Of a stretch of DNA of 64,000 nt, positions 1 through 64,000 are shown in pieces. The position numbers and the translations under genes are program-made. The stretch's first letter is position 1, and each line of letters begins with the position of its first letter. The notes beneath the pieces are model-generated. The model saw only the letters and a program-made list of their open reading frames with translations, was not told the origin of the DNA and ran no database searches. The stretch comes from Bdellovibrionales bacterium (GTDB taxonomy: Bacteria; Bdellovibrionota; UBA1018; CAIMNF01), in NCBI GenBank assembly GCA_947502835.1, contig CANNBJ010000001.1, positions 248,001 to 312,000 of the forward strand, read 5' to 3'.

Positions 1-1239
1 GCGCTCGCCATTCGTACCCTCGCGATAAAGAACGAGCGGCTTCCCGACCATGAACTCGAAGCCCTCACGGCGCATTTGTTCGATGAGAATCGCGAATTGC
101 AATTCGCCACGGCCGAGTACCCGGAATTGGTCTGAGGTTTCCGCCTCTTCGAAGCGAAGGGCGACGTTGTGGCGCACTTCCTTCAGCAGGCGCTCGCGGA
201 GCTTCCGCGATTGAATCGCTTCGCCCTCTTGGCCTGAAAGTGGAGATGTATTTACGGAGAAGAGCATTGCAAGGGTCGGCTTCTCGACAATGATGCGTGG
301 AAGTGGCGCCATTTCGGGATTTGCACTTACAGTGTCACCGATTTCGACGCCCTCGTTTCCGGCGATCACGGCGATGTCACCCGCCTGCACTTCCGGGACT
401 TCTTGTTGTTTCAGTCCTACGTAGGTGAAGACCTGGGTGACAGTGAAGTTCTGGTTTAGGGGGGACCCATCCGGATTGACACCCTGGCGAACCATTTTGG
501 TGTTCTTCTTCACGGATCCGCTGATGACGCGGCCAATGGCGAGACGACCTACGAACTCGGAATAGGAAAGGTTGGACACGAGAAGCTGAAAGTTTGCGTT
601 CTCAGAGATTTTTGGAGCAGGTACGCAATCAAGAATGAGATCAAAGAGTGGCTTCAGGGATCCGGTTTTTTCTTTTTTCAGATAGGCCGGGATTTCATCG
701 AAGTTGGTCGTGCACCAGCCCTGTCGGGCGGCAGCATACACGATCGGGAAATCAGCTTGCTCTTCGCTTGCTCCGAGCTCCAGGAACAAATCGAAGGTCG
801 CGTTCACCACTTCCTGGATGCGCTTTCCGTCGGAACACTCGGGCCGATCCACCTTGTTGATGACCAGAATGATCTTGTGCCCTTTTGAGAGTGCCTTCTG
901 AAGCACGAAACGGGTCTGGGGAAGAGGTCCTTCTGCCGCGTCCACGAGAAGCAGGGCTCCATCCACCATGCCCATGATCCGCTCAACTTCTCCGCCGAAG
1001 TCCGCGTGGCCGGGGGTATCGACGATGTTTACTTTGGTGTCACCGACCATGACAGAGGTGTTCTTCGAGAGAATCGTGATCCCGCGCTCTTTTTCGAGGT
1101 CGCCTGAGTCCATGACCCGCTCTTCAACTGCTTGGTGCTGCTGAAAGGTGCCGGATTGGCGCAGAAGGTGGTCAACGAGAGTCGTTTTTCCATGGTCGAC
1201 GTGGGCAATGATGCAAACATTTCGAAGATTTAAGCTCAT
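1..1239 (-). CDS. typA: Translational GTPase TypA/BipA (C-terminus outside the window)
   Basis: The reverse strand is open from an ATG at 1239 to the window edge, giving 413 codons. The product is a ribosome-associated translational GTPase of the EF-G/LepA superfamily, linked in the family to ribosome assembly and stress or cold adaptation. Visible motifs are G1 AHVDHGKTT near residue 13, the switch I region ending in ERGIT, G3 DTPGH and G4 NKVD. They are followed by the domain II beta-barrel and the start of domain III ([20 protein letters not shown]). The order and the VDHGKTT form distinguish it from EF-G and LepA. About 190 C-terminal residues are missing because the window begins inside the gene. 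It is divergent from rpmB, with 118 nt between the two start codons. No good Shine-Dalgarno sequence precedes the ATG. Confidence 0.95.
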
Positions 1240-1266
1240 AATGGGGCCTGATTCCGGGAGGAGTAA

Positions 1267-1297
1267 TTGATTTTAAGGGTTGCGTTTTCGGTACAAT
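1267..1297 (+). promoter_or_regulatory. Candidate promoter of rpmB
   Basis: A good -10 hexamer, TACAAT (1292-1297), lies 60 nt before the rpmB start. The best upstream match, TTGATT (1267-1272), is 19 nt away, longer than the usual 17. It predicts a leader of about 50 nt. Seen by eye only. Confidence 0.35.
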
Positions 1298-1357
1298 ACA
1301 GGTAAATCCCTAATTTCTGAACCAAAACTTTAGGAAAGTTCGAAGAAGGAAATAGTC

Positions 1358-1672
1358 ATGGCACGCGTATGTGATCTCACCGGCACCAAGCCGTTCAGCG
1401 GAAACAAAGTTTCTCACTCCAACATCAAGACCCGCACCAAGTGGTTGCCGAACCTGAAGGACAAGCGCTACACAGTGCCTGAGCTTTCCCGCACTGTGAC
1501 CCTGAAGCTTTCCACTCGTGCGATCCGCACCATCGACAAGCTCGGCGGAATTTCACAGGCCATCATGAAGGCGAAAGCAGACAAGATGAGCGATCGCGCA
1601 CTCAAGCTTCGCAACGAAATCAAAAAGGCCCGGACTGAGATTTCGACTGGCAAGAAGAAGATTGCACTCTGA
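1358..1672 (+). CDS. rpmB: 50S ribosomal protein L28
   Basis: This 104-residue protein begins MARVCDLTGTKPFSGN, the standard L28 N-terminus, and continues with the basic core containing the NIKTRTKWLPNL segment typical of the family. L28 is a structural protein of the large ribosomal subunit. Only one cysteine is present, so this is the zinc-free (C-minus) form. The ATG has a purine-rich GAAGGA Shine-Dalgarno sequence at 1345-1350. The protein is longer than the 77-residue E. coli protein because of a C-terminal lysine-rich helix (from about residue 75), as in several deep-branching proteobacterial relatives. The gene is monocistronic: a strong terminator follows 30 nt downstream, and the next gene has its own ribosome site. 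Confidence 0.97.
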   Translation: MARVCDLTGTKPFSGNKVSHSNIKTRTKWLPNLKDKRYTVPELSRTVTLKLSTRAIRTIDKLGGISQAIMKAKADKMSDRALKLRNEIKKARTEISTGKKKIAL

Positions 1673-1702
1673 TTTGACGAAAATTAAAATCGACAAGTTT
1701 TC

Positions 1703-1739
1703 GAGGTGAGTGGGGAAACCCGCTCACCTCTTTGTTTTT
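1703..1739 (+). terminator. Rho-independent terminator of rpmB
   Basis: A 12-bp stem (GAGGTGAGTGGG at 1703-1714 pairing with CCCGCTCACCTC at 1719-1730, one G-T pair) with a GAAA loop is followed by a T-rich tail at 1731-1739. It also rules out the upstream GTG at 1710 as start of the next gene, because that codon lies inside the stem. Confidence 0.92.
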
Positions 1740-1772
1740 ACGGTCTATGATTGGATTTCAGGAGAGCGGGTC

Positions 1773-2240
1773 ATGAGCAGTGGTTGGAAAATTCTGGAAG
1801 CGCATGCCAATGATCATGCATTCCTCGTGGATGCACAAATCAAGATGGCTCTCGAGACCGAGGGCCTGAAACTCGATGAGAACACGGTAGCGCTCGGCGT
1901 GGGAGCGGTGCTGTTGGATTCGACCAAGGGTCGCTACTTTGTTGTCAAAAATGATTCAGGAGTGAGGATTGCCTGCACTCTGACGATTCCGGAGTGGAGT
2001 GACTGGCGGAATGGAACAGTGCTTTGGATTCACTCCCTGTATGTTCGTCCGGACCACCGGGGGAAGGGTGTCTATCGCGCGATGTACTCCCATTTGAAGA
2101 GCAAGGTGACTTCAGATCCGCAATTGATGGGAATCAGGCTCTATGTGGATCAGCGGAATGAGCGGGCTTGTGCTGTATATGAAAAGCTCGGGATGAGTGC
2201 CGAGCACTATCGTCTTTACGAGTGGATGAAAACCTTCTGA
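1773..2240 (+). CDS. GNAT-family N-acetyltransferase
   Basis: This 155-residue protein has the GNAT fold signature. A beta4-like segment (VLWIHSLYVRPDHRGKGVYRAMYSHL, residues about 89-114) contains the acetyl-CoA pyrophosphate-binding motif Q/R-x-x-G-x-G/A as RGKGVY. The C-terminal half ends with the characteristic RNERACAVYEKLGM segment, where the aligned tyrosine of CAVYEKLGM is the usual general acid. The substrate is not predictable. The ATG at 1773 is preferred because AGGAGAG lies at 1760-1766, and the longer reading frame starting at GTG 1710 begins inside the rpmB terminator. It converges on the HAD phosphatase gene with only 16 nt between stop codons. Confidence 0.85.
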   Translation: MSSGWKILEAHANDHAFLVDAQIKMALETEGLKLDENTVALGVGAVLLDSTKGRYFVVKNDSGVRIACTLTIPEWSDWRNGTVLWIHSLYVRPDHRGKGVYRAMYSHLKSKVTSDPQLMGIRLYVDQRNERACAVYEKLGMSAEHYRLYEWMKTF

Positions 2241-2256
2241 GGAAGGGGCGGTTTGT

Positions 2257-3012
2257 TCAACGATCCAATTCGAGTTGAAGGTTCAACATTTGCTTCAGGT
2301 GAGTGTAGTTTCCGCGCCATGCGCCCGGGGATTTTTCGGTGGGCGCTTCGATGCAGGTCAGGGCCTTGGCCTCGGTGCGGATCAGGAACACAGAGACTCC
2401 CGCTGCCGTCGCCGGCAGGTCCATCTTTCTTTCGTTCCCGATCATGAGACAGTGTTCAGCCTTGAAGTTTTCCTGTTCCAGAAGCTCCAGATAATATTCC
2501 TTGTTCGGCTTGCATGCATGCATGCGGTCCACGGTGGTGACACTCTGGAAGAGTTCGGGGTCGATTCCGCCCCATTTCATCCTCATGTGTACGAAATCCA
2601 AGTGCCATACGGGATTTGTGGCCAGAGTCAGGGAGTAGTGTTCTTTCGCCCATTCCAGAAAACGGGCCGCGCCGTTGATCTTGCCAAAGTGAGACTTGAG
2701 TTTCGGGAAAACGGCTCCGAGGTTCTCCTTCATGATCGCCTCTGCTTCCGTGAATGAAACCTTGAAATGTCGTGCGATGTTCTCCGTGAGTCGTTCGTGA
2801 TTGGTCTGGGTCTTCGAGGGGCGCTTCAGCGTCGAGGCTCCCCGGGTGAGTGCTTGATAGGCGACGCGCCAGCCTTGGTGTTTTTTCATGAGGGGCAGGG
2901 TGCGGCCGATGAATTCAAAATGAACCATGAGTCCGCCCGAATCGATCAAGGTTCCATCAAGGTCGCACAGCAGATGTTTGAATCTATTTTGAGGGAGACT
3001 CACCGGGCTCAT
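2257..3012 (-). CDS. HAD-superfamily hydrolase, phosphoglycolate phosphatase-like
   Basis: A 251-residue haloacid-dehalogenase-type phosphatase. Motif I is the nucleophile segment CDLDGTLID (near residue 17), motif II the threonine in LTLATNP, motif III the lysine in HACKPNKEYY, and motif IV the acidic loop GNERKMDLPA, so all four catalytic motifs are intact. An alpha-helical cap lies between motifs I and II, as in subclass I enzymes such as phosphoglycolate and 5'-nucleotide phosphatases. The substrate cannot be assigned. The ATG at 3012 is chosen over one 17 codons upstream because AAGGAGGG stands just before it, the strongest ribosome site in this part of the window. Divergent from the PIG-L deacetylase. 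Confidence 0.85.
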   Translation of the reverse strand: MSPVSLPQNRFKHLLCDLDGTLIDSGGLMVHFEFIGRTLPLMKKHQGWRVAYQALTRGASTLKRPSKTQTNHERLTENIARHFKVSFTEAEAIMKENLGAVFPKLKSHFGKINGAARFLEWAKEHYSLTLATNPVWHLDFVHMRMKWGGIDPELFQSVTTVDRMHACKPNKEYYLELLEQENFKAEHCLMIGNERKMDLPATAAGVSVFLIRTEAKALTCIEAPTEKSPGAWRGNYTHLKQMLNLQLELDR

Positions 3013-3089
3013 GGAGCCCTCCTTTTCAGAAAGGATCTTACTGGAAAATTCGAGTAGCGTCATGTTCTAAGCTTTGTTTTAATCAGTTC

Positions 3090-3836
3090 ATGGATTTTTC
3101 GGATTATGTGGATCAAATCGAAGGGCTCTATCTGGCGGGCCTCGGTGCCGAGGCGCGCAAGGCATATGGAGAGCACCCCTCTCCTGCGCTCGAGTTGCCA
3201 AGACTTCCCCGGCGGATTCTCCTGATCGCCCCTCATCCGGATGATGAGTGCTTGATGGCCGGGTTTCCCTTGCGTGCCCAAGAGGAGTGGGGGGCTTCGG
3301 TCGGGGTGCTTGCCTACGGATACGGGAGCGATCCAACCCGTCAAGAGGCCCGAAGGAAAGAGTTGAAGAATTCCCTTCAAGTTCTTGGATTCGAAGAGGT
3401 TTTTTACGAATCAGGAGCAAGCCTTTCGGACCGGATTCTTGCCTTCGGTGCTGATGCGATCGTGATTCCGAATCGTAGGGATTTCCACCCCACGCACATT
3501 CGTTGCTCAGAGGAGTCATGGCACGCGGCTCAATCCGCGGTGGCACGGTCCGGACAGCCGATTCTGGTCCTCGAGACAGAATATTGGGGGCCCATGGAGA
3601 ATCCGAATCTTTTGATCCCCTTGCCCCCCTCTGTGGTCAAGAAGATGGGGCGTGCGCTTATGTGTCACGAAGGAGAGATCGCGCGGAATCCATATCATTT
3701 GAGTCTTCCTGCCTTTCTCATGGATCAACAACGACGAGGCTCGGAGGCCGTGTCGGGATTCGGACAAAAACCCGTTCCCTCGATTTTTGCCCAAGTCTAT
3801 CGCGCCACCGAGCTCAGTCCTGAAGTCGGGTCCTGA
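3090..3836 (+). CDS. PIG-L (LmbE-like) family deacetylase
   Basis: This 248-residue protein has the zinc-binding motif of PIG-L/LmbE deacetylases, APHPDDE (residues about 47-53), in which His, Asp, Asp are the metal and catalytic residues, and a second metal ligand segment DFHPTHIR near residue 137. Family members remove N-acetyl groups from GlcNAc-containing substrates such as GlcNAc-PI, mycothiol or bacillithiol precursors and lipopolysaccharide intermediates. The actual substrate here is unknown. No signal peptide is seen, so it is probably cytoplasmic. There is no Shine-Dalgarno sequence. TTTAAT (3078-3083) ends 6 nt before the ATG, compatible with a leaderless transcript. The 3' end overlaps the convergent CBS gene by 23 nt. 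Confidence 0.85.
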   Translation: MDFSDYVDQIEGLYLAGLGAEARKAYGEHPSPALELPRLPRRILLIAPHPDDECLMAGFPLRAQEEWGASVGVLAYGYGSDPTRQEARRKELKNSLQVLGFEEVFYESGASLSDRILAFGADAIVIPNRRDFHPTHIRCSEESWHAAQSAVARSGQPILVLETEYWGPMENPNLLIPLPPSVVKKMGRALMCHEGEIARNPYHLSLPAFLMDQQRRGSEAVSGFGQKPVPSIFAQVYRATELSPEVGS

Positions 3837-4242
3837 GAAGGTCCGCAAGCGCCTTCATCGCATCGGTTGCAGTGAAGATCCCGACCAGGTGTTGATTGTC
3901 GACGACCAAAGCCGATCCGATCCGCTTGTCCGCCATTGTGGCAGCAACCTCATCGAGCTTAGCCGTTGTGGAAACAGTATAGGCGTCCTCGAGGGCGATT
4001 TCCTCCACTCTCGTAATGATCGGATTCACCCCCTGAAATCCGAGTGCGGTTTTGATGTCCCGATCGCTCAGGATCCCCACGAGCTTGCCTGCCGCGAGTA
4101 CGGGGAGGTGACGGATTCCATGATGTTTCATGAAATCCCTGGCTGTGGCGAGCGATTGGTCCGCACCGATCGAGTGTGGTGCCATGGTCATGTATCTGCT
4201 GATGGTTGGTACTGATTTCATGTTTTCCCTTTCGTGGGACAT
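3814..4242 (-). CDS. CBS-domain protein (two tandem CBS motifs)
   Basis: A 142-residue protein made almost entirely of a CBS pair (Bateman module). The first CBS motif is at about residues 15-70 (PHSIGADQSLATARDFMKHH ... LVGILSDRDI), the second at about 80-136 (EDAYTVSTTAKLDEVAATM ... LVGIFTATDA). Such stand-alone modules bind adenine nucleotides and report energy or redox state. The GI.SDRD and GI.TATD segments are the usual nucleotide-contact positions. The start could also be the ATG at 4221. Upstream lies a perfect FNR-type box placed for class II activation (see separate entry), and the divergent neighbour is a Crp/Fnr-family regulator, so this gene is a likely member of an oxygen- or NO-responsive regulon. 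Confidence 0.88.
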   Translation of the reverse strand: MSHERENMKSVPTISRYMTMAPHSIGADQSLATARDFMKHHGIRHLPVLAAGKLVGILSDRDIKTALGFQGVNPIITRVEEIALEDAYTVSTTAKLDEVAATMADKRIGSALVVDNQHLVGIFTATDAMKALADLLRTRLQD

Positions 4243-4288
4243 TCTTTCCCCCGAAAAAGATCCGCTTTTCCGTTGGTGCCCCCTGAGT

Positions 4289-4337
4289 TCCCGGGAATCT
4301 AACGGGAACTCACGGGAAAAACCTTGATGTGGATCAA
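4289..4337 (-). promoter_or_regulatory. FNR/ANR/DNR-type box and class II promoter for the CBS gene
   Basis: A perfect inverted repeat TTGAT-GTGG-ATCAA lies at 4324-4337. Read on the minus strand, a -10 element TAGATT occupies 4301-4296. If the box centre is set at -41.5, this hexamer falls exactly at -12 to -7 and +1 at 4289 (an A). That is the geometry of FNR class II activation. The CBS start codon is 47 nt downstream of +1. In the other direction the box lies 32 nt upstream of the Crp/Fnr start codon, a position better suited to autoregulation. Confidence 0.8.
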
Positions 4338-4368
4338 GTCGGCACTTTTTTTGCTACCCGAAAAGGGT

Positions 4369-5007
4369 ATGAACACGTTCCACAGCAAAAGTCCGGATGA
4401 AAAACTGATTGAGTCGGCGATCAAAAAAATGGAGCAGGAGCCCGGAGTGATCCGTCTCCGGTACCGGCCCGGAGAGATGATTTTTCATCCTGGCAACGAG
4501 CCCGGGGGGACGTATTGGGTTCGGGCAGGACAGGTAAAGCTCGAGTCCATTGATCCCGGTGGAAAAACGCACTTCCTTCATGTGATGTCCGAGTCCAAGG
4601 TGCTCGGACTCGGAGCTTGTCTGCTGAATCGTCCCCATGCCTACCGGGCCAAGACGCTCGGTGAGGTGAGTGTGATCTGGTTGGACGCGAAAAGCACACG
4701 CAAATTCATGGAAGACCATCCGGAGGTGTCCGAACCCCTCATGAGACAACTGTGTGAGGAGCTTGAACTTCTGGAAGGACGCTTGAGATCGGCATATTCC
4801 CTTGATGCGACCGAGAGGGTCCATGAGACCATCCTGTATCTCAAGAAATGCGATCCCTGCCGGAACTGGACGCGGGGTGAAATCGCAGAGTGGGCGGGGA
4901 CCACGCCCGAAACCGTGGCACGGGCGATTTCCGAACTGAGGGAGCAGGCGCGCATCATCACCGAAGGAAGGAAGATCCACCTGCTCAGAAAGCGGTTTTT
5001 GAATTAA
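4369..5007 (+). CDS. Crp/Fnr-family transcriptional regulator lacking the FNR cysteine cluster
   Basis: A 212-residue regulator. An N-terminal cyclic-nucleotide-binding-like beta-roll covers about residues 30-115, a dimer helix about 120-145, and a winged helix-turn-helix about 150-205. The recognition helix reads TTPETVARAISEL. Glu181 and Arg185 match the Glu and Arg that contact DNA in FNR and CRP, while the FNR-specific serine is Ala184. There is no N-terminal cysteine cluster, so it cannot hold an FNR-type 4Fe-4S sensor. Cysteines are at 84, 129, 161 and 164 (CDPC). A DNR-like haem/NO sensor or a ligand sensor is possible. The ATG at 4369 is chosen because upstream alternatives (TTG 4324, ATG 4330) lie inside the FNR box. 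The 3' end overlaps nagB by 4 nt. Confidence 0.85.
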   Translation: MNTFHSKSPDEKLIESAIKKMEQEPGVIRLRYRPGEMIFHPGNEPGGTYWVRAGQVKLESIDPGGKTHFLHVMSESKVLGLGACLLNRPHAYRAKTLGEVSVIWLDAKSTRKFMEDHPEVSEPLMRQLCEELELLEGRLRSAYSLDATERVHETILYLKKCDPCRNWTRGEIAEWAGTTPETVARAISELREQARIITEGRKIHLLRKRFLN

Positions 5008-5726
5008 CCGTGGGCTCCGGAATCCAAGAACCAGGTGACGGAGGGGTGAAGTTGCAATGCACTTGCGGGCACCTCCACAGCGGGGGGTTCGTACATTGCC
5101 TTGCGAACAGCCTCTCTCTTTGTCGTTGAAACGGCGATGATCCAGATTTTTTTTGCCTCAAGGAGGGTGCCGATTCCCATGGTCATCGCATGGGGGATTG
5201 CCGGCCCCGACTTGAAATTCGAGCGCAGGGTTTCCGCATGAAGCGCGATGGCGCGTGTGCGGGAATCAAAGGGGGCTCCCGGTTCGTTGAAGGCGATGTG
5301 GCCATTCACTCCGATGCCAAGGATGGCAAGGTCGATTCCTCCCTCATCCTTGAGTTTTCTCTCATAGCGGGAGCATTCGAGGTTGGCATCGGGTGCCAGA
5401 CCGTTCGGAGACTCCCGGAGAAGCGGGAGTGTTTTCAGTTTCGAGTAAAAATGTTCTTCCAGGTAGGAGCGAAACGACAAGTGTTCGGTCTCCGCGGTGA
5501 GCGGAAAGTATTCGTCGAGTTGGAAGCACTTCCAGGTTGAGACCTGAAGCGCTTCCGGACGTTCGCGTGCGAGACGATAAAACGGGATCATTGTATTCCC
5601 GGTGGGGAGTGCGAGGACGGGACTTCGGCCTTTTTCCAGGATGCTTTTGATCTCCAACTCAAGCCTGAGGGTCAGGTTCGGATACAAATCGGCCTCGGTT
5701 TCAAATCGTAGAATTTCCGCGTTCAT
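5004..5726 (-). CDS. nagB: Glucosamine-6-phosphate deaminase
   Basis: A 240-residue protein of the NagB/6-phosphogluconolactonase fold. It has the phosphate-binding loop LPTGNTMIPFY near residue 40, the catalytic aspartate segment FQLDEYFPL near 70, and the GIGVNGHIAFNEPG segment near 140 with the ring-opening histidine and its partner glutamate. The NGHIAFNEPG form is that of NagB rather than of Pgl. It converts glucosamine-6-phosphate to fructose-6-phosphate and ammonia, feeding amino sugars (for example from peptidoglycan breakdown) into glycolysis. The ATG at 5726 fits the family N-terminus better than a GTG 14 codons upstream. No nagA or nagE is next to it. Divergent from the thioesterase gene. 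Confidence 0.92.
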   Translation of the reverse strand: MNAEILRFETEADLYPNLTLRLELEIKSILEKGRSPVLALPTGNTMIPFYRLARERPEALQVSTWKCFQLDEYFPLTAETEHLSFRSYLEEHFYSKLKTLPLLRESPNGLAPDANLECSRYERKLKDEGGIDLAILGIGVNGHIAFNEPGAPFDSRTRAIALHAETLRSNFKSGPAIPHAMTMGIGTLLEAKKIWIIAVSTTKREAVRKAMYEPPAVEVPASALQLHPSVTWFLDSGAHG

Positions 5727-5769
5727 GGAATGGACTGATCCTAACACACATGCTAGCTCTGATGGCACT

Positions 5770-6249
5770 ATGAAAAGTCTGCAAGAGACCTACGCGCCCA
5801 ACAGCATTTGCTTCGGGTGCGGCCCGAAAAACGAGAAGGGCCTGAGAATTCGAAGTTTGATTGGCGAAAACGGGGAAGTAACCGCCGAGTTCACTCCGGA
5901 AAAGCATCACGAGGCATTTCCAGGAATGGTGAATGGGGGAATCATCGGATCCCTTCTGGATTGCCATTCCAATTGGACGGCGGCTTTTGCGTTGATGAAA
6001 CAAGCAAGCGGGGACGCCCCGCCGTGTACGGTGACGGCCGACTTTCATGTGAAGCTCAGGGCGCCGACCCCGTCGGGGCAAAAAATCCGTCTTCGCGCAA
6101 AGCCGGTGTCCATTGAGGCGGATCGGGCAAAGATTGAAGCACAGTGTTTTACCGTAGGGAGTGATGGCAATGAGAAGCTTACTGCAACGTGTAGCGGAAC
6201 CTTTGTCGCAGTGAAAGAAGGCCATCCGGCCTATCACCGGTGGGGATGA
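5770..6249 (+). CDS. PaaI-type hot-dog fold acyl-CoA thioesterase
   Basis: This 159-residue protein opens with the CFGCGPKNEKGLRIR segment (residues about 14-28) and has the hot-dog helix signature FPGMVNGGIIGSLLDCHSNW (about 57-76), where GMVNGG corresponds to the GMVHGG of PaaI/YdiI-like thioesterases. The usual catalytic acidic residue of the helix corresponds to Asp in LLDCH. It probably hydrolyses an acyl-CoA; the chain is unknown. The start at 5770 is chosen because further upstream the reading frame runs antisense through nagB. The downstream exonuclease III gene starts 5 nt after its stop, so the two are likely cotranscribed. Confidence 0.82.
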   Translation: MKSLQETYAPNSICFGCGPKNEKGLRIRSLIGENGEVTAEFTPEKHHEAFPGMVNGGIIGSLLDCHSNWTAAFALMKQASGDAPPCTVTADFHVKLRAPTPSGQKIRLRAKPVSIEADRAKIEAQCFTVGSDGNEKLTATCSGTFVAVKEGHPAYHRWG

Positions 6250-6253
6250 CGTC

Positions 6254-7018
6254 ATGAAAATCGTGTCTTGGAACGTGAACGGGTATCGCGCGATTCTGGG
6301 GAAGGGTTTCCAGAAATGGTTTCATGCGCAGGATGCGGATGTGATCGGGCTGCAAGAAGTCAAAGCCCACAAAGAGGCTGTTGATCCGAAGAGCATTGAG
6401 TACGCGGGATACGAGTGCTTTTGGCATGCGGCAAAAAAACCGGGCTACAGCGGAACCGCCCTTTGGACCCGGGTGAAGCCGGTCTCCTATCAGGAGGGAT
6501 TCGGAAACGCGAAGTTTGATGATGAGGGGCGTACGCAGATCCTCGAGTTCAAGGATTTTTATCTTTTGAATTGTTACTTTCCGAACTCCCAGGATGAGCG
6601 AGCAAGGCTTCCGTACAAGCTCGAGTTTTGTGAGGAGATTCTGAAGTTTTGCGTGAAAGCGCAAAAGGCGGGCAAGGGAGTCATCGTTCAGGGGGATCTC
6701 AATGTCGCGCACACCGAACTCGACATCAAGAACGCAAAAAGCAATGTGGACTCGCCAGGGTTTTACATTGAGGAGCGAAACTGGATGACGGAGTTTCTAA
6801 AGCACGGAATGCGGGACGTGTTTCGGGAACGGCATCCCGGGGAAACCGGGCTGTACACCTGGTGGAGCTATCGGGCGAATGCGCGCGCGAACAACACCGG
6901 TTGGCGGATTGATTACCATGTGGTGAGTTCGGACTTGGTCGAGAGGGTTACGGGGATCGATCATCAAAGGAACGTCTTTGGATCGGACCACTGCCCGGTG
7001 TGGATTGAGCTGAAATAA
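6254..7018 (+). CDS. xthA: Exodeoxyribonuclease III (AP endonuclease)
   Basis: A 254-residue member of the exonuclease/endonuclease/phosphatase superfamily. Conserved blocks are SWNVNGYRA at the N-terminus, the metal glutamate in IGLQEVKA (about residue 35), YFPNSQ near 110, the active-site segment QGDLNVAHTELDIKNAK (about 148-164), TWWSYRANAR near 213, and the C-terminal GSDHCPVWIEL with the catalytic Asp-His. It acts in base-excision repair by incising at abasic sites. The length is normal for the family and all catalytic residues are present. It follows the thioesterase by 4 nt and converges with orn, the stop codons being 7 nt apart. Confidence 0.96.
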   Translation: MKIVSWNVNGYRAILGKGFQKWFHAQDADVIGLQEVKAHKEAVDPKSIEYAGYECFWHAAKKPGYSGTALWTRVKPVSYQEGFGNAKFDDEGRTQILEFKDFYLLNCYFPNSQDERARLPYKLEFCEEILKFCVKAQKAGKGVIVQGDLNVAHTELDIKNAKSNVDSPGFYIEERNWMTEFLKHGMRDVFRERHPGETGLYTWWSYRANARANNTGWRIDYHVVSSDLVERVTGIDHQRNVFGSDHCPVWIELK

Positions 7019-7025
7019 GGAAGCC

Positions 7026-7562
7026 TTACGGAAGCTTGACGAAGCTGAGATAGTGTCTGAGCTCCTCGATCGACTCGTGAAGGTCCCCAAGAGCGCGATG
7101 TGCATTTTTCTTTTCGTATTTCACCCGGTACCGCTCCCGGAAGACTTCCTTGAAGGAGCTGACATCCACCATGCGGTAATGAAGCTGGCGGGCAAATTCG
7201 GGTAAATGGGAATCAATGAACCGACGGTCATTGTGGATTGAATTTCCGGCAAGGACCGCTCCGTCCTTTCCCTGCTTTTCGCCAAAATGGGACTTTACCC
7301 AAGTGACAAGCTCAGATTCTACGGTTTCCTGCTTCCAGCCTGTGCGAACCAGCTCGGTGAGGCCACTCTTCCCATGGTGTTCTTTGCACCAGTCATTCAT
7401 GGCTTCCAGCACAGAGTCCGGCTGATACACGATATAGTGCTTTTCAGAGATCGAATTGAGCTCGTAATCCGTGATGATCGCGGCAATTTCGAGGATTTTA
7501 TCGGTTTTTTCATCGAGACCGGTCATCTCGAGGTCCATCCAAAGAAGCAGTTTTTTCGCCAT
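7026..7562 (-). CDS. orn: Oligoribonuclease
   Basis: A 178-residue DEDDh 3'-5' exoribonuclease. Exo I is [10 protein letters not shown] (residues about 8-17), Exo II contains [11 protein letters not shown] near 105, and Exo III has the histidine and aspartate in [11 protein letters not shown] near 158. The enzyme degrades two- to five-nucleotide RNAs, including pGpG from c-di-GMP breakdown, which fits the HD-GYP-like protein elsewhere in the window. The ATG at 7562 gives the standard [15 protein letters not shown] start. No Shine-Dalgarno sequence precedes it. A TATGCT box lies 13 nt upstream of the ATG on the same strand, so the 5' leader may be only a few bases. Divergent from fusA. Confidence 0.95.
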
Positions 7563-7736
7563 AATGAGTGGCGCGAGCATAGTCCAAAGATCCGGAAAAT
7601 TAAAGCGTTTCCCGGTTGCTTAAAGCCCTTCTGTCGGGTAATGATAGGGCATCCGAAATTTTTAATGACGAGAGGATTTCCGTTTCGATTTCTGGGCGGG
7701 GCGAATCTCTTTGAATGCCACAGTAAGGAGCAAAAC

Positions 7737-9857
7737 ATGGCTGAAGATACATCCAAAGTACCCATCGAGATGGTGAGAAACATCGGGATTTCCGCACACA
7801 TCGATTCAGGAAAAACCACCCTCTCCGAGCGGATCCTTTTCTACACTTCCAAGATCCACGCGATCCACGAAGTGAAGGGAAAAGACCAGGTTGGCGCCAC
7901 CATGGACTTCATGGAACTTGAGCGCGAAAAAGGGATCACCATTCAGTCAGCCGCCACCTATTGCATGTGGAAAGGCTTCAACATCAACCTGATCGATACT
8001 CCGGGCCACGTGGATTTCACGATCGAAGTGGAACGCGCACTTCGCGTTCTTGACGGTGCGGTTCTCGTCCTTTGCTCGGTTGCAGGCGTTCAGTCCCAAT
8101 CGATCACCGTTGACCGTCAGATGAAGCGCTACAAGGTTCCACGCCTTTGCTTTGTGAACAAAATGGACCGCGCTGGCGCGAACCCTTTCCGTGGAATTCA
8201 GATGCTTCGCGAGAAGCTCCGCCACAATGCCCACTTGGTCATGTATCCGATCGGTGCAGAAGATCAATTCCAGGGTGTGGTGGACCTTGTTCAGATGAAG
8301 GCCTTCTATTTTGATGGCGACAACGGAGAGAACATCCGTGAAGAGGCAATTCCGGCTGACATCAAGGCCGAATGCGACAAGTACCGCGAGGAACTCATCT
8401 CTGCTGCTGCGGAGTTTGACGAAGTGGTCGGTGAAAAGTACCTCGGTGGTGAAGAGATCAGCGTTGCCGAGCTCCGGGAAGCCATCCGTAAAGGAACTCT
8501 CTCCCTTCAGCTCACTCCGGTGTTCGTGGGCTCTGCCTACAAGAACAAAGGCGTTCAGCTTCTTCTTGATGGCGTAACGTATTACCTCCCGAATCCAAGC
8601 GAAAAAGAGAACATCGCACTCGACCAGCGCAACAACGAAGCCGAAATCACTCTGAAGTCGGATTCAAATCTTCCGTTTGTCGGCCTTGCCTTCAAACTTG
8701 AAGATGGACGTTACGGTCAGCTCACCTACATGCGCGTCTACCAGGGCCAGCTGAAAAAGGGTGAATTCATCGTGAATTCCACCAATGAAAAGCGCGTAAA
8801 GGTTCCTCGGATCGTGCGGATGCACGCAAACGAGATGAACGATGTTGAAACCGCAAAAGCGGGCGATATCGTGGCGCTCTTCGGTGTGGAGTGTTCCTCA
8901 GGGGACACGTTCACGGATGGAACCATCAAGTACTCGATGACCTCAATGTTCGTACCGGATGCCGTGATTTCCTTGTCGGTTCAGCCAAAGGACAAGTCGG
9001 GTGAAACCAACTTCTCAAAAGCGCTCAACCGCTTCACCAAAGAAGATCCTACATTCCGCGTTCACAGGGATGAAGAGTCCAATCAGACCATCATCAGCGG
9101 GATGGGTGAACTCCACCTTGAGATTTACTGCGAACGCATGAAGCGCGAGTACAATTGCGAAGTGGTCGTAGGTAAGCCCCAGGTCGCGTATCGCGAGACC
9201 ATTCAAGCCAAGGGAACCTTCAACTACACCCACAAGAAGCAAACCGGTGGTAGCGGTCAATTCGGCCGTGTTGCCGGATACCTCGAGCCACTCCCTTCGG
9301 ATGCGGTTCTTCAGTACGAATTTGTGGATGAAATCACCGGTGGTGTGATTCCACGGAACTTCATTCCGGCAGTCGACAAGGGCTTCAAGGAAGCAATCAA
9401 AGAAGGCCGCTTGATCGGGTTCCCGATCGTCGGCGTTCGCTGCGTGATCAACGATGGTGCGTACCATGCGGTTGACTCTTCCGAGCAAGCGTTCAAAACA
9501 GCGGCACTCATGGCGTTCCGGGAAGGTTATGAGCGCGCGACTCCCGTGGTTCTTGAGCCGATCATGAAGCTTGAAGTTTCCGCTCCTGAGGAATTCCAAG
9601 GCTCAGTGATGGGTCAAGTGAACCAGCGACGGGGTGTGATCGTGAACTCCGGAACTTCGGACGGTTACTGCGTGATTGAAGCGGAAGTGCCATTGTCTGA
9701 AATGTTCGGTTACTCCACCGACCTTCGCTCTGCGACACAAGGGAAGGGTGAGTTCTCGATGGAATTCCAAAAGTATTCCGCAGCTCCCCGCAACGTGCAG
9801 GATGAGCTTGTGAAGAAGTACCAGGAAAAGAAAGCCAAAGAAGCTTCCGGAAAGTAA
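7737..9857 (+). CDS. fusA: Elongation factor G, spd/mitochondrial EFG1-like type
   Basis: A 706-residue translocation GTPase. Domain I has G1 AHIDSGKTT (about residue 19), the switch I segment ending in REKGITI, G3 DTPGH and G4 NKMD. Domains II to V follow in full length. The serine in HIDSGKTT (most bacterial EF-G have Ala), [12 protein letters not shown] and [19 protein letters not shown] are features I associate with the EFG1 shared by mitochondria, spirochaetes, planctomycetes and delta-proteobacteria. Unlike the usual str operon, it is not beside rpsL, rpsG or tuf. The ATG at 7737 has TAAGGAG at 7724-7730. The reading frame extends 150 codons upstream, but that stretch is antisense to orn. 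A strong terminator follows. Confidence 0.96.
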
Positions 9858-9880
9858 TTTCGAGGCATCAACTTTGAATC

Positions 9881-9917
9881 GGCCCCGGAGCCTCTGGCCC
9901 CGGGGCCTTTTTATTTT
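9881..9917 (+). terminator. Rho-independent terminator of fusA
   Basis: Stem GGCCCCGG (9881-9888) pairs with CCGGGGCC (9900-9907) around an 11-nt loop, followed by a T-rich tail at 9908-9917, starting 23 nt after the fusA stop. Confidence 0.9.
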
Positions 9918-9942
9918 CAGGGATGGGTGGTAGCCTCTTTGC

Positions 9943-11340
9943 ATGAAAATCCTCCTTACCGGTGCAACAGGCCTCATTGGAAGCGAAGTCGGAAAACAGT
10001 TGAGTGAGGCGGGGATTGAGGTGGTGTCACTTACCCGCGATGCAAAGCGTGCCCGCAGGAGTCTGCCCTTCCTGAGCGAGGTGCATGAGTGGACGGGGGG
10101 GGATGCCCCTTTTCCGGATTCTCTTCGTGCCGTGCTTCAGACTGTGGATGGCGTGGTGAATCTGATGGGAGAGAATATTTCCGATCAACGGTGGAGTGCC
10201 GAGTTCAAGAACAAGCTCATCACGAGCCGTGTTTCCGGCACAAAAAGCCTGGTCGAAGAGATCAAGGGAAATTCGAAGCTCAGGGTTTGGATTCAGGGTT
10301 CAGCAATTGGAGTGTATGGATCCTCCGCGAACGGGGAGCATTTTGACGAAAACTCCCCCGCCGGATCGGGATTCCTTGCTGAATTGAGTCGGGATTGGGA
10401 GAAGGCGCTCGGGGGTCTTCCTTCGACCGTTCGAACGGTGACTCTCAGGATCGGGGTGGTCTTTTCGCATCAGTCGGGTGCCTATCCGAAACTTCTGACC
10501 CCGCTGTTGCAAGGTGTGGGAGGGGTTCTTGGATCGGGTGAACAGTTAATGAGCCTGGTCCATCTGACCGATGTTGCGCGCTTCATCAGCTATGCAATCC
10601 ACAATTCCAAGGTCTCCGGAGTCTACAACATGGTTGCGAATGATCCGGTCTCGAACCGTGATCTCATGAAGAAACTCGCAAAGTTACTCAATGTCTGTCT
10701 CGCTCCGCGTGCCCCGGCGTTTGCATTGAAGCTTGCGATCGGAGAATTTGCGCAGGCTCTTTTGGAGAGTCAGGCGGTGGTGTCGGTTCGCTTGTCCGAT
10801 ACCGGATTCCTGATGAAGTATCCGGATGTGGATTCCATTCTTGCCGAGGTCACCCAGTGGAACTTGCATCCCCTGAAGGCGGCAAAAGGCGTGTTCGTTT
10901 TCTATGCCGAACAGTTTGTTCCGCATGAGATCGAGTCGATCTTTCCGTTTTTTTCCGAAGCGAGGAACCTTGAAGCGATCACTCCGGAATGGTTGAATTT
11001 CAAGATTCAACGGGTTTCCACCCCCAGCATCGAAAAGGGAACCAAGATCCGGTACCGCTTGAAGCTACACGGGATTCCCCTGAGCTGGATCACGGACATT
11101 GCCGAGTGGGAGCCGCCACTCCGGTTTGTCGACAACCAGATCCGGGGGCCGTACTCGCTGTGGTACCATGAGCATACCTTCGAGTCCGTTCGCGGTGGAA
11201 CATTGCTGCGGGATTGGGTTCGGTTTGAGCTCCCGATGGGGAAGCTTGGGCAATGGTTCGGGCTCGGCAAGGTAAAGTCCGACGTGAGCCGCATTTTTGA
11301 GCACAGGCGTGTGAAGATCGAAGAAATGTTCGGGTCTTGA
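9943..11340 (+). CDS. SDR39-type NAD(P)-dependent epimerase fused to an SRPBCC (cyclase/dehydrase-like) domain
   Basis: A 465-residue two-domain protein. Residues 1 to about 300 form a Rossmann short-chain dehydrogenase of the TIGR01777/YfcH type. The nucleotide loop is TGATGLIGSEV (7-17), followed by the MGENISDQRWS motif typical of this family and a GVYG segment, then a C-terminal DUF1731-like helical part (KLAIGEFAQALLESQAVVS). Residues about 310-465 resemble an SRPBCC/START-like lipid-binding fold related to cyclase/dehydrases. The reaction is unknown for the family. No Shine-Dalgarno is present; TAGCCT (9931-9936) ends 6 nt before the ATG, so a leaderless mRNA is possible. Confidence 0.82.
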   Translation: MKILLTGATGLIGSEVGKQLSEAGIEVVSLTRDAKRARRSLPFLSEVHEWTGGDAPFPDSLRAVLQTVDGVVNLMGENISDQRWSAEFKNKLITSRVSGTKSLVEEIKGNSKLRVWIQGSAIGVYGSSANGEHFDENSPAGSGFLAELSRDWEKALGGLPSTVRTVTLRIGVVFSHQSGAYPKLLTPLLQGVGGVLGSGEQLMSLVHLTDVARFISYAIHNSKVSGVYNMVANDPVSNRDLMKKLAKLLNVCLAPRAPAFALKLAIGEFAQALLESQAVVSVRLSDTGFLMKYPDVDSILAEVTQWNLHPLKAAKGVFVFYAEQFVPHEIESIFPFFSEARNLEAITPEWLNFKIQRVSTPSIEKGTKIRYRLKLHGIPLSWITDIAEWEPPLRFVDNQIRGPYSLWYHEHTFESVRGGTLLRDWVRFELPMGKLGQWFGLGKVKSDVSRIFEHRRVKIEEMFGS

Positions 11341-11365
11341 CAATTAAATAAACATAGTTTAAATA
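11337..11365 (+). promoter_or_regulatory. Promoter predicting a leaderless mRNA (secreted-protein gene)
   Basis: TTGACA (11337-11342) and TAAATA (11360-11365) are separated by exactly 17 nt. The ATG at 11372 begins 6 nt after the -10 box, where transcription would start. The -35 box overlaps the stop codon of the preceding gene. Confidence 0.6.
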
Positions 11366-11371
11366 CACGCC

Positions 11372-12022
11372 ATGAGACTGCTGAACCTTGTTTCGGTACT
11401 GGCTGGATCGGTGATTGGGTGTTTTACGGGCGGAAGCGCGTCATGGGCCTCGGCCACCCATATGGCAAAAGTGGATGTGGAACTTGCCTGGATGTCACCC
11501 GGAGGACGCCTCGAGTCCGTGGTGGATCGGAGTCTCGATTTCCACCTCGATTGGGGTTCGAAAAAGTGCGAGGTCGAGTACAAGGGCGTGTTCTATTACT
11601 GTTCCCTTGAAACCGGTTCGGATCTCAAGGATCGGGCTGGAAATGTCCTGATGAAAGAGCTTCCCGTGGCGAGGTTCGGGTATAAGTCGATGGATGCCCT
11701 TTTGTTGGCGCTCGGGCGTGAAGACGACTCGCTCAGAAACCTGATTCCGAAGATCGTGAAGGAGACCTCTGAATCGCGGAAGGACGGGTTTTTTCTTCCC
11801 TTTTACACCTGTGAGTCTTGCACCAAGGGAGCTGGGGAGAAGGTCCCCGTTTGGAATGCCTATGACAGTTTTGTCAGGAGGATCCTTGAAATCAAGCACC
11901 CTGTGTTTTCAAGCCGACGGCTTGCTCTTGTCATGAAGATCCACCGGATGAAGGCGTTCTCCGGAGCGATTCACATCATTGGACGCTCGAACGCGGATTC
12001 GTTCCTCGATGATTCACGATGA
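11372..12022 (+). CDS. Putative secreted protein of unknown function
   Basis: A 216-residue protein that I do not recognise. The N-terminus has a hydrophobic signal sequence (residues about 3-27). Cleavage could follow SWASA, or Cys17 in VIGC could be a loose lipobox. The mature part has four scattered cysteines, including the close pair CESC near residue 147, and no known catalytic motif. It is not obviously in an operon: the SDR39 gene ends 31 nt upstream but a consensus-like promoter lies in between, and the next gene is convergent. Translation seems to begin on a leaderless transcript, since there is no ribosome site and the -10 box ends 6 nt before the ATG. Confidence 0.7.
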   Translation: MRLLNLVSVLAGSVIGCFTGGSASWASATHMAKVDVELAWMSPGGRLESVVDRSLDFHLDWGSKKCEVEYKGVFYYCSLETGSDLKDRAGNVLMKELPVARFGYKSMDALLLALGREDDSLRNLIPKIVKETSESRKDGFFLPFYTCESCTKGAGEKVPVWNAYDSFVRRILEIKHPVFSSRRLALVMKIHRMKAFSGAIHIIGRSNADSFLDDSR

Positions 12023-12054
12023 AAAAGTGGACGATGGAGGCGCCTCTGAGGGAG

Positions 12055-12402
12055 TTACTTCTTCTGTTCCACGGGAGGCATTTGGTCGGGCTCTGAACCC
12101 GTGGAAGACGGCTGGGCTGCATTCGGAGCAGGTGCCGTTGCAGGAGTGGAATAGCCGTCGAGGACCGACTTTTTCAATCTTCCAGGAAGAATGGTGAGGG
12201 TCAACGAGGTGACCATGAAAATTCCGGCCAGGGTGTAGGTGAGTTTTTGGAAGAAGTTTTGACCGCCAGAGCTGCCGAATACGGTTTGGCTGGATCCACC
12301 AAAAGATGCGCTGATCTCTGCTCCCTTGCCCGACTGAAGGAGCACGGAAATCACAAGAAGAACGATGGTTGCAATGTGGATCACGGTAATTATGGTAATC
12401 AT
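12055..12402 (-). CDS. secG: Preprotein translocase subunit SecG
   Basis: A 115-residue inner-membrane protein with two transmembrane helices (about residues 3-22 and 53-72) joined by a glycine/serine-rich loop (SFGGSSQTVFGSSGG), the SecG hallmark, and a hydrophilic Pro/Ala-rich C-terminal tail. SecG assists SecYE-SecA protein export. It is the last gene of the gap-pgk-tpiA-secG run, an arrangement found in many bacteria, and starts 45 nt after the tpiA stop. The ATG has no clear Shine-Dalgarno sequence. It converges with the putative secreted-protein gene. Confidence 0.93.
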   Translation of the reverse strand: MITIITVIHIATIVLLVISVLLQSGKGAEISASFGGSSQTVFGSSGGQNFFQKLTYTLAGIFMVTSLTLTILPGRLKKSVLDGYSTPATAPAPNAAQPSSTGSEPDQMPPVEQKK

Positions 12403-12447
12403 AAGTGCTCAAACACTAGCAAAAAAACCGCTTCAGGGAAAGAGAAT

Positions 12448-13215
12448 CTAAATCAGGTCCCAAAGCGCCCGAAAAGAGTCAGGTTTCAGGGATGCGCCCC
12501 CAACCAGACCACCATCAATCCCCGGACGCGAAAGGAGTTCCTTGAAGTTGGCCGGAGTCACGCTCCCGCCATACAGGATCTTTGTTGCCCGTGCTTTTGA
12601 TTCCCCAAGGGAAGAAGCAAGAAGGGATCGGATGAAGGAATGGGCTTGTTCGGCCTGTTCCGGGGTTGCGACCACTCCGGTGCCGATGGCCCACACGGGT
12701 TCATAGGCAAGGTGAAGCCGCCCTCCGAAATGGGCTTTGCACTCCTCATTCTGCAATACGCGAACCAGTTGTTCCCGAAGCACGGTCTCGGTTCTACCGG
12801 ACTCACGCTCCGAGAGGAGTTCCCCGATGCACAGGAGCACCTCGAACCCCTGTTCAAGGGCACTCCTGGTTTTCAAGAGAATGCTTTCGTTGGTTTCAGC
12901 GAAATACTGTCTTCGCTCTGAATGACCGATCAGCACCTGATGGATCCCGATCTCGGAGAGCATGGGTCCCGAGATCTCCCCGGTGAATGCCCCTGACCGT
13001 TCGTAGTGAATGTTCTGGGCGCCGATCTGAACCGGGAGTCTTCTTTCTTCAACCGCCGCCAGGGCTTCCGGAAGGCTCAGGCAAGGAACGTAAATTCTTG
13101 CTTGCGCGCCATCCTTCTTGGGAAGATCGAGGCGGGATAGGAATTCACGTGTGGCCTTCGGGCCGTGGTTCATTTTCCAATTTCCGGCAAGAAGGATTCT
13201 TGGATTCGAGGTCAT
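12448..13215 (-). CDS. tpiA: Triosephosphate isomerase
   Basis: A 255-residue TIM barrel. The catalytic lysine is in GNWKMN (residues 11-16), the electrophilic histidine in IGHSERR near 97, and the catalytic glutamate in AYEPVWAIGTG near 170. The phosphate-binding GGSV is near 216 and GGLVGGASL near 236. It interconverts dihydroxyacetone phosphate and glyceraldehyde-3-phosphate in glycolysis/gluconeogenesis. The ATG has a good AAGGAG ribosome site. It lies between pgk (28 nt gap) and secG in the same operon. All catalytic residues are present and the length is typical. Confidence 0.97.
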   Translation of the reverse strand: MTSNPRILLAGNWKMNHGPKATREFLSRLDLPKKDGAQARIYVPCLSLPEALAAVEERRLPVQIGAQNIHYERSGAFTGEISGPMLSEIGIHQVLIGHSERRQYFAETNESILLKTRSALEQGFEVLLCIGELLSERESGRTETVLREQLVRVLQNEECKAHFGGRLHLAYEPVWAIGTGVVATPEQAEQAHSFIRSLLASSLGESKARATKILYGGSVTPANFKELLSRPGIDGGLVGGASLKPDSFRALWDLI

Positions 13216-13243
13216 CGCTGCTCCTTTGCAGTATGGATTCCGG

Positions 13244-14410
13244 TTACAAGAGATCGGGGGAAGAGGCGCGGTACGGAGCTTTCAGGACTTCAATTCCCGG
13301 AAGGGAGCCCGTTTCAAGGTACTCCAAAGCCGCTCCACCGCCCGTGGAAAGGTGATCAAACTTGGACGCATGGCCGGCTTGCGTGATTGCCGATACGGTA
13401 TCGCCACCGCCGACCACCTTGATGGCGGTGCTTTGAGCCAAGGCTTCTGCAATCTCGAATGTCCCTTTGCTGTATTCCGGCTTCTCAAACCATCCGAGCG
13501 GTCCGTTCCAGAACACGGTCTTCGCTCCCGCGAGGAAGTTTTTGTACTTTTGAATCGTTTTCGGGCCAATGTCGAACCCTGAATTCGTGTCCTCGGGCAA
13601 AAGAAGAGGGATGTGCTTTTTCTCGGCCTCGCTCAGGATGGATTTCGCCGCTTCGACATCTTCGGGAGCGGGTTGTTTCCACTCGGAGGGAATCGGATCG
13701 CCCTTCGCCTTCATGAAGGCATACGCCATCGCACCACCGACAAGCACTCCTTGGACACCCTTGAGCAGCGCCTCGATGGTCTTGATCTTGTCGCTGACCT
13801 TGGCTCCGCCCAGGATCAGGTGGAAGGGAGCTGCCGGGTTTTGAAGGATCTGGTTGAAGTACTTCACCTCTTTTTCGATCAAAAAGCCCGCTCCACGATC
13901 CGGCATGATCGAGGGCAGGCGGTGGGTTGAGGCATGTTCACGGTGAGCGGTTCCGAACGCATCGGTCACATAGACGTCGCAAAGCTTTGCGAGACTTTGA
14001 GCAAACTTGAGGTCGTTCGCTTCTTCTTCCGGATGGAACCGGAGGTTTTCCAGAACCATCACGTCTCCGTTTTGAAGTTGACGGGTCTTGAGTTCGATTC
14101 CTTCACCGATGCAATCATCGACAAGGGTCACATCGGTTCCGAGAATTTCGGACAGGCGGTGGGCGGCAGGGAGGAGTGTGAACTCCTCATTTCGTCTTCC
14201 CTTCGGACGTCCCAAGTGCGAGGCGATGATCACTTTCGCTCCTTGTTCCCTCGCATACTGGATGGTCGGAATCGCTTCGCGAATTCGGGTGTCATCGCTC
14301 ACGGTCCGGTGTCCTTCCGCATCCGGAGGGCTCAAGGGCACATTGAAATCAAGGCGAAGAAACACTCGTTTCCCGCGGATCGGGAGCTCTCGGATGGACT
14401 TTAAACGCAT
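13244..14410 (-). CDS. pgk: Phosphoglycerate kinase
   Basis: A 388-residue monomeric kinase that makes ATP from 1,3-bisphosphoglycerate in glycolysis. The N-domain has the substrate-binding segments RLDFNVPLS (about residue 19) and SHLGRPKG (about 62), then the basic patch RGAGFLIEKE. The C-domain has the nucleotide-binding segments LGGAKVSDKI near 201 and, at the end, GGGDTVSAITQAG and STGGGAALE. The length is normal. It begins 5 nt after the gap stop and is separated from tpiA by 28 nt, so the three glycolytic genes are almost certainly cotranscribed. Confidence 0.97.
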   Translation of the reverse strand: MRLKSIRELPIRGKRVFLRLDFNVPLSPPDAEGHRTVSDDTRIREAIPTIQYAREQGAKVIIASHLGRPKGRRNEEFTLLPAAHRLSEILGTDVTLVDDCIGEGIELKTRQLQNGDVMVLENLRFHPEEEANDLKFAQSLAKLCDVYVTDAFGTAHREHASTHRLPSIMPDRGAGFLIEKEVKYFNQILQNPAAPFHLILGGAKVSDKIKTIEALLKGVQGVLVGGAMAYAFMKAKGDPIPSEWKQPAPEDVEAAKSILSEAEKKHIPLLLPEDTNSGFDIGPKTIQKYKNFLAGAKTVFWNGPLGWFEKPEYSKGTFEIAEALAQSTAIKVVGGGDTVSAITQAGHASKFDHLSTGGGAALEYLETGSLPGIEVLKAPYRASSPDLL

Positions 14411-14415
14411 GGCCT

Positions 14416-15429
14416 TCAGATTCCCTTGGACGCGAGATACTCGGTCACATCCAGCATCCGGTTGGAGAAGCCGGATTCGTTGTCATACCAAGTGATGATT
14501 TTTACAAGAGTGCCACCCAGAACCATTGTGAGTTCCGAGTCAATGATCGAGCTTCTCAGGTCCCCGTTGAAGTCGCACGAGACCAGGGGTTCGGTCGTGA
14601 ACCCGAGAACTCCCTTGAGAGAGGTCTCGGATGCGGCCTTGAGAGCGGCATTCACGGCTTCCTTGGTGGTTGCATTCTTCACTTCCACGGTGAAATCGAC
14701 GACGGAGACATTCGGAGTGGGAACGCGGATCGAGAGTCCGTCGAGCTTTCCCTTCAAGTGCGGAAGCACCAAGCCCACAGCCTTGGCGGCACCCGTGGAG
14801 GTCGGAATCATGGAAAGTGCTGCAGCCCTGGCGCGACGGAGATCCTTGTGGGGAAGGTCGAGAATCCTTTGGTCATTGGTGTAACTGTGCACCGTCATCA
14901 TGGTCCCGCGAACGATTCCAAAAGCGTCGTCGATGACTTTTGCGGCGGGAGCAAGACAGTTGGTGGTGCAGGATGCGTTGGAAATCACCTTGTGCTTTTC
15001 GGCCTGGTAACTCGTGTGGTTCACTCCGAAACACAAGGTGAGATCGGCGTCTTTCGAGGGGGCCGAAATAAGGACGCGTTTTGCGCCTCCTTCAAAATGT
15101 TTGGAAGCATCGGCCTTGTCCGTAAAGACGCCTGTGCATTCATGCACCAATTCGACCCCTTCGGATTTCCACGGAAGTTTCGAGGGATCACGGTCGGAGA
15201 ATACGCGGATCGGTTGTCCGTTGATCATGATCTTTCCTGCCTCGATGTGGATGTCGGCGTTCCAGTTTCCATGGACCGAGTCGTGTTTGAGAAGGTGAAC
15301 CAGGGTGGGAAGATCTCCCATGTCGTTGATGGCGGCCACCTTCACCGAGGGGCGCGCAAAGGCGAGACGAAGTACTTTGCGACCAATACGGCCGCATCCG
15401 TTGATTCCAATCACTGTAGGGTTTGACAT
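14416..15429 (-). CDS. gap: Glyceraldehyde-3-phosphate dehydrogenase
   Basis: A 337-residue enzyme starting MSNPTVIGINGCGRIGRK, the NAD-binding N-terminus. The catalytic cysteine lies in SNASCTTNCLAP near residue 153, the catalytic histidine in the MMTVHSYTNDQ segment near 178, and the C-terminal active-site block is WYDNESGFSNRM. It catalyses the NAD-linked step of glycolysis. The ATG at 15429 is preferred to the TTG-ATG pair 11-12 codons upstream. That pair coincides with the -35 box of a promoter whose -10 (TAGGGT) ends 7 nt before 15429, so the mRNA may be leaderless. It is the first gene of the gap-pgk-tpiA-secG operon. Confidence 0.97.
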   Translation of the reverse strand: MSNPTVIGINGCGRIGRKVLRLAFARPSVKVAAINDMGDLPTLVHLLKHDSVHGNWNADIHIEAGKIMINGQPIRVFSDRDPSKLPWKSEGVELVHECTGVFTDKADASKHFEGGAKRVLISAPSKDADLTLCFGVNHTSYQAEKHKVISNASCTTNCLAPAAKVIDDAFGIVRGTMMTVHSYTNDQRILDLPHKDLRRARAAALSMIPTSTGAAKAVGLVLPHLKGKLDGLSIRVPTPNVSVVDFTVEVKNATTKEAVNAALKAASETSLKGVLGFTTEPLVSCDFNGDLRSSIIDSELTMVLGGTLVKIITWYDNESGFSNRMLDVTEYLASKGI

Positions 15430-15436
15430 GCCCGAA

Positions 15437-15465
15437 ACCCTATCCCTTTTTGGGGATTTCATCAA
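15437..15465 (-). promoter_or_regulatory. Promoter of the gap-pgk-tpiA-secG operon, leaderless type
   Basis: On the minus strand, TTGATG (15465-15460) and TAGGGT (15442-15437) are 17 nt apart. The gap ATG begins 7 nt after the -10 box, so the predicted transcript starts at or next to the start codon. Confidence 0.6.
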
Positions 15466-15546
15466 GAAGTGCTACCGGTTGCGCGCTGAGTAAACCTCTT
15501 TCATTCATTGAAGTTGGCCAGCAGACCAAGGTGGCTTATCCGGGGA

Positions 15547-18015
15547 TCAGCCCTGTCCCGACCCAGGCCCTGAGGTTCGAACTGCGCCTTGCCTCCGTTC
15601 CAGGAGGAACAATAGCGCAGGCAGTGAGACCACGGCCGCAAGGACACAGGTAAGCTCCCCGAGAACGGCAAGCTTTCCAAAACTTACGAAGGCTTGGTTG
15701 CTTGCGATCAGAAGCGACCCGTATCCGGTGACGGTCGTGAAACTCGCGAGCAGCACCGCACCTCCCGTTTGCTCGAGCACGGGCAGGATTCCACCCTTTT
15801 TTTCCAATCGGTATCGCTGAAAGACGTTCACCCCGTAGTCGACACCGATCCCGAAGGTGATGGGAAGCGCAATGAAGTTCAGGAAGTTGATTTTTTGATC
15901 GAAAATCAAGACGTACCCGAACAGCCAGAGCACCCCGAGGAAAAGGGCAAAGGAACAGAGGGCTGCCGTCCTCATTTCCCGGAACAAGAGAATCACGAGC
16001 AGAAAGACGGCAATGAAAGCAAAAAAGGTCGCTTTCGGTCCATCCTTCACGATGGATTCGAACAAGTCGGAGGTGACGGGAAGGGTTCCGGCAACGGCCG
16101 TGCCCGGCACAATTCTGTCCACAGAGTCCCTCACAGAATGGACGAAATGAATCAGATTCTCGCTCCTCTGGAGTTCGGGGGAAAGCGAGGGCTCGATCAG
16201 GATGAGTTTTCCAAGCGTGCCGTCACGCTCGCGGAATTTGCCGCGGACCAGTTCCGGGAGCTCACCCGGGCCGAAACGTTTGAAGGAGTTCTCAGAGAGC
16301 AAGCCCCGTGCAAGCTCGCGTTCCTCGGGTCTGAGCTGGCGAAGGAGCTGAGCGGGGAGCAAGTCGTCGATTTGCCTGAGGACCCGGACTTTTTCCGCCT
16401 GCTGTCCCGGAATGAAATCCTGAAGCGTGCTTACGTTCACAATGAAACTCCGGTCTCCTTCGCGCGCTTTCGTGCGTCTGACCTCGTCTGCGATCGGTTG
16501 AACATCTTTTTCATCTTTTGGAAGGATCACCACAGGCAAGAGGTAGCGATCAAACAGCTTGTCGACGTATTCTCCCCAGTACATGGAGCCGCTTTCCGCG
16601 CTCTTTTTGTTCCGGAGTTTTTTCATGTTGGTTTCAATGATTCCCGGATTGATCCGGGAAAGACTTGCGGCCGAGAGCAGGGTGGCGGCGAGAGTCGCCA
16701 CAAGGATGGTTCGCGGGCGTTTGCTGATCAGGTGTGCCAGGCCTCGGGTGAAGCGGGATTTTGTGGTGCGCACGGGCTTGCGGAGAAACCCGAGTCGATA
16801 GAGGAGAATCATGAAGGAAGGCATGAACGTGTAGGTGGCAAGCCAACACAGGGCCATTCCGGTGAATCCGATGACTCCGAACTGCCGGAAACCGCGGAAG
16901 CTCGTCAACATCAAGGATCCGTAGGCAAGTCCTGCTGCGAGTGCGGCGACTCCCGTGGCGGAAGCCGTCTTTTGAAGGGCGATGTAAATGCTCCGGGGCG
17001 TTTCCTTTCGCTTTCTCCGTTCCTCGAGATACCGGGCAAGAAAGATGATTCCGAAATTGATCCCGTTCCCGATCACAATGCTCGCCATGAATGCGGAGTT
17101 CGCGTTCAGGTATCCGACCTGAAAATACCCGGCCCCGAAGGTCCAGAGGGTTCCCACAAGCAAGGCCAAGATCAGGGAGAGGGTCGCCATGAAGGACTTG
17201 AAGTAGAGGAGCATGGCGATGCTCACGAGCAGGGTGACAAGAACGGTGGACAGAAGCAGATCCTCCACCAGGGCCTCGTGCTCATCGATCAGGTCTTGTA
17301 CCCCCCCCGCAAAGTGCACTTCAAGATCGGCAGAGAAGGAGGCGGGGTTTAAGCGCTCGATGATTCCATCCACAGCCTCACGCAGTTCTTTTGAGGCGCT
17401 GATTCCGGATTTGTTCCCGGGCAGGTTTGCGAGGATCACTCTCTGTTTCTTGTCAGGAGTGGCATAGTATCCGTCCTGGAAGCGGGAATAGGAATTGGAT
17501 TTGGATTCGTATTTCTTTTTCAGGGACTTGAAATCAAAGGAGGGTTCCTTCAGGTTTTTATTCTCGATGATCGTCAGGGGATTGTAGAGGCTGAGCTCGT
17601 AATTCACCTTGGCACGGATATAGTCGCGGATCATTTCGAGATCCTTCAAATCGATGAAAAGCGACTTTCGCTTTGCGAAAAATTCGATCTCCTTGTCGAT
17701 CCTGTACTCGACCCCCGCACATACCTCCCGCGGAAGCTTCTCGATTTCGCCCGCCAAGGCATCCACGAACCGTTTGCTCGCATCGGGTTTGTCCGAGATC
17801 ATGAGGATCGCAAGATTGTTCGTGGTCTCCAGGCGCGAGCGGACTTCGTTCAAATCAAGAACGCTTCGGGCTTGTGTCGGAAGGAGCTCTTCGAGGTCCG
17901 TCCTCAGATTTGAAAAAAGGTGAACCGAAAAATATCCCCCCGCAGCCCCGAGAATCGAAGTGAGGGCGGTCACAAACCATGCACGTTTGATCAGGAACCG
18001 GATCATAGGATTCAT
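15547..18015 (-). CDS. RND-superfamily (MMPL/HAE3-like) inner-membrane exporter
   Basis: An 822-residue membrane protein with the duplicated RND layout: one transmembrane helix, a large periplasmic domain (about 50-250), five helices, then the same pattern again. The signature in the fourth helix of each half reads GNGINFGIIFLARYLEERR in the first half, lacking the usual Asp, and GIGVDYGVNVFQRYRLE in the second, with the Asp present. Single-chain exporters of this type move lipids or hopanoids out of the inner membrane. The start overlaps the stop of the upstream periplasmic protein (ATGA at 18015-18012), which implies translational coupling. A start 45 codons upstream is rejected because it would lie inside that gene. 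Confidence 0.87.
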   Translation of the reverse strand: MNPMIRFLIKRAWFVTALTSILGAAGGYFSVHLFSNLRTDLEELLPTQARSVLDLNEVRSRLETTNNLAILMISDKPDASKRFVDALAGEIEKLPREVCAGVEYRIDKEIEFFAKRKSLFIDLKDLEMIRDYIRAKVNYELSLYNPLTIIENKNLKEPSFDFKSLKKKYESKSNSYSRFQDGYYATPDKKQRVILANLPGNKSGISASKELREAVDGIIERLNPASFSADLEVHFAGGVQDLIDEHEALVEDLLLSTVLVTLLVSIAMLLYFKSFMATLSLILALLVGTLWTFGAGYFQVGYLNANSAFMASIVIGNGINFGIIFLARYLEERRKRKETPRSIYIALQKTASATGVAALAAGLAYGSLMLTSFRGFRQFGVIGFTGMALCWLATYTFMPSFMILLYRLGFLRKPVRTTKSRFTRGLAHLISKRPRTILVATLAATLLSAASLSRINPGIIETNMKKLRNKKSAESGSMYWGEYVDKLFDRYLLPVVILPKDEKDVQPIADEVRRTKAREGDRSFIVNVSTLQDFIPGQQAEKVRVLRQIDDLLPAQLLRQLRPEERELARGLLSENSFKRFGPGELPELVRGKFRERDGTLGKLILIEPSLSPELQRSENLIHFVHSVRDSVDRIVPGTAVAGTLPVTSDLFESIVKDGPKATFFAFIAVFLLVILLFREMRTAALCSFALFLGVLWLFGYVLIFDQKINFLNFIALPITFGIGVDYGVNVFQRYRLEKKGGILPVLEQTGGAVLLASFTTVTGYGSLLIASNQAFVSFGKLAVLGELTCVLAAVVSLPALLFLLERRQGAVRTSGPGSGQG

Positions 18016-18647
18016 TCTCGAAGTGTCCGCAGGGTTCCCATCAGTCCGCGATATGCGTCCTCCGCGCTCCTTCGATCCGCCTTGATCTCTTCGGTCAGAT
18101 AGACCGCGCTCACCGACGGGGTCAGTTTTTGAATCATGATGTTTCCGCAAAAGTGTTCAATGTGGGAGGTTCCGGCGGTTTTTTGGTAGGAAATCACCAC
18201 GGATTCGGGTTTTCCGGGGCGTCCCTTCTTCGGAGTGTACAGCCATTCCTCTTCCCATTCGAGAGTAAGGAGAAAGAACGGTTTCACCTTCACCTTGATG
18301 TGCTGTTTCTGGATGGCGCCCTTCACCTGGGTGCGTTCCACTTGGACGGTGGTTGTATCGCGATCCCGCGTGGTCATCGGATCCAGCAGGGCATCCAGGA
18401 TCATGGAAACCGGTTTGTTCACCCGACCTGCGGCACTTGCCCAATCAAGGCCGCTCTTTTCATCTGTTCCGAAGGATTCCGTTTCCTTTCCCATCTCCGG
18501 GAATGCTGTCGGGGCAGGCCTGAGGAGTCGTACATTCGGCTTCGTCAGGTCAAAGCATACGGAGGCCCGTGCACCCGCTGCGAGCAGCGAAGCCGGGAAA
18601 AAAAAGAGGAGCGAAAACAAATTCAGGTTCAGTGGGCCAAGAGCCAT
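18012..18647 (-). CDS. Exported protein of unknown function, coupled to the RND exporter
   Basis: A 211-residue protein with an N-terminal signal peptide (hydrophobic segment about 8-27, likely cleavage after ARA). The mature domain has alternating beta strands (KVKVKPFFLLTLEWEEEWLYT, then a HFCGNIMIQKL strand) and ends with a long C-terminal helix, suggesting an SRPBCC- or LolA-like lipid-binding fold. This is inference from pattern only. Its stop overlaps the RND exporter start (ATGA), and its own start overlaps the subtilase gene end by 19 nt. A periplasmic lipid carrier working with the exporter is the simplest reading. Confidence 0.7.
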   Translation of the reverse strand: MALGPLNLNLFSLLFFFPASLLAAGARASVCFDLTKPNVRLLRPAPTAFPEMGKETESFGTDEKSGLDWASAAGRVNKPVSMILDALLDPMTTRDRDTTTVQVERTQVKGAIQKQHIKVKVKPFFLLTLEWEEEWLYTPKKGRPGKPESVVISYQKTAGTSHIEHFCGNIMIQKLTPSVSAVYLTEEIKADRRSAEDAYRGLMGTLRTLRE

Positions 18648-20323
18648 CGCATCGATTCGAACGCATTCACCGTTCCGCCGGTAATGGAAAGGCTTTCAAA
18701 GGGGACCATGACGGGGTTTTTCTCCGCACCGGAGCCCGGCATTTCGCACATCAGGCCAGGATACAGATTCACACTCGAGAGAATGGCTGTCTTGATGTCC
18801 CGGTAGTTTGCGCTTGGTACTTTTCCCCAGAGGAGGGCCGCGACCCCCGCCACCTCCGGTGCCGCCATGGAGGTACCATCGAGTGCGCGGTATCGATTCC
18901 CTGGAGCCGTCGAGACGATTCCCACGCCGGGGGCGAACACATCCACTGTGGTTCTCCCGTAGTTTGAGAAGGAAGCAGGGAGCTGGGAATCCCGTTTCGG
19001 ACCGGATGCACCTACTTCAATCCAGTTTGTTGCTTCGGTCGATTTTCCGGTCAGCGATCCGAGTACGCGGTTGGGATAGTTTTTTTCCTCTCCGTCCGTA
19101 TTCCGATTGTCGTTCCCCGCGGCATGGATGAGCAGCACTCCCCGGGTCTCCGCATAGCGAACTGCCTCGTCCACAACATGCTTCTCGGGCGAATAGGATT
19201 TTCCAAAGCTCATATTGATGATGTGTGCGCCATGATCCACTGCAAAGCGAATGGCGTTGGCAACATCCTTGTCCCTCTCGTCCCCGTCGGGGATCGCACG
19301 AATGGCCATGATTCGGATAGTGCGAGCCTGGCCTTCGATCCCGAAAGGGTTGTCCCGATTCGCGGCAATGATTCCCGCAACATGGGTTCCGTGGAGGGAG
19401 TCGGGACCCGTCACATCGGGATTTCCATATCCTTTTTCTTCAAGATTTCCGGGATCGTCCCCGATGACGGCAGATGCATCGAATCCGGGATTCAAGTGGT
19501 ATTTCAGGCTTGTGCGGAAGTACTGTATCCCTTCGCGGATTTCAACAGAGGTGATGCCGTTTGAAAAAACCCGGCGTGCAAGAGAGAGTGCGGTGCGAAT
19601 GGTTTCATTCTCCGGCGGGATTTCCTCAAGAGCCTTGAGTGTTTCTTCCTTCAGTCCGTGCTGCTTCAAGGTTTCAATCGCAGACAGAAACGCCTCATAT
19701 CGGATCAGGTTCTTGTTTGCGGAATCAATGGCGGACCCGAGTTCACGTTCCACTTTTTCGAACAGTTCCGCCTCGGATGCGGAGAGCGGGCCTTGCATTT
19801 GTTTTTTCTTCAATTGGGAAAAGACCCGCGCGACCTCAAGATTGGTCTCGTTTAGATTTCTGCCGTCGCGATTTCCGATAAAATTCCACCCGTACACGTC
19901 ATCGACGTATCCGTCCCCGTCATCGTCAATTCCAGGCTTTCCGTTCAGCTCAGCATTGTTTGTCCAGAGTTTGTTCCGTAGCTCGGGATGGGAAATGTCG
20001 ATCCCGCCATCGATCACCGCGACGATCACGGGTGATCTCCGCAAGGGGATCCTGAATCGACGATAGACCAAATCGGTGGAGGTTCCTTCGATCCCATCGC
20101 GAAGAGGGTCACGGGTCGCCCAGATTCCCGCTTCGAGCTTGCGAGAGGATCTGAAGATGGATTCCCCTTTGTGGTTGCGCACGTTGAAAAGATCTTTCAA
20201 CTCTGACTCAGAGCTTTTTTCCAGCTGAGAGAGAATCTCATTTCTCGGGATGGGGGATGAGAAGGCAAAAGGGGGGAGATTCAGAACAAGAGCACCAAAG
20301 AGAAAACCCGGGAGCTTTTTCAT
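18629..20323 (-). CDS. Secreted subtilisin-like serine protease (S8)
   Basis: A 564-residue protease. A signal peptide spans about residues 1-22 from the ATG at 20323, followed by a short propeptide-like region. The catalytic triad is complete: Asp in VIDGGID (about 105), His in HGTHVAG (about 310) and Ser in GTSMAAPEVAG (about 485), with the oxyanion Asn in HAAGNDN. A calcium-binding-like acidic loop (IDDDGDGYVDD) follows the Asp motif. The Asp-His interval is about 200 residues instead of roughly 40, filled by a charged helical insertion (ARVFSQLKKKQ...). No ribosome site is seen; a promoter ends 7 nt before the ATG. Confidence 0.93.
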   Translation of the reverse strand: MKKLPGFLFGALVLNLPPFAFSSPIPRNEILSQLEKSSESELKDLFNVRNHKGESIFRSSRKLEAGIWATRDPLRDGIEGTSTDLVYRRFRIPLRRSPVIVAVIDGGIDISHPELRNKLWTNNAELNGKPGIDDDGDGYVDDVYGWNFIGNRDGRNLNETNLEVARVFSQLKKKQMQGPLSASEAELFEKVERELGSAIDSANKNLIRYEAFLSAIETLKQHGLKEETLKALEEIPPENETIRTALSLARRVFSNGITSVEIREGIQYFRTSLKYHLNPGFDASAVIGDDPGNLEEKGYGNPDVTGPDSLHGTHVAGIIAANRDNPFGIEGQARTIRIMAIRAIPDGDERDKDVANAIRFAVDHGAHIINMSFGKSYSPEKHVVDEAVRYAETRGVLLIHAAGNDNRNTDGEEKNYPNRVLGSLTGKSTEATNWIEVGASGPKRDSQLPASFSNYGRTTVDVFAPGVGIVSTAPGNRYRALDGTSMAAPEVAGVAALLWGKVPSANYRDIKTAILSSVNLYPGLMCEMPGSGAEKNPVMVPFESLSITGGTVNAFESMRWLLAH

Positions 20324-20330
20324 GGTCCGG

Positions 20331-20359
20331 AGGATAGCCAAGTGGGCTAGGTGCGTCAA
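20331..20359 (-). promoter_or_regulatory. Promoter of the subtilase gene, leaderless type
   Basis: On the minus strand, TTGACG (20359-20354) and TATCCT (20336-20331) are 17 nt apart. The ATG at 20323 begins 7 nt after the -10 box, and there is no Shine-Dalgarno sequence. Confidence 0.6.
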
Positions 20360-20381
20360 TACTAAAGTATAATGATCAAGA

Positions 20382-20714
20382 TTATCTGTGGATCGAACGG
20401 GTGAGTGCGGCCTCGATTCGAATCCAAAGAATCCGCGAAGTGCGAAACAAAAAGGGCTGAAGAACAAGGAGCTGAATCGAAGCGAAAACCAGTGCCTGGC
20501 TCATGGGGAACTCATAGGCGAACACGGCCGCAAGAAGGGTGGGGAGAGCCAGAAAAACGCCCAAAAAATAGGAGGCGATCATGGCGCCGATGAAATACCC
20601 GGATTCACGTTCGAATCGAACCCCGCACTCGGTGCAAGCCGGGTTCATGCGCACGATGCCCCTGAAAATCCGTCCCTTCTCGCAATGGGGGCATCGATTG
20701 GAAAAATAACTCAT
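20382..20714 (-). CDS. DUF983 family membrane protein
   Basis: A 110-residue protein with an N-terminal zinc-ribbon-like pair of cysteine knuckles (CPHC at residues 8-11, CTEC at 27-30), the ESGYFIGAMIAS motif of DUF983, and two transmembrane helices (about 42-66 and 72-92). The function of the family is unknown. Its ATG overlaps the stop of the upstream PLP enzyme (ATGA at 20714-20711), so the two are translationally coupled. The subtilase gene begins 58 nt downstream from its own promoter. Confidence 0.85.
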   Translation of the reverse strand: MSYFSNRCPHCEKGRIFRGIVRMNPACTECGVRFERESGYFIGAMIASYFLGVFLALPTLLAAVFAYEFPMSQALVFASIQLLVLQPFLFRTSRILWIRIEAALTRSIHR

Positions 20715-21913
20715 CGGGTTTCTTTCAGAAGGCGATCATAGCCCGATTGAAATCGCTGCCACTGGGTTTCCAGATCTCCCGTGAATCCGATCGAGAGTCT
20801 GAGAAGACCTGGCGACAGATTCATTTCACGCTGTTCTTTTTCCGGAATCTCGCTGGAGGTGCTGACCGAGGGACAGCTCATCAGGGTTCTTGAGAATCCG
20901 AGGGAAACGGCATACAAGCCGAATTTGTTGTTTTGAAGTTCGGTTGCCAGCTCCATCGCTCGTTTCGAGGTGACGCAATCCACCGTGAGCATGCCCCCGA
21001 ATCCGAAACCCTCGTTTCGATGATCGCTCATCAGGCGGTGTTGTGGATGGGATTTCAATCCCGGGTAAAAAACCGGGACCCCGTGGGCCTCCATTTTTTC
21101 AGCCAGAAACTGGGCGGCACGGGAGTGTGCCTCCACCCGGATGGGCAAATGATCGAGCCTCAGGTAGAGCTCGTGGGCGATTTTTGCATCCATGACAGGA
21201 CCGGTCAGCATGACCGAGCCTGAGTTGATGTCGATCAGGCTTGCGATGAAATCGCGGGAACCTGCGATGACCCCGGAAATCATGTCGCTTGCGCCGGAAA
21301 TGTACTTTGTACAGGAGTGGATGACGACATCGGCCCCGAAGTCGGCCGGAGTCACGAGGAGCGGGGCAAAGGTGTTGTCGACAACCAGCTTCAAGCCGTT
21401 TCTGTTTTTGATCGAGGAGAGTCCCTTCAGATCCGCCATTCGCAGAAGTGGATTGCTCAGGGTTTCCGTGAAGAGCACTTTTGTCTCGGGAAGAATCGCC
21501 CGCTCCACGGCCGAAAGGTCGTCCATATCAACAAAACTCACCCGGATCCCGCGGCGGGGGAACAGGTTTTTGAAAAGGGCATAGGTTCCGCCGTAAATGG
21601 TTCGGGATGCGACAATGTGCTCACCGGCGGATACCAATTGATCAAGAGTCGTCGCAATCGCCGCCATTCCACTGGAAACGCCCAGTGCGGCCTCTGTGCC
21701 TTCGAGAGCCGCGAACTTCTTTCCAAATGCGGTGACGGAGGGATTGGAGTGCCTGCTGTAAAGATAGCATCCTTCCAATTCTCCATGGAAAGTGCGTTCC
21801 ATGTCTGCGGGGTTGAGAAACGTCGAGGTTGAGGCAACATCAATGACGGGGACGACACCGCCTTCTTCTCCGAAGTGCTGGATGTCTCTCATGTTCTGGA
21901 TCCGTTGTTTCAT
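20711..21913 (-). CDS. Trans-sulfuration family PLP-dependent enzyme (cystathionine/methionine lyase or O-acylhomoserine sulfhydrylase type)
   Basis: A 400-residue fold-type I PLP enzyme of the Cys/Met metabolism family. It has YSRHSNPS near residue 52, the PLP aspartate segment VVDNTFAP, and the Schiff-base lysine in HSCTKYISGASD near 203. The C-terminal LRLSIGFTGDLE is the substrate-carboxylate arginine region. The family includes cystathionine gamma-synthase, gamma-lyase, methionine gamma-lyase and O-acetylhomoserine sulfhydrylase, and sequence alone does not settle which. The ATG at 21913 is the first that gives the normal N-terminus. A frame start 28 codons upstream would overlap the upstream gene. 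Coupled to DUF983. Confidence 0.85.
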   Translation of the reverse strand: MKQRIQNMRDIQHFGEEGGVVPVIDVASTSTFLNPADMERTFHGELEGCYLYSRHSNPSVTAFGKKFAALEGTEAALGVSSGMAAIATTLDQLVSAGEHIVASRTIYGGTYALFKNLFPRRGIRVSFVDMDDLSAVERAILPETKVLFTETLSNPLLRMADLKGLSSIKNRNGLKLVVDNTFAPLLVTPADFGADVVIHSCTKYISGASDMISGVIAGSRDFIASLIDINSGSVMLTGPVMDAKIAHELYLRLDHLPIRVEAHSRAAQFLAEKMEAHGVPVFYPGLKSHPQHRLMSDHRNEGFGFGGMLTVDCVTSKRAMELATELQNNKFGLYAVSLGFSRTLMSCPSVSTSSEIPEKEQREMNLSPGLLRLSIGFTGDLETQWQRFQSGYDRLLKETR

Positions 21914-21954
21914 GGGTGCCGAGAGTATCCGAAATTCCGGAAAAAGAGAAATCG

Positions 21955-23142
21955 CTATTGGGTGCCCAGCCGGCACAGGGATTTTTCCGGAATGCAAACC
22001 CCCTGCTCAAGGCGCACTCCGCCAACCCCGGTTCCATCTTTTTCGATGAGGCTGCCGAGGTGTTTCAGTGTTTTCAACGTTTCCTGCCCCGGGGGCGCAA
22101 GCAGTGGAATTCTCTGATCCACAGCCTTTGCGTCGGGAGCAAGAAAGCTGCATTGAACCGGATCTGTTTCACGGCAAAGCAGATCCTTGAATTCGATTTT
22201 GGAGCGATGATGCGGATTGGGGAAAAGCTTGATCAAGGCGCGGGCTTCCTCCCGGGCAAGCTCGTTGAACACGAGGTTTCCCGCGGAGAGGGTGGTGTCC
22301 GGTCTCTTGATCCAGGAGTTTTCCTCCCAGAGCAGAACCTCCGGCGGATTTCCCGAGTTTGTCAGAATGGCAATCCTGCTTCCGGGCTGAAAGGTCATCT
22401 CCCCGGATCGATATTCCGGAGAGAAAATCCCCGTCTCGCAATGTGCGATCAAGTGAATGGTCTCAAACAGGAGTTCGACCCGGATCAGGAGATAGGATCC
22501 GGCAAAGTTCGGGGTCGAGAAATCATTCTTTTGGTTGCGAATGGTTTGTTCAGCATTGTGAGCCCTGAAATAAGAGGAGTACTTCAGGGGTGCGCACTTG
22601 ATTTTCTTGGAGGCCGCCGGATAGGAACTGAACAGGGATTGGTATCTTGCAGAAAGGGAGTTCTCCAGGGAGGGACCTTGCGCTTCCTTCAGGTCCTCGA
22701 GTTTTACGAACTGGGATCCGGTCCAGAGCTTCCAGCTCGAGGAGTTTTTTTCAGTCAGCCGGACCAGAAAACTCTGGAGCTTGAATTCCGCATTTCCTGA
22801 AATAACTTCAGGGAGGAATTTTCCCGTTCCACAATCCACGATGAGCCAGTCCGAGCCCATCATGTAGGGAATCTGAAGAAGAAGATACTTTCCTCCGAAA
22901 TTCGGCTTCGTGAGATCGGAATTGTTCTTTCGGATCATCTCCTCGGCATTTCGTGCCTTGGAAGACGAGAGGAAATCGGGCTTTTTGCAATCCTGAACGA
23001 TCCCGGGTGCCGGATAGGACGGAAAGTCGATCGGGGTTCCGGCGAAGGACCGGGTGCCGCTTCCGCACGCGAAATGCGATAGAAGTGCCAATGCGATCAT
23101 GACTCGAGGGGAAAGCAGGCTTTGGTAACGCAAGTGGTTCAT
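21955..23142 (-). CDS. Exported protein with a tandem-duplicated domain of unknown function
   Basis: A 395-residue protein with an N-terminal hydrophobic export signal (about residues 12-28). The body contains two copies of a domain of about 100 residues. Copy 1 (about 50-150) has A-R-NAEEMIR, then PNFGGKYLLLQ, then VDCGTGKFLPEVISG. Copy 2 (about 182-282) has A-H-NAEQTIR, then PNFAGSYLLIR, then AHCETGIFSPEYRSG. The PNFAG-Y core resembles the beta-strand motif of a widespread exported family, but no function is known to me. The C-terminal 110 residues are unrelated and cysteine-bearing. It starts 12 nt after the stop of the small gene upstream. Confidence 0.75.
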   Translation of the reverse strand: MNHLRYQSLLSPRVMIALALLSHFACGSGTRSFAGTPIDFPSYPAPGIVQDCKKPDFLSSSKARNAEEMIRKNNSDLTKPNFGGKYLLLQIPYMMGSDWLIVDCGTGKFLPEVISGNAEFKLQSFLVRLTEKNSSSWKLWTGSQFVKLEDLKEAQGPSLENSLSARYQSLFSSYPAASKKIKCAPLKYSSYFRAHNAEQTIRNQKNDFSTPNFAGSYLLIRVELLFETIHLIAHCETGIFSPEYRSGEMTFQPGSRIAILTNSGNPPEVLLWEENSWIKRPDTTLSAGNLVFNELAREEARALIKLFPNPHHRSKIEFKDLLCRETDPVQCSFLAPDAKAVDQRIPLLAPPGQETLKTLKHLGSLIEKDGTGVGGVRLEQGVCIPEKSLCRLGTQ

Positions 23143-23154
23143 TGATGCTCGCTT

Positions 23155-23475
23155 CTATTGCTCTTTCGAGGTATGGAATTCACGAATTTCAAGGGCGAGG
23201 GATCTGATCTCGGCTTGCTTTCCTTCGATGACCCATTCGACCGGGAAAAAATACTCGCGACTGAAGACCCGCACCCTGACGCCGCGGCTTCGGTGCACGT
23301 TGCTCTCCTCGGGGTCGTAATCCTGGGGCAGGTCCGGGCTTTTTCGGATTCCGGTGGGAGCCACCGGATGGATTCTCATTTCCGTGAGATCCCGGAATTC
23401 GTCCTGAAGAAAGCTGAGCAGGTATTCAATGTTGACATCCATGGAGATGGATGTGGAGCGGGGATCCGGATTCAT
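23155..23475 (-). CDS. Small conserved-type protein of unknown function
   Basis: A 106-residue soluble protein that I do not recognise. It has no signal peptide, membrane segment or cysteine motif and is rich in charged residues and Arg (VHRSRGVRVRVFSREYFFP). The ATG overlaps the stop of the upstream exonuclease gene (ATGA at 23475-23472), so it is a real, translationally coupled gene even though short. An alternative start at residue 12 is possible but would lose the overlap. The downstream exported protein follows after 12 nt, so these form an operon. Confidence 0.65.
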   Translation of the reverse strand: MNPDPRSTSISMDVNIEYLLSFLQDEFRDLTEMRIHPVAPTGIRKSPDLPQDYDPEESNVHRSRGVRVRVFSREYFFPVEWVIEGKQAEIRSLALEIREFHTSKEQ

Positions 23476-24371
23476 GCGGTCGTCTTTCCCTTGAAATGCT
23501 CGGTGGGAGGGATCTCGATCACTTTTCCCCGGAATGCTCCGGAATACACATATTCCTCAAGCCACTCAGTCTCAAGCGAAAGATCCGCGTGAGCGATCTC
23601 CTTCCACCAGGTTCTTCCGGGGTTGTCCCACCGGTACCCGCGTGACTTCAGGAGGTCCTTGGACTCGAAGGGCGCGGAAAGAGCCATCAGTTGGTAGGTG
23701 GTTTTTCGTGCTTCGGTCAAAAGCTCAAGAAAATAGGGGGAGCCCCGCGTGGTGTCGGCATGACTCAAAAGATGCAAGAGCGCATCGACATCGTTCAGTG
23801 CCCTGTGGGCATCGGTGAAGAATCCATGAAAGATGCTGAGAATGTCGAGTTTCTGTGAGGGAAACCCTTTGGAGGACCAATCGATTTGCTTGAAGGAACA
23901 TCCCCAGATTTTTTGGCGGGAGACTTTGGAAAGGGAATCCACAAAGGGACGGTCGAAGGCTGCATTGTGGGCGACGATGATCTGCGCTGAATCGAGGATC
24001 GCGTCCACTTCCGCCCATTGGATGGAGTGTCCCTTGACCATCTCATCTGTGATCCCGGTGATGGTCTTCACCTCTTCGCTCAGCGCTTCGCCGGGATCCT
24101 GGAAGCTGGAGTAATCCTGTCCCACGGCCAGCACTTCTCCGGTTTCGCGGTTGAACAGGAACGGGCGAAGCCCGAGTTCAATGATTTTTGCCTGATCGAA
24201 CCGGAGTCCGGAGGTTTCCACGTCAAGGATCACGCCCGTTCGCACGAGATCCTGGTGTTTGGATTCCCACTCGGGGGTAAAGTATGCAGGAAAACGGAAG
24301 TCCGTTTTTTTCAGCTTTCGAAGAGTGATGGTCTCGCCATCCTCGGACTTTCCGATCCAATGAAACGCCAC
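23472..24371 (-). CDS. DnaQ-like 3'-5' exonuclease (DNA polymerase III epsilon family)
   Basis: A 299-residue DEDDh exonuclease. Exo I is VILDVETSGL (about residue 46), Exo II contains AHNAAFDRPFVDS (about 137), and Exo III is HRALNDVDALLHLL (about 193). The C-terminal 90 residues hold a second small domain (APFESKDLLKSRGYRWD ... RTWWKEI) that recurs in this exonuclease subfamily. It probably acts in repair rather than as the replicative proofreader. The start is the GTG at 24371, because AAGGAG lies 7-12 nt upstream. The reading frame continues 46 codons further but without a better start. Divergent from the FemAB-like gene, 101 nt apart. Confidence 0.87.
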   Translation of the reverse strand: MAFHWIGKSEDGETITLRKLKKTDFRFPAYFTPEWESKHQDLVRTGVILDVETSGLRFDQAKIIELGLRPFLFNRETGEVLAVGQDYSSFQDPGEALSEEVKTITGITDEMVKGHSIQWAEVDAILDSAQIIVAHNAAFDRPFVDSLSKVSRQKIWGCSFKQIDWSSKGFPSQKLDILSIFHGFFTDAHRALNDVDALLHLLSHADTTRGSPYFLELLTEARKTTYQLMALSAPFESKDLLKSRGYRWDNPGRTWWKEIAHADLSLETEWLEEYVYSGAFRGKVIEIPPTEHFKGKTTA

Positions 24372-24472
24372 GGGGGTCTCCTTCGTTGTGGGGGAACAAT
24401 ACGGCAGGGGTGGAGAATTTCCAATGGCAAATTTGGAGTTCAATTCCGGCGTAAAAAGGCTACCATTTTTCC

Positions 24473-25465
24473 ATGAGCGGTTCCTGGATTGCCAAGCCCC
24501 TGGGTTCACTCGGTGCGGAAGAGCGCGCGATGTATCGTGCGCTGTATCGTCCTGATTTTCCGCTGAGTCAGAGTCTTGAGTGGGGCCATGCCTTTTCTGC
24601 GCCGGATCGACATCCGTTTGTGGTGTTCTCTCCCGAGCGAAAGGCGGCTTCCCTCTTTGCGGTTTCCGGGGACGGAACTGAAGCCGAGTGTGTGAACGGT
24701 CCGGTATTGGACTGGGAGAGAATCCGCGATCCCCGCGGATTGAATGAACAGATCAGCATGTCGGTGTTTGCCCTTCATCAAGCCAAGCCCGGCCTTCGAT
24801 CCGTTCGGCTCAGGCCCCGGCTCGGACTTCCGGAGTTCGAGTTTCTCCGGGAGCATCTTGCGTTCCCTCTTGACCGGGTGGACAACGCGCGAACCATGGT
24901 TCTGGATCTTGCGGACTCCGTGGATGGGCAATGGAGGAGTCTTCCTTCCCGGATCCGGAGCGAGATCAAAAGGGCTCATCGGCACGGTGTCCGGGTGGAG
25001 TTGGTTTCCGCTGTGGAGGCGATCGATGATTTTTGGGCAAAAACCCGTGCCTTTTATCATTCGAGGGGACTGCCGATTCCGGAGCGGGACTGGATCCACG
25101 GGTTGCTGTCCGGGAAGGGGGACCGGGGGATCGAGTCAGATGTGATCACGGCGTTCCATGAAAAAAGCGGAAGTGAGGCATCCCTCCTGCTCCTCAGGTT
25201 TGGTGGAGTCGGAATCTATTTTTTTGCCCATGAAAGTCGTGGTCTGGAGTGTCCGAATCTCAGTTTGAATGTGTCCGCCCAATGGGAGGCCATGAAAGCA
25301 TGCATGGGATCGGGCCTCCGTCATTATGATTTGAACGGGATTCTCCCGCCAAAGCACGGGGAGGGTGGGGTGGATCCGTATCAGGGAGTGGACTTCTACA
25401 AGCGCAGATTCAAGGGGCGCGAAGTGGAGTACTGCAATCCGCTCATCCGTTTTGAAGCCACCTAG
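24473..25465 (+). CDS. FemAB-like GNAT-fold transferase
   Basis: A 330-residue protein with the double-GNAT architecture of the FemAB/FemXAB family: a first half (about 1-150) ending in a strand-rich RSVRLRPRLGL segment, a helix-loop with LPSRIRSEIKRAHRHGV at about 163-179 (the WxxxHxxxRxxIRKAxxxG-like region of FemAB), and a second GNAT half with the C-terminal GVDPYQGVDFYKRRFKG signature. Gram-negative members are annotated as peptidoglycan-bridge or exopolysaccharide aminoacyl transferases. The substrate here is unknown. No Shine-Dalgarno is seen; TACCAT ends 6 nt before the ATG. Its end overlaps the convergent oxidoreductase by 23 nt. Confidence 0.8.
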   Translation: MSGSWIAKPLGSLGAEERAMYRALYRPDFPLSQSLEWGHAFSAPDRHPFVVFSPERKAASLFAVSGDGTEAECVNGPVLDWERIRDPRGLNEQISMSVFALHQAKPGLRSVRLRPRLGLPEFEFLREHLAFPLDRVDNARTMVLDLADSVDGQWRSLPSRIRSEIKRAHRHGVRVELVSAVEAIDDFWAKTRAFYHSRGLPIPERDWIHGLLSGKGDRGIESDVITAFHEKSGSEASLLLLRFGGVGIYFFAHESRGLECPNLSLNVSAQWEAMKACMGSGLRHYDLNGILPPKHGEGGVDPYQGVDFYKRRFKGREVEYCNPLIRFEAT

Positions 25466-26330
25466 AAAGCGCAAGAGCGGATCGGATGGAACGCTCGATT
25501 CCGGGCGAGTCCTCTTGGATTGAGAATGCGTCTCCGGCGAGGTAGAGGGCGGGAGCCTCCGTGATTTTTTCAAAGGATGACGGAACCGAGGATTCCGGCC
25601 TGGAATACCGCCATTTCTTGATTTCAATGGATCCTGAAAAATCAGGCCACCTTCGCTGAAGGGTCTCGCGGGCGAGATTCAGCAAGGAATCCTCTGAAAG
25701 TTCGAAATGGGTCTTGCTCCATGCAGGCGAGAAAGTGACCGTCCACGCGGGAGCCGCCGAGATCCCCTTCCTTTGCTCGTTGGCAAGAGTCAGCAGTTCG
25801 GAATCCTGAAAGCGGACGAGTGAAGCCTCTTCGTGGATCCCCGAGCCCTGAAGGAGTGCGACCACCGCCATTTCGTAGTGCAGGGAGAGGAGGCTTTCTG
25901 GAAATCGAATCGCATTTCCTTGCAGGAGTTCCAGAGCTTGGGGCAGGGGTGCCGTGAGGATCAGGTTCCTTGTTTCATGGGTCTTCCCCTCATCGGTCGT
26001 CAGAATCCAGCGAGAAGAGTCGCGAGTGAGGCGCGAGACACGTTGGTTTTTTTCCACCCTGAGGCCAAGGGAGAGGTGCTTGGCGAGGGAGGTGGCCCCT
26101 TCAAACAAGAAATCTCCACTCGAGATGCCGAGCAATGCGAGAGTGTGCGGTGGAATCTCCGGGGTTCCGTGGTCAAAACGCGTGGATTCTCCCCTTCGCG
26201 TGGCAAGGCGACCGCCGAGGCCTTTCGACTTTTCCAGCAAAACCACGGAATCCGCTCCGAATGTGGCGCTTAATTCACGCCCAAGCGTCAGTCCCGCGAT
26301 TCCGGCTCCAATGATCAAGAACTCAGTCAT
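25443..26330 (-). CDS. FAD-dependent amine oxidase/renalase-like oxidoreductase
   Basis: A 295-residue flavoprotein. The N-terminal Rossmann loop is FLIIGAGIAGLTLG (4-17), followed by the VVLLEKSKGLGGRLATRR segment (30-47) that binds the ADP ribose, a pattern typical of renalase-like NAD(P)/FAD-dependent oxidoreductases. The C-terminal FAD-binding strand is LYLAGDAF near residue 262. The substrate is unknown and no partner genes identify a pathway. The ATG at 26330 is preferred to a frame start 53 codons upstream, because that extension would run across the sigma-28 promoter of the flagellin gene. It is divergent from flagellin. Confidence 0.82.
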   Translation of the reverse strand: MTEFLIIGAGIAGLTLGRELSATFGADSVVLLEKSKGLGGRLATRRGESTRFDHGTPEIPPHTLALLGISSGDFLFEGATSLAKHLSLGLRVEKNQRVSRLTRDSSRWILTTDEGKTHETRNLILTAPLPQALELLQGNAIRFPESLLSLHYEMAVVALLQGSGIHEEASLVRFQDSELLTLANEQRKGISAAPAWTVTFSPAWSKTHFELSEDSLLNLARETLQRRWPDFSGSIEIKKWRYSRPESSVPSSFEKITEAPALYLAGDAFSIQEDSPGIERSIRSALALSRWLQNG

Positions 26331-26388
26331 GGCTTGGCAGTCTTCTGAGGAGTCAATCTTTTGGCAAGAAAAAAGTGTAACTTTTTGC

Positions 26389-26415
26389 TCAAGATTAGTT
26401 TTTCTTGACCGATAT
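26389..26415 (+). promoter_or_regulatory. Sigma-28 (FliA) promoter of the flagellin gene
   Basis: TCAAGATT (26389-26396) and ACCGATAT (26408-26415) are separated by 11 nt. The FliA consensus is TAAAGTTT-N11-GCCGATAA, so each half matches 6 of 8. The predicted leader is about 105 nt. The FliA promoter sits at the right place for a class-3 flagellar gene. Confidence 0.75.
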
Positions 26416-26527
26416 GCTCCAGTGTAAGCAGTTTGACTGACTAAAAAAGTCAAGCAGGGGGCTGAGGATGGCGCCCCAAGAACGCTCAAGGGTGGCTTAC
26501 CCCGAGGGTACTGATAAGGAGAACATT

Positions 26528-27361
26528 ATGGGACTTAGAATCAACACAAACGTACAGTCGATGGTAGCGCAACGGAACCTTGGAACGGCAAGCCTGAGCC
26601 AAAGCCACAGTCTTGAAAAGATCGCATCCGGTACCCGGATTGCCCGTGCAGCGGACGACTCCGCAGGACTCTCGATTGCTTCCAAGATGGGCGCGGACAT
26701 CCGCTCCCTGCGTCAGGCAAACCGCAACGCAAATGACGGAATTTCGATGGTGCAGGTGGCGGAAGGCGGAATGAACGAAGTGGGATCCATTCTGACCCGT
26801 TTCCGGGAACTGTCGATCCAGGCAGCATCCGACACCATTGGTGACAAGGAACGCGGCTTCATCAACAAGGAAATGGTCCAACTCCGCTCTGAAATCGATC
26901 GGATCTCCCAAACCACCGAATTCAACGGTCACAAGCTCCTGAATGGAGATGGAAAGAGTCTTGAAATCCAAGTGGGACTCCACAATTCTCCCGAGCTCGA
27001 CCGCTTCCACTTCGATACCCAAAAATTGAATATCAGCACCGCGGCACTCGGAGTCGCCGATGTGAACACCGCTTCGAAGGAAGAAGCACAAGCGAACCTC
27101 GCAAAAATCGACAGCGCGATCACACGACTCTCGGAAAACCGCGCTGAAGTGGGCGCACTCCAGAACCGCCTCGGGTCCTCGGTCACGAACCTTGGCATCT
27201 ACGAAGAAAACCTTTCTGCAGCAAAAAGCCGGATCTATGATGTCGATGTGGCAAGCGAGAGCTCGGAGCTCACCCGCACCAACATCCTGGCGCAAGCTGG
27301 AACCGCTGTTCTCAGTCAGGCGAATAGCAACGCACAAGGCGCACTGAAGCTCCTCGGCTAA
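26528..27361 (+). CDS. fliC: Flagellin
   Basis: A 277-residue flagellin with the conserved N-terminal domain (MGLRINTNVQSMVAQRNL ... IARAADDSAGLSIASKM, residues 1-60) and C-terminal domain (ENLSAAKSRIYDVDVASES ... QANSNAQGALKLLG) that form the filament core. Only a short linker lies between, so the variable outer D2/D3 domains are absent, as in the compact flagellins of Bdellovibrio-like bacteria. It is exported by the flagellar type III apparatus. The ATG at 26528 has AAGGAG at 26516-26521. A sigma-28 promoter lies upstream and a terminator follows, so it is a single-gene unit. No other flagellar structural gene is in the window. Confidence 0.96.
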   Translation: MGLRINTNVQSMVAQRNLGTASLSQSHSLEKIASGTRIARAADDSAGLSIASKMGADIRSLRQANRNANDGISMVQVAEGGMNEVGSILTRFRELSIQAASDTIGDKERGFINKEMVQLRSEIDRISQTTEFNGHKLLNGDGKSLEIQVGLHNSPELDRFHFDTQKLNISTAALGVADVNTASKEEAQANLAKIDSAITRLSENRAEVGALQNRLGSSVTNLGIYEENLSAAKSRIYDVDVASESSELTRTNILAQAGTAVLSQANSNAQGALKLLG

Positions 27362-27388
27362 GCCGAATCGTCTCCTTATCATGGGAAA

Positions 27389-27426
27389 GGGAGTGGAATC
27401 CTCAGGATTTCACTCCCTCTTTTTTG
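27389..27426 (+). terminator. Rho-independent terminator of the flagellin gene
   Basis: A 13-bp stem (27389-27401 with 27405-27417, one G-T pair) with a TCA loop is followed by TCTTTTTTG (27418-27426), 27 nt after the flagellin stop. Confidence 0.95.
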
Positions 27427-27462
27427 TTTTCGGCGGCCCGAAGTTTCATTAGGATAGGGGGC

Positions 27463-28167
27463 ATGACAAACAAAACACAATCCTTGATTTCAAAGTCCTT
27501 GTTCGCTGTTTCACTTTTTCTTGGCGCGGCCTCGTCTTTTGCGTCGGAGGATCCGAAGCCGGCCAATGATACCCGCTATTCCAATTGGGAGTTCATTGCC
27601 GATGCAGATGGCGTGAAAACATTCCGCCGGGATGCCGAAGATGGAGCGGTGGGTTTTCGCGGTGAGGCACTCATGAATCTCCCGATGGAAAAGATCGCGA
27701 CACTTCTTGCTGATATGGAGAGCCGCAAGAAATGGATGGATGAAGTCGTGGAAGCAAGGCGCATTCGCCTCACCTCTCTCTTTGACCGTGTGGAATACAA
27801 CCATACTGCCGTACCCTGGCCGTTCCAGAACCGTGACTTCGTTTATTTCGCAAAGGTGGAACTCGATAAAAAAGATCGTACGATGATCATTACGATGAAG
27901 TCGGTCGAAGATCCTGAGAATCCGCCAAGATCCGGTATTGTTCGCGGAAAAATGCTTGAGAGCCGCTACTACCTGCATGAAACCGAAAAAGGCAAGACCA
28001 CCTTCATCACGGTCGAAATCATGGTCGACCCGATGGGGGCGATTCCCAAGTGGCTTGCGCGCCTGAAGCAAAAGAAGTGGCCACGCAACACCCTTACCGG
28101 ACTTCGAAACTATCTTGAGAAGAACGACGTGGTGGTGCCCGCGGAATTCAAGCTTCTCGATAAATAA
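27463..28167 (+). CDS. Exported START-domain lipid-binding protein
   Basis: A 234-residue protein with a signal peptide (about residues 8-27, cleavage near SFASED). The mature part is a START fold: SNWEFIADADGVKTFRR begins the domain, then an MESRKKWMD helix and the FQNRDFVYFAKVEL strand, and the C-terminal helix WPRNTLTGLRNYL closes the lipid cavity. START proteins carry lipids or sterol-like molecules. Being exported, it should act in the periplasm. The ATG at 27463 has AGGATAGGGGG just before it. The gene is bracketed by two terminators and is therefore its own transcript. Its ligand is unknown. Confidence 0.85.
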   Translation: MTNKTQSLISKSLFAVSLFLGAASSFASEDPKPANDTRYSNWEFIADADGVKTFRRDAEDGAVGFRGEALMNLPMEKIATLLADMESRKKWMDEVVEARRIRLTSLFDRVEYNHTAVPWPFQNRDFVYFAKVELDKKDRTMIITMKSVEDPENPPRSGIVRGKMLESRYYLHETEKGKTTFITVEIMVDPMGAIPKWLARLKQKKWPRNTLTGLRNYLEKNDVVVPAEFKLLDK

Positions 28168-28197
28168 GGTTCGTTGATCACACAAGAGGAACGCCTG

Positions 28198-28234
28198 CGG
28201 GGCTCCTGATTTTTCAGGGGCCCCGTTTCTTTTT
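28198..28234 (+). terminator. Rho-independent terminator after the START gene
   Basis: CGGGGCTCCTGA (28198-28209) pairs with TCAGGGGCCCCG (28214-28225), one G-T pair, around a TTTT loop; tail TTTCTTTTT (28226-28234). Confidence 0.95.
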
Positions 28235-28285
28235 GTTGATTCCGTTTTTGCAAAACCCTATCTTCGGCTCCGGGAGAAATTGCGG

Positions 28286-29401
28286 ATGAAGGGATGGATC
28301 ATTTGGACCGTTGCCATGATTGCTTTGGGGTTTTGCGGAAACGCATTTTCCGGACCAAGGGTGGATCCCTCAAGCCGCGGAGTTTTTGTAGAAAATCGCG
28401 AAGGCAAATTCTTCAGGATCACCCGGTCCCGCTTTGGCGGTTATGAGTTGAATCCAATCCAGCTCACCAAAGCCCACGCCACCCCGGGCGGCCTCACCCT
28501 GTATCCCGCGAGTCTGAATGAAACCTACCACAATGTCTTTGAATACAATCCCGTAAGCGGAGAGTATCTCGGCCCGGCAGGACTCCAATCCGTGTGGGAT
28601 GGGCAAATCCGTACCTACAAAGTGGCGTTTACCAACGGGTTTGAGAGAAGGCCTGTGATGGAGCTTCGGGCTCCCGTCATTCTGGAGAATCTTACCGGCG
28701 CAGTTTCGGACCTCAGTCGAAATGTTTTCTGGATCCAGGAAACCATGGCTCATGGGATTCGAATGTTTCACGATCATGCGGAGCTGAACAAGGTTCCTCT
28801 GAATGAGTTGATTTTCGGTGAGAAGATCCTGAAAGTTCTCCCGTCTGAAACCGGCGAAGGGGTCCTTGTCCTCCTCGAATCGGGCCAGGCTCTCCATGTC
28901 AGGGTGAGAGACAATTTTGCACTCGATGTCCGTCGGATCAATCGACTTTCCGAGTTCAGGGTCTTTGATCTTGAAGTGGGACCTCTTGCCAAGGATCCCT
29001 TTCGCTTCTCAACCGTTCTTTTTGGCATGAATGCCGGGGATGGAGTTGCAGGAGTTCGGGTGCTCGAGGATCGAAAGCTTGTTCCTGTGCCGCTTCGCTA
29101 CCTTGATCCCATGAACCGGGTTCATGAGTTCAGTTTTGTGATTTCCCTTACCGGGAACATTCATGATGTTCCTCTTGAGAGGCTGGTGGATCGACACCCC
29201 TCCGAACTCAATCGCCTGAACCAGGCGAATTTTGAACTGCGGCAGGATGAGATCCGGTTGAGGCTGCAAACCTCAAACTCGGACGAGCCCTTAAAAGAGA
29301 AAATCATGAGAAAAGTCATGCTTGACCCGAATGTTCCCGGGCTTTGCCGGTTTTATCTTCTTCCGAATTACGGACTCAGTCCCGATTTGTATCTGAATTG
29401 A
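28286..29401 (+). CDS. Putative exported protein of unknown function
   Basis: A 371-residue protein that I do not recognise. It has an N-terminal signal peptide (hydrophobic about residues 5-20, likely cut after NAFS). The mature region is beta-rich with few cysteines and no recognisable catalytic motif; the spaced short strands suggest a beta-propeller or solenoid, but this is a guess. The ATG at 28286 follows GGGAGA 8-13 nt upstream; the TTG two codons earlier is the alternative. It lies between the START terminator and the arsC promoter (which overlaps its stop codon), so it is probably monocistronic. Confidence 0.7.
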   Translation: MKGWIIWTVAMIALGFCGNAFSGPRVDPSSRGVFVENREGKFFRITRSRFGGYELNPIQLTKAHATPGGLTLYPASLNETYHNVFEYNPVSGEYLGPAGLQSVWDGQIRTYKVAFTNGFERRPVMELRAPVILENLTGAVSDLSRNVFWIQETMAHGIRMFHDHAELNKVPLNELIFGEKILKVLPSETGEGVLVLLESGQALHVRVRDNFALDVRRINRLSEFRVFDLEVGPLAKDPFRFSTVLFGMNAGDGVAGVRVLEDRKLVPVPLRYLDPMNRVHEFSFVISLTGNIHDVPLERLVDRHPSELNRLNQANFELRQDEIRLRLQTSNSDEPLKEKIMRKVMLDPNVPGLCRFYLLPNYGLSPDLYLN

Positions 29402-29426
29402 CGCCTGCTCGATCTGCGGATAGATC
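29398..29426 (+). promoter_or_regulatory. Promoter of arsC, leaderless type
   Basis: TTGACG (29398-29403) and TAGATC (29421-29426) are 17 nt apart. The arsC ATG begins 6 nt after the -10 box. The -35 box overlaps the stop of the preceding gene. Confidence 0.55.
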
Positions 29427-29432
29427 TACTGC

Positions 29433-29864
29433 ATGAAGAAAAGGCTGTTGTTTCTCTGTACCGGAAACTCCTGTCGCTCCCAGATGGCAGAAGGATTCGC
29501 ACGTGCGTTTCTTTCGGATCTTTATGAGGTGGAATCCGCAGGGACCCAAAAGCATGGAATGAATGCACGTGCGGTCCGGGTGATGCAGGAGGTGGGGATT
29601 GATATGACCTCCCACCGCTCAAAGACCATCGATGAGCTTCCTGATTCACTCTTTGAGTGTGTGATCACCGTGTGTGACTCGGCAAAAGAGGCATGTCCCG
29701 TTCTGCCGGGGTCTCGCATCCTCCATATGGGATTTCAGGATCCGCCTTCGATCACCCGTGGCTGGAGTGATGAGGATGCGATTTTGGATGTGTATCGGCG
29801 GGTTCGGAATGAGATCCGGGAGGGCGTATTGAGTTTGCCTGCGCGCTTGGGGGATTTGAAGTGA
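29433..29864 (+). CDS. arsC: Arsenate reductase, thioredoxin-coupled LMW-phosphatase type
   Basis: A 143-residue protein with the low-molecular-weight phosphatase loop CTGNSCR (Cys9-x5-Arg15) and a second pair, Cys81 and Cys88 (CDSAKEAC). The three-cysteine set 9/81/88 matches the Cys10-Cys82-Cys89 relay of thioredoxin-linked ArsC, and distinguishes it from a plain tyrosine phosphatase. It reduces arsenate to arsenite. The TGA stop of arsC overlaps the GTG start of the downstream aquaporin gene. Together they resemble the arsC-aqpS arrangement. No ArsR repressor or ArsB pump is seen nearby. The ATG has no Shine-Dalgarno and a promoter ends 6 nt before it. Confidence 0.9.
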   Translation: MKKRLLFLCTGNSCRSQMAEGFARAFLSDLYEVESAGTQKHGMNARAVRVMQEVGIDMTSHRSKTIDELPDSLFECVITVCDSAKEACPVLPGSRILHMGFQDPPSITRGWSDEDAILDVYRRVRNEIREGVLSLPARLGDLK

Positions 29865-30511
29865 AGGTCAGGATCTGGTCCGAGTTTTTCGGGTCTTTTT
29901 TTCTGTTGATGATGATTGTGGGCTCCGGAGTCATGGCAGAAAGACTTGCCTCGGGGAATGAGGCGCTCGCCTTACTCTGCAACACGATTGCGACCGGACT
30001 TGGTCTTTATGTTTTGATTCGGGTTCTGGGGCCGGTTTCGGGGGCGCATTTCAATCCCTGCGTGAGTCTGATCAAGAAACTCCGTGGAGAGATGAGAAGA
30101 GGAGAGTTTTCAGGATACCTGCTTGCACAGGTTTCGGGATCGATCCTCGGGGTTCTCGTGGTTCATTTGATGTTCGGACTTGATGTGTTTCAGATTTCCA
30201 CTCATGGGAGAGGCGGATTCAATCTTGCGATCTCGGAATTCATCGCAACTTTCGGGTTGATGTTCGTGATTTTGTTCGGCACCTCCCGAAAAGATGAGAC
30301 CCTTCCTGCTCAAGTTTCCTGTTTTGTGGCTTCCGCCTACTGGTTCACTTCTTCAACCGCGTTTTCCAATCCAGCGGTCACATTGGCCAGGACCTTCACG
30401 GATACTTTTTGCGGAATTGCACCCGGGTCGCTTGTTCCATTTTTGGTTGCGCAACTCGCAGGCGCGATCCTGGCGTTTGGTGCTTTTCGTCTCATGAACC
30501 GGAGAGACTAG
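29861..30511 (+). CDS. aqpS: Aquaglyceroporin (MIP family), AqpS-like arsenite channel candidate
   Basis: A 216-residue six-helix channel protein. The second asparagine motif is intact (FSNPAVTLARTFTDTF), but the first reads HFNPCVSL, so NPA is NPC. MIP channels conduct water, glycerol or neutral metalloids. Immediately after arsC, the likely role is passive efflux of arsenite or methylated arsenicals formed by reduction, as described for AqpS of Sinorhizobium meliloti. It starts at GTG 29861, overlapping the arsC stop by 4 nt. It converges with tonB (4-nt overlap of ends). The NPC substitution sits in the pore constriction and may change selectivity. Confidence 0.82.
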   Translation: MKVRIWSEFFGSFFLLMMIVGSGVMAERLASGNEALALLCNTIATGLGLYVLIRVLGPVSGAHFNPCVSLIKKLRGEMRRGEFSGYLLAQVSGSILGVLVVHLMFGLDVFQISTHGRGGFNLAISEFIATFGLMFVILFGTSRKDETLPAQVSCFVASAYWFTSSTAFSNPAVTLARTFTDTFCGIAPGSLVPFLVAQLAGAILAFGAFRLMNRRD

Positions 30512-31107
30512 TTCAAAGAATATTGAATCGGAAGAACCAGATCGAGTCGGGTCAATCTCAACTCAGCGGGAATGGGAGAGAGTTTCTGAACTCTCTGCAA
30601 GAGGGAGAGCGCTGCTTGATCGAGGATGCTTGATCCTGAGGACCTCATCAGTTCGATCGAGGCGAGGGTGCCGTCTGATAAAATTGAAAATCGGATCTCA
30701 GCTTGTCCCTCATGCCCAAGGGTTCTTGCCTGGGGAGGGTAGGATTTATTTCTTTCGATAAAACCACGAAGTTCGGACAAATAGGTAGTCCTTGCGGTGC
30801 CCATCGCCTGTTCAGAAACTTCCGCGGGGGGAGCGCTCACGGGTTGGATCTTTGAAAGAGAAGCTTCGGAGGGTTTTGCCGGATCAGCCGGTGCAATGGA
30901 GCGCTTGGCCTGACGAACCTGTGTTTTTGGGGATGGTTTTAAAGAGTGGAGCTCAAGAGAGAGGGGCGCTTCCAAAATGGAGCTTCTCGAGGAGAGTGTA
31001 TTCCAAAGCATGCAGGCAAGAAGACCTGCAGCCAGAGCGCCATGAATGGCAAGACTCTTTCCAAAGGGGCTGCGAAGGGATGGGAGATCAAGAAGTGCGG
31101 CACTCAT
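30508..31107 (-). CDS. tonB: TonB energy-transducing protein
   Basis: A 199-residue protein with one N-terminal inner-membrane anchor (about residues 18-35), a Pro/Ala/Lys linker (about 50-100) that spans the periplasm, and a TonB C-terminal domain with the YPPQARTLGHEGQAEIRFSI signature (about 123-142) followed by the SSGSSILDQAALSLLQRV segment. It transmits the proton-motive force to outer-membrane receptors. The ATG at 31107 is chosen because the 13 upstream codons overlap a Fur box. It follows the TonB-dependent receptor gene, 185 nt downstream on the same strand. No exbB or exbD is present, so these must lie elsewhere. Confidence 0.9.
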   Translation of the reverse strand: MSAALLDLPSLRSPFGKSLAIHGALAAGLLACMLWNTLSSRSSILEAPLSLELHSLKPSPKTQVRQAKRSIAPADPAKPSEASLSKIQPVSAPPAEVSEQAMGTARTTYLSELRGFIERNKSYPPQARTLGHEGQAEIRFSILSDGTLASIELMRSSGSSILDQAALSLLQRVQKLSPIPAELRLTRLDLVLPIQYSLN

Positions 31108-31125
31108 TCCGTGGACGATTCTAGC

Positions 31126-31144
31126 GCTAATGATAACAATTATC
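31126..31144 (-). promoter_or_regulatory. Fur box upstream of tonB
   Basis: On the minus strand the sequence GATAATTGTTATCATTAGC matches the 19-bp Fur consensus GATAATGATAATCATTATC at 15 of 19 positions. It ends 18 nt before the tonB ATG. Confidence 0.8.
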
Positions 31145-31292
31145 AATAAAGAAATTTCCGGGCAGGCTCGAGCATAGGCAGGAAAAAATTCATAATATCA
31201 AATGCTTGTCAAATCAATGGGGGGGGGTGCCACCTCAAAAACGACCACGATCAAATTGCAAGAGAGGAGGGAGAGCGTACGCGATCACCTTT

Positions 31293-33386
31293 TCAGATTT
31301 GGGCATTCAATCCAAGATAGAAGTTCCGGGGTTGAGCCGGATCGACTCCATTGCCTCGGACTCTTGCCCAGTAGGCTGCATCAAACAGGTTGTTCACGCC
31401 GCCCACCAGTTTGAGTCGTTTTTCAAGGATCGGAGTTTCAAAGGTCAGGTCCCAGACCCGATAGGTGGGAATCTTGAAATTCGCTGAGTTTTCGTCATCC
31501 CCGAAGTGCTCAGTCACGAGGGTGTTCATGAGAGCGATCTTGATCCCATCGGCAGGATACAGGAGCAGCCCTGTGCGGAGCAGGTATTTTGGAGCGTACT
31601 GAGGGGTCTTTCCGTCAAGTTGACCCTCGGTGAATTGTGCATTCAATGCTGAGAAATTGAAGTACAGGTGCATGTTGCTCAAAAGGTTCGCAAAAACCCC
31701 AAGGTCTCCCTCAAGAGAGCCATCCACTCCAAGGTATCGTGCAGCTCCCGTGTTCTGAAGTGTGTTTACTACCCGTCCGAATTGATTCGAATAGTGAATG
31801 TAAAAGACAGAACTGTCCCACTGAAGCCATCGCGAGCTTCCGCGATAGCCGGCCTCTGCTTGCAAAGATCTTGCTTCCTTGATGTCTTCGGCAATTTGAT
31901 CGTTATTGAAGAGCGGAATGGTATCGGCATAGGTCTTTGGCTTGTAGGCCTGCGACACATTCCCGTAAAACTCGCTTCCATCTTCAAGTCCATAGCCCAT
32001 TCCAAGTCCAAACAGAGGGACATGGCTCCATTCACGGTTGTTCCGAAGAGGGTCCGATGCCCCGACATTCAGGCGTTCTTCGATGGATTGATAAATGTTC
32101 TCGATCCTGACTCCCGGGGTGATTGAAAACGCTCCCCACTCCAGGCGATTCTCTGCAAACAGGGACACGGTTCTTGAATTCCGCATCAGGTCCTTCCTCA
32201 GGTCTCCCGTGCGGGCATTTGGAGTTGCCCCCTGGAATTGCAGAAAGGGTGAATCCACCCAATACAGGGTGGTTCCAACTGTCGCCGTGTTTTTCCCGGC
32301 TACAAAATCAGGACTCCATTTCACGCGGGAGTCGATCGACGCAGTGGTGAAAGCTTGCTTTTGAATGGTATTGGTCGTGCCATTTGCAACGCCACCAAAT
32401 TGGGGAACGCCCGTTCCGAGAGCTTGCCTGAAGCTGTCGCGATCAAAGGAGTGGATCATGAAGCGCGAATCCCAAAGGGCGCCGCCCTCGAATTTACGCT
32501 GATACCCAAGTACGGCTCCGGTTCTTCTGACTTGAAGGCGATCATTTGAGAGCGTGTTGGCGAAACGGTTTTCAAAAAAGCTGATCTGGTTTGAGCCGCT
32601 TTGGAGGGCGAGTCCGCCAGCCTCCCCGAACTCGGCCTGATAGTGTTCCACCTCGACGCGGAGTTTTTCGACTTCGCTTAATTTTGTAGTGGTACGAGCG
32701 GCAACAGCGCTCACATCAAAGTCGCTGTTATTTGTTCGAAATCCATCGCCTAGCCTTCGATGCCCTGTCACGAGAGCATTTGTCGCGCCGAGCCCGAAGT
32801 GGATTCCGAGGTTGTATGCTTTGAATTCGTTTGAGCCGAGCCGAAGTCCAAGTGAACCCCCGGGTGCCTCGCCCGCTTTTGGCTGTTTGAGTTGGTAGTT
32901 TAGCGCACCCCCTGGCAGCGGCCCGTACACGAGTCCCGCTCCGCCGCGCAGGAATTCGATTTTTTCCACCCAATCATAGGGCGGTACATAGTAGGTGGCA
33001 GGGTACCCGTAGAGATCGGCCTCGATGGGTGCGCCATCCTGGAGCACGAGCACGTTGAATGTTTCATGCGGGTCCCCCTGACCGCGATAGTTGAACGAGG
33101 CAAAGCTTTCGTTCGTGACCTCGCTCACAAGAAGACCCGGGACCTTGGTAAATGCCTGCCGGTGACTGTTGGTCGAGAGTTCAGGCAGGGCTTCAAGCTT
33201 GGTCTGGGTGACCTTTTTGCCCCTCAGGATCACGGCACGGTCGCCGTCTCGAGGGGAGGCGTCATCATAAAAAAAGGAATCCCGTGAGTCTTCGATTCGA
33301 AGGGTCTCGAGTTTGGATTCTTCCGCGAGGCTCATCAGTGAGGATGAAAAAATAAAGGTGACAACAATCAACAGTACAGATCTCAT
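31293..33386 (-). CDS. TonB-dependent outer-membrane receptor, FecA-like siderophore/iron type
   Basis: A 697-residue protein with a signal peptide (residues 1-21), an N-terminal plug domain with the LRGGAGLVYGPLPGGALNY segment (about 144-162), a 22-strand-type barrel with repeated aromatic-rich strands, and a C-terminal end PRNFYLGLNAQI. It would import ferric siderophores or citrate across the outer membrane using TonB. The plug sequence fits the FecA-like class; the siderophore cannot be predicted. The Fur box overlaps the region just upstream of the ATG, so iron repression is likely. Downstream on the same strand lies tonB. Confidence 0.9.
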   Translation of the reverse strand: MRSVLLIVVTFIFSSSLMSLAEESKLETLRIEDSRDSFFYDDASPRDGDRAVILRGKKVTQTKLEALPELSTNSHRQAFTKVPGLLVSEVTNESFASFNYRGQGDPHETFNVLVLQDGAPIEADLYGYPATYYVPPYDWVEKIEFLRGGAGLVYGPLPGGALNYQLKQPKAGEAPGGSLGLRLGSNEFKAYNLGIHFGLGATNALVTGHRRLGDGFRTNNSDFDVSAVAARTTTKLSEVEKLRVEVEHYQAEFGEAGGLALQSGSNQISFFENRFANTLSNDRLQVRRTGAVLGYQRKFEGGALWDSRFMIHSFDRDSFRQALGTGVPQFGGVANGTTNTIQKQAFTTASIDSRVKWSPDFVAGKNTATVGTTLYWVDSPFLQFQGATPNARTGDLRKDLMRNSRTVSLFAENRLEWGAFSITPGVRIENIYQSIEERLNVGASDPLRNNREWSHVPLFGLGMGYGLEDGSEFYGNVSQAYKPKTYADTIPLFNNDQIAEDIKEARSLQAEAGYRGSSRWLQWDSSVFYIHYSNQFGRVVNTLQNTGAARYLGVDGSLEGDLGVFANLLSNMHLYFNFSALNAQFTEGQLDGKTPQYAPKYLLRTGLLLYPADGIKIALMNTLVTEHFGDDENSANFKIPTYRVWDLTFETPILEKRLKLVGGVNNLFDAAYWARVRGNGVDPAQPRNFYLGLNAQI

Positions 33387-33390
33387 TGTT

Positions 33391-33409
33391 GAGAATGATT
33401 ATCATTAGC
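33391..33409 (-). promoter_or_regulatory. Fur box overlapping the start of the receptor gene
   Basis: GAGAATGATTATCATTAGC on the plus strand matches the Fur consensus at 16 of 19 positions. It ends 4 nt before the receptor ATG and overlaps GATAAT, the likely -10 box, so Fur binding would block initiation. Confidence 0.85.
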
Positions 33410-33486
33410 GATAGGAGGACGCAAGGGGCTTTCTGATCATGGAATTTCGTTGAGCGTACAAGAAAGGGATCTCGAAGCGAACGAAT

Positions 33487-34050
33487 TCACTGTTTTCCGG
33501 ACTTGTTTTGAATGTAGATGGAACTCTCAATCCTCATGAGCATGACCGTGCGTCTGGCTCTTTTGATGGATTCCGAAATCTCAGCGGGAATCTGTTCCTG
33601 AGACAAAATCCTGTCCAGGGCTTCATTCAACTGGTTCACTGCGACACCATACTGAATTGCTTTGGTCATCACCTCCTGGATTTCGCCGAGGACTATCGGC
33701 TTGGCCAGGAAGTCAGTGGCATTGAGGCGAATCGCTTCTTGATAACTTTTCGTGTCACCGAAGGCTGTGAGAACCACAAAAGGGATCGGATTGAACCGGG
33801 ATCTGACCCGTGACAGCAATTCCAAGCCGTCCATGCGGGGCATTCTGATGTCGGACAGGATTGCGCAGATCCCGGGCGTGCTTTCCAGAATGCTGAGTGC
33901 CTCCACGCCATTGCCCGCAGTAAGAACCTCATCACAAATGGGTGTCAGCAGCTCAATCAAAAGATCGAGAATCTCAGGCTCATCGTCAACAATCAGCAAT
34001 CTGCGATTTTCCGTGTTTGCGGGTGCTTTTGGCATGAGTGTTTGATTCAT
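33487..34050 (-). CDS. Response regulator with a short C-terminal helical tail, coupled to BLUF
   Basis: A 187-residue protein with a receiver domain (about residues 15-130): acidic pair Asp22-Asp23, phosphoacceptor Asp67 in ILSDIRMPRMDG, Thr95 and Lys117, all conserved. The remaining 55 residues are helical and lack a DNA-binding or enzymatic domain, so it works by protein contact. The ATG overlaps the stop of the BLUF gene (ATGA at 34050-34047), which makes the two proteins products of coupled translation and likely partners. It lies opposite the chemotaxis operon. Confidence 0.88.
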   Translation of the reverse strand: MNQTLMPKAPANTENRRLLIVDDEPEILDLLIELLTPICDEVLTAGNGVEALSILESTPGICAILSDIRMPRMDGLELLSRVRSRFNPIPFVVLTAFGDTKSYQEAIRLNATDFLAKPIVLGEIQEVMTKAIQYGVAVNQLNEALDRILSQEQIPAEISESIKRARRTVMLMRIESSIYIQNKSGKQ

Positions 34051-34445
34051 CTGAACTGCCGCAAGAAATGAAGAGCGGTATCCGCACTCATTCGTGATGG
34101 CTCAAAGGAGCCATTCGGGGAGTATCGCAGTACTTTCTGGTTTGATTCTGAAAGAAGCACCAGCTTCATGTTCCAATCCTCAAACTCCCGCTCCATAATT
34201 TCACTGAAGTCGATCAGGGTAATTTCCTCGTGACGCGGGTCCGATCCAATTCTGTGGAACAGGTGATTTACTTCTTTGCGACCGCCTTCAATGTATTGAA
34301 TGAAACGGTCATCCCCGAACACCAGAGTTCCTGTGATTCCGTTTTTTGGATTATGGCTGAGAGCAGTATTGTGAATTTGAGCAAGCTCACTCGGGTTGGT
34401 GTTTGCTTTCAGCTGACTGGAATAAATGAGGCGGACTAATTGCAT
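34047..34445 (-). CDS. BLUF-domain blue-light photoreceptor
   Basis: A 132-residue single-domain protein of the PixD size class. The FAD-pocket residues line up exactly with PixD numbering: Tyr8, Asn32, Gln50, Trp91 and Met93 (segments LIYSSQ, HNPKNGITG, FIQYIEG, EDWNMKL). BLUF proteins switch hydrogen bonding around the flavin under blue light. The ATG at 34445 is preceded by AAAGGGATC; a frame start 25 codons upstream would add a charged stretch with no homology. It is translationally coupled to the response regulator and divergent from cheA. It is therefore a likely light input to the sensory island. Confidence 0.93.
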   Translation of the reverse strand: MQLVRLIYSSQLKANTNPSELAQIHNTALSHNPKNGITGTLVFGDDRFIQYIEGGRKEVNHLFHRIGSDPRHEEITLIDFSEIMEREFEDWNMKLVLLSESNQKVLRYSPNGSFEPSRMSADTALHFLRQFR

Positions 34446-34798
34446 ATGATCCCTTTGCGTTTGATCCTTACTGTGACCCTTGATCTCACGCCTTGATTGT
34501 ATCTTTCCTCGCATCGGCATCGAAGAAAAAAAATAAAATACGGACCTCCATTTTTGCTGCGCTCGGCGAAGATTTAGATTTCCTCACGAAACCCTTTTGA
34601 AGATTTTTTATTGAATTTAGCTTTTTTTTATGTTTTTGGATTCATAGGTAAAGAGTTTCTAAAGATATCGGTTTGTTTTTTATTTTTCCCGAATGGCAAT
34701 GTTGTTTTTCTCTTTGAATGTAAAAAAAAATGAGTGTTAATTTTTAGGGAGTTGTTTTTATTGCTTCAGTAAATTTCAAACGGTCCCGAAATAAAGGT
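34446..34798. other. AT-rich intergenic region between BLUF and cheA
   Basis: 353 nt with long T and A tracts and no convincing coding sequence. It must carry divergent promoters for the BLUF pair and the chemotaxis operon. I looked for FliA elements and found only partial matches: TAAAGAGT near 34659 without a -10 partner, and GCCGATGC on the minus strand near 34516 with a poor -35. No clear terminator or riboswitch is seen. Confidence 0.5.
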
Positions 34799-37777
34799 AT
34801 GTCATTCTCAAAAGAAGACTTGGAAGAATTCAAACTGGAAGCAAGCGAGATTCTCGAAATTGCGGAGAAGAGCTTGTTCAAGATCGAGAGTGGTGTCGAT
34901 TTCAAGAGTTCCTTTGATGCGGTATTCAGGGCGCTGCACAATCTGAAGGGGGCTGCAGGGATGATGGAGTTGACCTCCTTGCAGAATCACGTGCATGAAA
35001 TCGAAACCATCTTCATGCAGTTCAAGGGTGCGACCGCCATTCCCAAAGTCTATGTGGATTTCTTTCTTCGAGGGATAGACGGGATCAGGACTCTTCTTGC
35101 GGGCGGGGAGATCTCCTTCGATTACAGCCCTCCTGTGGTCGCCGAGTCTGCGAAAATTGAATTGCCCCTTTCGAAGACTGCAGCGCCGGACGCCGGGGCC
35201 AGCCAGGACAACGCAATGGATGAGTTTGTTTCCGAAGGGTTCGAAATGATTGAGAGGGTTTCCAAAGCCCTTGCCCGAATTGAGAAGGAAACTCCTTCCA
35301 AAGAGGTTCTGAACGATTTGTATCGGGATGTTCATTCTTTGAAGGGAGCATCTTATTTATTCGGGTTTTCTTCGATCGGGGACATTTCCCATGCCATGGA
35401 GTCCGCGCTTGAGCCGGTTCGCGAGGGAACCCATGCGCACTCTGTTGAGCTCATGAATCAGCTTTTCAAGGCGATTCGGTTCCTTGAAGTGGAGATGGAC
35501 GGGATCAAGAAGGGAAAGGTTTCTGAAGAGAACAGGGCCTTGGCGCCTGCGCTGGTCAAGGAGTTGGGCAATGCTTGCAGGAACCTTAAATCCAGTACTG
35601 ATTTGGTGGAAATGAAAATGAATACAAAACCAGCTGTCGTTGCCAATGTTCACTCCCAGGCTTCCTCCGAATCGGGAGAGAAGGATTCTGCGAGTTCGAT
35701 TCGGGTTCCAGTCGCACTATTGGACAATCTCATGACCCTGATGGGGGAGATGGTCCTGGTTCGGAATCAGGTTCTTCAATTTTCGAATCATTCAGAGGAT
35801 CTTGATTTTCTGAATCTCAGCAAAAGACTGAATGTGGTCACCAGCGAGATTCAGGGCGAAATGATGAAAACCAGAATGCAGCCGATCGGGAACATCCTGA
35901 ACAAGTACAATCGAGTGGTTCGGGATTTGTCCCAGGAGTTGCGGAAAAATATCACTTTGACTTTGAACGGATCGGAGACTGAACTCGACAAGTCACTCCT
36001 GGAGTCGATCAAGGATCCTCTCACCCACATTGTTCGAAACTCTTGTGATCATGGAATAGAGAGTCCCGAGGCCAGGGCTTCTGCGGGCAAATCCGAGAGT
36101 GGAACCATCAGCATTCGTGCCTATCATGAAGGTGGTCAAGTGGTGATCGAGGTTGCGGATGACGGAAAAGGGCTTCATCGGGATGCTCTTCTTGCCAAAG
36201 CTTTGGAGAAGGGTTTGTTGACCCAAGCCCAGGCCGCGGGCATGAATGACAAAGAAGTGTTCAACCTGATTTTTGCCCCCGGGTTCTCCACAGCGGCCGT
36301 GGTTACGAACGTTTCCGGAAGGGGCGTGGGCATGGATGTCGTACGCACGAACATCGAGAAAATCGGCGGTTCAGTCGAATTGAGCAGTGTTGCTGGTCGG
36401 GGAACCACCACCAAGATCAAGATCCCGCTCACTCTTGCAATCATTCCGGCCCTGATCATCCGGAGCGGAAGCGGGACCTTTGCAATACCCCAGGTGAAGC
36501 TCGAGGAACTTGTGAGGGTGGAAAAGTCCGGGGCCGAGCATAAGATTGAATATCTTCATGGCGCTCCGGTGTTCCGGTTGCGTGGCAATATTCTGCCTCT
36601 GGTGGATCTGAACAAGATCATGGGTGTAAAGAAGAATGGCACCGACTCCCAGGATGCCTTCAATATTGCAATCCTGAGTGCCGATCAGTGTTCTTTTGGA
36701 CTGATCGTCGATGAGATCCAGGATACTGCCGACATTGTGGTCAAGCCTCTGAATCGTTTGTTGCGGTCATTGCAGGTGTATTCGGGGGCTACGATTCTTG
36801 GGGATGGCTCCATCGCATTGATTCTCGACATTCAGGGGATATCCAAAGTAGCACATGTCGGGGCAAGCAAAACCAATAACAAGGTTCAAAGAGTGGATCA
36901 GAAGGTGAGCTCGGACTTCCAGGAGTACCTGCTGGTGGGACTCAACTCGCCCACAAAACATGCATTGGTGTTGGGATATGTGAATCGGCTTGAGGAATTC
37001 AAGCGATCTGCCATCGAAATCTCAGGAAGGAACAGGGTCATTCGGTATGGAAAGAGCATTCTTCCCGTCCTTTCGGTGAGTGAGCTTCTCGGATACGGTA
37101 CATCCAAGCTGAGTTCGGAAAAAGACACTCTTTCAGTGGTCGTGATCCAAAAGGGAGGGGTCTTCTATGGTCTTGAGGTCGATGAGATCATTGATACGCT
37201 CTCCACGGATGCCGATGTGGACTCGGAACTCACCCGTCAAGCGGGCTTTTTCGGGAACCTCAATACCCCGGACGGCCTGATTGTGGCAATTGATCCGTTT
37301 GAGATCATCGGGCTTGCGTATCCCGACTCTGTTTCTGCAGGTAAATCCGATCAGAGTGCTGTGATTCCAATCAAAGGAAAAAAGAAAATGAGACCTCTTC
37401 GAATTCTGCTTGTGGAGGATACGGTGTTTTTCCGAAAGGCCGTGACAATCATCCTCCAGAAAGAGGGCCATGAGGTGACGATTGCAGTGGACGGAAAGGA
37501 AGCAGTTGAGATCCTGAATCGCCATTCGGAAAAGTTCGATCTGATCATTTCAGACATCGAAATGCCAAGAATGAATGGCTTTGAGTTGGCGCAGGCCGTG
37601 AGAGCGAGTCAGGGCTTTTCACTCATCCCTTTGCTTGCCCTGAGTTCCCGGGCGGATAAAAAGTATGCCGAGCAGGGATTGAAAGCCGGATTCAATCGTT
37701 ATCTTGAAAAACTGAAACCCGGACTCTTGATTGAGACGATTTCCGACTTGATGGAAGGCGCAAGGGAGGCGGCATGA
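34799..37777 (+). CDS. cheA: Hybrid chemotaxis histidine kinase CheA with two HPt, two CheW-like and one receiver domain
   Basis: A 992-residue protein. HPt1 has His47 (RALHNLKGAAG), HPt2 has His179 (DVHSLKGASYLFGF). The P3 dimer domain covers about 300-380, and the ATPase domain about 400-545 with N-box NSCDHG and G boxes DDGKG and GRGVGMD. A first CheW-like domain is at about 546-690 and a second at about 705-845. A C-terminal receiver domain covers about 865-990 with Asp919 in IISDIEMPRMNG. CheA phosphorylates CheY and CheB in response to receptors. The extra HPt and the receiver are additions to the classical layout. The cheW start overlaps its stop. The intact acidic pocket suggests the receiver is functional. 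Confidence 0.95.
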   Translation: MSFSKEDLEEFKLEASEILEIAEKSLFKIESGVDFKSSFDAVFRALHNLKGAAGMMELTSLQNHVHEIETIFMQFKGATAIPKVYVDFFLRGIDGIRTLLAGGEISFDYSPPVVAESAKIELPLSKTAAPDAGASQDNAMDEFVSEGFEMIERVSKALARIEKETPSKEVLNDLYRDVHSLKGASYLFGFSSIGDISHAMESALEPVREGTHAHSVELMNQLFKAIRFLEVEMDGIKKGKVSEENRALAPALVKELGNACRNLKSSTDLVEMKMNTKPAVVANVHSQASSESGEKDSASSIRVPVALLDNLMTLMGEMVLVRNQVLQFSNHSEDLDFLNLSKRLNVVTSEIQGEMMKTRMQPIGNILNKYNRVVRDLSQELRKNITLTLNGSETELDKSLLESIKDPLTHIVRNSCDHGIESPEARASAGKSESGTISIRAYHEGGQVVIEVADDGKGLHRDALLAKALEKGLLTQAQAAGMNDKEVFNLIFAPGFSTAAVVTNVSGRGVGMDVVRTNIEKIGGSVELSSVAGRGTTTKIKIPLTLAIIPALIIRSGSGTFAIPQVKLEELVRVEKSGAEHKIEYLHGAPVFRLRGNILPLVDLNKIMGVKKNGTDSQDAFNIAILSADQCSFGLIVDEIQDTADIVVKPLNRLLRSLQVYSGATILGDGSIALILDIQGISKVAHVGASKTNNKVQRVDQKVSSDFQEYLLVGLNSPTKHALVLGYVNRLEEFKRSAIEISGRNRVIRYGKSILPVLSVSELLGYGTSKLSSEKDTLSVVVIQKGGVFYGLEVDEIIDTLSTDADVDSELTRQAGFFGNLNTPDGLIVAIDPFEIIGLAYPDSVSAGKSDQSAVIPIKGKKKMRPLRILLVEDTVFFRKAVTIILQKEGHEVTIAVDGKEAVEILNRHSEKFDLIISDIEMPRMNGFELAQAVRASQGFSLIPLLALSSRADKKYAEQGLKAGFNRYLEKLKPGLLIETISDLMEGAREAA

Positions 37778-38241
37778 ATGACGTTGATTTAAAAACACAA
37801 GAATCAATCCCGGAGTTGTTGACCACCTTCTATGTCGGCAATGAGTATTACGGGATTGAAGTGATGAAGGTGCAGGAGGTGACCGGCACTCCGGTCGTGG
37901 TGCCCGTTCCACTTGCTCCGAACTTTGTCAGAGGATTGATCAATCTGAGAGGGCAACTGGCCACTGCACTCGGGCTCCGTGAGCTGTTTGGTGCAGGCGA
38001 GGCTCAAGTGAATCAACAGATGTCGGTGGTTTGTCGCATGGACGGAAATCTGGTTTCGCTCATCGTGGATCAGATCGGGGATGTGGTGGAGGTGGAGGGC
38101 AGGATTTTTGAGGATCCACCGGATACCTTGCCCCCGGGAATCAGAAAGTATGTGAAAGGGATCTATAAGATGGATGACTCCCTGCTGAGTTTGCTTGATA
38201 TGGAGAAGATCACAAGAGAGCTTGCACCGAACCTTGAATGA
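37774..38241 (+). CDS. cheW: Chemotaxis adaptor CheW
   Basis: A 155-residue CheW. Key segments are the first strand (TTFYVGNEYYGIEVMKVQEV), VRGLINLRGQ (about residues 52-61) at the receptor interface, and LIVDQIGDVVEV near 90, then VKGIYKMDDSLLSLLDMEKI. CheW links receptors to CheA. Its ATG overlaps the cheA stop (ATGA at 37774-37777), so expression is coupled. Together with the two CheW-like domains inside CheA, it is the third copy of this fold in the operon. The downstream receptor gene starts 31 nt later. Confidence 0.95.
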   Translation: MNDVDLKTQESIPELLTTFYVGNEYYGIEVMKVQEVTGTPVVVPVPLAPNFVRGLINLRGQLATALGLRELFGAGEAQVNQQMSVVCRMDGNLVSLIVDQIGDVVEVEGRIFEDPPDTLPPGIRKYVKGIYKMDDSLLSLLDMEKITRELAPNLE

Positions 38242-38272
38242 ATTTAGGAACGACAAAAAATAGGAGAAAAAA

Positions 38273-40216
38273 ATGGAAAATACAGCAATGGTTTATGAAA
38301 ACACACGGATTGAGAACAAGACAGGCGAGGATTCTTCGAATTTGAAGGCGATCGTCTCTGCAATTGATCGCGCGCAGGCCGTGATTGAGTTCAAACTGGA
38401 TGGAACTGTCATCAATGCAAACGAGAATTTCTTGAAAACCATGGGCTACAGCCTGGCCGAAATCAAAGGGGCCCATCACCAGATGTTTTGCGAACCGAGC
38501 TTTACCCAAACACCCGAATACGTACAATTCTGGGCAAAACTCGGGCAGGGCGAGTTCCAGACCGGAGAGTTCAAAAGAGTGGGAAAGGGCGGCCGTGAGG
38601 TCTGGATCATGGCCTCGTACAGCCCTGTCCTTGGTGAGGATGGAAAGCCCTGCAAGGTGATCAAGTTCGCAACCGACGTGACCGCCGCAAAGTCTGAGCT
38701 TAAAGTAAGAACTGACATCATGAATCTGACGAGCATTGTTTCAGAGGCCAACCTTAAGGGCGACATTCTGAGCGTGAACGACAAGTTCTGTGAGGTATCG
38801 AAGTATTCCAAAGAGGAATTGATCGGCAAACCCCACAATACCACCCGCCATCCGGATATGCCAAAAGAGGTGTTCAAGGAACTGTGGGGTACCATTGGGC
38901 GCGGGAAAATTTTCCGTGGCATCGTGAAGAACAGGGCGAAAGATGGAACTCCCTACTATGTCGATGCTGTGATCGCTCCCATCATGGGAGAAAACGGGAA
39001 GCCGAAAAAGTACCTCGGAGTCCGATACGACATCACAGAGGCTGAAATTGAACGCCAGAACATGCGTGGTCTTTTCCGCGCAATTGATGCTTCATTTGCC
39101 TACATAGAATTTGATACTTCGGGCAATATCCTGAGCGCCAACAAGATTTTTCAGGAGGCCATGGGCTATTCACCTGAGGAGCTGAAAAACAGGCACCACA
39201 GGACCTTCTGTGAGCAGTCGTTGTCGAGCTCCTCTGAGTATGCCCAGTTTTGGGAGAATCTCAGGTCTGGCAAGGCCCAGAGCGGTATTTTCAAGCGCGT
39301 CACGAAGTCGGGAAAAGAGATCTGGTTGCAAGCCGTCTATTCACCGGTGACCGATGAGACAGGTCGGGTATCCAAGGTTGTGAAAATTGCTACCGATGTT
39401 ACGGGCCAGCAAAAAATGATTTTCTCGATTCAGGAGACGGCGACTGCGCTTTCGGCCGCATCAAATGAATTGACTGCAACTGCGACTGAGATGACCAACA
39501 CGGCAAACAGGACGAATCAGGAGTCCCAATCCGCAGCTGCCGCCTCCGAAGAGGTTGCAACCGGGGTTCAGACTGTTGCCACCAACATGGAGGAAATGGT
39601 TGCGTCGATCAAGGAGATTTCCAGGTCCACAAATGAGTCTTCCCAAATGGCGAAACTCACCATGCAAAAGGCCCAGGAGTCGAATACGACGATTGTCAAG
39701 CTGGGTGTGAGCAGCCAGGAAATTGGTGACGTGATCAAGGTGATCAGTTCCATCGCTCAACAGACCAATCTCCTTGCCTTGAATGCAACCATCGAAGCTG
39801 CAAGGGCTGGAGAAGCCGGAAAGGGATTTGCCGTTGTTGCAAACGAAGTAAAGGAGCTTGCCAAGCAAACTGCGAAAGCAACAAACGATATCACGAACAA
39901 GATCGGTGCGATTCAAGGTGATACCAAGAATGCGGTCGAGGCTATTGGCGGGATTTCACTTGCGGTGGAAAAACTGAATGGGATTGCCGGAGTGATTGCT
40001 GCCGCGGTCGAGGAGCAAACTGCCACAACCAATGAGATTTCAAGAGTTGTGGTCGAGTCCAAGAAAGGAGTCGAGAGCATCGCAAGCACTGTCCGCACGG
40101 TATCAATGGCGTCTGTGGAAAGTACGGCCGCGTCGAATCAAACCCTTGCTGCGTCCAAGGAGCTTGCGATTCTTGCAGAGAAGCTCAATGCTCTGGTCAA
40201 GAGTACGAGCAAATGA
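38273..40216 (+). CDS. Soluble methyl-accepting chemotaxis protein with three PAS domains, including an Aer-type PAS
   Basis: A 647-residue chemoreceptor with no transmembrane segment. PAS1 is at about residues 24-137, PAS2 at about 145-265 and PAS3 at about 270-388, followed by a helical linker and the MCP signalling domain (about 400-640) with the hairpin core [33 protein letters not shown]2 has the Aer-like pattern [24 protein letters not shown] and [15 protein letters not shown], which in Aer binds FAD and reports redox state. It probably senses cytoplasmic redox or oxygen. AGGAGA precedes the ATG. The cheB start overlaps its stop. Confidence 0.93.
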
Positions 40217-41319
40217 GGAGACTCAGGGTACTCGTCGTAGATGATTCGGTTATTTATCGAAGTCAGATTCGGAATGCCCTCGCTGACCTGCCATGGATTG
40301 AGATTACCGGTGTGGCCTCAAATGGCAGGTTGGCCTTGGAGCGGATTCAACTTGTGGATGTCGATTTGGTGATTCTTGACCTCGAGATGCCGGAAATGAA
40401 CGGCATGGAATTGCTCAGGGAAATGAAGTCGCGCAATCTGGTGATCCCGGTCCTTGTTTTCTCTTCCGCTTCAAAAAGGGGCGCCGAGACCACCCTGGAA
40501 GCGCTCGGGCTTGGGGCGATCGACTTCATCCCGAAACCCGGGACCGATGCCGCGGACGCGAGCGCCCTTCATGAATCCGATCCCGCAGGGAGGATCAAAG
40601 GTCTGCTATTGCCGAAAATCCTTGGTTTGTTTCCAGAGATGGAAAAAAACGGTTTGGCGACTGTTTCAAAGCCTTTTCCACGGAAGTATGAAAAAGTGGT
40701 GATTGACCGGTTCCAGCCAAAAGTGATCGTGATCGGATCTTCCACAGGGGGACCCACGGTTCTTGAATCCATCTTTTCGAGGATTTCGGCACCTCTTCGA
40801 TGTCCGATTCTGATCACCCAGCACATGCCCCCGATTTTCACGGCAACTCTTGCGGAAAGAATCCAAAGAATCAGCGGGATTCCAACCTTCGAGGCAAAAC
40901 ACAATCAAGTGATTGATCCAAGTTCCATCTACATCGCCCCCGGGAACTTTCATATGCGGATCAAAAATGAGAATGGGGTTTTGATCACAGCGCTGGATCA
41001 GGGTCCGCTTGAAAATTCTGTGAGGCCCGCAGTGGATCCCTTGTTTCAGAGTGCGGCAAGTCTTTACGGGAGCGGATGCCTCGGGATTGTTCTTACCGGG
41101 ATGGGCGCAGACGGGAGACTCGGCGCCGAACGGATCAAGGAAACAGGGGGGGCGGTATTGATTCAAAGTGAGGAATCTTGTGTGGTTTTCGGGATGCCAG
41201 GAGCAGTGATGTCGGTGGGGGCCTACGATCAGATTCTGAGTCCGGATCAAATCGTAGAGGTACTGCGGGAGAAGGCGGTTTCCGGAATCGGGATTAAATC
41301 AGGTCGGCTTTATGCGTGA
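40213..41319 (+). CDS. cheB: Chemotaxis protein-glutamate methylesterase CheB
   Basis: A 368-residue CheB. The N-terminal receiver has Asp10-Asp11 and phosphoacceptor Asp56; the C-terminal methylesterase has the triad Ser177 (GSSTGGP), His204 (TQHMPP) and Asp300 (GMGADG). It removes methyl groups from receptor glutamates when phosphorylated by CheA. The ATG overlaps the stop of the receptor gene (ATGA), and its stop lies just before the cheY start. All residues for catalysis are intact and length is normal. Confidence 0.96.
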
Positions 41320-41329
41320 GGGTGAAACT

Positions 41330-41713
41330 ATGTTTCGAGTGTTGATTGTGGATGATACGAGGTCGGTGCATGCATTTGTGAAGAATCTTCTGTTGAAGTC
41401 ACCCGGGATTGAAGTGACCAGTGTGTATCATGGAGAAGAGGCCATTGAGGTTTTGAAACAGAAGGGGGATTTCGACCTCATCCTGTTGGATTGGGAAATG
41501 CCGGTGCTCAATGGGCCGGAGACCCTGCAAGCCATCAAGACAATGCAACTGAAAACACCTGTGATCATGATGACGACCAAAAATGACCCCGATGACATCC
41601 AAAGAATGTTTTCTTTGGGGATTCATGAGTATTTGATGAAGCCGTTCACCATAGACATTCTGTTTCAGAAAATCGAATGGGTGTCTGGAAGGACATTCTC
41701 GTATGCAGCATGA
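41330..41713 (+). CDS. cheY: CheY-type single-domain response regulator
   Basis: A 127-residue receiver with Asp8-Asp9, phosphoacceptor Asp54 (LLDWEMPVLNG), a Thr in MMTTKND and Lys in LMKPF. It has no output domain and should carry the CheA signal to the flagellar motor. The ATG at 41330 is preferred: GAGGGTG lies 6-12 nt upstream, while the ATG at 41312 would extend the protein by six residues and overlap cheB. It overlaps cheR by 11 nt, so the three terminal genes of the operon are coupled. Confidence 0.9.
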   Translation: MFRVLIVDDTRSVHAFVKNLLLKSPGIEVTSVYHGEEAIEVLKQKGDFDLILLDWEMPVLNGPETLQAIKTMQLKTPVIMMTTKNDPDDIQRMFSLGIHEYLMKPFTIDILFQKIEWVSGRTFSYAA

Positions 41714-42545
41714 GCGGATTTTGCCTTATTTTGCAAAGTACATAGAGTCTGAGCTCGGTATTGTTTACGCAGAGCACAACTATTTTCAGCTTCAAAACCG
41801 GCTCGAAGAAATTGCCAAGCTGCTTTCCGTGGAGTCACTTGAAAAGCTCTACAAACTTGCCGAAACCGGCATTACAGGACAGTTCAAACAGTTGTTGTTG
41901 GATCTGGCAACCAACAATGAGACTTCTTTTTTCCGGGACATGAAGGTTTTCAAAGCGATTGAAAATCTGGTTTTACCAGGCTTTCTTCAAAATGAACCAA
42001 GTGGAGCCGAGATGCGAATCTGGTCCGGAGCCAGCTCAACGGGCCAGGAAGCATTGTCGCTTTCGATCATGATCACGGAATGGAACTTGAGATCTCCGAA
42101 GCCCATTCGGTATTCCATCCTTGGAACAGATATCTCCGAGAGAATTCTGCTTCGGGCGAAAAAAGCCGAGTACAGTCAACTTGAGGTGCAGCGCGGTCTG
42201 CCGACTCCGTTTTTGCTGAAGTACTTTCAAAAAAATGAACAAGACCGGTGGACAGCGAGTCCGTCCATCACCAAAGCCTTGGAATTCAGAAAACAGAACC
42301 TTTTGGATCCGTTTGAGTTTGCCGGGAAGTTCCATCTGATTTTACTTCGAAATGTACTGATCTATCAGCCCCTTTCGAACAAGATTGAGATTTTAAAGAG
42401 GGTCACCGAAAAACTTGCGCCGGGTGGAGTGCTGATCCTTGGTTCAGGCGAGAGTCTTTTGGGGCTTTCCAGTGATTACTCTCAAACCGCTTATGAAGGT
42501 GCTGTGATTTACCTGAAAAAGGGGACTCAGCAGTCGGTTGCGTAG
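41703..42545 (+). CDS. cheR: Chemotaxis protein methyltransferase CheR
   Basis: A 280-residue S-adenosylmethionine-dependent methyltransferase. The N-terminal CheR helical domain includes NNETSFFRD near residue 78; the SAM-binding motif is WSGASSTGQEALSLS near 108-122; LLRNVLIY is the conserved strand near 217. It methylates receptor glutamates and opposes CheB. It overlaps cheY by 11 nt and ends the operon cheA-cheW-mcp-cheB-cheY-cheR. A hairpin with T-rich flanks downstream (42622-42646) could end transcription. Confidence 0.95.
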   Translation: MQHERILPYFAKYIESELGIVYAEHNYFQLQNRLEEIAKLLSVESLEKLYKLAETGITGQFKQLLLDLATNNETSFFRDMKVFKAIENLVLPGFLQNEPSGAEMRIWSGASSTGQEALSLSIMITEWNLRSPKPIRYSILGTDISERILLRAKKAEYSQLEVQRGLPTPFLLKYFQKNEQDRWTASPSITKALEFRKQNLLDPFEFAGKFHLILLRNVLIYQPLSNKIEILKRVTEKLAPGGVLILGSGESLLGLSSDYSQTAYEGAVIYLKKGTQQSVA

Positions 42546-42555
42546 AGAGGCACTT

Positions 42556-42572
42556 TTGCGGGGGCCAGATTT
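42556..42572 (-). repeat. 17-bp copy of the tRNA-fMet 3' end
   Basis: TTGCGGGGGCCAGATTT occurs here and, identically, at 42744-42760 inside the tRNA-fMet gene, both in the same orientation and 188 bp apart. It covers the 3' acceptor and part of the T arm. Duplication of a tRNA 3' end is what integration into a tRNA leaves behind, or it may be the end of a tRNA-derived repeat. Confidence 0.75.
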
Positions 42573-42603
42573 CACGACTCGCATCCTGCTCGTCGCTCTA
42601 CGG

Positions 42604-42671
42604 GCAAACCTGCGGTTTGTGCAAAAATGCCCTCCTGGCATTTTTGTGAACTTCCGACCTGCGGTCGTCGG
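42604..42671. repeat. Cluster of three short hairpins
   Basis: Three adjacent palindromes: GCAAACC-TGC-GGTTTG (42604-42619), CAAAAATGCC-CTCCT-GGCATTTTTG (42622-42646) and CGACC-TGC-GGTCG (42655-42667). The first and third share the ACCTGCGGT core. The middle one has A and T flanks and could terminate transcripts from either side. A T-arm-like sequence (GGTCGTCGGTACAATCAGGCC, plus strand) begins at 42663 and makes the block resemble a tRNA-derived repeat. Confidence 0.7.
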
Positions 42672-42698
42672 TACAATCAGGCCTGGAACGGTTTAAAC

Positions 42699-42732
42699 AA
42701 AAAAGCCCCAGTCTTGCGACTGAGGCTTTTTT
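42699..42732 (-). terminator. Terminator of tRNA-fMet
   Basis: An A6/T6 flanked stem (GCC-C-CAGTC / GACTG-A-GGC) with a TTGC loop lies 8 nt after the tRNA 3' end. It is symmetrical, so it can act in both directions. Confidence 0.88.
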
Positions 42733-42740
42733 ATTTGAAT

Positions 42741-42817
<77 letters not shown>

Positions 42818-43135
42818 ATAGAACTTTTGGTTTCAAACCGAACCCCGAGGCTAGACGGGGAGGTGGGCAAAGTCAATGAAATCCTCCTCTTGCTTGATGA
42901 ATTGGCCTTCAAATCAATGAAAATAAATCAGTGTATATCCGACCAAAACCCCTTGCTATGGTGCATTTTGTATGTAAGTATTGTGGAAGATTACAGTATT
43001 CAGTTCACGTCCGGGTTCGCGTCACGCTATCTCCGATACAAGATTGAGTCCTGGTTCGAGAGTGCCTGAAGGCTGCATTTGCAAAGGGCGAATGTGGCAG
43101 ATAGAGGGCCAATTTTACATAGGAGTAGCCCAAAC
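42818..43135. other. Intergenic region between tRNA-fMet and the RRM gene
   Basis: 318 nt. It holds the leftward tRNA promoter and, at its right end, the ribosome site of the RRM gene (AGGAG at 43121-43125). An 80-codon frame here (42827-43069) overlaps the tRNA promoter, lacks a ribosome site and shows no family features, so it is not called. The rest is AT-rich. A long leader for the RRM gene is possible. Confidence 0.5.
42848..42876 (-). promoter_or_regulatory. Promoter of tRNA-fMet
   Basis: On the minus strand, TTGACT (42876-42871) and TAGCCT (42853-42848) are 17 nt apart, placing the start site about 25 nt upstream of the tRNA. Confidence 0.7.
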
Positions 43136-43528
43136 ATGGGAAAACGTATTTTCGTAGGGAATCTTCCCTTTTCTGCAACCGATCAAGTTCTTTTGGACAC
43201 TTTTGCCCAATATGGAAACGTTGAGTCTGCAAAAGTAATCACTGACCGCGCAACCGGTCGTTCCAAAGGTTTCGGATTCGTGGAAATGGCGACCGATGCG
43301 GAAGCCGTTGCTGCGATCGAAAAATTGAACGGTGCAGAGTACGAAGGTCGTACCATCACTGTGAACGAAGCTCGCGAAATGCAGCCTCGTGAAGGCGGCG
43401 GTGGCGGCGGACGTGGTCGTCCGGGCGGCGGCGGCGGCGGTGGATATCGCGGCGGCGGAGGCGGCGGCGGTGGATACCGTGGTGGCGATCGCGGCGGACG
43501 CAGCGGTGGCGGCGGATATCGCGACTAA
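43136..43528 (+). CDS. RRM-type glycine-rich RNA-binding protein
   Basis: A 130-residue protein. One RNA-recognition motif covers residues 3-80, with RNP2 IFVGNL (5-10) and RNP1 KGFGFVEM (44-51), which hold the RNA-stacking aromatics. The C-terminal 45 residues are an RGG/glycine-rich tail (PGGGGGGGYRGG...), a disordered RNA-contacting region. Such proteins in cyanobacteria and delta-type proteobacteria are often cold- or stress-regulated RNA chaperones. AGGAG at 43121-43125 supports the ATG at 43136, 19 codons into the open frame. A strong terminator follows, so it is monocistronic. Confidence 0.92.
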   Translation: MGKRIFVGNLPFSATDQVLLDTFAQYGNVESAKVITDRATGRSKGFGFVEMATDAEAVAAIEKLNGAEYEGRTITVNEAREMQPREGGGGGGRGRPGGGGGGGYRGGGGGGGGYRGGDRGGRSGGGGYRD

Positions 43529-43553
43529 GCCCTCGTTTGAAAGGTTTTAAAAT

Positions 43554-43587
43554 GGGCTCCATCGGTTCTTCCGGTGGGGCCCTTTTT
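43554..43587 (+). terminator. Rho-independent terminator of the RRM gene
   Basis: GGGCTCCATCGG (43554-43565) pairs with CCGGTGGGGCCC (43571-43582), two G-T pairs, loop TTCTT, followed by TTTTT. It lies just before the end of the convergent rluB gene. Confidence 0.92.
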
Positions 43588-43589
43588 GT

Positions 43590-44504
43590 TTATCCTCGCT
43601 TGAAGCGGACAGCTGCTTTCGGACGTTCCTGCTTTGTTTTCGATGGGTCGAGAAAAATACCGGTTTTTCCGCGTCTTTTTCTCTCGGCATCGCGCTCCAG
43701 TTGGTCCTCGCTGATCACTTTTGCCTTGCTACCCTTGGATGCTGTGAGGTTCTCGATTTTCTTTTTTGCAAGTTCCGGCTGGGTGAGGAGTGCCTCGACA
43801 GAGGAGGCTTCGAGCTTTTTGATGGTTCCCGGAGGGAGTTTCTCGGCTGAAATATGACCGATTGCAACGCGAGCCACCTTCTCGGGAATGAATCCCTTGT
43901 TCTCAAAATACTTCTTCACGTCAATCGCGCCCATCCCCTGAAACGAGATTTCAATCAGGGCGTTCTTCGCGTAGGTGTCCACGATTCGGACATGATAGGG
44001 CACCATGGAGCGCTTTTCCATGCGACCTCCCCGGACCAGTCGCACCATTTCGTCAGGAGTGGGAACCCGATGCAGTTTCACATGATACCGGCGGATGATC
44101 TCGGTCGATTTCAGGATTTTTTGGGTAATCTCTCCGTCGTTTGTCAGGAGAATTGCGCCTTCCCCGTTGAAATCCATTCTCCCCACGGGGAACACCCGTT
44201 CCTTGATCCGGCCCATGAAGTCCTTCAGGGTGGGGCGACCCTCTTCGTCTTCATTTGCCATGGCAATGACATGCTTGGGTTTATAAATCAGATAGTAGAC
44301 TTTTGACGCCGGCGTGTGAATCAGTTTCCCGTTCACCTTGATGGCATCCTTGCCGAAAACCGCTTTGTCTCCGAGGGCGGCAACCTTTCCGTTCACGGTG
44401 ACTGAGCCTTCGCGGATCAGGTCTTCTGCGTCCCTTCGGGAGGCGATTCCGGCTTGTGCAATGATTTTCTGGAGGCGTTCTGCGCCTTTTTCAACGGGTG
44501 ACAT
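43590..44504 (-). CDS. rluB: RluB-type 23S rRNA pseudouridine synthase
   Basis: A 304-residue protein with an S4 RNA-binding domain (about residues 9-68, ERLQKIIAQAGIASRRDAEDLI...) and a pseudouridine synthase domain with the catalytic aspartate in GRMDFNGEGAILLTNDG (about 122-138). This motif, GR(L/M)D-N-EG, groups it with RluB/RsuA, which modify rRNA. The exact target is inferred. A lysine-rich C-terminal tail follows from about residue 240. The ATG at 44504 has AAAGGAA upstream; the frame extends 99 codons further without family similarity. Divergent from the HD-GYP gene. Confidence 0.88.
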   Translation of the reverse strand: MSPVEKGAERLQKIIAQAGIASRRDAEDLIREGSVTVNGKVAALGDKAVFGKDAIKVNGKLIHTPASKVYYLIYKPKHVIAMANEDEEGRPTLKDFMGRIKERVFPVGRMDFNGEGAILLTNDGEITQKILKSTEIIRRYHVKLHRVPTPDEMVRLVRGGRMEKRSMVPYHVRIVDTYAKNALIEISFQGMGAIDVKKYFENKGFIPEKVARVAIGHISAEKLPPGTIKKLEASSVEALLTQPELAKKKIENLTASKGSKAKVISEDQLERDAERKRRGKTGIFLDPSKTKQERPKAAVRFKRG

Positions 44505-44660
44505 GGATTCCTTTCGCCCTGCCGTCCCGGCAGTGCAGTGTGAGTTTGCGGCAAGGTAGCGCAAAAGCAGGCATTTTTCAATATTTTTTGAAAAACAAAG
44601 GTGCGCCCCCTTTACAGTGACGTGGAACGGGAGGAAAATTAACGGCGGGGGGCCTCTCGG

Positions 44661-46019
44661 TTGACAGCTCGAAACATCAAAATCCTGGTCGCATTCAGGG
44701 ATGATCCGGTACGGAATCTCGTGGTTCAGAACCTCAGATTCCGCATCAAGGATGCAAAAGACATTCATGAAATGAGGAGCATGGAAGAGGCGATCGAGCA
44801 CTTGGAAACCGGAAGGGAGGATTACGGATTGATCGTATTCGAATCCCGCGGATCCTCGAAAACCCTGGTCCGTGCCGTGATTGAGCTTTCCAAAAGAGCC
44901 GCAGTCATCGTGTGCGGGACCGATGAGCGAGTGGTCTCTGATTTCAATGGTTCGGAAATGCCGGTGGTCTTTCTTCCTTTGGATTCGGTTCAGGATGATC
45001 TCTCGAAAACCGTGAAGTCGCTCGAGCTTTCAGGAAAAATCCCCCTCTTTCAGGAAAGTGAAAGCGAGTATCTCGGAATTCGCGCGGATCTTCTTCCGAC
45101 TCTTGGCGTTCTTCAAGCCGATGTCTTCATGCTGATTCTGGACGGAAGGTATGTGCCGATTTTCAAGAAAGGGGATCGGATCACCGAGGCCGATGTACGG
45201 CATTTTCTCGAAAAGGTGCCCGGTCAGACGTTCTATTTCAGAAAAAGCGAGTGTGGCGAGGTTCTTCAATCGAGAATTCAGAGACTGGAGAGCGCTCTTC
45301 AGGAAATTCCGATCAATACGGCTAAGGTTGAGCAAGTCATCACCGAAAATTTCGGCATTGTCCGTGATGTGGTAAGCCAGATCGGCTTTACGCCGGAGGC
45401 ACAGAGGGTGGCGGTGAACAGTGTGCTCCTTACGATCAAAATGCTCGGGGCGAGTCCGAAACTGAAATCAATACTCTCCGATTTGAAAGAATCGGGTGGA
45501 GGATACATCCCGTCTCACAGCATCTATCTCGGGAAGGTCGCCTGCGCTCTGGCTCACAAGGTCGGTTGGCGCTCCCAATCGACCTACTTCAAGCTGAGTT
45601 TGGCCGCGTTTCTTCATGACATCTCGCTCAAGGAGGATCGCCTTGCGGAGGTCTCGAACCTCGAGCAGTTCGAGAAATCGGGAAGTGGGTTGCCCGAGGA
45701 GATCCGGGAGATTCGCGTTCATCCGGCTCGATCCGCCGAGTACGCCCGGCAGTTCCAGGAAATTCCCTCCGAAGTGGAACAGATTGTGGCACAGCACCAT
45801 GAGCGCCCGGATGGCTCAGGCTTTCCTCGCGGACTCGTGGTTCGGTACTTTACTCCGCTCAGTGCGCTCTTTGTGATTGCCCAGGATTTGATCGAGTACG
45901 GGAATACGGCAAACGAGCTCACTTTTGAACATTTTTTCGAGGAAAAAGGACTTGAATACAATGTCGGGATCTTTCGAAAGCTCGCGAGGGCGATTCAAAC
46001 CGACACTACTCTGATTTGA
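44661..46019 (+). CDS. HD-GYP-like domain protein with an N-terminal pseudo-receiver region
   Basis: A 452-residue protein. Residues 1 to about 120 resemble a receiver fold (IKILVAFRDDPV ... DYGLIVFESRG), but the phosphoacceptor Asp is Glu and other key residues are missing. The C-terminal half has an HD-type domain: AAFLHDISLKED, with HDIS where HDIGK is expected, and AQHHERPDGSGFPRGL, close to HHExxDGxGYP but with Phe for Tyr. The family hydrolyses c-di-GMP, and Bdellovibrio has a described unconventional HD-GYP (Bd1817) lacking the Tyr. Activity here is uncertain. The apparent start is TTG at 44661 with GGGGGG about 8 nt upstream. Ends overlap scpB by 14 nt. Confidence 0.78.
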   Translation: MTARNIKILVAFRDDPVRNLVVQNLRFRIKDAKDIHEMRSMEEAIEHLETGREDYGLIVFESRGSSKTLVRAVIELSKRAAVIVCGTDERVVSDFNGSEMPVVFLPLDSVQDDLSKTVKSLELSGKIPLFQESESEYLGIRADLLPTLGVLQADVFMLILDGRYVPIFKKGDRITEADVRHFLEKVPGQTFYFRKSECGEVLQSRIQRLESALQEIPINTAKVEQVITENFGIVRDVVSQIGFTPEAQRVAVNSVLLTIKMLGASPKLKSILSDLKESGGGYIPSHSIYLGKVACALAHKVGWRSQSTYFKLSLAAFLHDISLKEDRLAEVSNLEQFEKSGSGLPEEIREIRVHPARSAEYARQFQEIPSEVEQIVAQHHERPDGSGFPRGLVVRYFTPLSALFVIAQDLIEYGNTANELTFEHFFEEKGLEYNVGIFRKLARAIQTDTTLI

Positions 46020-47439
46020 TCTCGGAGTCCAAGGAGCGCCCAGCGTTCAATTTTGCAATCTGCTCAAGCTCCTCTGGGCTCAACGGTTCGTCGAGTGTCG
46101 CCTCAAGTGGAGCTTCTGCCGGTTCAGCGCTCGCGATCGGCTCTCCGCCACTCATCGCAGCATCAAACCCGAATTCCCGCGAAAGGATGATTTCGGCATC
46201 TTCACCGGTGATTCCCTCTGCGGCCAGTTGCTTTTGCCGCTCAAGGTACGGAGTGGAAATGTCGATTGACTTCACCCGGTCACGGATGTCCTGCAGAATC
46301 CTCTCGTCTTCCTTGGAGTCATAATCAAGGTGATTCGCCTCGGTCTTCATCTGGCTCACCATTTTGCGCATTTGGAGAACGCGCGGGTCTTCAGCGCCCT
46401 CTTCGCTTGCTGCCATCTGCGGGACCATGGCTTCAATTTCACGAAGGGGAGGGAGTCCGCCCAGATCCATCAGGCCGAAGACCTCAAGAAAGGTATCGGT
46501 GGTGGAATAAATCATGGGCCTGCCCGGTGCTTCGGATCGGCCGGAAACTTCGATGAGCTTGCGATCAAGCAAAGTGCGGATGAAGTGCGAGCTGTCCACG
46601 CCGCGGACCGAATCGATGTCGTCCTTGGTGCAGGGTTGCTTGTAGGCGCAAATGGTAAGCGTCTCCATGGCCCCGCGGGAGAGGCGCTGGATTTGGACTT
46701 TTGCAAGTTTTCGCAAAAGCGGTGCTTTTGAGGGTTTTGTCCTGAACTGGTAGCCGCCTGCAATCTCAGCGATCTCAAAACCCCGACCGGACGTTTGGTA
46801 GGAAAGCTTGAGATTTTCAATTGCAAGAAGGATGGGCTCGTTCGGCGCATCCGTCATTTCGAGCATGTCTTTGATTTTTTTCAGCGAAATGGGCTTGTCC
46901 GAATAAAACAGGAGGGTGTCGATGCAGCTTTGAAGATCCTCAAGATCATATTCGCCGTTTTGATCGACTTTTGGCAAAGCGGCCCGAAGGGCTGCGTCCT
47001 CTTCACTCATGTCTTCGGAAAGAACGTCTTCCTCGGAATCGTCGCCCAGGAGTTCTTTGCGCAGGCTCTCGTTTTCGAGGATTCTGTCTTCGGCAATGAA
47101 AACATCGTTCATGGCTTTCAGTTCATCGGAGACCTCAAGGGAGAGTGCCTCCATTTGCGCAATGTCCGACTGTTCCTGGAGATGGACTGCATCGGCAATC
47201 CGTTCAAGATTCTGATCGGATTCATCGGCATTGAAAGACTGAAGGACATCTTCCTTCATTTCCGGATCGCTCTCGAACTCCTCGAGCATGAGGCGGGCCT
47301 CTTGATCAAGGTCGGCATCTGCTGCATGTTCGCGGTTCTGGGCCCTGCGGAGTTCCCCGATGTCAATGACGCTTGAGCCGGGGATCAGGGTCACGAGTTC
47401 TTCCGAGTCGTTCTTGTCGTGCGGTTGGTCGTTGCTCAT
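46006..47439 (-). CDS. scpB: Segregation and condensation protein ScpB with a long acidic N-terminal extension
   Basis: A 477-residue protein. The ScpB core is at about 165-345: EYDLEDLQSCIDTLLFYSDKPISLKKI begins the first winged helix, and the second contains LSRGAMETLTICAYKQPCTKDDIDSVRG, the family signature. The first 160 residues are acidic (ELLGDDSEEDVLSEDMSEEDAALR) and unlike usual ScpB (about 200 residues total); a charged C-terminal region of about 130 residues is also extra. ScpB joins ScpA and SMC in the condensin complex. The ATG overlaps the scpA stop (ATGA at 47439-47436). Confidence 0.92.
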   Translation of the reverse strand: MSNDQPHDKNDSEELVTLIPGSSVIDIGELRRAQNREHAADADLDQEARLMLEEFESDPEMKEDVLQSFNADESDQNLERIADAVHLQEQSDIAQMEALSLEVSDELKAMNDVFIAEDRILENESLRKELLGDDSEEDVLSEDMSEEDAALRAALPKVDQNGEYDLEDLQSCIDTLLFYSDKPISLKKIKDMLEMTDAPNEPILLAIENLKLSYQTSGRGFEIAEIAGGYQFRTKPSKAPLLRKLAKVQIQRLSRGAMETLTICAYKQPCTKDDIDSVRGVDSSHFIRTLLDRKLIEVSGRSEAPGRPMIYSTTDTFLEVFGLMDLGGLPPLREIEAMVPQMAASEEGAEDPRVLQMRKMVSQMKTEANHLDYDSKEDERILQDIRDRVKSIDISTPYLERQKQLAAEGITGEDAEIILSREFGFDAAMSGGEPIASAEPAEAPLEATLDEPLSPEELEQIAKLNAGRSLDSEIKSE

Positions 47440-48245
47440 TTCGGTGCTTCTCCTGTTCGAACGTAGTCAAATCCCGAGGCCTGTCTCACATCAAATCCTG
47501 CGAGTTCTTCCAGGAGCTCGACATAGATCGGGTCAAACGCCTGTTCTTGGTAAATTTTAAGTTTCTTCAGGCGCGAAAGTTCAAGGGAGGCGAGAAATCC
47601 CACGACCCATTCCCCCCGGATTTTTTTATCGGTGATCAGGGTATCAAGCGCCGTCACCTGTTTTGGAGTGAGCCGTCTTCCGAATTCTTCGAGTTTTTCC
47701 GCAAGAGAGACGGTCTCTTTTTTCATCACTACGCGCTTGCGTCGTTGTTCGCGAATCAGGAGGTCCTGGAAAGTGGTCGCGATGCTGCTGACATTCATTT
47801 CCTTCCAGATTTTCTCGATCGGAGGCCTGCGGTTGGGGCGGGTGAAGACGTCATCGCCGAGAAGGGGGAGTGTTGCGATCCTTCCTGCGGATTCAAGATA
47901 CGCCTGTCTCAACATGAGTTGGCGTACAAGTTCTTCCTGAGTCAGAGGGAGTTCACTCTCTTCGTCGCTCGTCTGTGCCTCTTCCTCTTTTGGCATGAGC
48001 GCACGGCTCTTCCAGAGAATCAGTGTTGCGGCCATCACCAGGAATTCGGAGGCGATGTCGAAATCCATTTCCTGCATCAGTTTCAGGGTATGGAGGTACT
48101 GGTCCGTGATCTTTGAAATGGATACGGTTGAAATGTCGAGTTCCTGGCTCTGAATCAGGTACAGCATGAGGTCAAGAGGACCCTCGAACTGCTCAAGACG
48201 GATCAGGAAAGGTCGCGCTGCGTTCACTCCGGTCGTCAGACTCAT
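47436..48245 (-). CDS. scpA: Segregation and condensation protein ScpA (kleisin)
   Basis: A 269-residue kleisin. The N-terminal SMC-neck segment FLIRLEQFEGPLDLMLYLIQSQELDI and the following helices (DQYLHTLKLMQEMDFDIASEFLVMAATLILWKSRALMP) are the family signature, and the C-terminal winged helix (VVGFLASLELSRLKKLKIYQEQAFDPIYVEL) binds the SMC head. The ATG at 48245 lies 4 nt after the trpS stop; a longer frame starting 29 codons upstream would overlap trpS. It overlaps scpB, so the two condensin subunits are made in proportion. Confidence 0.94.
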   Translation of the reverse strand: MSLTTGVNAARPFLIRLEQFEGPLDLMLYLIQSQELDISTVSISKITDQYLHTLKLMQEMDFDIASEFLVMAATLILWKSRALMPKEEEAQTSDEESELPLTQEELVRQLMLRQAYLESAGRIATLPLLGDDVFTRPNRRPPIEKIWKEMNVSSIATTFQDLLIREQRRKRVVMKKETVSLAEKLEEFGRRLTPKQVTALDTLITDKKIRGEWVVGFLASLELSRLKKLKIYQEQAFDPIYVELLEELAGFDVRQASGFDYVRTGEAPK

Positions 48246-48249
48246 GGCG

Positions 48250-49272
48250 CTAGTGTCCGATAAATCCGATCCGTTTGTAAACCTCGTTTCGTACTTTTTC
48301 CGATCGGGAGAGGGCTGCGAGCCGCCCTTCATTGATTATTTTTGTCAGGTACTTGCGATCCCCCAAGAGTTTCTCGATCTCGCTTCGAATCGGGCGGATC
48401 TTTTCCACGGCCACGGCGGCGGTGTCGACCTTTAAATACCCGTATTGTTTGCCGACATATCGCGCGAGCACCTGATCATAGGGCTCGTCAAGAAAGCTCG
48501 CCTGGATCTGGAGAAGGTTCTGGATTCCCGGGGAGGGATTCTCCGCGGGAACCTCGCTGCCCGAGTCCGTGACGGCGCGCTTGAATTTCTTTTCGATTTC
48601 TTTGTCAGAATCGTTCAGAAACACGCATGCGCCCGGGGAGGGGTCTGATTTTGACATTTTCAATGACGGATCCTGCAGGCTCATCACCCGTGCGGCTACT
48701 TTTCCAATCATCGGTTCGGGAACTTGGAACAAGGGGCTCTCGCCCCCGAGGGAATCCTTGGGATACCGATGATTCATCCGCTCCGCAAGATCGCGCGCAA
48801 GTTCCAGATGCTGTTTTTGATCCTCCCCAACCGGCACAAGGTGGGTGCCATACAGGAGAATGTCTGCCGCCATCAAGACAGGGTAGGTAAAGAGTCCGGT
48901 GGGAATGTGAGCCCCGTGGCGTTGGCTTTTGTCCTTATACTGGGTCATTCGCGAAAGTTCACCCATGCTGGAGGCGCAGGTCAGGACCCAGGCCAGTTCG
49001 GCGTGGGCCGGGACCTGGGATTGCACAAAGAGGGTGGCGCGTGCGGGGTCGATTCCGCAGGCAATGTAGGTTGCGATGGACCGGAATGTGTTTTCACGGA
49101 GCTCTTCAGGATCCTGGCTGACTGTAATGGAGTGGAGATCCACCGCGAAGAAGAGGCAATCGTAGAGGTCAAGATAGGGAATCCAGTTCTTGATCGCGCC
49201 AAGATAATTTCCGATGTGGGCGGAGTTGGTCGGTTGAACCGCCGAGAGAACCACTTTTTTTCCAGGATTCAT
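48250..49272 (-). CDS. trpS: Tryptophanyl-tRNA synthetase
   Basis: A 340-residue class I aminoacyl-tRNA synthetase. The HIGH-type motif is SAHIGNYLGA (residues about 17-26), and the KMSKS loop is intact (LKMSKSDPS near 207). SVLSAVQPTN at the start is typical of TrpRS, as are the GEDQKQHLELARDLAERMNHRYP segment and the GELSRMTQYKDKSQ region. It charges tRNA-Trp. The gene lies between coaX (44 nt gap) and scpA (4 nt gap), so it is likely part of the long leftward transcription unit. Confidence 0.95.
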   Translation of the reverse strand: MNPGKKVVLSAVQPTNSAHIGNYLGAIKNWIPYLDLYDCLFFAVDLHSITVSQDPEELRENTFRSIATYIACGIDPARATLFVQSQVPAHAELAWVLTCASSMGELSRMTQYKDKSQRHGAHIPTGLFTYPVLMAADILLYGTHLVPVGEDQKQHLELARDLAERMNHRYPKDSLGGESPLFQVPEPMIGKVAARVMSLQDPSLKMSKSDPSPGACVFLNDSDKEIEKKFKRAVTDSGSEVPAENPSPGIQNLLQIQASFLDEPYDQVLARYVGKQYGYLKVDTAAVAVEKIRPIRSEIEKLLGDRKYLTKIINEGRLAALSRSEKVRNEVYKRIGFIGH

Positions 49273-49316
49273 GCTTCACTCATATCAAAGGCGAAGCGTT
49301 CGGGAAACCCCGGATT

Positions 49317-50135
49317 TCAGGCGCCCTCATTCAAACGGAGGGCCGCAAGGAGACCCTGCAGAACAAGGTCCGGAAGCTCCACATCAAAGATTCCGGTTCC
49401 GTGGAAGAGCCTCGAAAATCCCCCGGTCCCGATCACAAAGGGTTTCTTGCCGTGGAAAACCTCCTGTTCGTATCGCGTGATCAATTCCCTCATCGCGCCA
49501 AGATGGCTGAAATAAAGCCCGCTCTGAATGCTTTCAATCGTGGATCGGCCACAGGCAGCCTCCGGTCGGAGGATTTCGACAGTGGGAAGTTTTGCGGTCC
49601 TTGATTCCAGGGCCTCCATGGAGATTCTGAGCCCGGGAATGATGGCCCCTCCGAGATAGTCCTTTTCCTCGGTGATCGCACAAAACGTGGTCGCAGTGCC
49701 GAGGTCCACGATGACGATGTTTTTCCCCGGATAGGAATGGATTGCAGCGATGGAATTGGCAATCCGGTCCGCTCCCACTTCAAGCGGGTTTCGGTATTTG
49801 ATCTTGAGTCCTGTTTTGACTCCTGCTTGCAATACGAAGGGAGTGAGATTGAAGTATTTCTGGCAAGCTCCCTTCAGGCTGTGCATGGTTCCCGGAACCA
49901 CAGAGCAGATTCCGATCCGTGAGATGGATCCTGGATCGATCTTGTTTTCCCGAAGAACCGACCCGAGGAAGAGTCCGATCTCATCACTGCTCGCACTGCT
50001 CTGAGTGCTCTTTCGAAAGCGAAAGAGGATGCGCATGTCTTGAAGACGATGGTCCTGCGGGGACTCTCCCGGAACAGGGGATTCCACCACACCCCCGAAT
50101 ATCTGGCTGTTCCCTACGTCAAGCAACAGAATCAT
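49317..50135 (-). CDS. coaX: Type III pantothenate kinase
   Basis: A 272-residue ASKHA-fold kinase. The N-terminal phosphate motif is [10 protein letters not shown] (residues 3-12), the adenosine/phosphate 2 segment is [12 protein letters not shown] near 143, the pantothenate-binding stretch is [16 protein letters not shown] near 115, and the later [23 protein letters not shown] is a CoaX signature. It phosphorylates pantothenate, the first step of CoA synthesis from it, and unlike CoaA is not inhibited by CoA. Its ATG overlaps the coaBC stop (ATGA at 50135-50132). Confidence 0.95.
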
Positions 50136-51379
50136 GGCTTTTCCTCCGATCCTTGTGAGAGGAGTGAGACCACAGCAGACTCGAGTTCTTTCTTTGTCCG
50201 GAAAGAACCGGTCTCCCGATATCCGCGATCCGCTGTCCTTGAGAAAATGCGCCCCCGATGCAGCTCATCGCCGACATCCCTCAGGTGATTGTGGATGATC
50301 CACTCCGAATCATAGGTTTCAAGCTTGAGGTCCGAGGAATCATCCGCGGTGAGTTTGAAGGAGATGATTTTGAGCTCTTTGTTGCGGCTCCAGGTCCGGA
50401 GTTCACGGATGATTTTCGGGTTTGGAACGAGTTTCAGGAGAAGGGGAACATTCGTTTGTATTTTTCCCGAAGACCCGATCGGTTTTCCGGATGTATCCGT
50501 CACTTCCGCCACGCGATAATCGGCAACTGCCGCCGAGTGAATCACGAAGGAAACCTCTTCTGTTTCAAGCTCATGTTTGATCTTTTCTGCGAAATCCCGG
50601 GTCGTGGAGTAGAGGATCAGGTTCCGGACTCCTTCACGCGCAAAGGAATATTCGGATTGCAACAGCGTAACCGGAAACCCTTCTTGTTGCAGACGGAGAG
50701 CAAGGGCGTAGCCGGTTCGTCCAGAGCTCAAGTTCCGGAGATGCCTCACTTCATCAATGGGTTCGCTGGTGCCCCCGGCGGTCACAAGAATCCTTGGCTT
50801 CGAAACCGCACTCTTGACCTGTGAAATTTCGAGTCGCTCGCGGATGATTCTGAGTGCGTCCTCTGGCTCGATCAAACGGCCCTCCCCGGACTCCCCGCAG
50901 GCAAGGGGTCCGCTCGCGGGGGGGAGGATCTCCACTCCGTAGCTTTTGAGCAGATCGAGATTGCGCTTCAAAGCCGGATGTTTCCACATCGCCTGGTTCA
51001 TTGCGGGAGCAAGAAGAAAAGGTTTTTTGAATTCGTGGGCAAGAAAAAGGGCCGAGGGAAGACTCGAACCGGAACCATGGGCCAGGCCTGAGATGGATTC
51101 TGCGGATGCCGGATAGAAGACGATGAGATCCGCCCATCGTTCAAGCTCGATGTGGGCCATCATGGATCCTGCCTCGAAATTGTGGAGACGGGTTTTTTCG
51201 CCGGTGATTCCTTCAAAGGAGGCAGGCCCCACGAATTCCCGTGCGGCCTCGGTCATGGCGACCCGGACGGTGGCGCCGCTTTTGGTGAGGAAAGAGGCGA
51301 GAGACACGGCCTTGAAGGCCGCGATCGATCCGGATACCAGGAGCAGGATGTTTTTTCCTGCGGTTTCAGATTCTGACAT
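50132..51379 (-). CDS. coaBC: Bifunctional phosphopantothenoylcysteine decarboxylase/phosphopantothenate-cysteine ligase
   Basis: A 415-residue fused enzyme. The CoaC half (about 1-180) binds FMN ([13 protein letters not shown]); the catalytic His is in the [13 protein letters not shown] segment (about 72), with PAMN (about 124) and the Cys in [10 protein letters not shown] (about 157). The CoaB half (about 185-415) has [25 protein letters not shown]. The two steps turn 4'-phosphopantothenate plus Cys into 4'-phosphopantetheine. The ATG at 51379 gives the normal start. It overlaps panC by 14 nt. Confidence 0.93.
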
Positions 51380-52139
51380 TGTCAATCAACCTCACCTCTC
51401 CAAGCCATGCCGCTACAGATCTGCGAATGGCTCCACTCTCTTCGCGGTCCACAAGGTATTCCACCCTGAATCCGAGGCGCTCGAGTTCGGATCGGGCCTG
51501 AAGCGGATCGATGAAATCCGAGATGACCCGATAGAGCCCGGGGGCAATTTCCTTGTCAGCCGGAGAGAGACGAAGGTTGCGGGAGCTCATCGCCAGCCCC
51601 GAGGCCTCGCGGACGGTGGGGCAGGGAATGATTTTCGTCTCAAGAAAAAATGCCCTGGCCATTCCTGAAATGAGGGAAAGTTGTTGATGATCCTTTTCGC
51701 CAAAGTACGCGTGATCCGCCTTCGCAAGATTCAAGAGTTTCAGGACAACGGTCAGAACCCCTTCGAAATGGCCGGGACGGAACTCACCGCACAACTCGTT
51801 TGAGAGTTGATGCTCCGAAACCCGGTACAGGAAGTGATCCGGATACATTTCATCGGCCGAGCTCGGGGAGAACACCACATCTGCTCCGTATTTTTCACAC
51901 ATGGCAAGATCCGACTCGAAGGTTTTCGGGTACTTTTCGAAGTCAGTCGATTGGTTGAACTGGGTGGGATTCACGAAAATGGTGGCGATGGTCAGGTCAT
52001 TTTCACGTTCCGAGGCATCAAGCAGGGATGCGTGTCCGAGATGCAGGGCTCCCATCGTGGGCACAAGGCCGATGGTCTTGCCTCCGGGAACGGATGCACG
52101 CCACTCCCGGAGTGCGGCTACGGTGTTGAGGATCTTCAT
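51366..52139 (-). CDS. panC: Pantothenate synthetase (pantoate-beta-alanine ligase)
   Basis: A 257-residue ligase. The nucleotide HIGH-like motif is PTMGALHLGHASLL (residues about 27-40), followed by TIFVNPTQFN near 53, GEKDHQQLSLI (about 146, KD-Q catalytic region) and the SGLAMSSRNLRLS segment (about 177) that closes over ATP. It joins pantoate and beta-alanine. The ATG overlaps the panB stop (ATGA), so the order is panB-panC-coaBC. Beta-alanine must come from elsewhere because panD is not in the window. Confidence 0.96.
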   Translation of the reverse strand: MKILNTVAALREWRASVPGGKTIGLVPTMGALHLGHASLLDASERENDLTIATIFVNPTQFNQSTDFEKYPKTFESDLAMCEKYGADVVFSPSSADEMYPDHFLYRVSEHQLSNELCGEFRPGHFEGVLTVVLKLLNLAKADHAYFGEKDHQQLSLISGMARAFFLETKIIPCPTVREASGLAMSSRNLRLSPADKEIAPGLYRVISDFIDPLQARSELERLGFRVEYLVDREESGAIRRSVAAWLGEVRLIDNVRI

Positions 52140-52933
52140 TGAGGGTAACTCTCCTGTTCTGTTGGAAACTGAAGGGTCTTCACGTCTTCATGAAACGACG
52201 CAAAGGCATCGAGAATCAGGCTCTTCCCGTCAAGATAGGTGCGTAGGAATTTCGGCCTGAATTCAGGATTGAAACCGAGCATGTCCTGCAATACGAGAAC
52301 CTGTCCATCGGTTCCGGGTCCTGCCCCGATTCCGATCGTAGGGATGGAGAGTTCGCGTGTGATTCGATTTGCGATTCCGGAGGGAACGCATTCAAGAACG
52401 AGAGCGAAGGCGCCACAGCGTTCTGCCATTCGGCTCTCCTCCAAAAGACGCTCCTGTTCGTTGGGCGTTTTTGCTTGCACCTTCATGCCGCCAAAAGCAT
52501 TGACGAACTGGGGGGTGAGCCCGAGGTGGGCCATGACGGGGATTCCGGACTCGACCAGATGATGGATCAGTTTCTCATTGCCACGCACTCCCTCGATCTT
52601 GATCGAATGGGCACCAGCTTTTAGAAGGGTTTCAGCACAATTCACCGCATGTCTAAGCCCCTTTCGTGTGGAAAGAAAGGGCATGTCCGCGACAAGGAAC
52701 TTTCTGCCTCCCGAGCCGCGGGCAACACTTCGAGTGAAAAAAGCGATCGATTCCGGAGTCGCTTGGATTGTGGAGTCTTCCCCTTGCATGACCATGCTGG
52801 AGCTGTCGCCCACCAAGAGCACATCAATCGGGCTCTCTGCCAGGATTCTTGCAAAGCTCGAATCATAGCAGGTGATCATCGAGATTTTTTCTTGGTTCTT
52901 CTTTCGTTTGGCAAACTCAGGAACGGTCAGCAT
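52136..52933 (-). CDS. panB: Ketopantoate hydroxymethyltransferase
   Basis: A 265-residue TIM-barrel enzyme. MITCYDSSFARILAES (about residues 19-34) with the magnesium Asp and VGDSSSMVMQG near 42-52, the catalytic-glutamate segment in VLECVPS near 176, and the C-terminal GIGAGPGTDGQVLVLQDMLG are PanB signatures. It makes ketopantoate from alpha-ketoisovalerate with 5,10-methylene-THF. Its start overlaps the end of the DUF2520 gene by 17 nt, so the pantothenate genes and that protein are cotranscribed. Confidence 0.95.
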   Translation of the reverse strand: MLTVPEFAKRKKNQEKISMITCYDSSFARILAESPIDVLLVGDSSSMVMQGEDSTIQATPESIAFFTRSVARGSGGRKFLVADMPFLSTRKGLRHAVNCAETLLKAGAHSIKIEGVRGNEKLIHHLVESGIPVMAHLGLTPQFVNAFGGMKVQAKTPNEQERLLEESRMAERCGAFALVLECVPSGIANRITRELSIPTIGIGAGPGTDGQVLVLQDMLGFNPEFRPKFLRTYLDGKSLILDAFASFHEDVKTLQFPTEQESYPQ

Positions 52934-53657
52934 AATACTCCATGAAGGCCTTGTAGAGGCCGTGTTCCGGCAATCCCTTGAGGGTGTTCAGGTGCCTGTT
53001 CAGTGTGATTTGATCCCCCCGAGCCAGTGGGCCGGTGAGAGCCGATTCCCCCGAGGTTCCAAAATTTTTCAGGGTTTGCTCGAGGATCGGAATGAACCAT
53101 TCGATTTCCAGTCCCGGACCCGCTTTCATGGCGGCGCTCCAGAGCAGTACCGAAAGATTCGAGATCATCGAACAGTTCAGGTGATACCGTTCCCGGTCGC
53201 ATCCCTTGATCTTGAACATTCTGTTTTTGAAGGTGGTCCGGATCAGGGCTTCAAATCCAGGTGCTGTTTTGCTCTCTTCCTCGATGAGAACAAAAGGAAA
53301 ACTTTCATACACGGAAAGCGAATAAAGAGTGGGACCAAAACTCATGAGAGGATGGAGAGTGACCGCGCCCGGCAGCGAGGTTGCAGCGCTCGAATGGATT
53401 TGAGGGATCTCGGGATAGCGGTCGTTCAGGTGGCGTGAGAGGGCGGGAAGGGCATCATCGGAGACCAGGAGCCAAAAATGCGAGAAGGGGCCGGTCTTGG
53501 ATGCTTGTGCCAGGATGGTTTCAAGGCCTGAGAGTTTTCGCGAGTCCTTCAGAACCTCATGGGGAACTCCCGTGAGAGTGAAATATTCGTGAAGGTGGGC
53601 AGAGAGTCCGCCGCTCCCGATGAGGAGAGGGTGAAAGGAAATGGGTTGTTTCATCAT
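52917..53657 (-). CDS. DUF2520-like Rossmann protein, candidate ketopantoate reductase
   Basis: A 246-residue protein. The N-terminal part has the GSGGLSAHLHEYF dinucleotide loop and the short VSDDALPAL helix; the middle contains the HPLMSFG motif and the C-terminal helical domain has TGPLARGDQITLNRHL, all features I associate with DUF2520 proteins (a Rossmann fold plus a ketopantoate-reductase-like helical domain). It overlaps panB by 17 nt. The pathway step between panB and panC, ketopantoate reduction, has no other candidate here, so this is the likely enzyme, but it is inference. Two adjacent ATGs (53657, 53654) are possible starts. Confidence 0.68.
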   Translation of the reverse strand: MMKQPISFHPLLIGSGGLSAHLHEYFTLTGVPHEVLKDSRKLSGLETILAQASKTGPFSHFWLLVSDDALPALSRHLNDRYPEIPQIHSSAATSLPGAVTLHPLMSFGPTLYSLSVYESFPFVLIEEESKTAPGFEALIRTTFKNRMFKIKGCDRERYHLNCSMISNLSVLLWSAAMKAGPGLEIEWFIPILEQTLKNFGTSGESALTGPLARGDQITLNRHLNTLKGLPEHGLYKAFMEYYADRS

Positions 53658-53727
53658 GGTACCGGGTACCGGTCCAATCTCGGATCCGGTCCTTTCGCCA
53701 CCGGACCTTAGCATAAACCAGGTCAGA

Positions 53728-54399
53728 TCAAAACAATCCTACGAGGAAACTGGCAACCTGTAGCGTCAATTGGCTTAAAAAGGTGATCGGAAGGCCTAAA
53801 AATGAAAGTGCCCCGGTTGAGATCAGGACAATGAGAATGATGAAACTGTATTGTCCGATTTGCTCGTATTTTTGCATGGCCGGATAGGAAAGCATGCTTT
53901 CGATGATCTTGCTCCCGTCCAAAGGGGGGAGAGGGATCAAGTTGAATATCCCAAGGCCGAAATTGATGAGGATTCCCCCTTCGAGCATGATCCGGAATTC
54001 CTTGAAAAAGATGAAGTCGGTTGATGCGAAACGGACCATGAGGCACAGCAGAAGCGCACACAGGAATGCCATTGCGGCATTCGCAAGAGGTCCGGCGAGA
54101 GAAACCCAAAAAAGTCCGGGTCTGAACTTGTGAAATCGATTTGGATTGATCGGAACGGGGCGGGCCCATCCAAACAGCAGGTTTGTTCCGCTCAGCATTC
54201 CAATCACAGGAAGAAGCAGGGTTCCAATGGGGTCGATGTGGGGAACGGGGTTCAAGGTGAGTCTTCCTGAATCCTTCGCGGTGTCATCTCCCCAATAGTG
54301 TGCAATCAAGCCGTGCCCGAATTCGTGCCCCACAACCGCGAGCAAAAACGGAACGAATTCGTAACCAAGCCGCAACAGCCCTGAATGTAGACTTTCCAT
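53728..54399 (-). CDS. Site-2 protease family (M50) membrane metalloprotease
   Basis: A 223-residue inner-membrane protein of about five to six transmembrane helices. The zinc motif HEFGH (residues about 24-28) lies in the first helix, and NLIPLPPLDGSKI (about 153-165) supplies the third ligand, Asp. This is the compact PDZ-less class III form of site-2 proteases, sometimes tied to sporulation factor SpoIVFB. Its substrate is unknown. It lies 37 nt after the xerD stop, then 70 nt precede the DUF2520 gene. Confidence 0.87.
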   Translation of the reverse strand: MESLHSGLLRLGYEFVPFLLAVVGHEFGHGLIAHYWGDDTAKDSGRLTLNPVPHIDPIGTLLLPVIGMLSGTNLLFGWARPVPINPNRFHKFRPGLFWVSLAGPLANAAMAFLCALLLCLMVRFASTDFIFFKEFRIMLEGGILINFGLGIFNLIPLPPLDGSKIIESMLSYPAMQKYEQIGQYSFIILIVLISTGALSFLGLPITFLSQLTLQVASFLVGLF

Positions 54400-54436
54400 G
54401 GAAGAGGACCTTATCAGAAAAGGTCCGGCTCAGGGA

Positions 54437-55345
54437 TCACTTTTTACCCCGGGGATGGTACCGCTCAAGGACTTCCTTCAGTTTTTCGGGCACCACCTGA
54501 GTGTACACCTGAGTGGTCTGAAGGTCGACGTGGCCCAGGAGGCCCTGAAGCACGCGCAGGTTCATGCCGCTTTTCAAAAGATCGGTGGCAAAGGTGTGCC
54601 TGAGCATGTGGGGGTGGAGATTGGCGGGGATCCCGGAGAGCTGGGCGAGTTGCTTCAGGATTTTCCAAAAGGCCTGTCTCGTGAGGGGCTCGCCGCTTTT
54701 GCCGACAAACAGATGCTCGCTCTTTGGCAAAAAAAGTTCCCGCGCCTCCCGTTTGTACGAAACCAGCATTCCGGAGACAATGGGAGGAAAGGGGATCGCG
54801 CGTTCCTTGCTGCGTTTGCCCATGACAACCAAAAGTCCCGCTTCGGTATCCACCTTCTTCACTTCGAGGCCAATCAGCTCGCTCACACGCAATCCCGTCG
54901 CATACATGAGGTAAACCATGCACTGATCGCGCAGTTTCAAGGCGGGAGCGTGCGCCCCGGAATAGGGGAGTCCCTCATCGGCAGCCTTCAAAAGCTGCAC
55001 CATCGCGGTTTCATCGAGAGCCTTCGGGAGGGATGCCTTTTTCGCGGGTGTCTCGATGAACAAGGTCGGATCTTCCTCAAGGTGGCCCTCACGGATCAGA
55101 AAGCGGTAGAATTGCCGGAGTGCGGAGACCTTTCGTGCCCGCGAGGAGGCCTCTTGTCCCTTGCGCTTGAGTGTTGCAAGAAAGGATTCAATGTCCTTTT
55201 CCGAGCGCTCCAACAGGGGGGTCCCGTTCAATGCCTCAAATTGCGTCAGGTCCCGTCGGTAGGAGCTCAAGGTGTGGATGGAGGCGCCCTTGTCGATCTT
55301 CAGGTGCTGGATGAATTGATCGATCAGGGATTTCAACTTGATCAC
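54437..55345 (-). CDS. xerD: Tyrosine recombinase XerC/XerD
   Basis: A 302-residue recombinase. The core-binding N-domain (1 to about 100) precedes the catalytic domain with Arg in ATGLRVSELIGL (about 152), Lys in the VVMGKRSKERAIPF strand (about 178), the H-x-x-R pair in HMLRHTFATDLL (about 248-251), His in GLLGH and the nucleophile Tyr in TQVYTQV (about 283). All six catalytic residues are present. It resolves chromosome dimers at dif, so it is probably XerD or XerC. The ATG overlaps the stop of the SNF2 gene (ATGA). No dif site was identified in the window. Confidence 0.92.
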   Translation of the reverse strand: MIKLKSLIDQFIQHLKIDKGASIHTLSSYRRDLTQFEALNGTPLLERSEKDIESFLATLKRKGQEASSRARKVSALRQFYRFLIREGHLEEDPTLFIETPAKKASLPKALDETAMVQLLKAADEGLPYSGAHAPALKLRDQCMVYLMYATGLRVSELIGLEVKKVDTEAGLLVVMGKRSKERAIPFPPIVSGMLVSYKREARELFLPKSEHLFVGKSGEPLTRQAFWKILKQLAQLSGIPANLHPHMLRHTFATDLLKSGMNLRVLQGLLGHVDLQTTQVYTQVVPEKLKEVLERYHPRGKK

Positions 55346-58300
55346 ACTCCAAGGAGGTACTCGAAATCCTTCTGGGAGAGGCTGAAGGATCCACCCTCGC
55401 CCACTTCCTGCGTGGTTTCGACATCCGAGAACAGGGCATTGAACTGGGAGGATTTCCGGCCCTTCAGGATCTCAATCTTCTCTTCCACGGACTCACTCAT
55501 GATGTAGCGGTAAACCTGTACCGGTTTTGTTTGCCCGATTCGATGGGTCCTGTCGGTTGCCTGATTCTCCACGGCTGGATTCCACCAGGGTTCAAGATGG
55601 AACACGTAGCTTGCCTTCGTCAGGTTCAAGCCCACCCCTCCGGTCTTCAGGGTCATCAGCATCACGGAGCCCTTCGGGAACTCCTGGAATTTCTGAAGCT
55701 GGATCTCGCGGTCTTTTCTTGAAACCTTTCCGTGAAGGCTGAAAAAAGGAATGCCCGCCTTCTTCAATTCCGAACTCAGGAGATCAAAGGTGCCCAGAAA
55801 TTGGGTGAACACAAGCGCGCTTTCGCCTGTCTCAATGATGGATTTCAGGTTGTCGGTGAGGAGGGTCAGTTTGGGAGGAGTCTCCGTGTAGGTGACGTTC
55901 GGGACCGACCCCGGCGCAGAGCACACCTGCCGCAAGCGAAGGAGCGCCGTCAGCATGATGAGTTGGCTCTTGGATTCTCCATCGTCTGAAATTGCTTTCC
56001 TTACCTTCGAGTTCCAGGAAAGTGCAATGTCGCGATAGATTGCAAGTTGTTTGTCTGAGAAGGGGATCTTGACCGTGCTCTCGCTTTTTTGCGGAAGTTC
56101 TTTCAAGATCGCGCTCTTGGTTCGGCGAAGCACGAGCGGGCGTGTTTTCGTCTTGAGATATTGCACCCGCTCCGGATCCGGGTTGTAGGACTGCATATAG
56201 GTCTTTCGAAACTGATCGAATACGCCCAGTGAGCCCGGAACCACAAGGTCCATGAGCGAGTAGAATTCTCCCATGTGGTTTTCAAGGGGAGTACCGGTCA
56301 AACAGAGTTTGAATCGGGCCGGAAGTTTTCTTGAAACGGTCGTGCGTTTCGCGGTGATCGTCTTCAAATTCTGCGCTTCGTCGTATATGTGAACGGACCA
56401 GCGGTAATTTGAAAAGAAGGATTCGTGTTCCGCGAGCAAGCCGTAAGTGCAGATCACGACGGCGTGGGGGTTCTTCTCCAGAAAATCCCGCGCCTTGGAA
56501 ATTTCCCGGGACTGAAAAATGTGAATCGGAAGATCCGGTGTGAAACGACGGGCCTCGCTGAACCAGTTGTAGGTGAGCGAGGTTGGAACCGCGATCAGGG
56601 AATGCCCCAACTCGCCCTTCTGCCGGAGCATTTCAAGGAAGACGAGGGTCTGAACCGTCTTTCCAAGCCCCATGTCGTCGGCGAGGATTCCTCCGAGTCC
56701 GAGCTTGTAGAGATCGTGAATCCACTGAACCCCCCGGTGTTGGTAGGCCTTGAGCTCTCCCTTGAATCCCTCGGGAAGAGGAAGAGGGGGGCGTTCAGAA
56801 TTGAGGTTGTCGTAAAACTGAACGATCCCGTCCCAAATGGGACCTCCCTTGACCCTGACCCCGGTTGATCGCAATGCAAGAAGCTCAAGGGTGTAGTGTT
56901 TCGGGAGGCGATAGATGCGATCGGATTTTTTCGTTCCTCTTTTCTGGCCGGTAGCGCTTGCGAGCTGGTCCCAGAAGTGGGTGAGCTTCTCGAGGGACGG
57001 AAGCGAGGATTGGTTCAAGCGGTAGATCTTCCCTTGAAACGTGATCATTCCTGTCTCAGAGAGCCTCTTCGCTTGGGACTCTTCGATCTCGACACCCTTG
57101 AAGAAGAACTTCGGATGGAGTTCAAACCAGTCGATTTTGCCCTCGGCATCGGGGGTTTCGTCCAGGATGAACTCCGAGATGAAATCCTCATCCTTGAGTT
57201 CCTCGATGGTCTGGTCATCCAGGGAAAGTCCGGCACCTTCGTCGTTTTGCAAGGGCAGAAACGCACGAATCAGATTTTCGGGGGAGGAGCTTTTCTTTGA
57301 AAAGAGATACCGGATGGAGGACGCGATTGCAGTTTCAGACCCGGAAAAGAACTGCAGGTCCTTGAAGTTTTCGGGCGTCTCGAACCCGGGATTCTGGATT
57401 ACGCCATCCTTGGTCTTCAGGAGAATCGCCCCCTGGGACTGGGTTTGGGAAAGGGTGATCCAGGAATACAAGAGTTTCAGGTAAAACGCGTACGCTCCCC
57501 CGATGAGAGCGTTTTTCCCCGGAATCGAGATCGGCAAGAGTCGCTCTTCAAAGAGTTTCTGGAGGTCCTTGACGTAGGATTCAAGGGTTTCGATCGCGGG
57601 CCTCGAGCAGAAGGTTTCGAGTGCGAGGTTCGGGGAATGGGGAGCTCCCTCGAGCTTGTTCATGAGGGTTGCGAGGCGCGTTTTCATGCCCTCAAAAAAG
57701 GAGTCGAAGGACCGGTCCTTTTTGATGAAGTACCGGATGCTTTCCTGCATCACCAGCGCTGAGATCCCGATGTGGCGGAAGAGTCTCATGTCGCTTGCGC
57801 GTTTGGCCTGCTTTTTCACCTGGAACAAGGAATCACTCAAGCTCTCGTCCCACGCGCGGATTCCCTGGGTCAGGATCTGAAGTTGCTTCAGGATGGGGGC
57901 CGGGAGTCCATCAATGACCCCGAACTCGGTACGCAACTCAACGGAAAAGGAACCATTCGAGAAAACACGGATTTGAGGTGTGAAGGAATCCCTTTTCAGG
58001 AATTCAAAGGCGGGTTCCGCATGGATTTCGCTGAAACTCGCGTGAAACTGGTCCTGAAGCCTGTTGAACACGTCCTCGAATTGTCCGTGGCGGGTGCATT
58101 CGAGCCGCGGCGGAAAAACCTCCAGCCAATGGTGATAGGGGTGGAAGAAAATCTCACGATTTTCCGGATGAAAGGCGAAGGTCTCAAACCAGGTCCAGGC
58201 TGTTCCCAGTTCCAGTTGAATCGTGGTGTGGATCTGATGTTCCCCGCCAAGCGTGCCGCTCAGATTGAAACCGGACTTCAGGAGCTTTGGTTGATGAAAG

Positions 58301-59334
58301 TCGATCTGGACAAGTTCCAGGACGGATTGATCCTGGTTCCACACACTTTGAAACGTGAGATAGGTTTTGAGTTTTCCCCGCTTGCGGAGCTTTGAAGCCG
58401 CCTCCGCGATCGCAAGGAGAATCGCATCAAGCTTCTCGTCGGTCTTTCGGTCCCAAATGGAGAGTTCCTTTGATTTCGGGAAAAATCGCGTCCGGAGGGA
58501 GGGGTGTTCCTGGAGGTTGGATGCAATCGGGAGCAACTCGGTGGGAACGAGTGTGCTGTTCTTGTGGAAAAGGATCTCGGCAACCGGAATCCTTGTGCCA
58601 TCCGTGAAGAGGTAGAGAATGCTTCTTCTGCGAGCCGATTCAAGCGGGTTTTGGATCAAGGGATGCGTGCTTCCGCGAAAAGAAATCGGGGATCGCCACA
58701 GGGGATGGGGAAGCTCGGATTCACGGTAAAACGGAATGGCAAGGTCCGGAAGGAGCGCACTCTCGTGCGAGTGGCCGGGAGGGAGCTTCATGGTCCAGGC
58801 GCTCGAGTCCACGGATCCGGCCAAGGGACTGTCGGGAAAGGCGAACACGAGCCCTTCGAACTCAGCATGGACTTGGGGGTGGGTGATGTATCCGGATTCT
58901 CGATGCAGGATGTTTTGGGGGGATTCCGCCGGAGCGGGGGCGCGCAGTTTCTTGAATTCCTCCTCGAACGAGCGGACGTGTTCCAGGATTTCGGAATCCA
59001 CGCGGGTGAGTTCGTATTTCTGGCATGCAAGCACGGTTGCAACCCAAGCGGCGCAAGCCTGGTGCTTGCAAAAAATTCCGTGGGAGGCCATGGAACAGTC
59101 GCATTCGGAATACAGGGGAAGGGATACCGAAGTGGAGTCGATCCTGGTTTTGCACTCTTCCGAGAACCGAAAGTCAATCCGGTGGCCTTTTGCGCCCAGG
59201 GTTGCGATCTCGAAGCTTTGGAATCCGCGATCTCTCAAGTATTGCAATCCTCGCTCGAGGGCGGATGGGTCCAAACCTTTTGATAACGCGCCGCTTCCTG
59301 CGCGTTTCAACTCCTGGAGTGAGGGAAGTTTCAT
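55342..59334 (-). CDS. SNF2/RapA-family helicase with a SWIM zinc finger
   Basis: A 1330-residue protein. A SWIM zinc finger is near residues 73-94 (ECDCSMASHGIFCKHQAC, pattern C-x-C-x8-C-x-H). A long middle region (about 100-850) of beta-rich unknown domains precedes the C-terminal SNF2 ATPase (about 860-1310): Walker A DDMGLGKT near 880, DEAQ box near 970, TGTPLENHM, and motif VI DRTHRIGQTKPVQVYRYI near 1265. It is a nucleic-acid translocase, probably remodelling RNA polymerase or protein-DNA complexes; the SWIM finger suggests DNA or protein contact. No ribosome site precedes the ATG. The gene is divergent from hip. Confidence 0.93.
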   Translation of the reverse strand: MKLPSLQELKRAGSGALSKGLDPSALERGLQYLRDRGFQSFEIATLGAKGHRIDFRFSEECKTRIDSTSVSLPLYSECDCSMASHGIFCKHQACAAWVATVLACQKYELTRVDSEILEHVRSFEEEFKKLRAPAPAESPQNILHRESGYITHPQVHAEFEGLVFAFPDSPLAGSVDSSAWTMKLPPGHSHESALLPDLAIPFYRESELPHPLWRSPISFRGSTHPLIQNPLESARRRSILYLFTDGTRIPVAEILFHKNSTLVPTELLPIASNLQEHPSLRTRFFPKSKELSIWDRKTDEKLDAILLAIAEAASKLRKRGKLKTYLTFQSVWNQDQSVLELVQIDFHQPKLLKSGFNLSGTLGGEHQIHTTIQLELGTAWTWFETFAFHPENREIFFHPYHHWLEVFPPRLECTRHGQFEDVFNRLQDQFHASFSEIHAEPAFEFLKRDSFTPQIRVFSNGSFSVELRTEFGVIDGLPAPILKQLQILTQGIRAWDESLSDSLFQVKKQAKRASDMRLFRHIGISALVMQESIRYFIKKDRSFDSFFEGMKTRLATLMNKLEGAPHSPNLALETFCSRPAIETLESYVKDLQKLFEERLLPISIPGKNALIGGAYAFYLKLLYSWITLSQTQSQGAILLKTKDGVIQNPGFETPENFKDLQFFSGSETAIASSIRYLFSKKSSSPENLIRAFLPLQNDEGAGLSLDDQTIEELKDEDFISEFILDETPDAEGKIDWFELHPKFFFKGVEIEESQAKRLSETGMITFQGKIYRLNQSSLPSLEKLTHFWDQLASATGQKRGTKKSDRIYRLPKHYTLELLALRSTGVRVKGGPIWDGIVQFYDNLNSERPPLPLPEGFKGELKAYQHRGVQWIHDLYKLGLGGILADDMGLGKTVQTLVFLEMLRQKGELGHSLIAVPTSLTYNWFSEARRFTPDLPIHIFQSREISKARDFLEKNPHAVVICTYGLLAEHESFFSNYRWSVHIYDEAQNLKTITAKRTTVSRKLPARFKLCLTGTPLENHMGEFYSLMDLVVPGSLGVFDQFRKTYMQSYNPDPERVQYLKTKTRPLVLRRTKSAILKELPQKSESTVKIPFSDKQLAIYRDIALSWNSKVRKAISDDGESKSQLIMLTALLRLRQVCSAPGSVPNVTYTETPPKLTLLTDNLKSIIETGESALVFTQFLGTFDLLSSELKKAGIPFFSLHGKVSRKDREIQLQKFQEFPKGSVMLMTLKTGGVGLNLTKASYVFHLEPWWNPAVENQATDRTHRIGQTKPVQVYRYIMSESVEEKIEILKGRKSSQFNALFSDVETTQEVGEGGSFSLSQKDFEYLLGV

Positions 59335-59387
59335 TGGCAGTGAGTCTGACTGATCGGGGAGTGCAGTTCAAGGTTTAATTTGTGTTG

Positions 59388-59416
59388 TTGCAACTGGAGC
59401 AAGGGTGGCAAAGAAT
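59388..59416 (+). promoter_or_regulatory. Candidate promoter of the HiPIP gene
   Basis: TTGCAA (59388-59393) and AAGAAT (59411-59416) are 17 nt apart, each with about four matches to consensus. The ribosome site AAGGAG (59425-59430) follows. Weak, seen by eye. Confidence 0.35.
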
Positions 59417-59438
59417 AGAGGGATAAGGAGATTCGAAA

Positions 59439-59765
59439 ATGGCACAAAACGAAAGACGTTTATTTATGAAAACCTTGATTCTTGGAGTCGCTGCATTCGC
59501 ATCGGCGCCGCTTCTCAAGATGCAGCGTGCGTTTGCAGGGAATCCACTTGCGAAGCTTGACGATCCGCTTGTGAAGGCATTGGGCTATGTGGCGAATGCA
59601 AAGGACTCCAAGGATCGAAAGGACAAAAAAGCAAACTGCAAAAGCTGCCAGTTCTATGCGGCTGCGGATGACAAGGCGACCCAAGGAAAGTGTCAACTCA
59701 TTGCAAGCGGCGAGGTCCTTGCCGAAGGATGGTGCCGATCTTGGGCAGCCAAGGCCAAGAAGTAA
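59439..59765 (+). CDS. hip: High-potential iron-sulfur protein (HiPIP) with a Tat signal
   Basis: A 108-residue protein. The N-terminus carries a twin-arginine motif (ERRLFMK, Arg6-Arg7) and a hydrophobic segment with AFA cleavage near residue 33. The mature part has the four HiPIP cysteines, Cys67, Cys70, Cys85 and Cys99 (CxxC-x14-C-x13-C) with a Trp at 98. It should hold a 4Fe-4S cluster and act as a periplasmic electron carrier, exported folded. AAGGAG (59425-59430) supports the ATG. It is followed after only 3 nt by the HEAT-repeat gene, so they are likely cotranscribed. Confidence 0.92.
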   Translation: MAQNERRLFMKTLILGVAAFASAPLLKMQRAFAGNPLAKLDDPLVKALGYVANAKDSKDRKDKKANCKSCQFYAAADDKATQGKCQLIASGEVLAEGWCRSWAAKAKK

Positions 59766-59768
59766 CCC

Positions 59769-62387
59769 ATGCTCGAAGACCAGCAGCGCAGGATTCGGGA
59801 GATCGCAGCACAGCCGTCTCCCGAGTCCGCGCGACTCCTCATTCGGATGTATGCGGAGAGCGAGTGGCGAAGCACCAGGCTTGAGGTGATTCGGTCTCTT
59901 GGCCATTTTTCCGATACGCGCTCCTTGCCCTTTCTGGTGGACTTGATTTCCAAAAACGAGGATCTTGCCGAACAGGAACTCGCTGTGGTGTCCCTTGCTC
60001 GCCAAAAGAGCCGTGGAGCCCGTTATTTTCTTAGGTCGTTTTATCCGGGTGCTCCCGAACCCCTGAAGCCTGTGGCCGCCTATGCGCTTGGTTTGGTGCA
60101 GGACCATGAGTCCGCCGGGGTTCTTTTGGCCGATTTGTTGAACCCGAAAAAAAGTTCCGTGCCCCGCTTGTGCAGGAACCTTGTCCTGGCTCTGGGTGAA
60201 CTGAAGGAAGTGGGCGCTTTGCCCGAAATTCACCGTCTCCTGATGGATCGGAATCAGGAGGATCGGGATTTGACTCTTGCCCTTCTCTTTGCTCTTGGAA
60301 GGCTCGAGCGCGATCCTGCCAAAGTGACCCGTTTCGAGGCGCGGTTTTTGGATGAATCGATTTTGTGGCAGGTTTATCAAAGCACCCTGGCGCAGGTTCA
60401 AATCCGCAGCCAGTTCAAACTTGAGGACTATTTGCACAAGATTTTTGAATCGGATCGTCCGCATCCGCTCCTTCCTTTTGAGCTCAGGTCTTTTGATCCG
60501 GCGGATGTTTCCGCAGGAATTTCAATCTTTGCCAAGGATCGCTTTCTTGTGCGGCATCTGTTTTGCCTGAGGGCATTTCCTGCAGCCCTTGCTGCCCGCA
60601 TGCTCGAAGAGCTCGGGAAGGAAACGTCCGAGTGGAGGCTCTTTTTCTCCTCGGTCATCGACTCCGGGGTCGGCTGCCCGGATCGGGGTGTAGCCGATCG
60701 CATCCTGGGTGCGGCCGGAGGGGAAAGCGCTTCGCTTGAGTTGCGACTCGATTGGATGGATGCATTCCTGGGGGTCGTGGATTTTGAAAAGGAAGCAAGT
60801 CGCTTTTTGAAATTGAGCGAAGAACGGTTGGCCACCCGGTTCATCAATCTTTGGAGTGAGGCCGCGTTTTCCCGGCCAAAGTCCGAGGTTCGGGGCCAAA
60901 TTCGGGGATTTCTGAAACTGGGACTCAAGGAGGCGGTGTTTTCAAGGCTTTTGCGGGCCTGTGTTGAACTTTCCGTGGGGGATGAGGTCATCGAAAAGGA
61001 ATGGAGTGAGCGGTTCAAGAATCCAAAGAACCGGACGGCGCTTTTGATGTATGCGGAACATTTCTCCTATCCGGGCGGAAGGGACGGGGTTCTTTCGCTT
61101 TCGCCCGAAGAAGCGGATCCCCTTCTTCCTAGGATTCTCGGGGTTCTCGAGGCGCTTGCCCGTGACGGGAAAATCCAGCGCTCCGATTCGAGGTTGGAGT
61201 CTTTCTTGAAGTTTGCTGCAGGCCGGAATGAGGCCGGCTTGATCGGCGTCCTTCGTGTTCTCCGGTTTGTCCCGATTCAAGCCTTCCAGACGTTGGTGTT
61301 GCAAGGCCTCGGATCCAAGGTTGAGGCGGTGACGCTCAATTCCCTGATTGCCGCCAAGGCGTATCCGGCCTCCCGGGAGATTGCAGACTCCTTGTCGGAA
61401 TTCCTTCGCTCTCCTTCCGAGGTTTTCCGCGGCAGGGCCCTTGATTCCATCCTGGCCAATTCCACCCTGGTTGCGAAGAGGGCTGCTCTTCAGCATCTGA
61501 GGGACCGGATTTTGGAAGAGGATGTGGTCGACAAGATTTATCGGGACTTTGATCCCGACAAGAAGGGTGGGGAGGAGTTTTTCTCGGCGCTCCGCGAGAT
61601 TCTGAAATCCGTTCCCGATCACCCGCAGTGGGAAAAACTGGTGGCACTCCGGGACCGCCTGCGTGTGAAACAGGATCCTGCTGGAGCAACCGGCGCACCG
61701 GTCAGTCCGGAGGTACTTGACCTTGATGCAAGACTGGGAAAATGGATTCCTGCGTTTGCATCCCTCGATCCCGCAACAAAGTTGGCACTTCGCGCGGCAG
61801 AACAGCCATTCTTGCGGTCGGAGGACCTTGAGAATCTTCCCATCGACAAAGCCCCTTCCGTGTTGGAGTTTTGCAAAGCGCTCGATTTGGTTCTCGAAAA
61901 GCACATCGGGCAGAAACTTTTGTTTCCGAGGCTTGATCGCGAGTTGCATGATTTTCAAACCCTTTGGCACCGGGCCGGTTTCGGGGAGGAGTATCCTCAA
62001 TCCGACCGGGTACTCGGCGCCCTGGGGCTCAAGGGGAAGATCGCTCCCGAGTGGTTTCCCTTGCACAAAGCAAAGCAGATCAGCGGGAGCTTCTTCAACG
62101 GGAAGATCCTTCAGGATCGATTCAAGATCTTCGATGGACTCAGGGCGTGGGCCGTGATTCTCCTTGTTTTCTCAAGAAAGCTCGTGATTCAGGGGGTTGA
62201 GGCACCCCCCATGTTGAAATTGCCCCATCTGAATGATGAGAAAGTGATTTCGATCGCAAAGCGTTTGATGCAACTTCAGGATCTCCGGAATCCGGCAGCC
62301 CATCGCCAGACCTATCCGGAGCTTGAGTCGGTAAAGGTCGTTCGCAATGAGGCGATCGAGCTCATCAACCTCATTTTGATCTCCTGA
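59769..62387 (+). CDS. HEAT-repeat protein with a C-terminal HEPN-like region
   Basis: An 872-residue cytoplasmic-type protein with no signal peptide. The N-terminal part (about 1-200) contains helical HEAT-like repeats (EVIRSLGHFSDTRSLPFLVDLI, YALGLVQDHESAGVLLADLL, ALGELKEVGALPEIHRLLM). The middle is long alpha-helical. The C-terminal end has RNPAAHRQ (Arg840, His845), which fits the RNase motif R-[ND]-x3-H of HEPN domains. The family and the domain order are not known to me. It starts 3 nt after the hip stop. A nuclease role is only a hypothesis. Its end overlaps the convergent gene by 17 nt. Confidence 0.72.
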   Translation: MLEDQQRRIREIAAQPSPESARLLIRMYAESEWRSTRLEVIRSLGHFSDTRSLPFLVDLISKNEDLAEQELAVVSLARQKSRGARYFLRSFYPGAPEPLKPVAAYALGLVQDHESAGVLLADLLNPKKSSVPRLCRNLVLALGELKEVGALPEIHRLLMDRNQEDRDLTLALLFALGRLERDPAKVTRFEARFLDESILWQVYQSTLAQVQIRSQFKLEDYLHKIFESDRPHPLLPFELRSFDPADVSAGISIFAKDRFLVRHLFCLRAFPAALAARMLEELGKETSEWRLFFSSVIDSGVGCPDRGVADRILGAAGGESASLELRLDWMDAFLGVVDFEKEASRFLKLSEERLATRFINLWSEAAFSRPKSEVRGQIRGFLKLGLKEAVFSRLLRACVELSVGDEVIEKEWSERFKNPKNRTALLMYAEHFSYPGGRDGVLSLSPEEADPLLPRILGVLEALARDGKIQRSDSRLESFLKFAAGRNEAGLIGVLRVLRFVPIQAFQTLVLQGLGSKVEAVTLNSLIAAKAYPASREIADSLSEFLRSPSEVFRGRALDSILANSTLVAKRAALQHLRDRILEEDVVDKIYRDFDPDKKGGEEFFSALREILKSVPDHPQWEKLVALRDRLRVKQDPAGATGAPVSPEVLDLDARLGKWIPAFASLDPATKLALRAAEQPFLRSEDLENLPIDKAPSVLEFCKALDLVLEKHIGQKLLFPRLDRELHDFQTLWHRAGFGEEYPQSDRVLGALGLKGKIAPEWFPLHKAKQISGSFFNGKILQDRFKIFDGLRAWAVILLVFSRKLVIQGVEAPPMLKLPHLNDEKVISIAKRLMQLQDLRNPAAHRQTYPELESVKVVRNEAIELINLILIS

Positions 62388-64000
62388 TTTGCCGGATGAG
62401 GCTCGCTTTTCCATCGATCACCATGAGCTCTCCTGTGGGGAGGGATGTAATTGAGGAAATGAGACTGAAGGTTGCGCTCAAAAGCGCCCCATCGGCGTTT
62501 CCGTGAGCACCAGTTCCCGCATAGGTGCTGACCACTTGCCCTGTGTCGATTTTTCGAATGACGAGGCCATTCTGGTCTCCGACAAACACGTTCCCTGATT
62601 GATCCACTGCGATTCCGAGAGGTGTGGCGAAGGTTGCGGTATCCGAGCCCCCCTCGTCATAGCCGCTTCTCGTAGTGAGTCCTGCATAAATGCTCATCAC
62701 CCTTCCTCCATCGATCACCTTGATGGTTTGGTCCCCCTGGTCGACTACAAAAATCCGGTTGTCGGAGCTTACTGCAAGGGAGACCGGGGCAGTGAACCAC
62801 GATGGGTCGCTCAGGGTGGTGACGGCACCGTCTTTCAAGTAGCGAAGTGCGCCGTTCCCTGAATCCAAAATCAGGAGTCCACCATCATACCAAGCAAGAT
62901 CCTTGGGCGATGAGAAGGTGGCGCTTAGGGCTTCCGCATCAGTGAATCCCGAGCTGTAGGCCTGACCTGCGACTGTTGTCACAGTTGTCTTTTCTGCTGA
63001 GAGAGTGATGCCTCGAATGGTTTGTCCGTCACGATCGGAAACATAAATCATTCCTGTGAGAGGATCTTGGGCAATGCCGTGAGGAGAGGAGAATCGAGCG
63101 CCCGCTCCCGTGCCGTCGAGCTCGCCGGACGAACCCGCGGCCCCTGCGATCGTCGTGATTTCATCACCGGTTCGATCAAAATATCGAATCGTGGAGTTCT
63201 CCGTATCCGTGAAGACAAGGTGTCCGTTGTCCAAGCCGAGTACGGCACCGGGTCTTGAAAATTGAGCATAAGGTTCGGAGGATCCCATCCCATCCGAGGA
63301 TCCGGGTCCCCCGAAGCCCGCGATCGTTGTAACGCCAAGGGTGCTGCCTCCCATCATCCCGGTGATCCAGGTTTGAATTTCAGTGCTGGTGAGATTGATC
63401 AAGGCATGAATGCCTTCAGAATTGTAAAAGCTGAATCCTGCAACCTGGTAACCACTTGCCGATCCTTTGTTTTCAAGGGTGAGGGCGCCGCCTTGGCCCT
63501 GATGATCCACAGTGGTGATGGTGAACATGGTACTCGTGTCGAAGGATTTGAGCCCAGAGACGGATCCGCCCATCTTTGCCTCGACCATCAAGAGTTCCTT
63601 CGAGTTTGAGAAACCGATGAATACCCCGGAACTCATTGTCCGGGGATCAACCAGGTCGGATCTCGTATCAATGGCGGTTCCACCCGAAGTGCTTGGGGTG
63701 ATCCAGGCCAGATCATAGGCAAGGGTTCCTGAATCAAACCGGGAATGAGGGGTGATGCTGGTGACTTCTGAGGTTGACCCATCCGAATAGACCAATTGAA
63801 TTTCTGAGGATGGGAGTGCATCCACGCAATCCGCAGGGGTGATCACACCCGCATTGGATCCATCGCTGAGGAGTACTCCGGAGCAGTGGGTTTTTGGGCC
63901 TCTCAGTTCCACAAACCAGCCAGGTGTGTTTTGCGTTGGTGTGGGTGAAGGATCGGGGAGGCTGTTGACCGTCACCGGGGCTGATACGGCCTGGATGCCT
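62371..64000 (-). CDS. Trypsin-like pseudoprotease fused to NHL repeats (N-terminus outside the window)
   Basis: The open frame continues to the window edge, so the true start is outside; the GTG at 63975 is not a convincing start. A trypsin-fold domain (from about 63900 down to 63350) has CSGVLLSDGSNAGVITPADCVD, where the expected TAAHC has become TPADC (the catalytic His replaced by Asp), and HQGQGGALT where GDSGGP is expected (the catalytic Ser missing). The Asp strand AYDLAWI remains. The C-terminal half has five or six NHL repeats (HGIAQDPLTGMIYVSD, LAVSSDNRIFVVD, LGIAVDQSGNVFVGD and similar), a beta-propeller. It looks like an extracellular binding protein, not an enzyme. Confidence 0.78.
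   Translation of the reverse strand, partial: GIQAVSAPVTVNSLPDPSPTPTQNTPGWFVELRGPKTHCSGVLLSDGSNAGVITPADCVDALPSSEIQLVYSDGSTSEVTSITPHSRFDSGTLAYDLAWITPSTSGGTAIDTRSDLVDPRTMSSGVFIGFSNSKELLMVEAKMGGSVSGLKSFDTSTMFTITTVDHQGQGGALTLENKGSASGYQVAGFSFYNSEGIHALINLTSTEIQTWITGMMGGSTLGVTTIAGFGGPGSSDGMGSSEPYAQFSRPGAVLGLDNGHLVFTDTENSTIRYFDRTGDEITTIAGAAGSSGELDGTGAGARFSSPHGIAQDPLTGMIYVSDRDGQTIRGITLSAEKTTVTTVAGQAYSSGFTDAEALSATFSSPKDLAWYDGGLLILDSGNGALRYLKDGAVTTLSDPSWFTAPVSLAVSSDNRIFVVDQGDQTIKVIDGGRVMSIYAGLTTRSGYDEGGSDTATFATPLGIAVDQSGNVFVGDQNGLVIRKIDTGQVVSTYAGTGAHGNADGALLSATFSLISSITSLPTGELMVIDGKASLIRQIRRSK

Follow-up and report, generated by a model that had tools for sequence, protein, structure and literature searches.

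The stretch of DNA analysed here (64,000 nucleotides, hereafter the window) carries on its minus strand a gene for a predicted BLUF photoreceptor of the short PixD type (34047-34445, minus strand, 132 aa), which begins with an ATG at 34445-34443 and ends at 34047. Its last four bases (ATGA, 34047-34050, minus strand) form a start-stop overlap with the next gene, which encodes a receiver protein with a helical tail of about 60 residues (33487-34050, minus strand, 187 aa). An intergenic region (34446-34798) leaves 353 bases between the BLUF start and the cheA start, and beyond it a complete che operon in the order cheA-cheW-PAS/MCP-cheB-cheY-cheR (34799-42545, plus strand) diverges from the pair. 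When aligned with the same region of two congeners, G011 and G003, the intergenic region had a mean column identity of 71%, with the highest conservation beside both starts. The operon encodes, all on the plus strand, a CheA of 992 aa (34799-37777; Hpt1-Hpt2-dimerization-HATPase-CheW-receiver by Pfam), a CheW (37774-38241, 155 aa; Pfam CheW, 4.4e-27), a chemoreceptor with three PAS domains (38273-40216, 647 aa; Pfam PAS_3 three times and MCPsignal), a CheB methylesterase (40213-41319, 368 aa; NCBIfam PRK00742, 342.8 bits against a cut-off of 293), a CheY (41312-41713, 133 aa; Pfam Response_reg, 4.6e-28) that clusters with other operon CheYs in the receiver tree, and a CheR methyltransferase (41703-42545, 280 aa; NCBIfam CheR, 9.1e-26). 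A previous sequence-only reading of this DNA had given the coordinates and the four-base overlap exactly, and its claim of a divergent and complete che operon was borne out by the identification of all six genes with Pfam or NCBIfam. The same genome contains flagellar FliM/FliN, several pilus-type or secretion ATPases and two further CheA genes. Downstream of the operon lies a gene for an HD_5-domain protein (44661-46019), whose product has 29% identity to a receiver-HD protein encoded beside CheR in a che cluster of another genome of the phylum (L229, in G172).

BLUF (PF04940) was the only Pfam family found in the photoreceptor protein (E 1e-28, 99.7 bits against a cut-off of 25), and the genome has one BLUF gene. 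The translation contains the photocycle residues Tyr8, Asn32 and Gln50 as well as Trp91 and Met93, the same five residues that had been picked out beforehand. The best solved relative in a phmmer search was Synechocystis Slr1694/PixD (E 7.7e-22, residues 1-129), followed by other PixD-type proteins, and the alignment to PixD runs the full length of the protein, the C-terminal part included. In a tree of 56 BLUF proteins of the phylum together with PixD, the window protein fell within the PixD-containing clade (support 97/99). Homology and phylogeny both indicate a PixD-type short BLUF.

CheA itself (34799-37777) carries Hpt domains of two origins. In the Hpt tree, Hpt1 groups with the Hpt domains of separate Hpt-receiver proteins of relatives (94/84), as if it had been fused from such a protein, and Hpt2 is an ordinary CheA Hpt (94/95). 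This double Hpt suggests a phosphorelay more elaborate than the classical scheme, one that would offer a natural phosphate donor to an additional receiver.

On the other side of the pair are a TonB-dependent receptor gene (33386-31293, minus strand) and a TonB-like gene (31146-30508, minus strand). Fur-box-like sites with two to three mismatches, of which 0.03 are expected per window, lie ahead of the former (33391-33409) and at the start of the latter (31126-31144), and the two genes with their sites look like an ordinary iron-uptake unit.

The tailed receiver and its relatives

The receiver protein has Response_reg as its sole Pfam family (E 4.4e-22), and its active site is intact (D22/D23, D67, T95 and K117), as the sequence-only reading had maintained for the phosphorylation site. 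An AlphaFold model (mean pLDDT 85.8) has a normal receiver fold in which the last helix, alpha-5, is stretched to 30 residues and is followed by one extra helix; in the numbering of the model, which is the residue of the full protein minus one, the long helix spans 120-149 and the second 155-171. The description of a short tail without recognised output also stood, since this two-helix region of about 60 aa has no Pfam family, and a search of the tail alone against Pfam gave no family match. A PATAN domain was absent by Pfam from both the whole protein and the tail alone. We rejected an ANTAR or other known output domain because the tail had no Pfam match and full-length alignments to FixJ and EutV were at 8-11 Å rmsd; these two were the best structure matches, and only the receiver fold is meaningful in them.

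The receiver tree unites the window protein with tailed receivers of relatives within the order (support 95/87). We label this clade RRt, defined in this analysis by a receiver with a tail of about 55-60 aa, membership of the supported clade and a che neighbourhood. The window receiver has all of these, and linkage to che genes was found for every member of the clade except G012. Four members occur in loci that have no BLUF: one adjoins CheR-CheB (L128), one lies between MCP/CheW and CheA (L129), one between CheW and CheA (L130), and one overlaps CheA (L131). An RRt receiver with 39% identity also lies by a homologous CheA cluster in L247 (G320), and the orthologue in G012, with 52% identity, is an orphan remote from che genes. 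Searching the contigs of the genomes with the receiver as query returned generic receivers, and no BLUF was present at any such locus. Since relatives without BLUF also have RRt members in their che clusters, the receiver would appear to be the chemosensory part of the pair and BLUF a later addition to it.

Two other origins for the receiver were considered. It is not the CheY of the operon, which is encoded at 41312-41713; the window receiver sits in the separate RRt clade (95/87) and has the tail. The receiver might also be one half of an Hpt-receiver protein that was split. Hpt1 of CheA does group with such proteins, but the receiver falls in RRt and not with their receivers; a joint grouping, at a p-AU of 0.067, is not clearly rejected.

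Conservation in the genus and linkage across the phylum

BLUF is present in three of the 12 species of the genus, namely the window genome, G011 and G003, and in all three the BLUF-receiver pair is kept with a divergent cheA. The synteny that the sequence-only reading had proposed to check in homologues thus holds wherever a window-type BLUF was found. Identities among the three genomes are 67-79% for BLUF, 60-73% for the receiver and about 80% for CheA. The proposal that the ATGA overlap couples partner genes survived in part: the overlap is there in the window and close co-directional spacing is kept, but the overlap itself is absent from G011 and G003, the distances from BLUF to receiver being -4, 0 and +9 bases in the window, G011 and G003 respectively. 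The conserved feature is the tight co-directional spacing and not the ATGA overlap. The far flank of the pair varies: the window has a TonB receptor there, G003 an RND pump and G011 another gene. Comparisons between congeners gave a dN of 0.13-0.34 for BLUF and receiver with synonymous sites saturated (pS 0.74-0.91), so both genes are under strong purifying selection. The other nine congeners have neither a BLUF nor a close CheA orthologue (in G002, G005 and G007, CheA is at only about 50% identity), so the BLUF-RRt-cheA arrangement is a trait of one subclade. The combination of BLUF and RRt in just three species of one genus may reflect a single event.

Across a set of 369 genomes of the phylum, which by genome make-up is probably Bdellovibrionota, BLUF was found in 68, a homologous CheA in 85 and both in 26. 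A BLUF gene adjoins a che operon homologous to that of the window in G142, G157 and G172, it adjoins an Hpt-receiver gene in G172 and G088, and in G174 and G058 its direct neighbour is an Hpt gene, without any receiver. The BLUF of G157 is truncated at a contig end, which left too little of it for the tree; those of G142, G172, G174 and G058 belong to a deep clade separate from that of the window BLUF, and that of G088 lies inside the PixD-containing clade. Given these distinct positions, the association of BLUF with chemosensory genes appears to have arisen at least twice.

Of 59 BLUF loci, 9 have an Hpt domain within 2.5 kb, where a mean density of two Hpt domains per megabase would predict about 0.6. 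As loci that share a lineage are not independent of each other, the linkage was also counted by lineage, which gave a Poisson probability of about 4e-4 for about five lineages and about 0.004 for the four outside the window genus. All these figures are rough, in that the rate is the mean of 14 genomes, nine of them chosen for carrying the linkage. BLUF is near a receiver of any kind at 13 of the 59 loci, which was judged to be near expectation for receiver-rich genomes and was set aside; it is the linkage to Hpt and che genes, rather than to any receiver, that is informative. Most of the CheA-bearing genomes inspected (85 of 369 carry that CheA) have no BLUF beside it.

The majority of BLUF genes in the phylum have unrelated neighbours, such as the MaoC-like genes in genus g89, where at five loci (L181, L187, L191, L196 and L215) BLUF comes closely after a gene whose product is about 140 aa long and, in L181, MaoC-like by Pfam; the two are a candidate functional pairing. 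Three other layouts were seen. In L218 (3704-5274), and also in L232, an Hpt gene runs with an ATGA overlap into a BLUF gene that is extended by about 110 residues at its N-terminal end. In L217 (1-2958), a PAS-histidine kinase frame and a receiver frame are followed, with an ATGA overlap, by a BLUF that has about 65 additional residues at its N terminus. In L204 (4813-5788), BLUF diverges from a gene for a bacterial-type globin, and a receiver-Hpt-CheA gene comes directly after the globin gene, a layout that possibly combines light and oxygen input.

A putative light input to the chemosensory system

The gene pair, its intact active sites, its synteny, the che-linked clade of the receiver and the PixD type of the BLUF were all established by computation. 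With these in hand we lean, by a little better than even judgement, towards a reading in which BLUF and the tailed receiver form a light input to the chemosensory system analogous to the PixD-PixE pair of Synechocystis. The BLUF protein would bind the receiver in a light-dependent manner, and binding would alter the pool of free, phosphorylatable receiver. Free receiver could then compete for, or drain, phosphate from Hpt1 and Hpt2 of the CheA encoded next to it, or alternatively could reach a target of its own helical tail. Blue light, by its intensity rather than its direction, would in this way shift CheA-CheY signalling and thereby swimming or pilus-based motility. The direct contact between BLUF and receiver, the phosphotransfer from CheA and the behavioural output are what we infer from the arrangement. 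Against this reading stand the restriction of the BLUF-RRt combination to three species, the lack of a BLUF beside the homologous CheA in most genomes inspected, the orphan orthologue of G012 and the missing PATAN domain. Only tentatively do we put forward a broader proposal, that in this phylum of probably predatory or heterotrophic bacteria BLUF proteins were drawn into chemosensory phosphorelays on at least two occasions, with direct contact to Hpt or receiver proteins as the gating step. Blue-light motility control of this class would be CheA-coupled and non-photosynthetic.

A light-responsive pair could instead have its output outside the che system, acting through the tail on, for example, a transcription factor, a c-di-GMP enzyme or a pilus motor, and be a neighbour of the che operon by way of the shared divergent promoter region. 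The tail without a known output domain, the G012 orthologue remote from che genes, the several pilus-type ATPases of the genome and the action of PixE on pili without CheA are all consistent with such an output. We nevertheless think it unlikely, given that RRt receivers without BLUF lie within the che clusters of four other genera and that BLUF-che or BLUF-Hpt linkage recurs in other lineages above chance.

In the window genus the immediate conserved partner of BLUF is the receiver, and the characterised partner of a PixD-type protein is a response regulator. Both observations argue against a direct action of BLUF on the Hpt/array module of CheA or on the PAS chemoreceptor, with the receiver as a co-transcribed phosphate sink. 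This explanation, which we regard as quite improbable, could account for the BLUF genes that abut an Hpt gene without a receiver (G174 and G058) and for those that have CheA or MCP genes but no RRt beside them (G142 and G157).

That the genes are neutral neighbours, the pair having landed by the che operon once with rearrangement yet to come, would agree with the restriction of the arrangement to three species of one genus. It is very unlikely, however, since the other flank has been altered while the BLUF-receiver-cheA junction is intact, synonymous sites are saturated and the linkage is found again in other clades. Iron control in the manner of BlsA, which is reported to act through Fur in Acinetobacter (PMC5955987), draws on the Fur-box-like site at 33391-33409 (two mismatches) and the TonB receptor just downstream of the pair, but we rejected this link as extremely improbable because the receptor does not adjoin the pair in G011 or G003, a lack of synteny that weakens the reading.

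If the proposed light input to the chemosensory system is correct, the PixD-PixE principle, in which a BLUF controls a partner response regulator through contact, would reach beyond the pilus phototaxis of cyanobacteria to CheA-based chemosensing in non-phototrophs. The BLUF genes of the phylum, otherwise without an assigned role, would gain one that can be tested. The small soluble parts (132 aa and 187 aa) are suited to the study of a flavin switch feeding a phosphorelay.

Relation to known light-sensing systems

The sequence-only reading knew of no described system of this shape. That claim has to be withdrawn, as PixD-PixE of Synechocystis, whose genes form a putative operon, pairs a BLUF protein with a response regulator to control phototaxis, and the window BLUF is of the PixD type. 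PixD holds PixE in the dark, and strong blue light frees PixE and changes the direction of pilus-driven movement; the C-terminal part of PixD is needed for the PixD dimer and for the complex with PixE, and PixE is a CheY-PATAN protein, non-phosphorylatable according to a review, that acts on pili (PMC5812497, PMC5899715). As in that system, the window genome, G011 and G003 have a short PixD-type BLUF with an adjacent response regulator gene on the same strand. The gene order differs, pixE being first in its operon and BLUF first in the window. Unlike PixE, the window receiver has an N-terminal receiver domain with its Asp intact, a short helical tail and no PATAN domain, and unlike PixD-PixE the pair lies beside a CheA operon and takes its receiver from a che-linked family. 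Since the partner lacks a PATAN domain and has an intact phosphorylation site, the window pair is not a strict member of the PixD-PixE group, and without the PATAN domain the contact surface of PixE is not simply transferable to the window receiver.

Light input to chemotaxis has been described elsewhere with other photoreceptors. In Rhodocista centenaria, Ppr (PYP-bilin-histidine kinase) is a photosensor that feeds the CheAY/CheW chemotaxis system (PMC2993699). In this it resembles the putative light input of the window, yet Ppr belongs to another photoreceptor family and binds CheW through its kinase domain. Multidomain MCP-PYP proteins are light receptors tied to chemotaxis signalling, as inferred from genomes (PMC12826048); in these the photoreceptor, which is no BLUF, forms one protein with the receptor, and a partner receiver is lacking. 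Like the window BLUF, the BlsA protein of Acinetobacter is a stand-alone short BLUF; it works by protein contact, but is reported to target Fur, with no receiver partner or che context (PMC5955987). For BLUF in the che clusters of this phylum we found no paper in the open-access literature, to which the search was confined. Light input to chemotaxis and a BLUF with a partner response regulator are thus already known; what appears to be new here, as judged from sequence, is a phosphorylatable partner that lacks PATAN, belongs to a che-linked family and is encoded beside a CheA operon.
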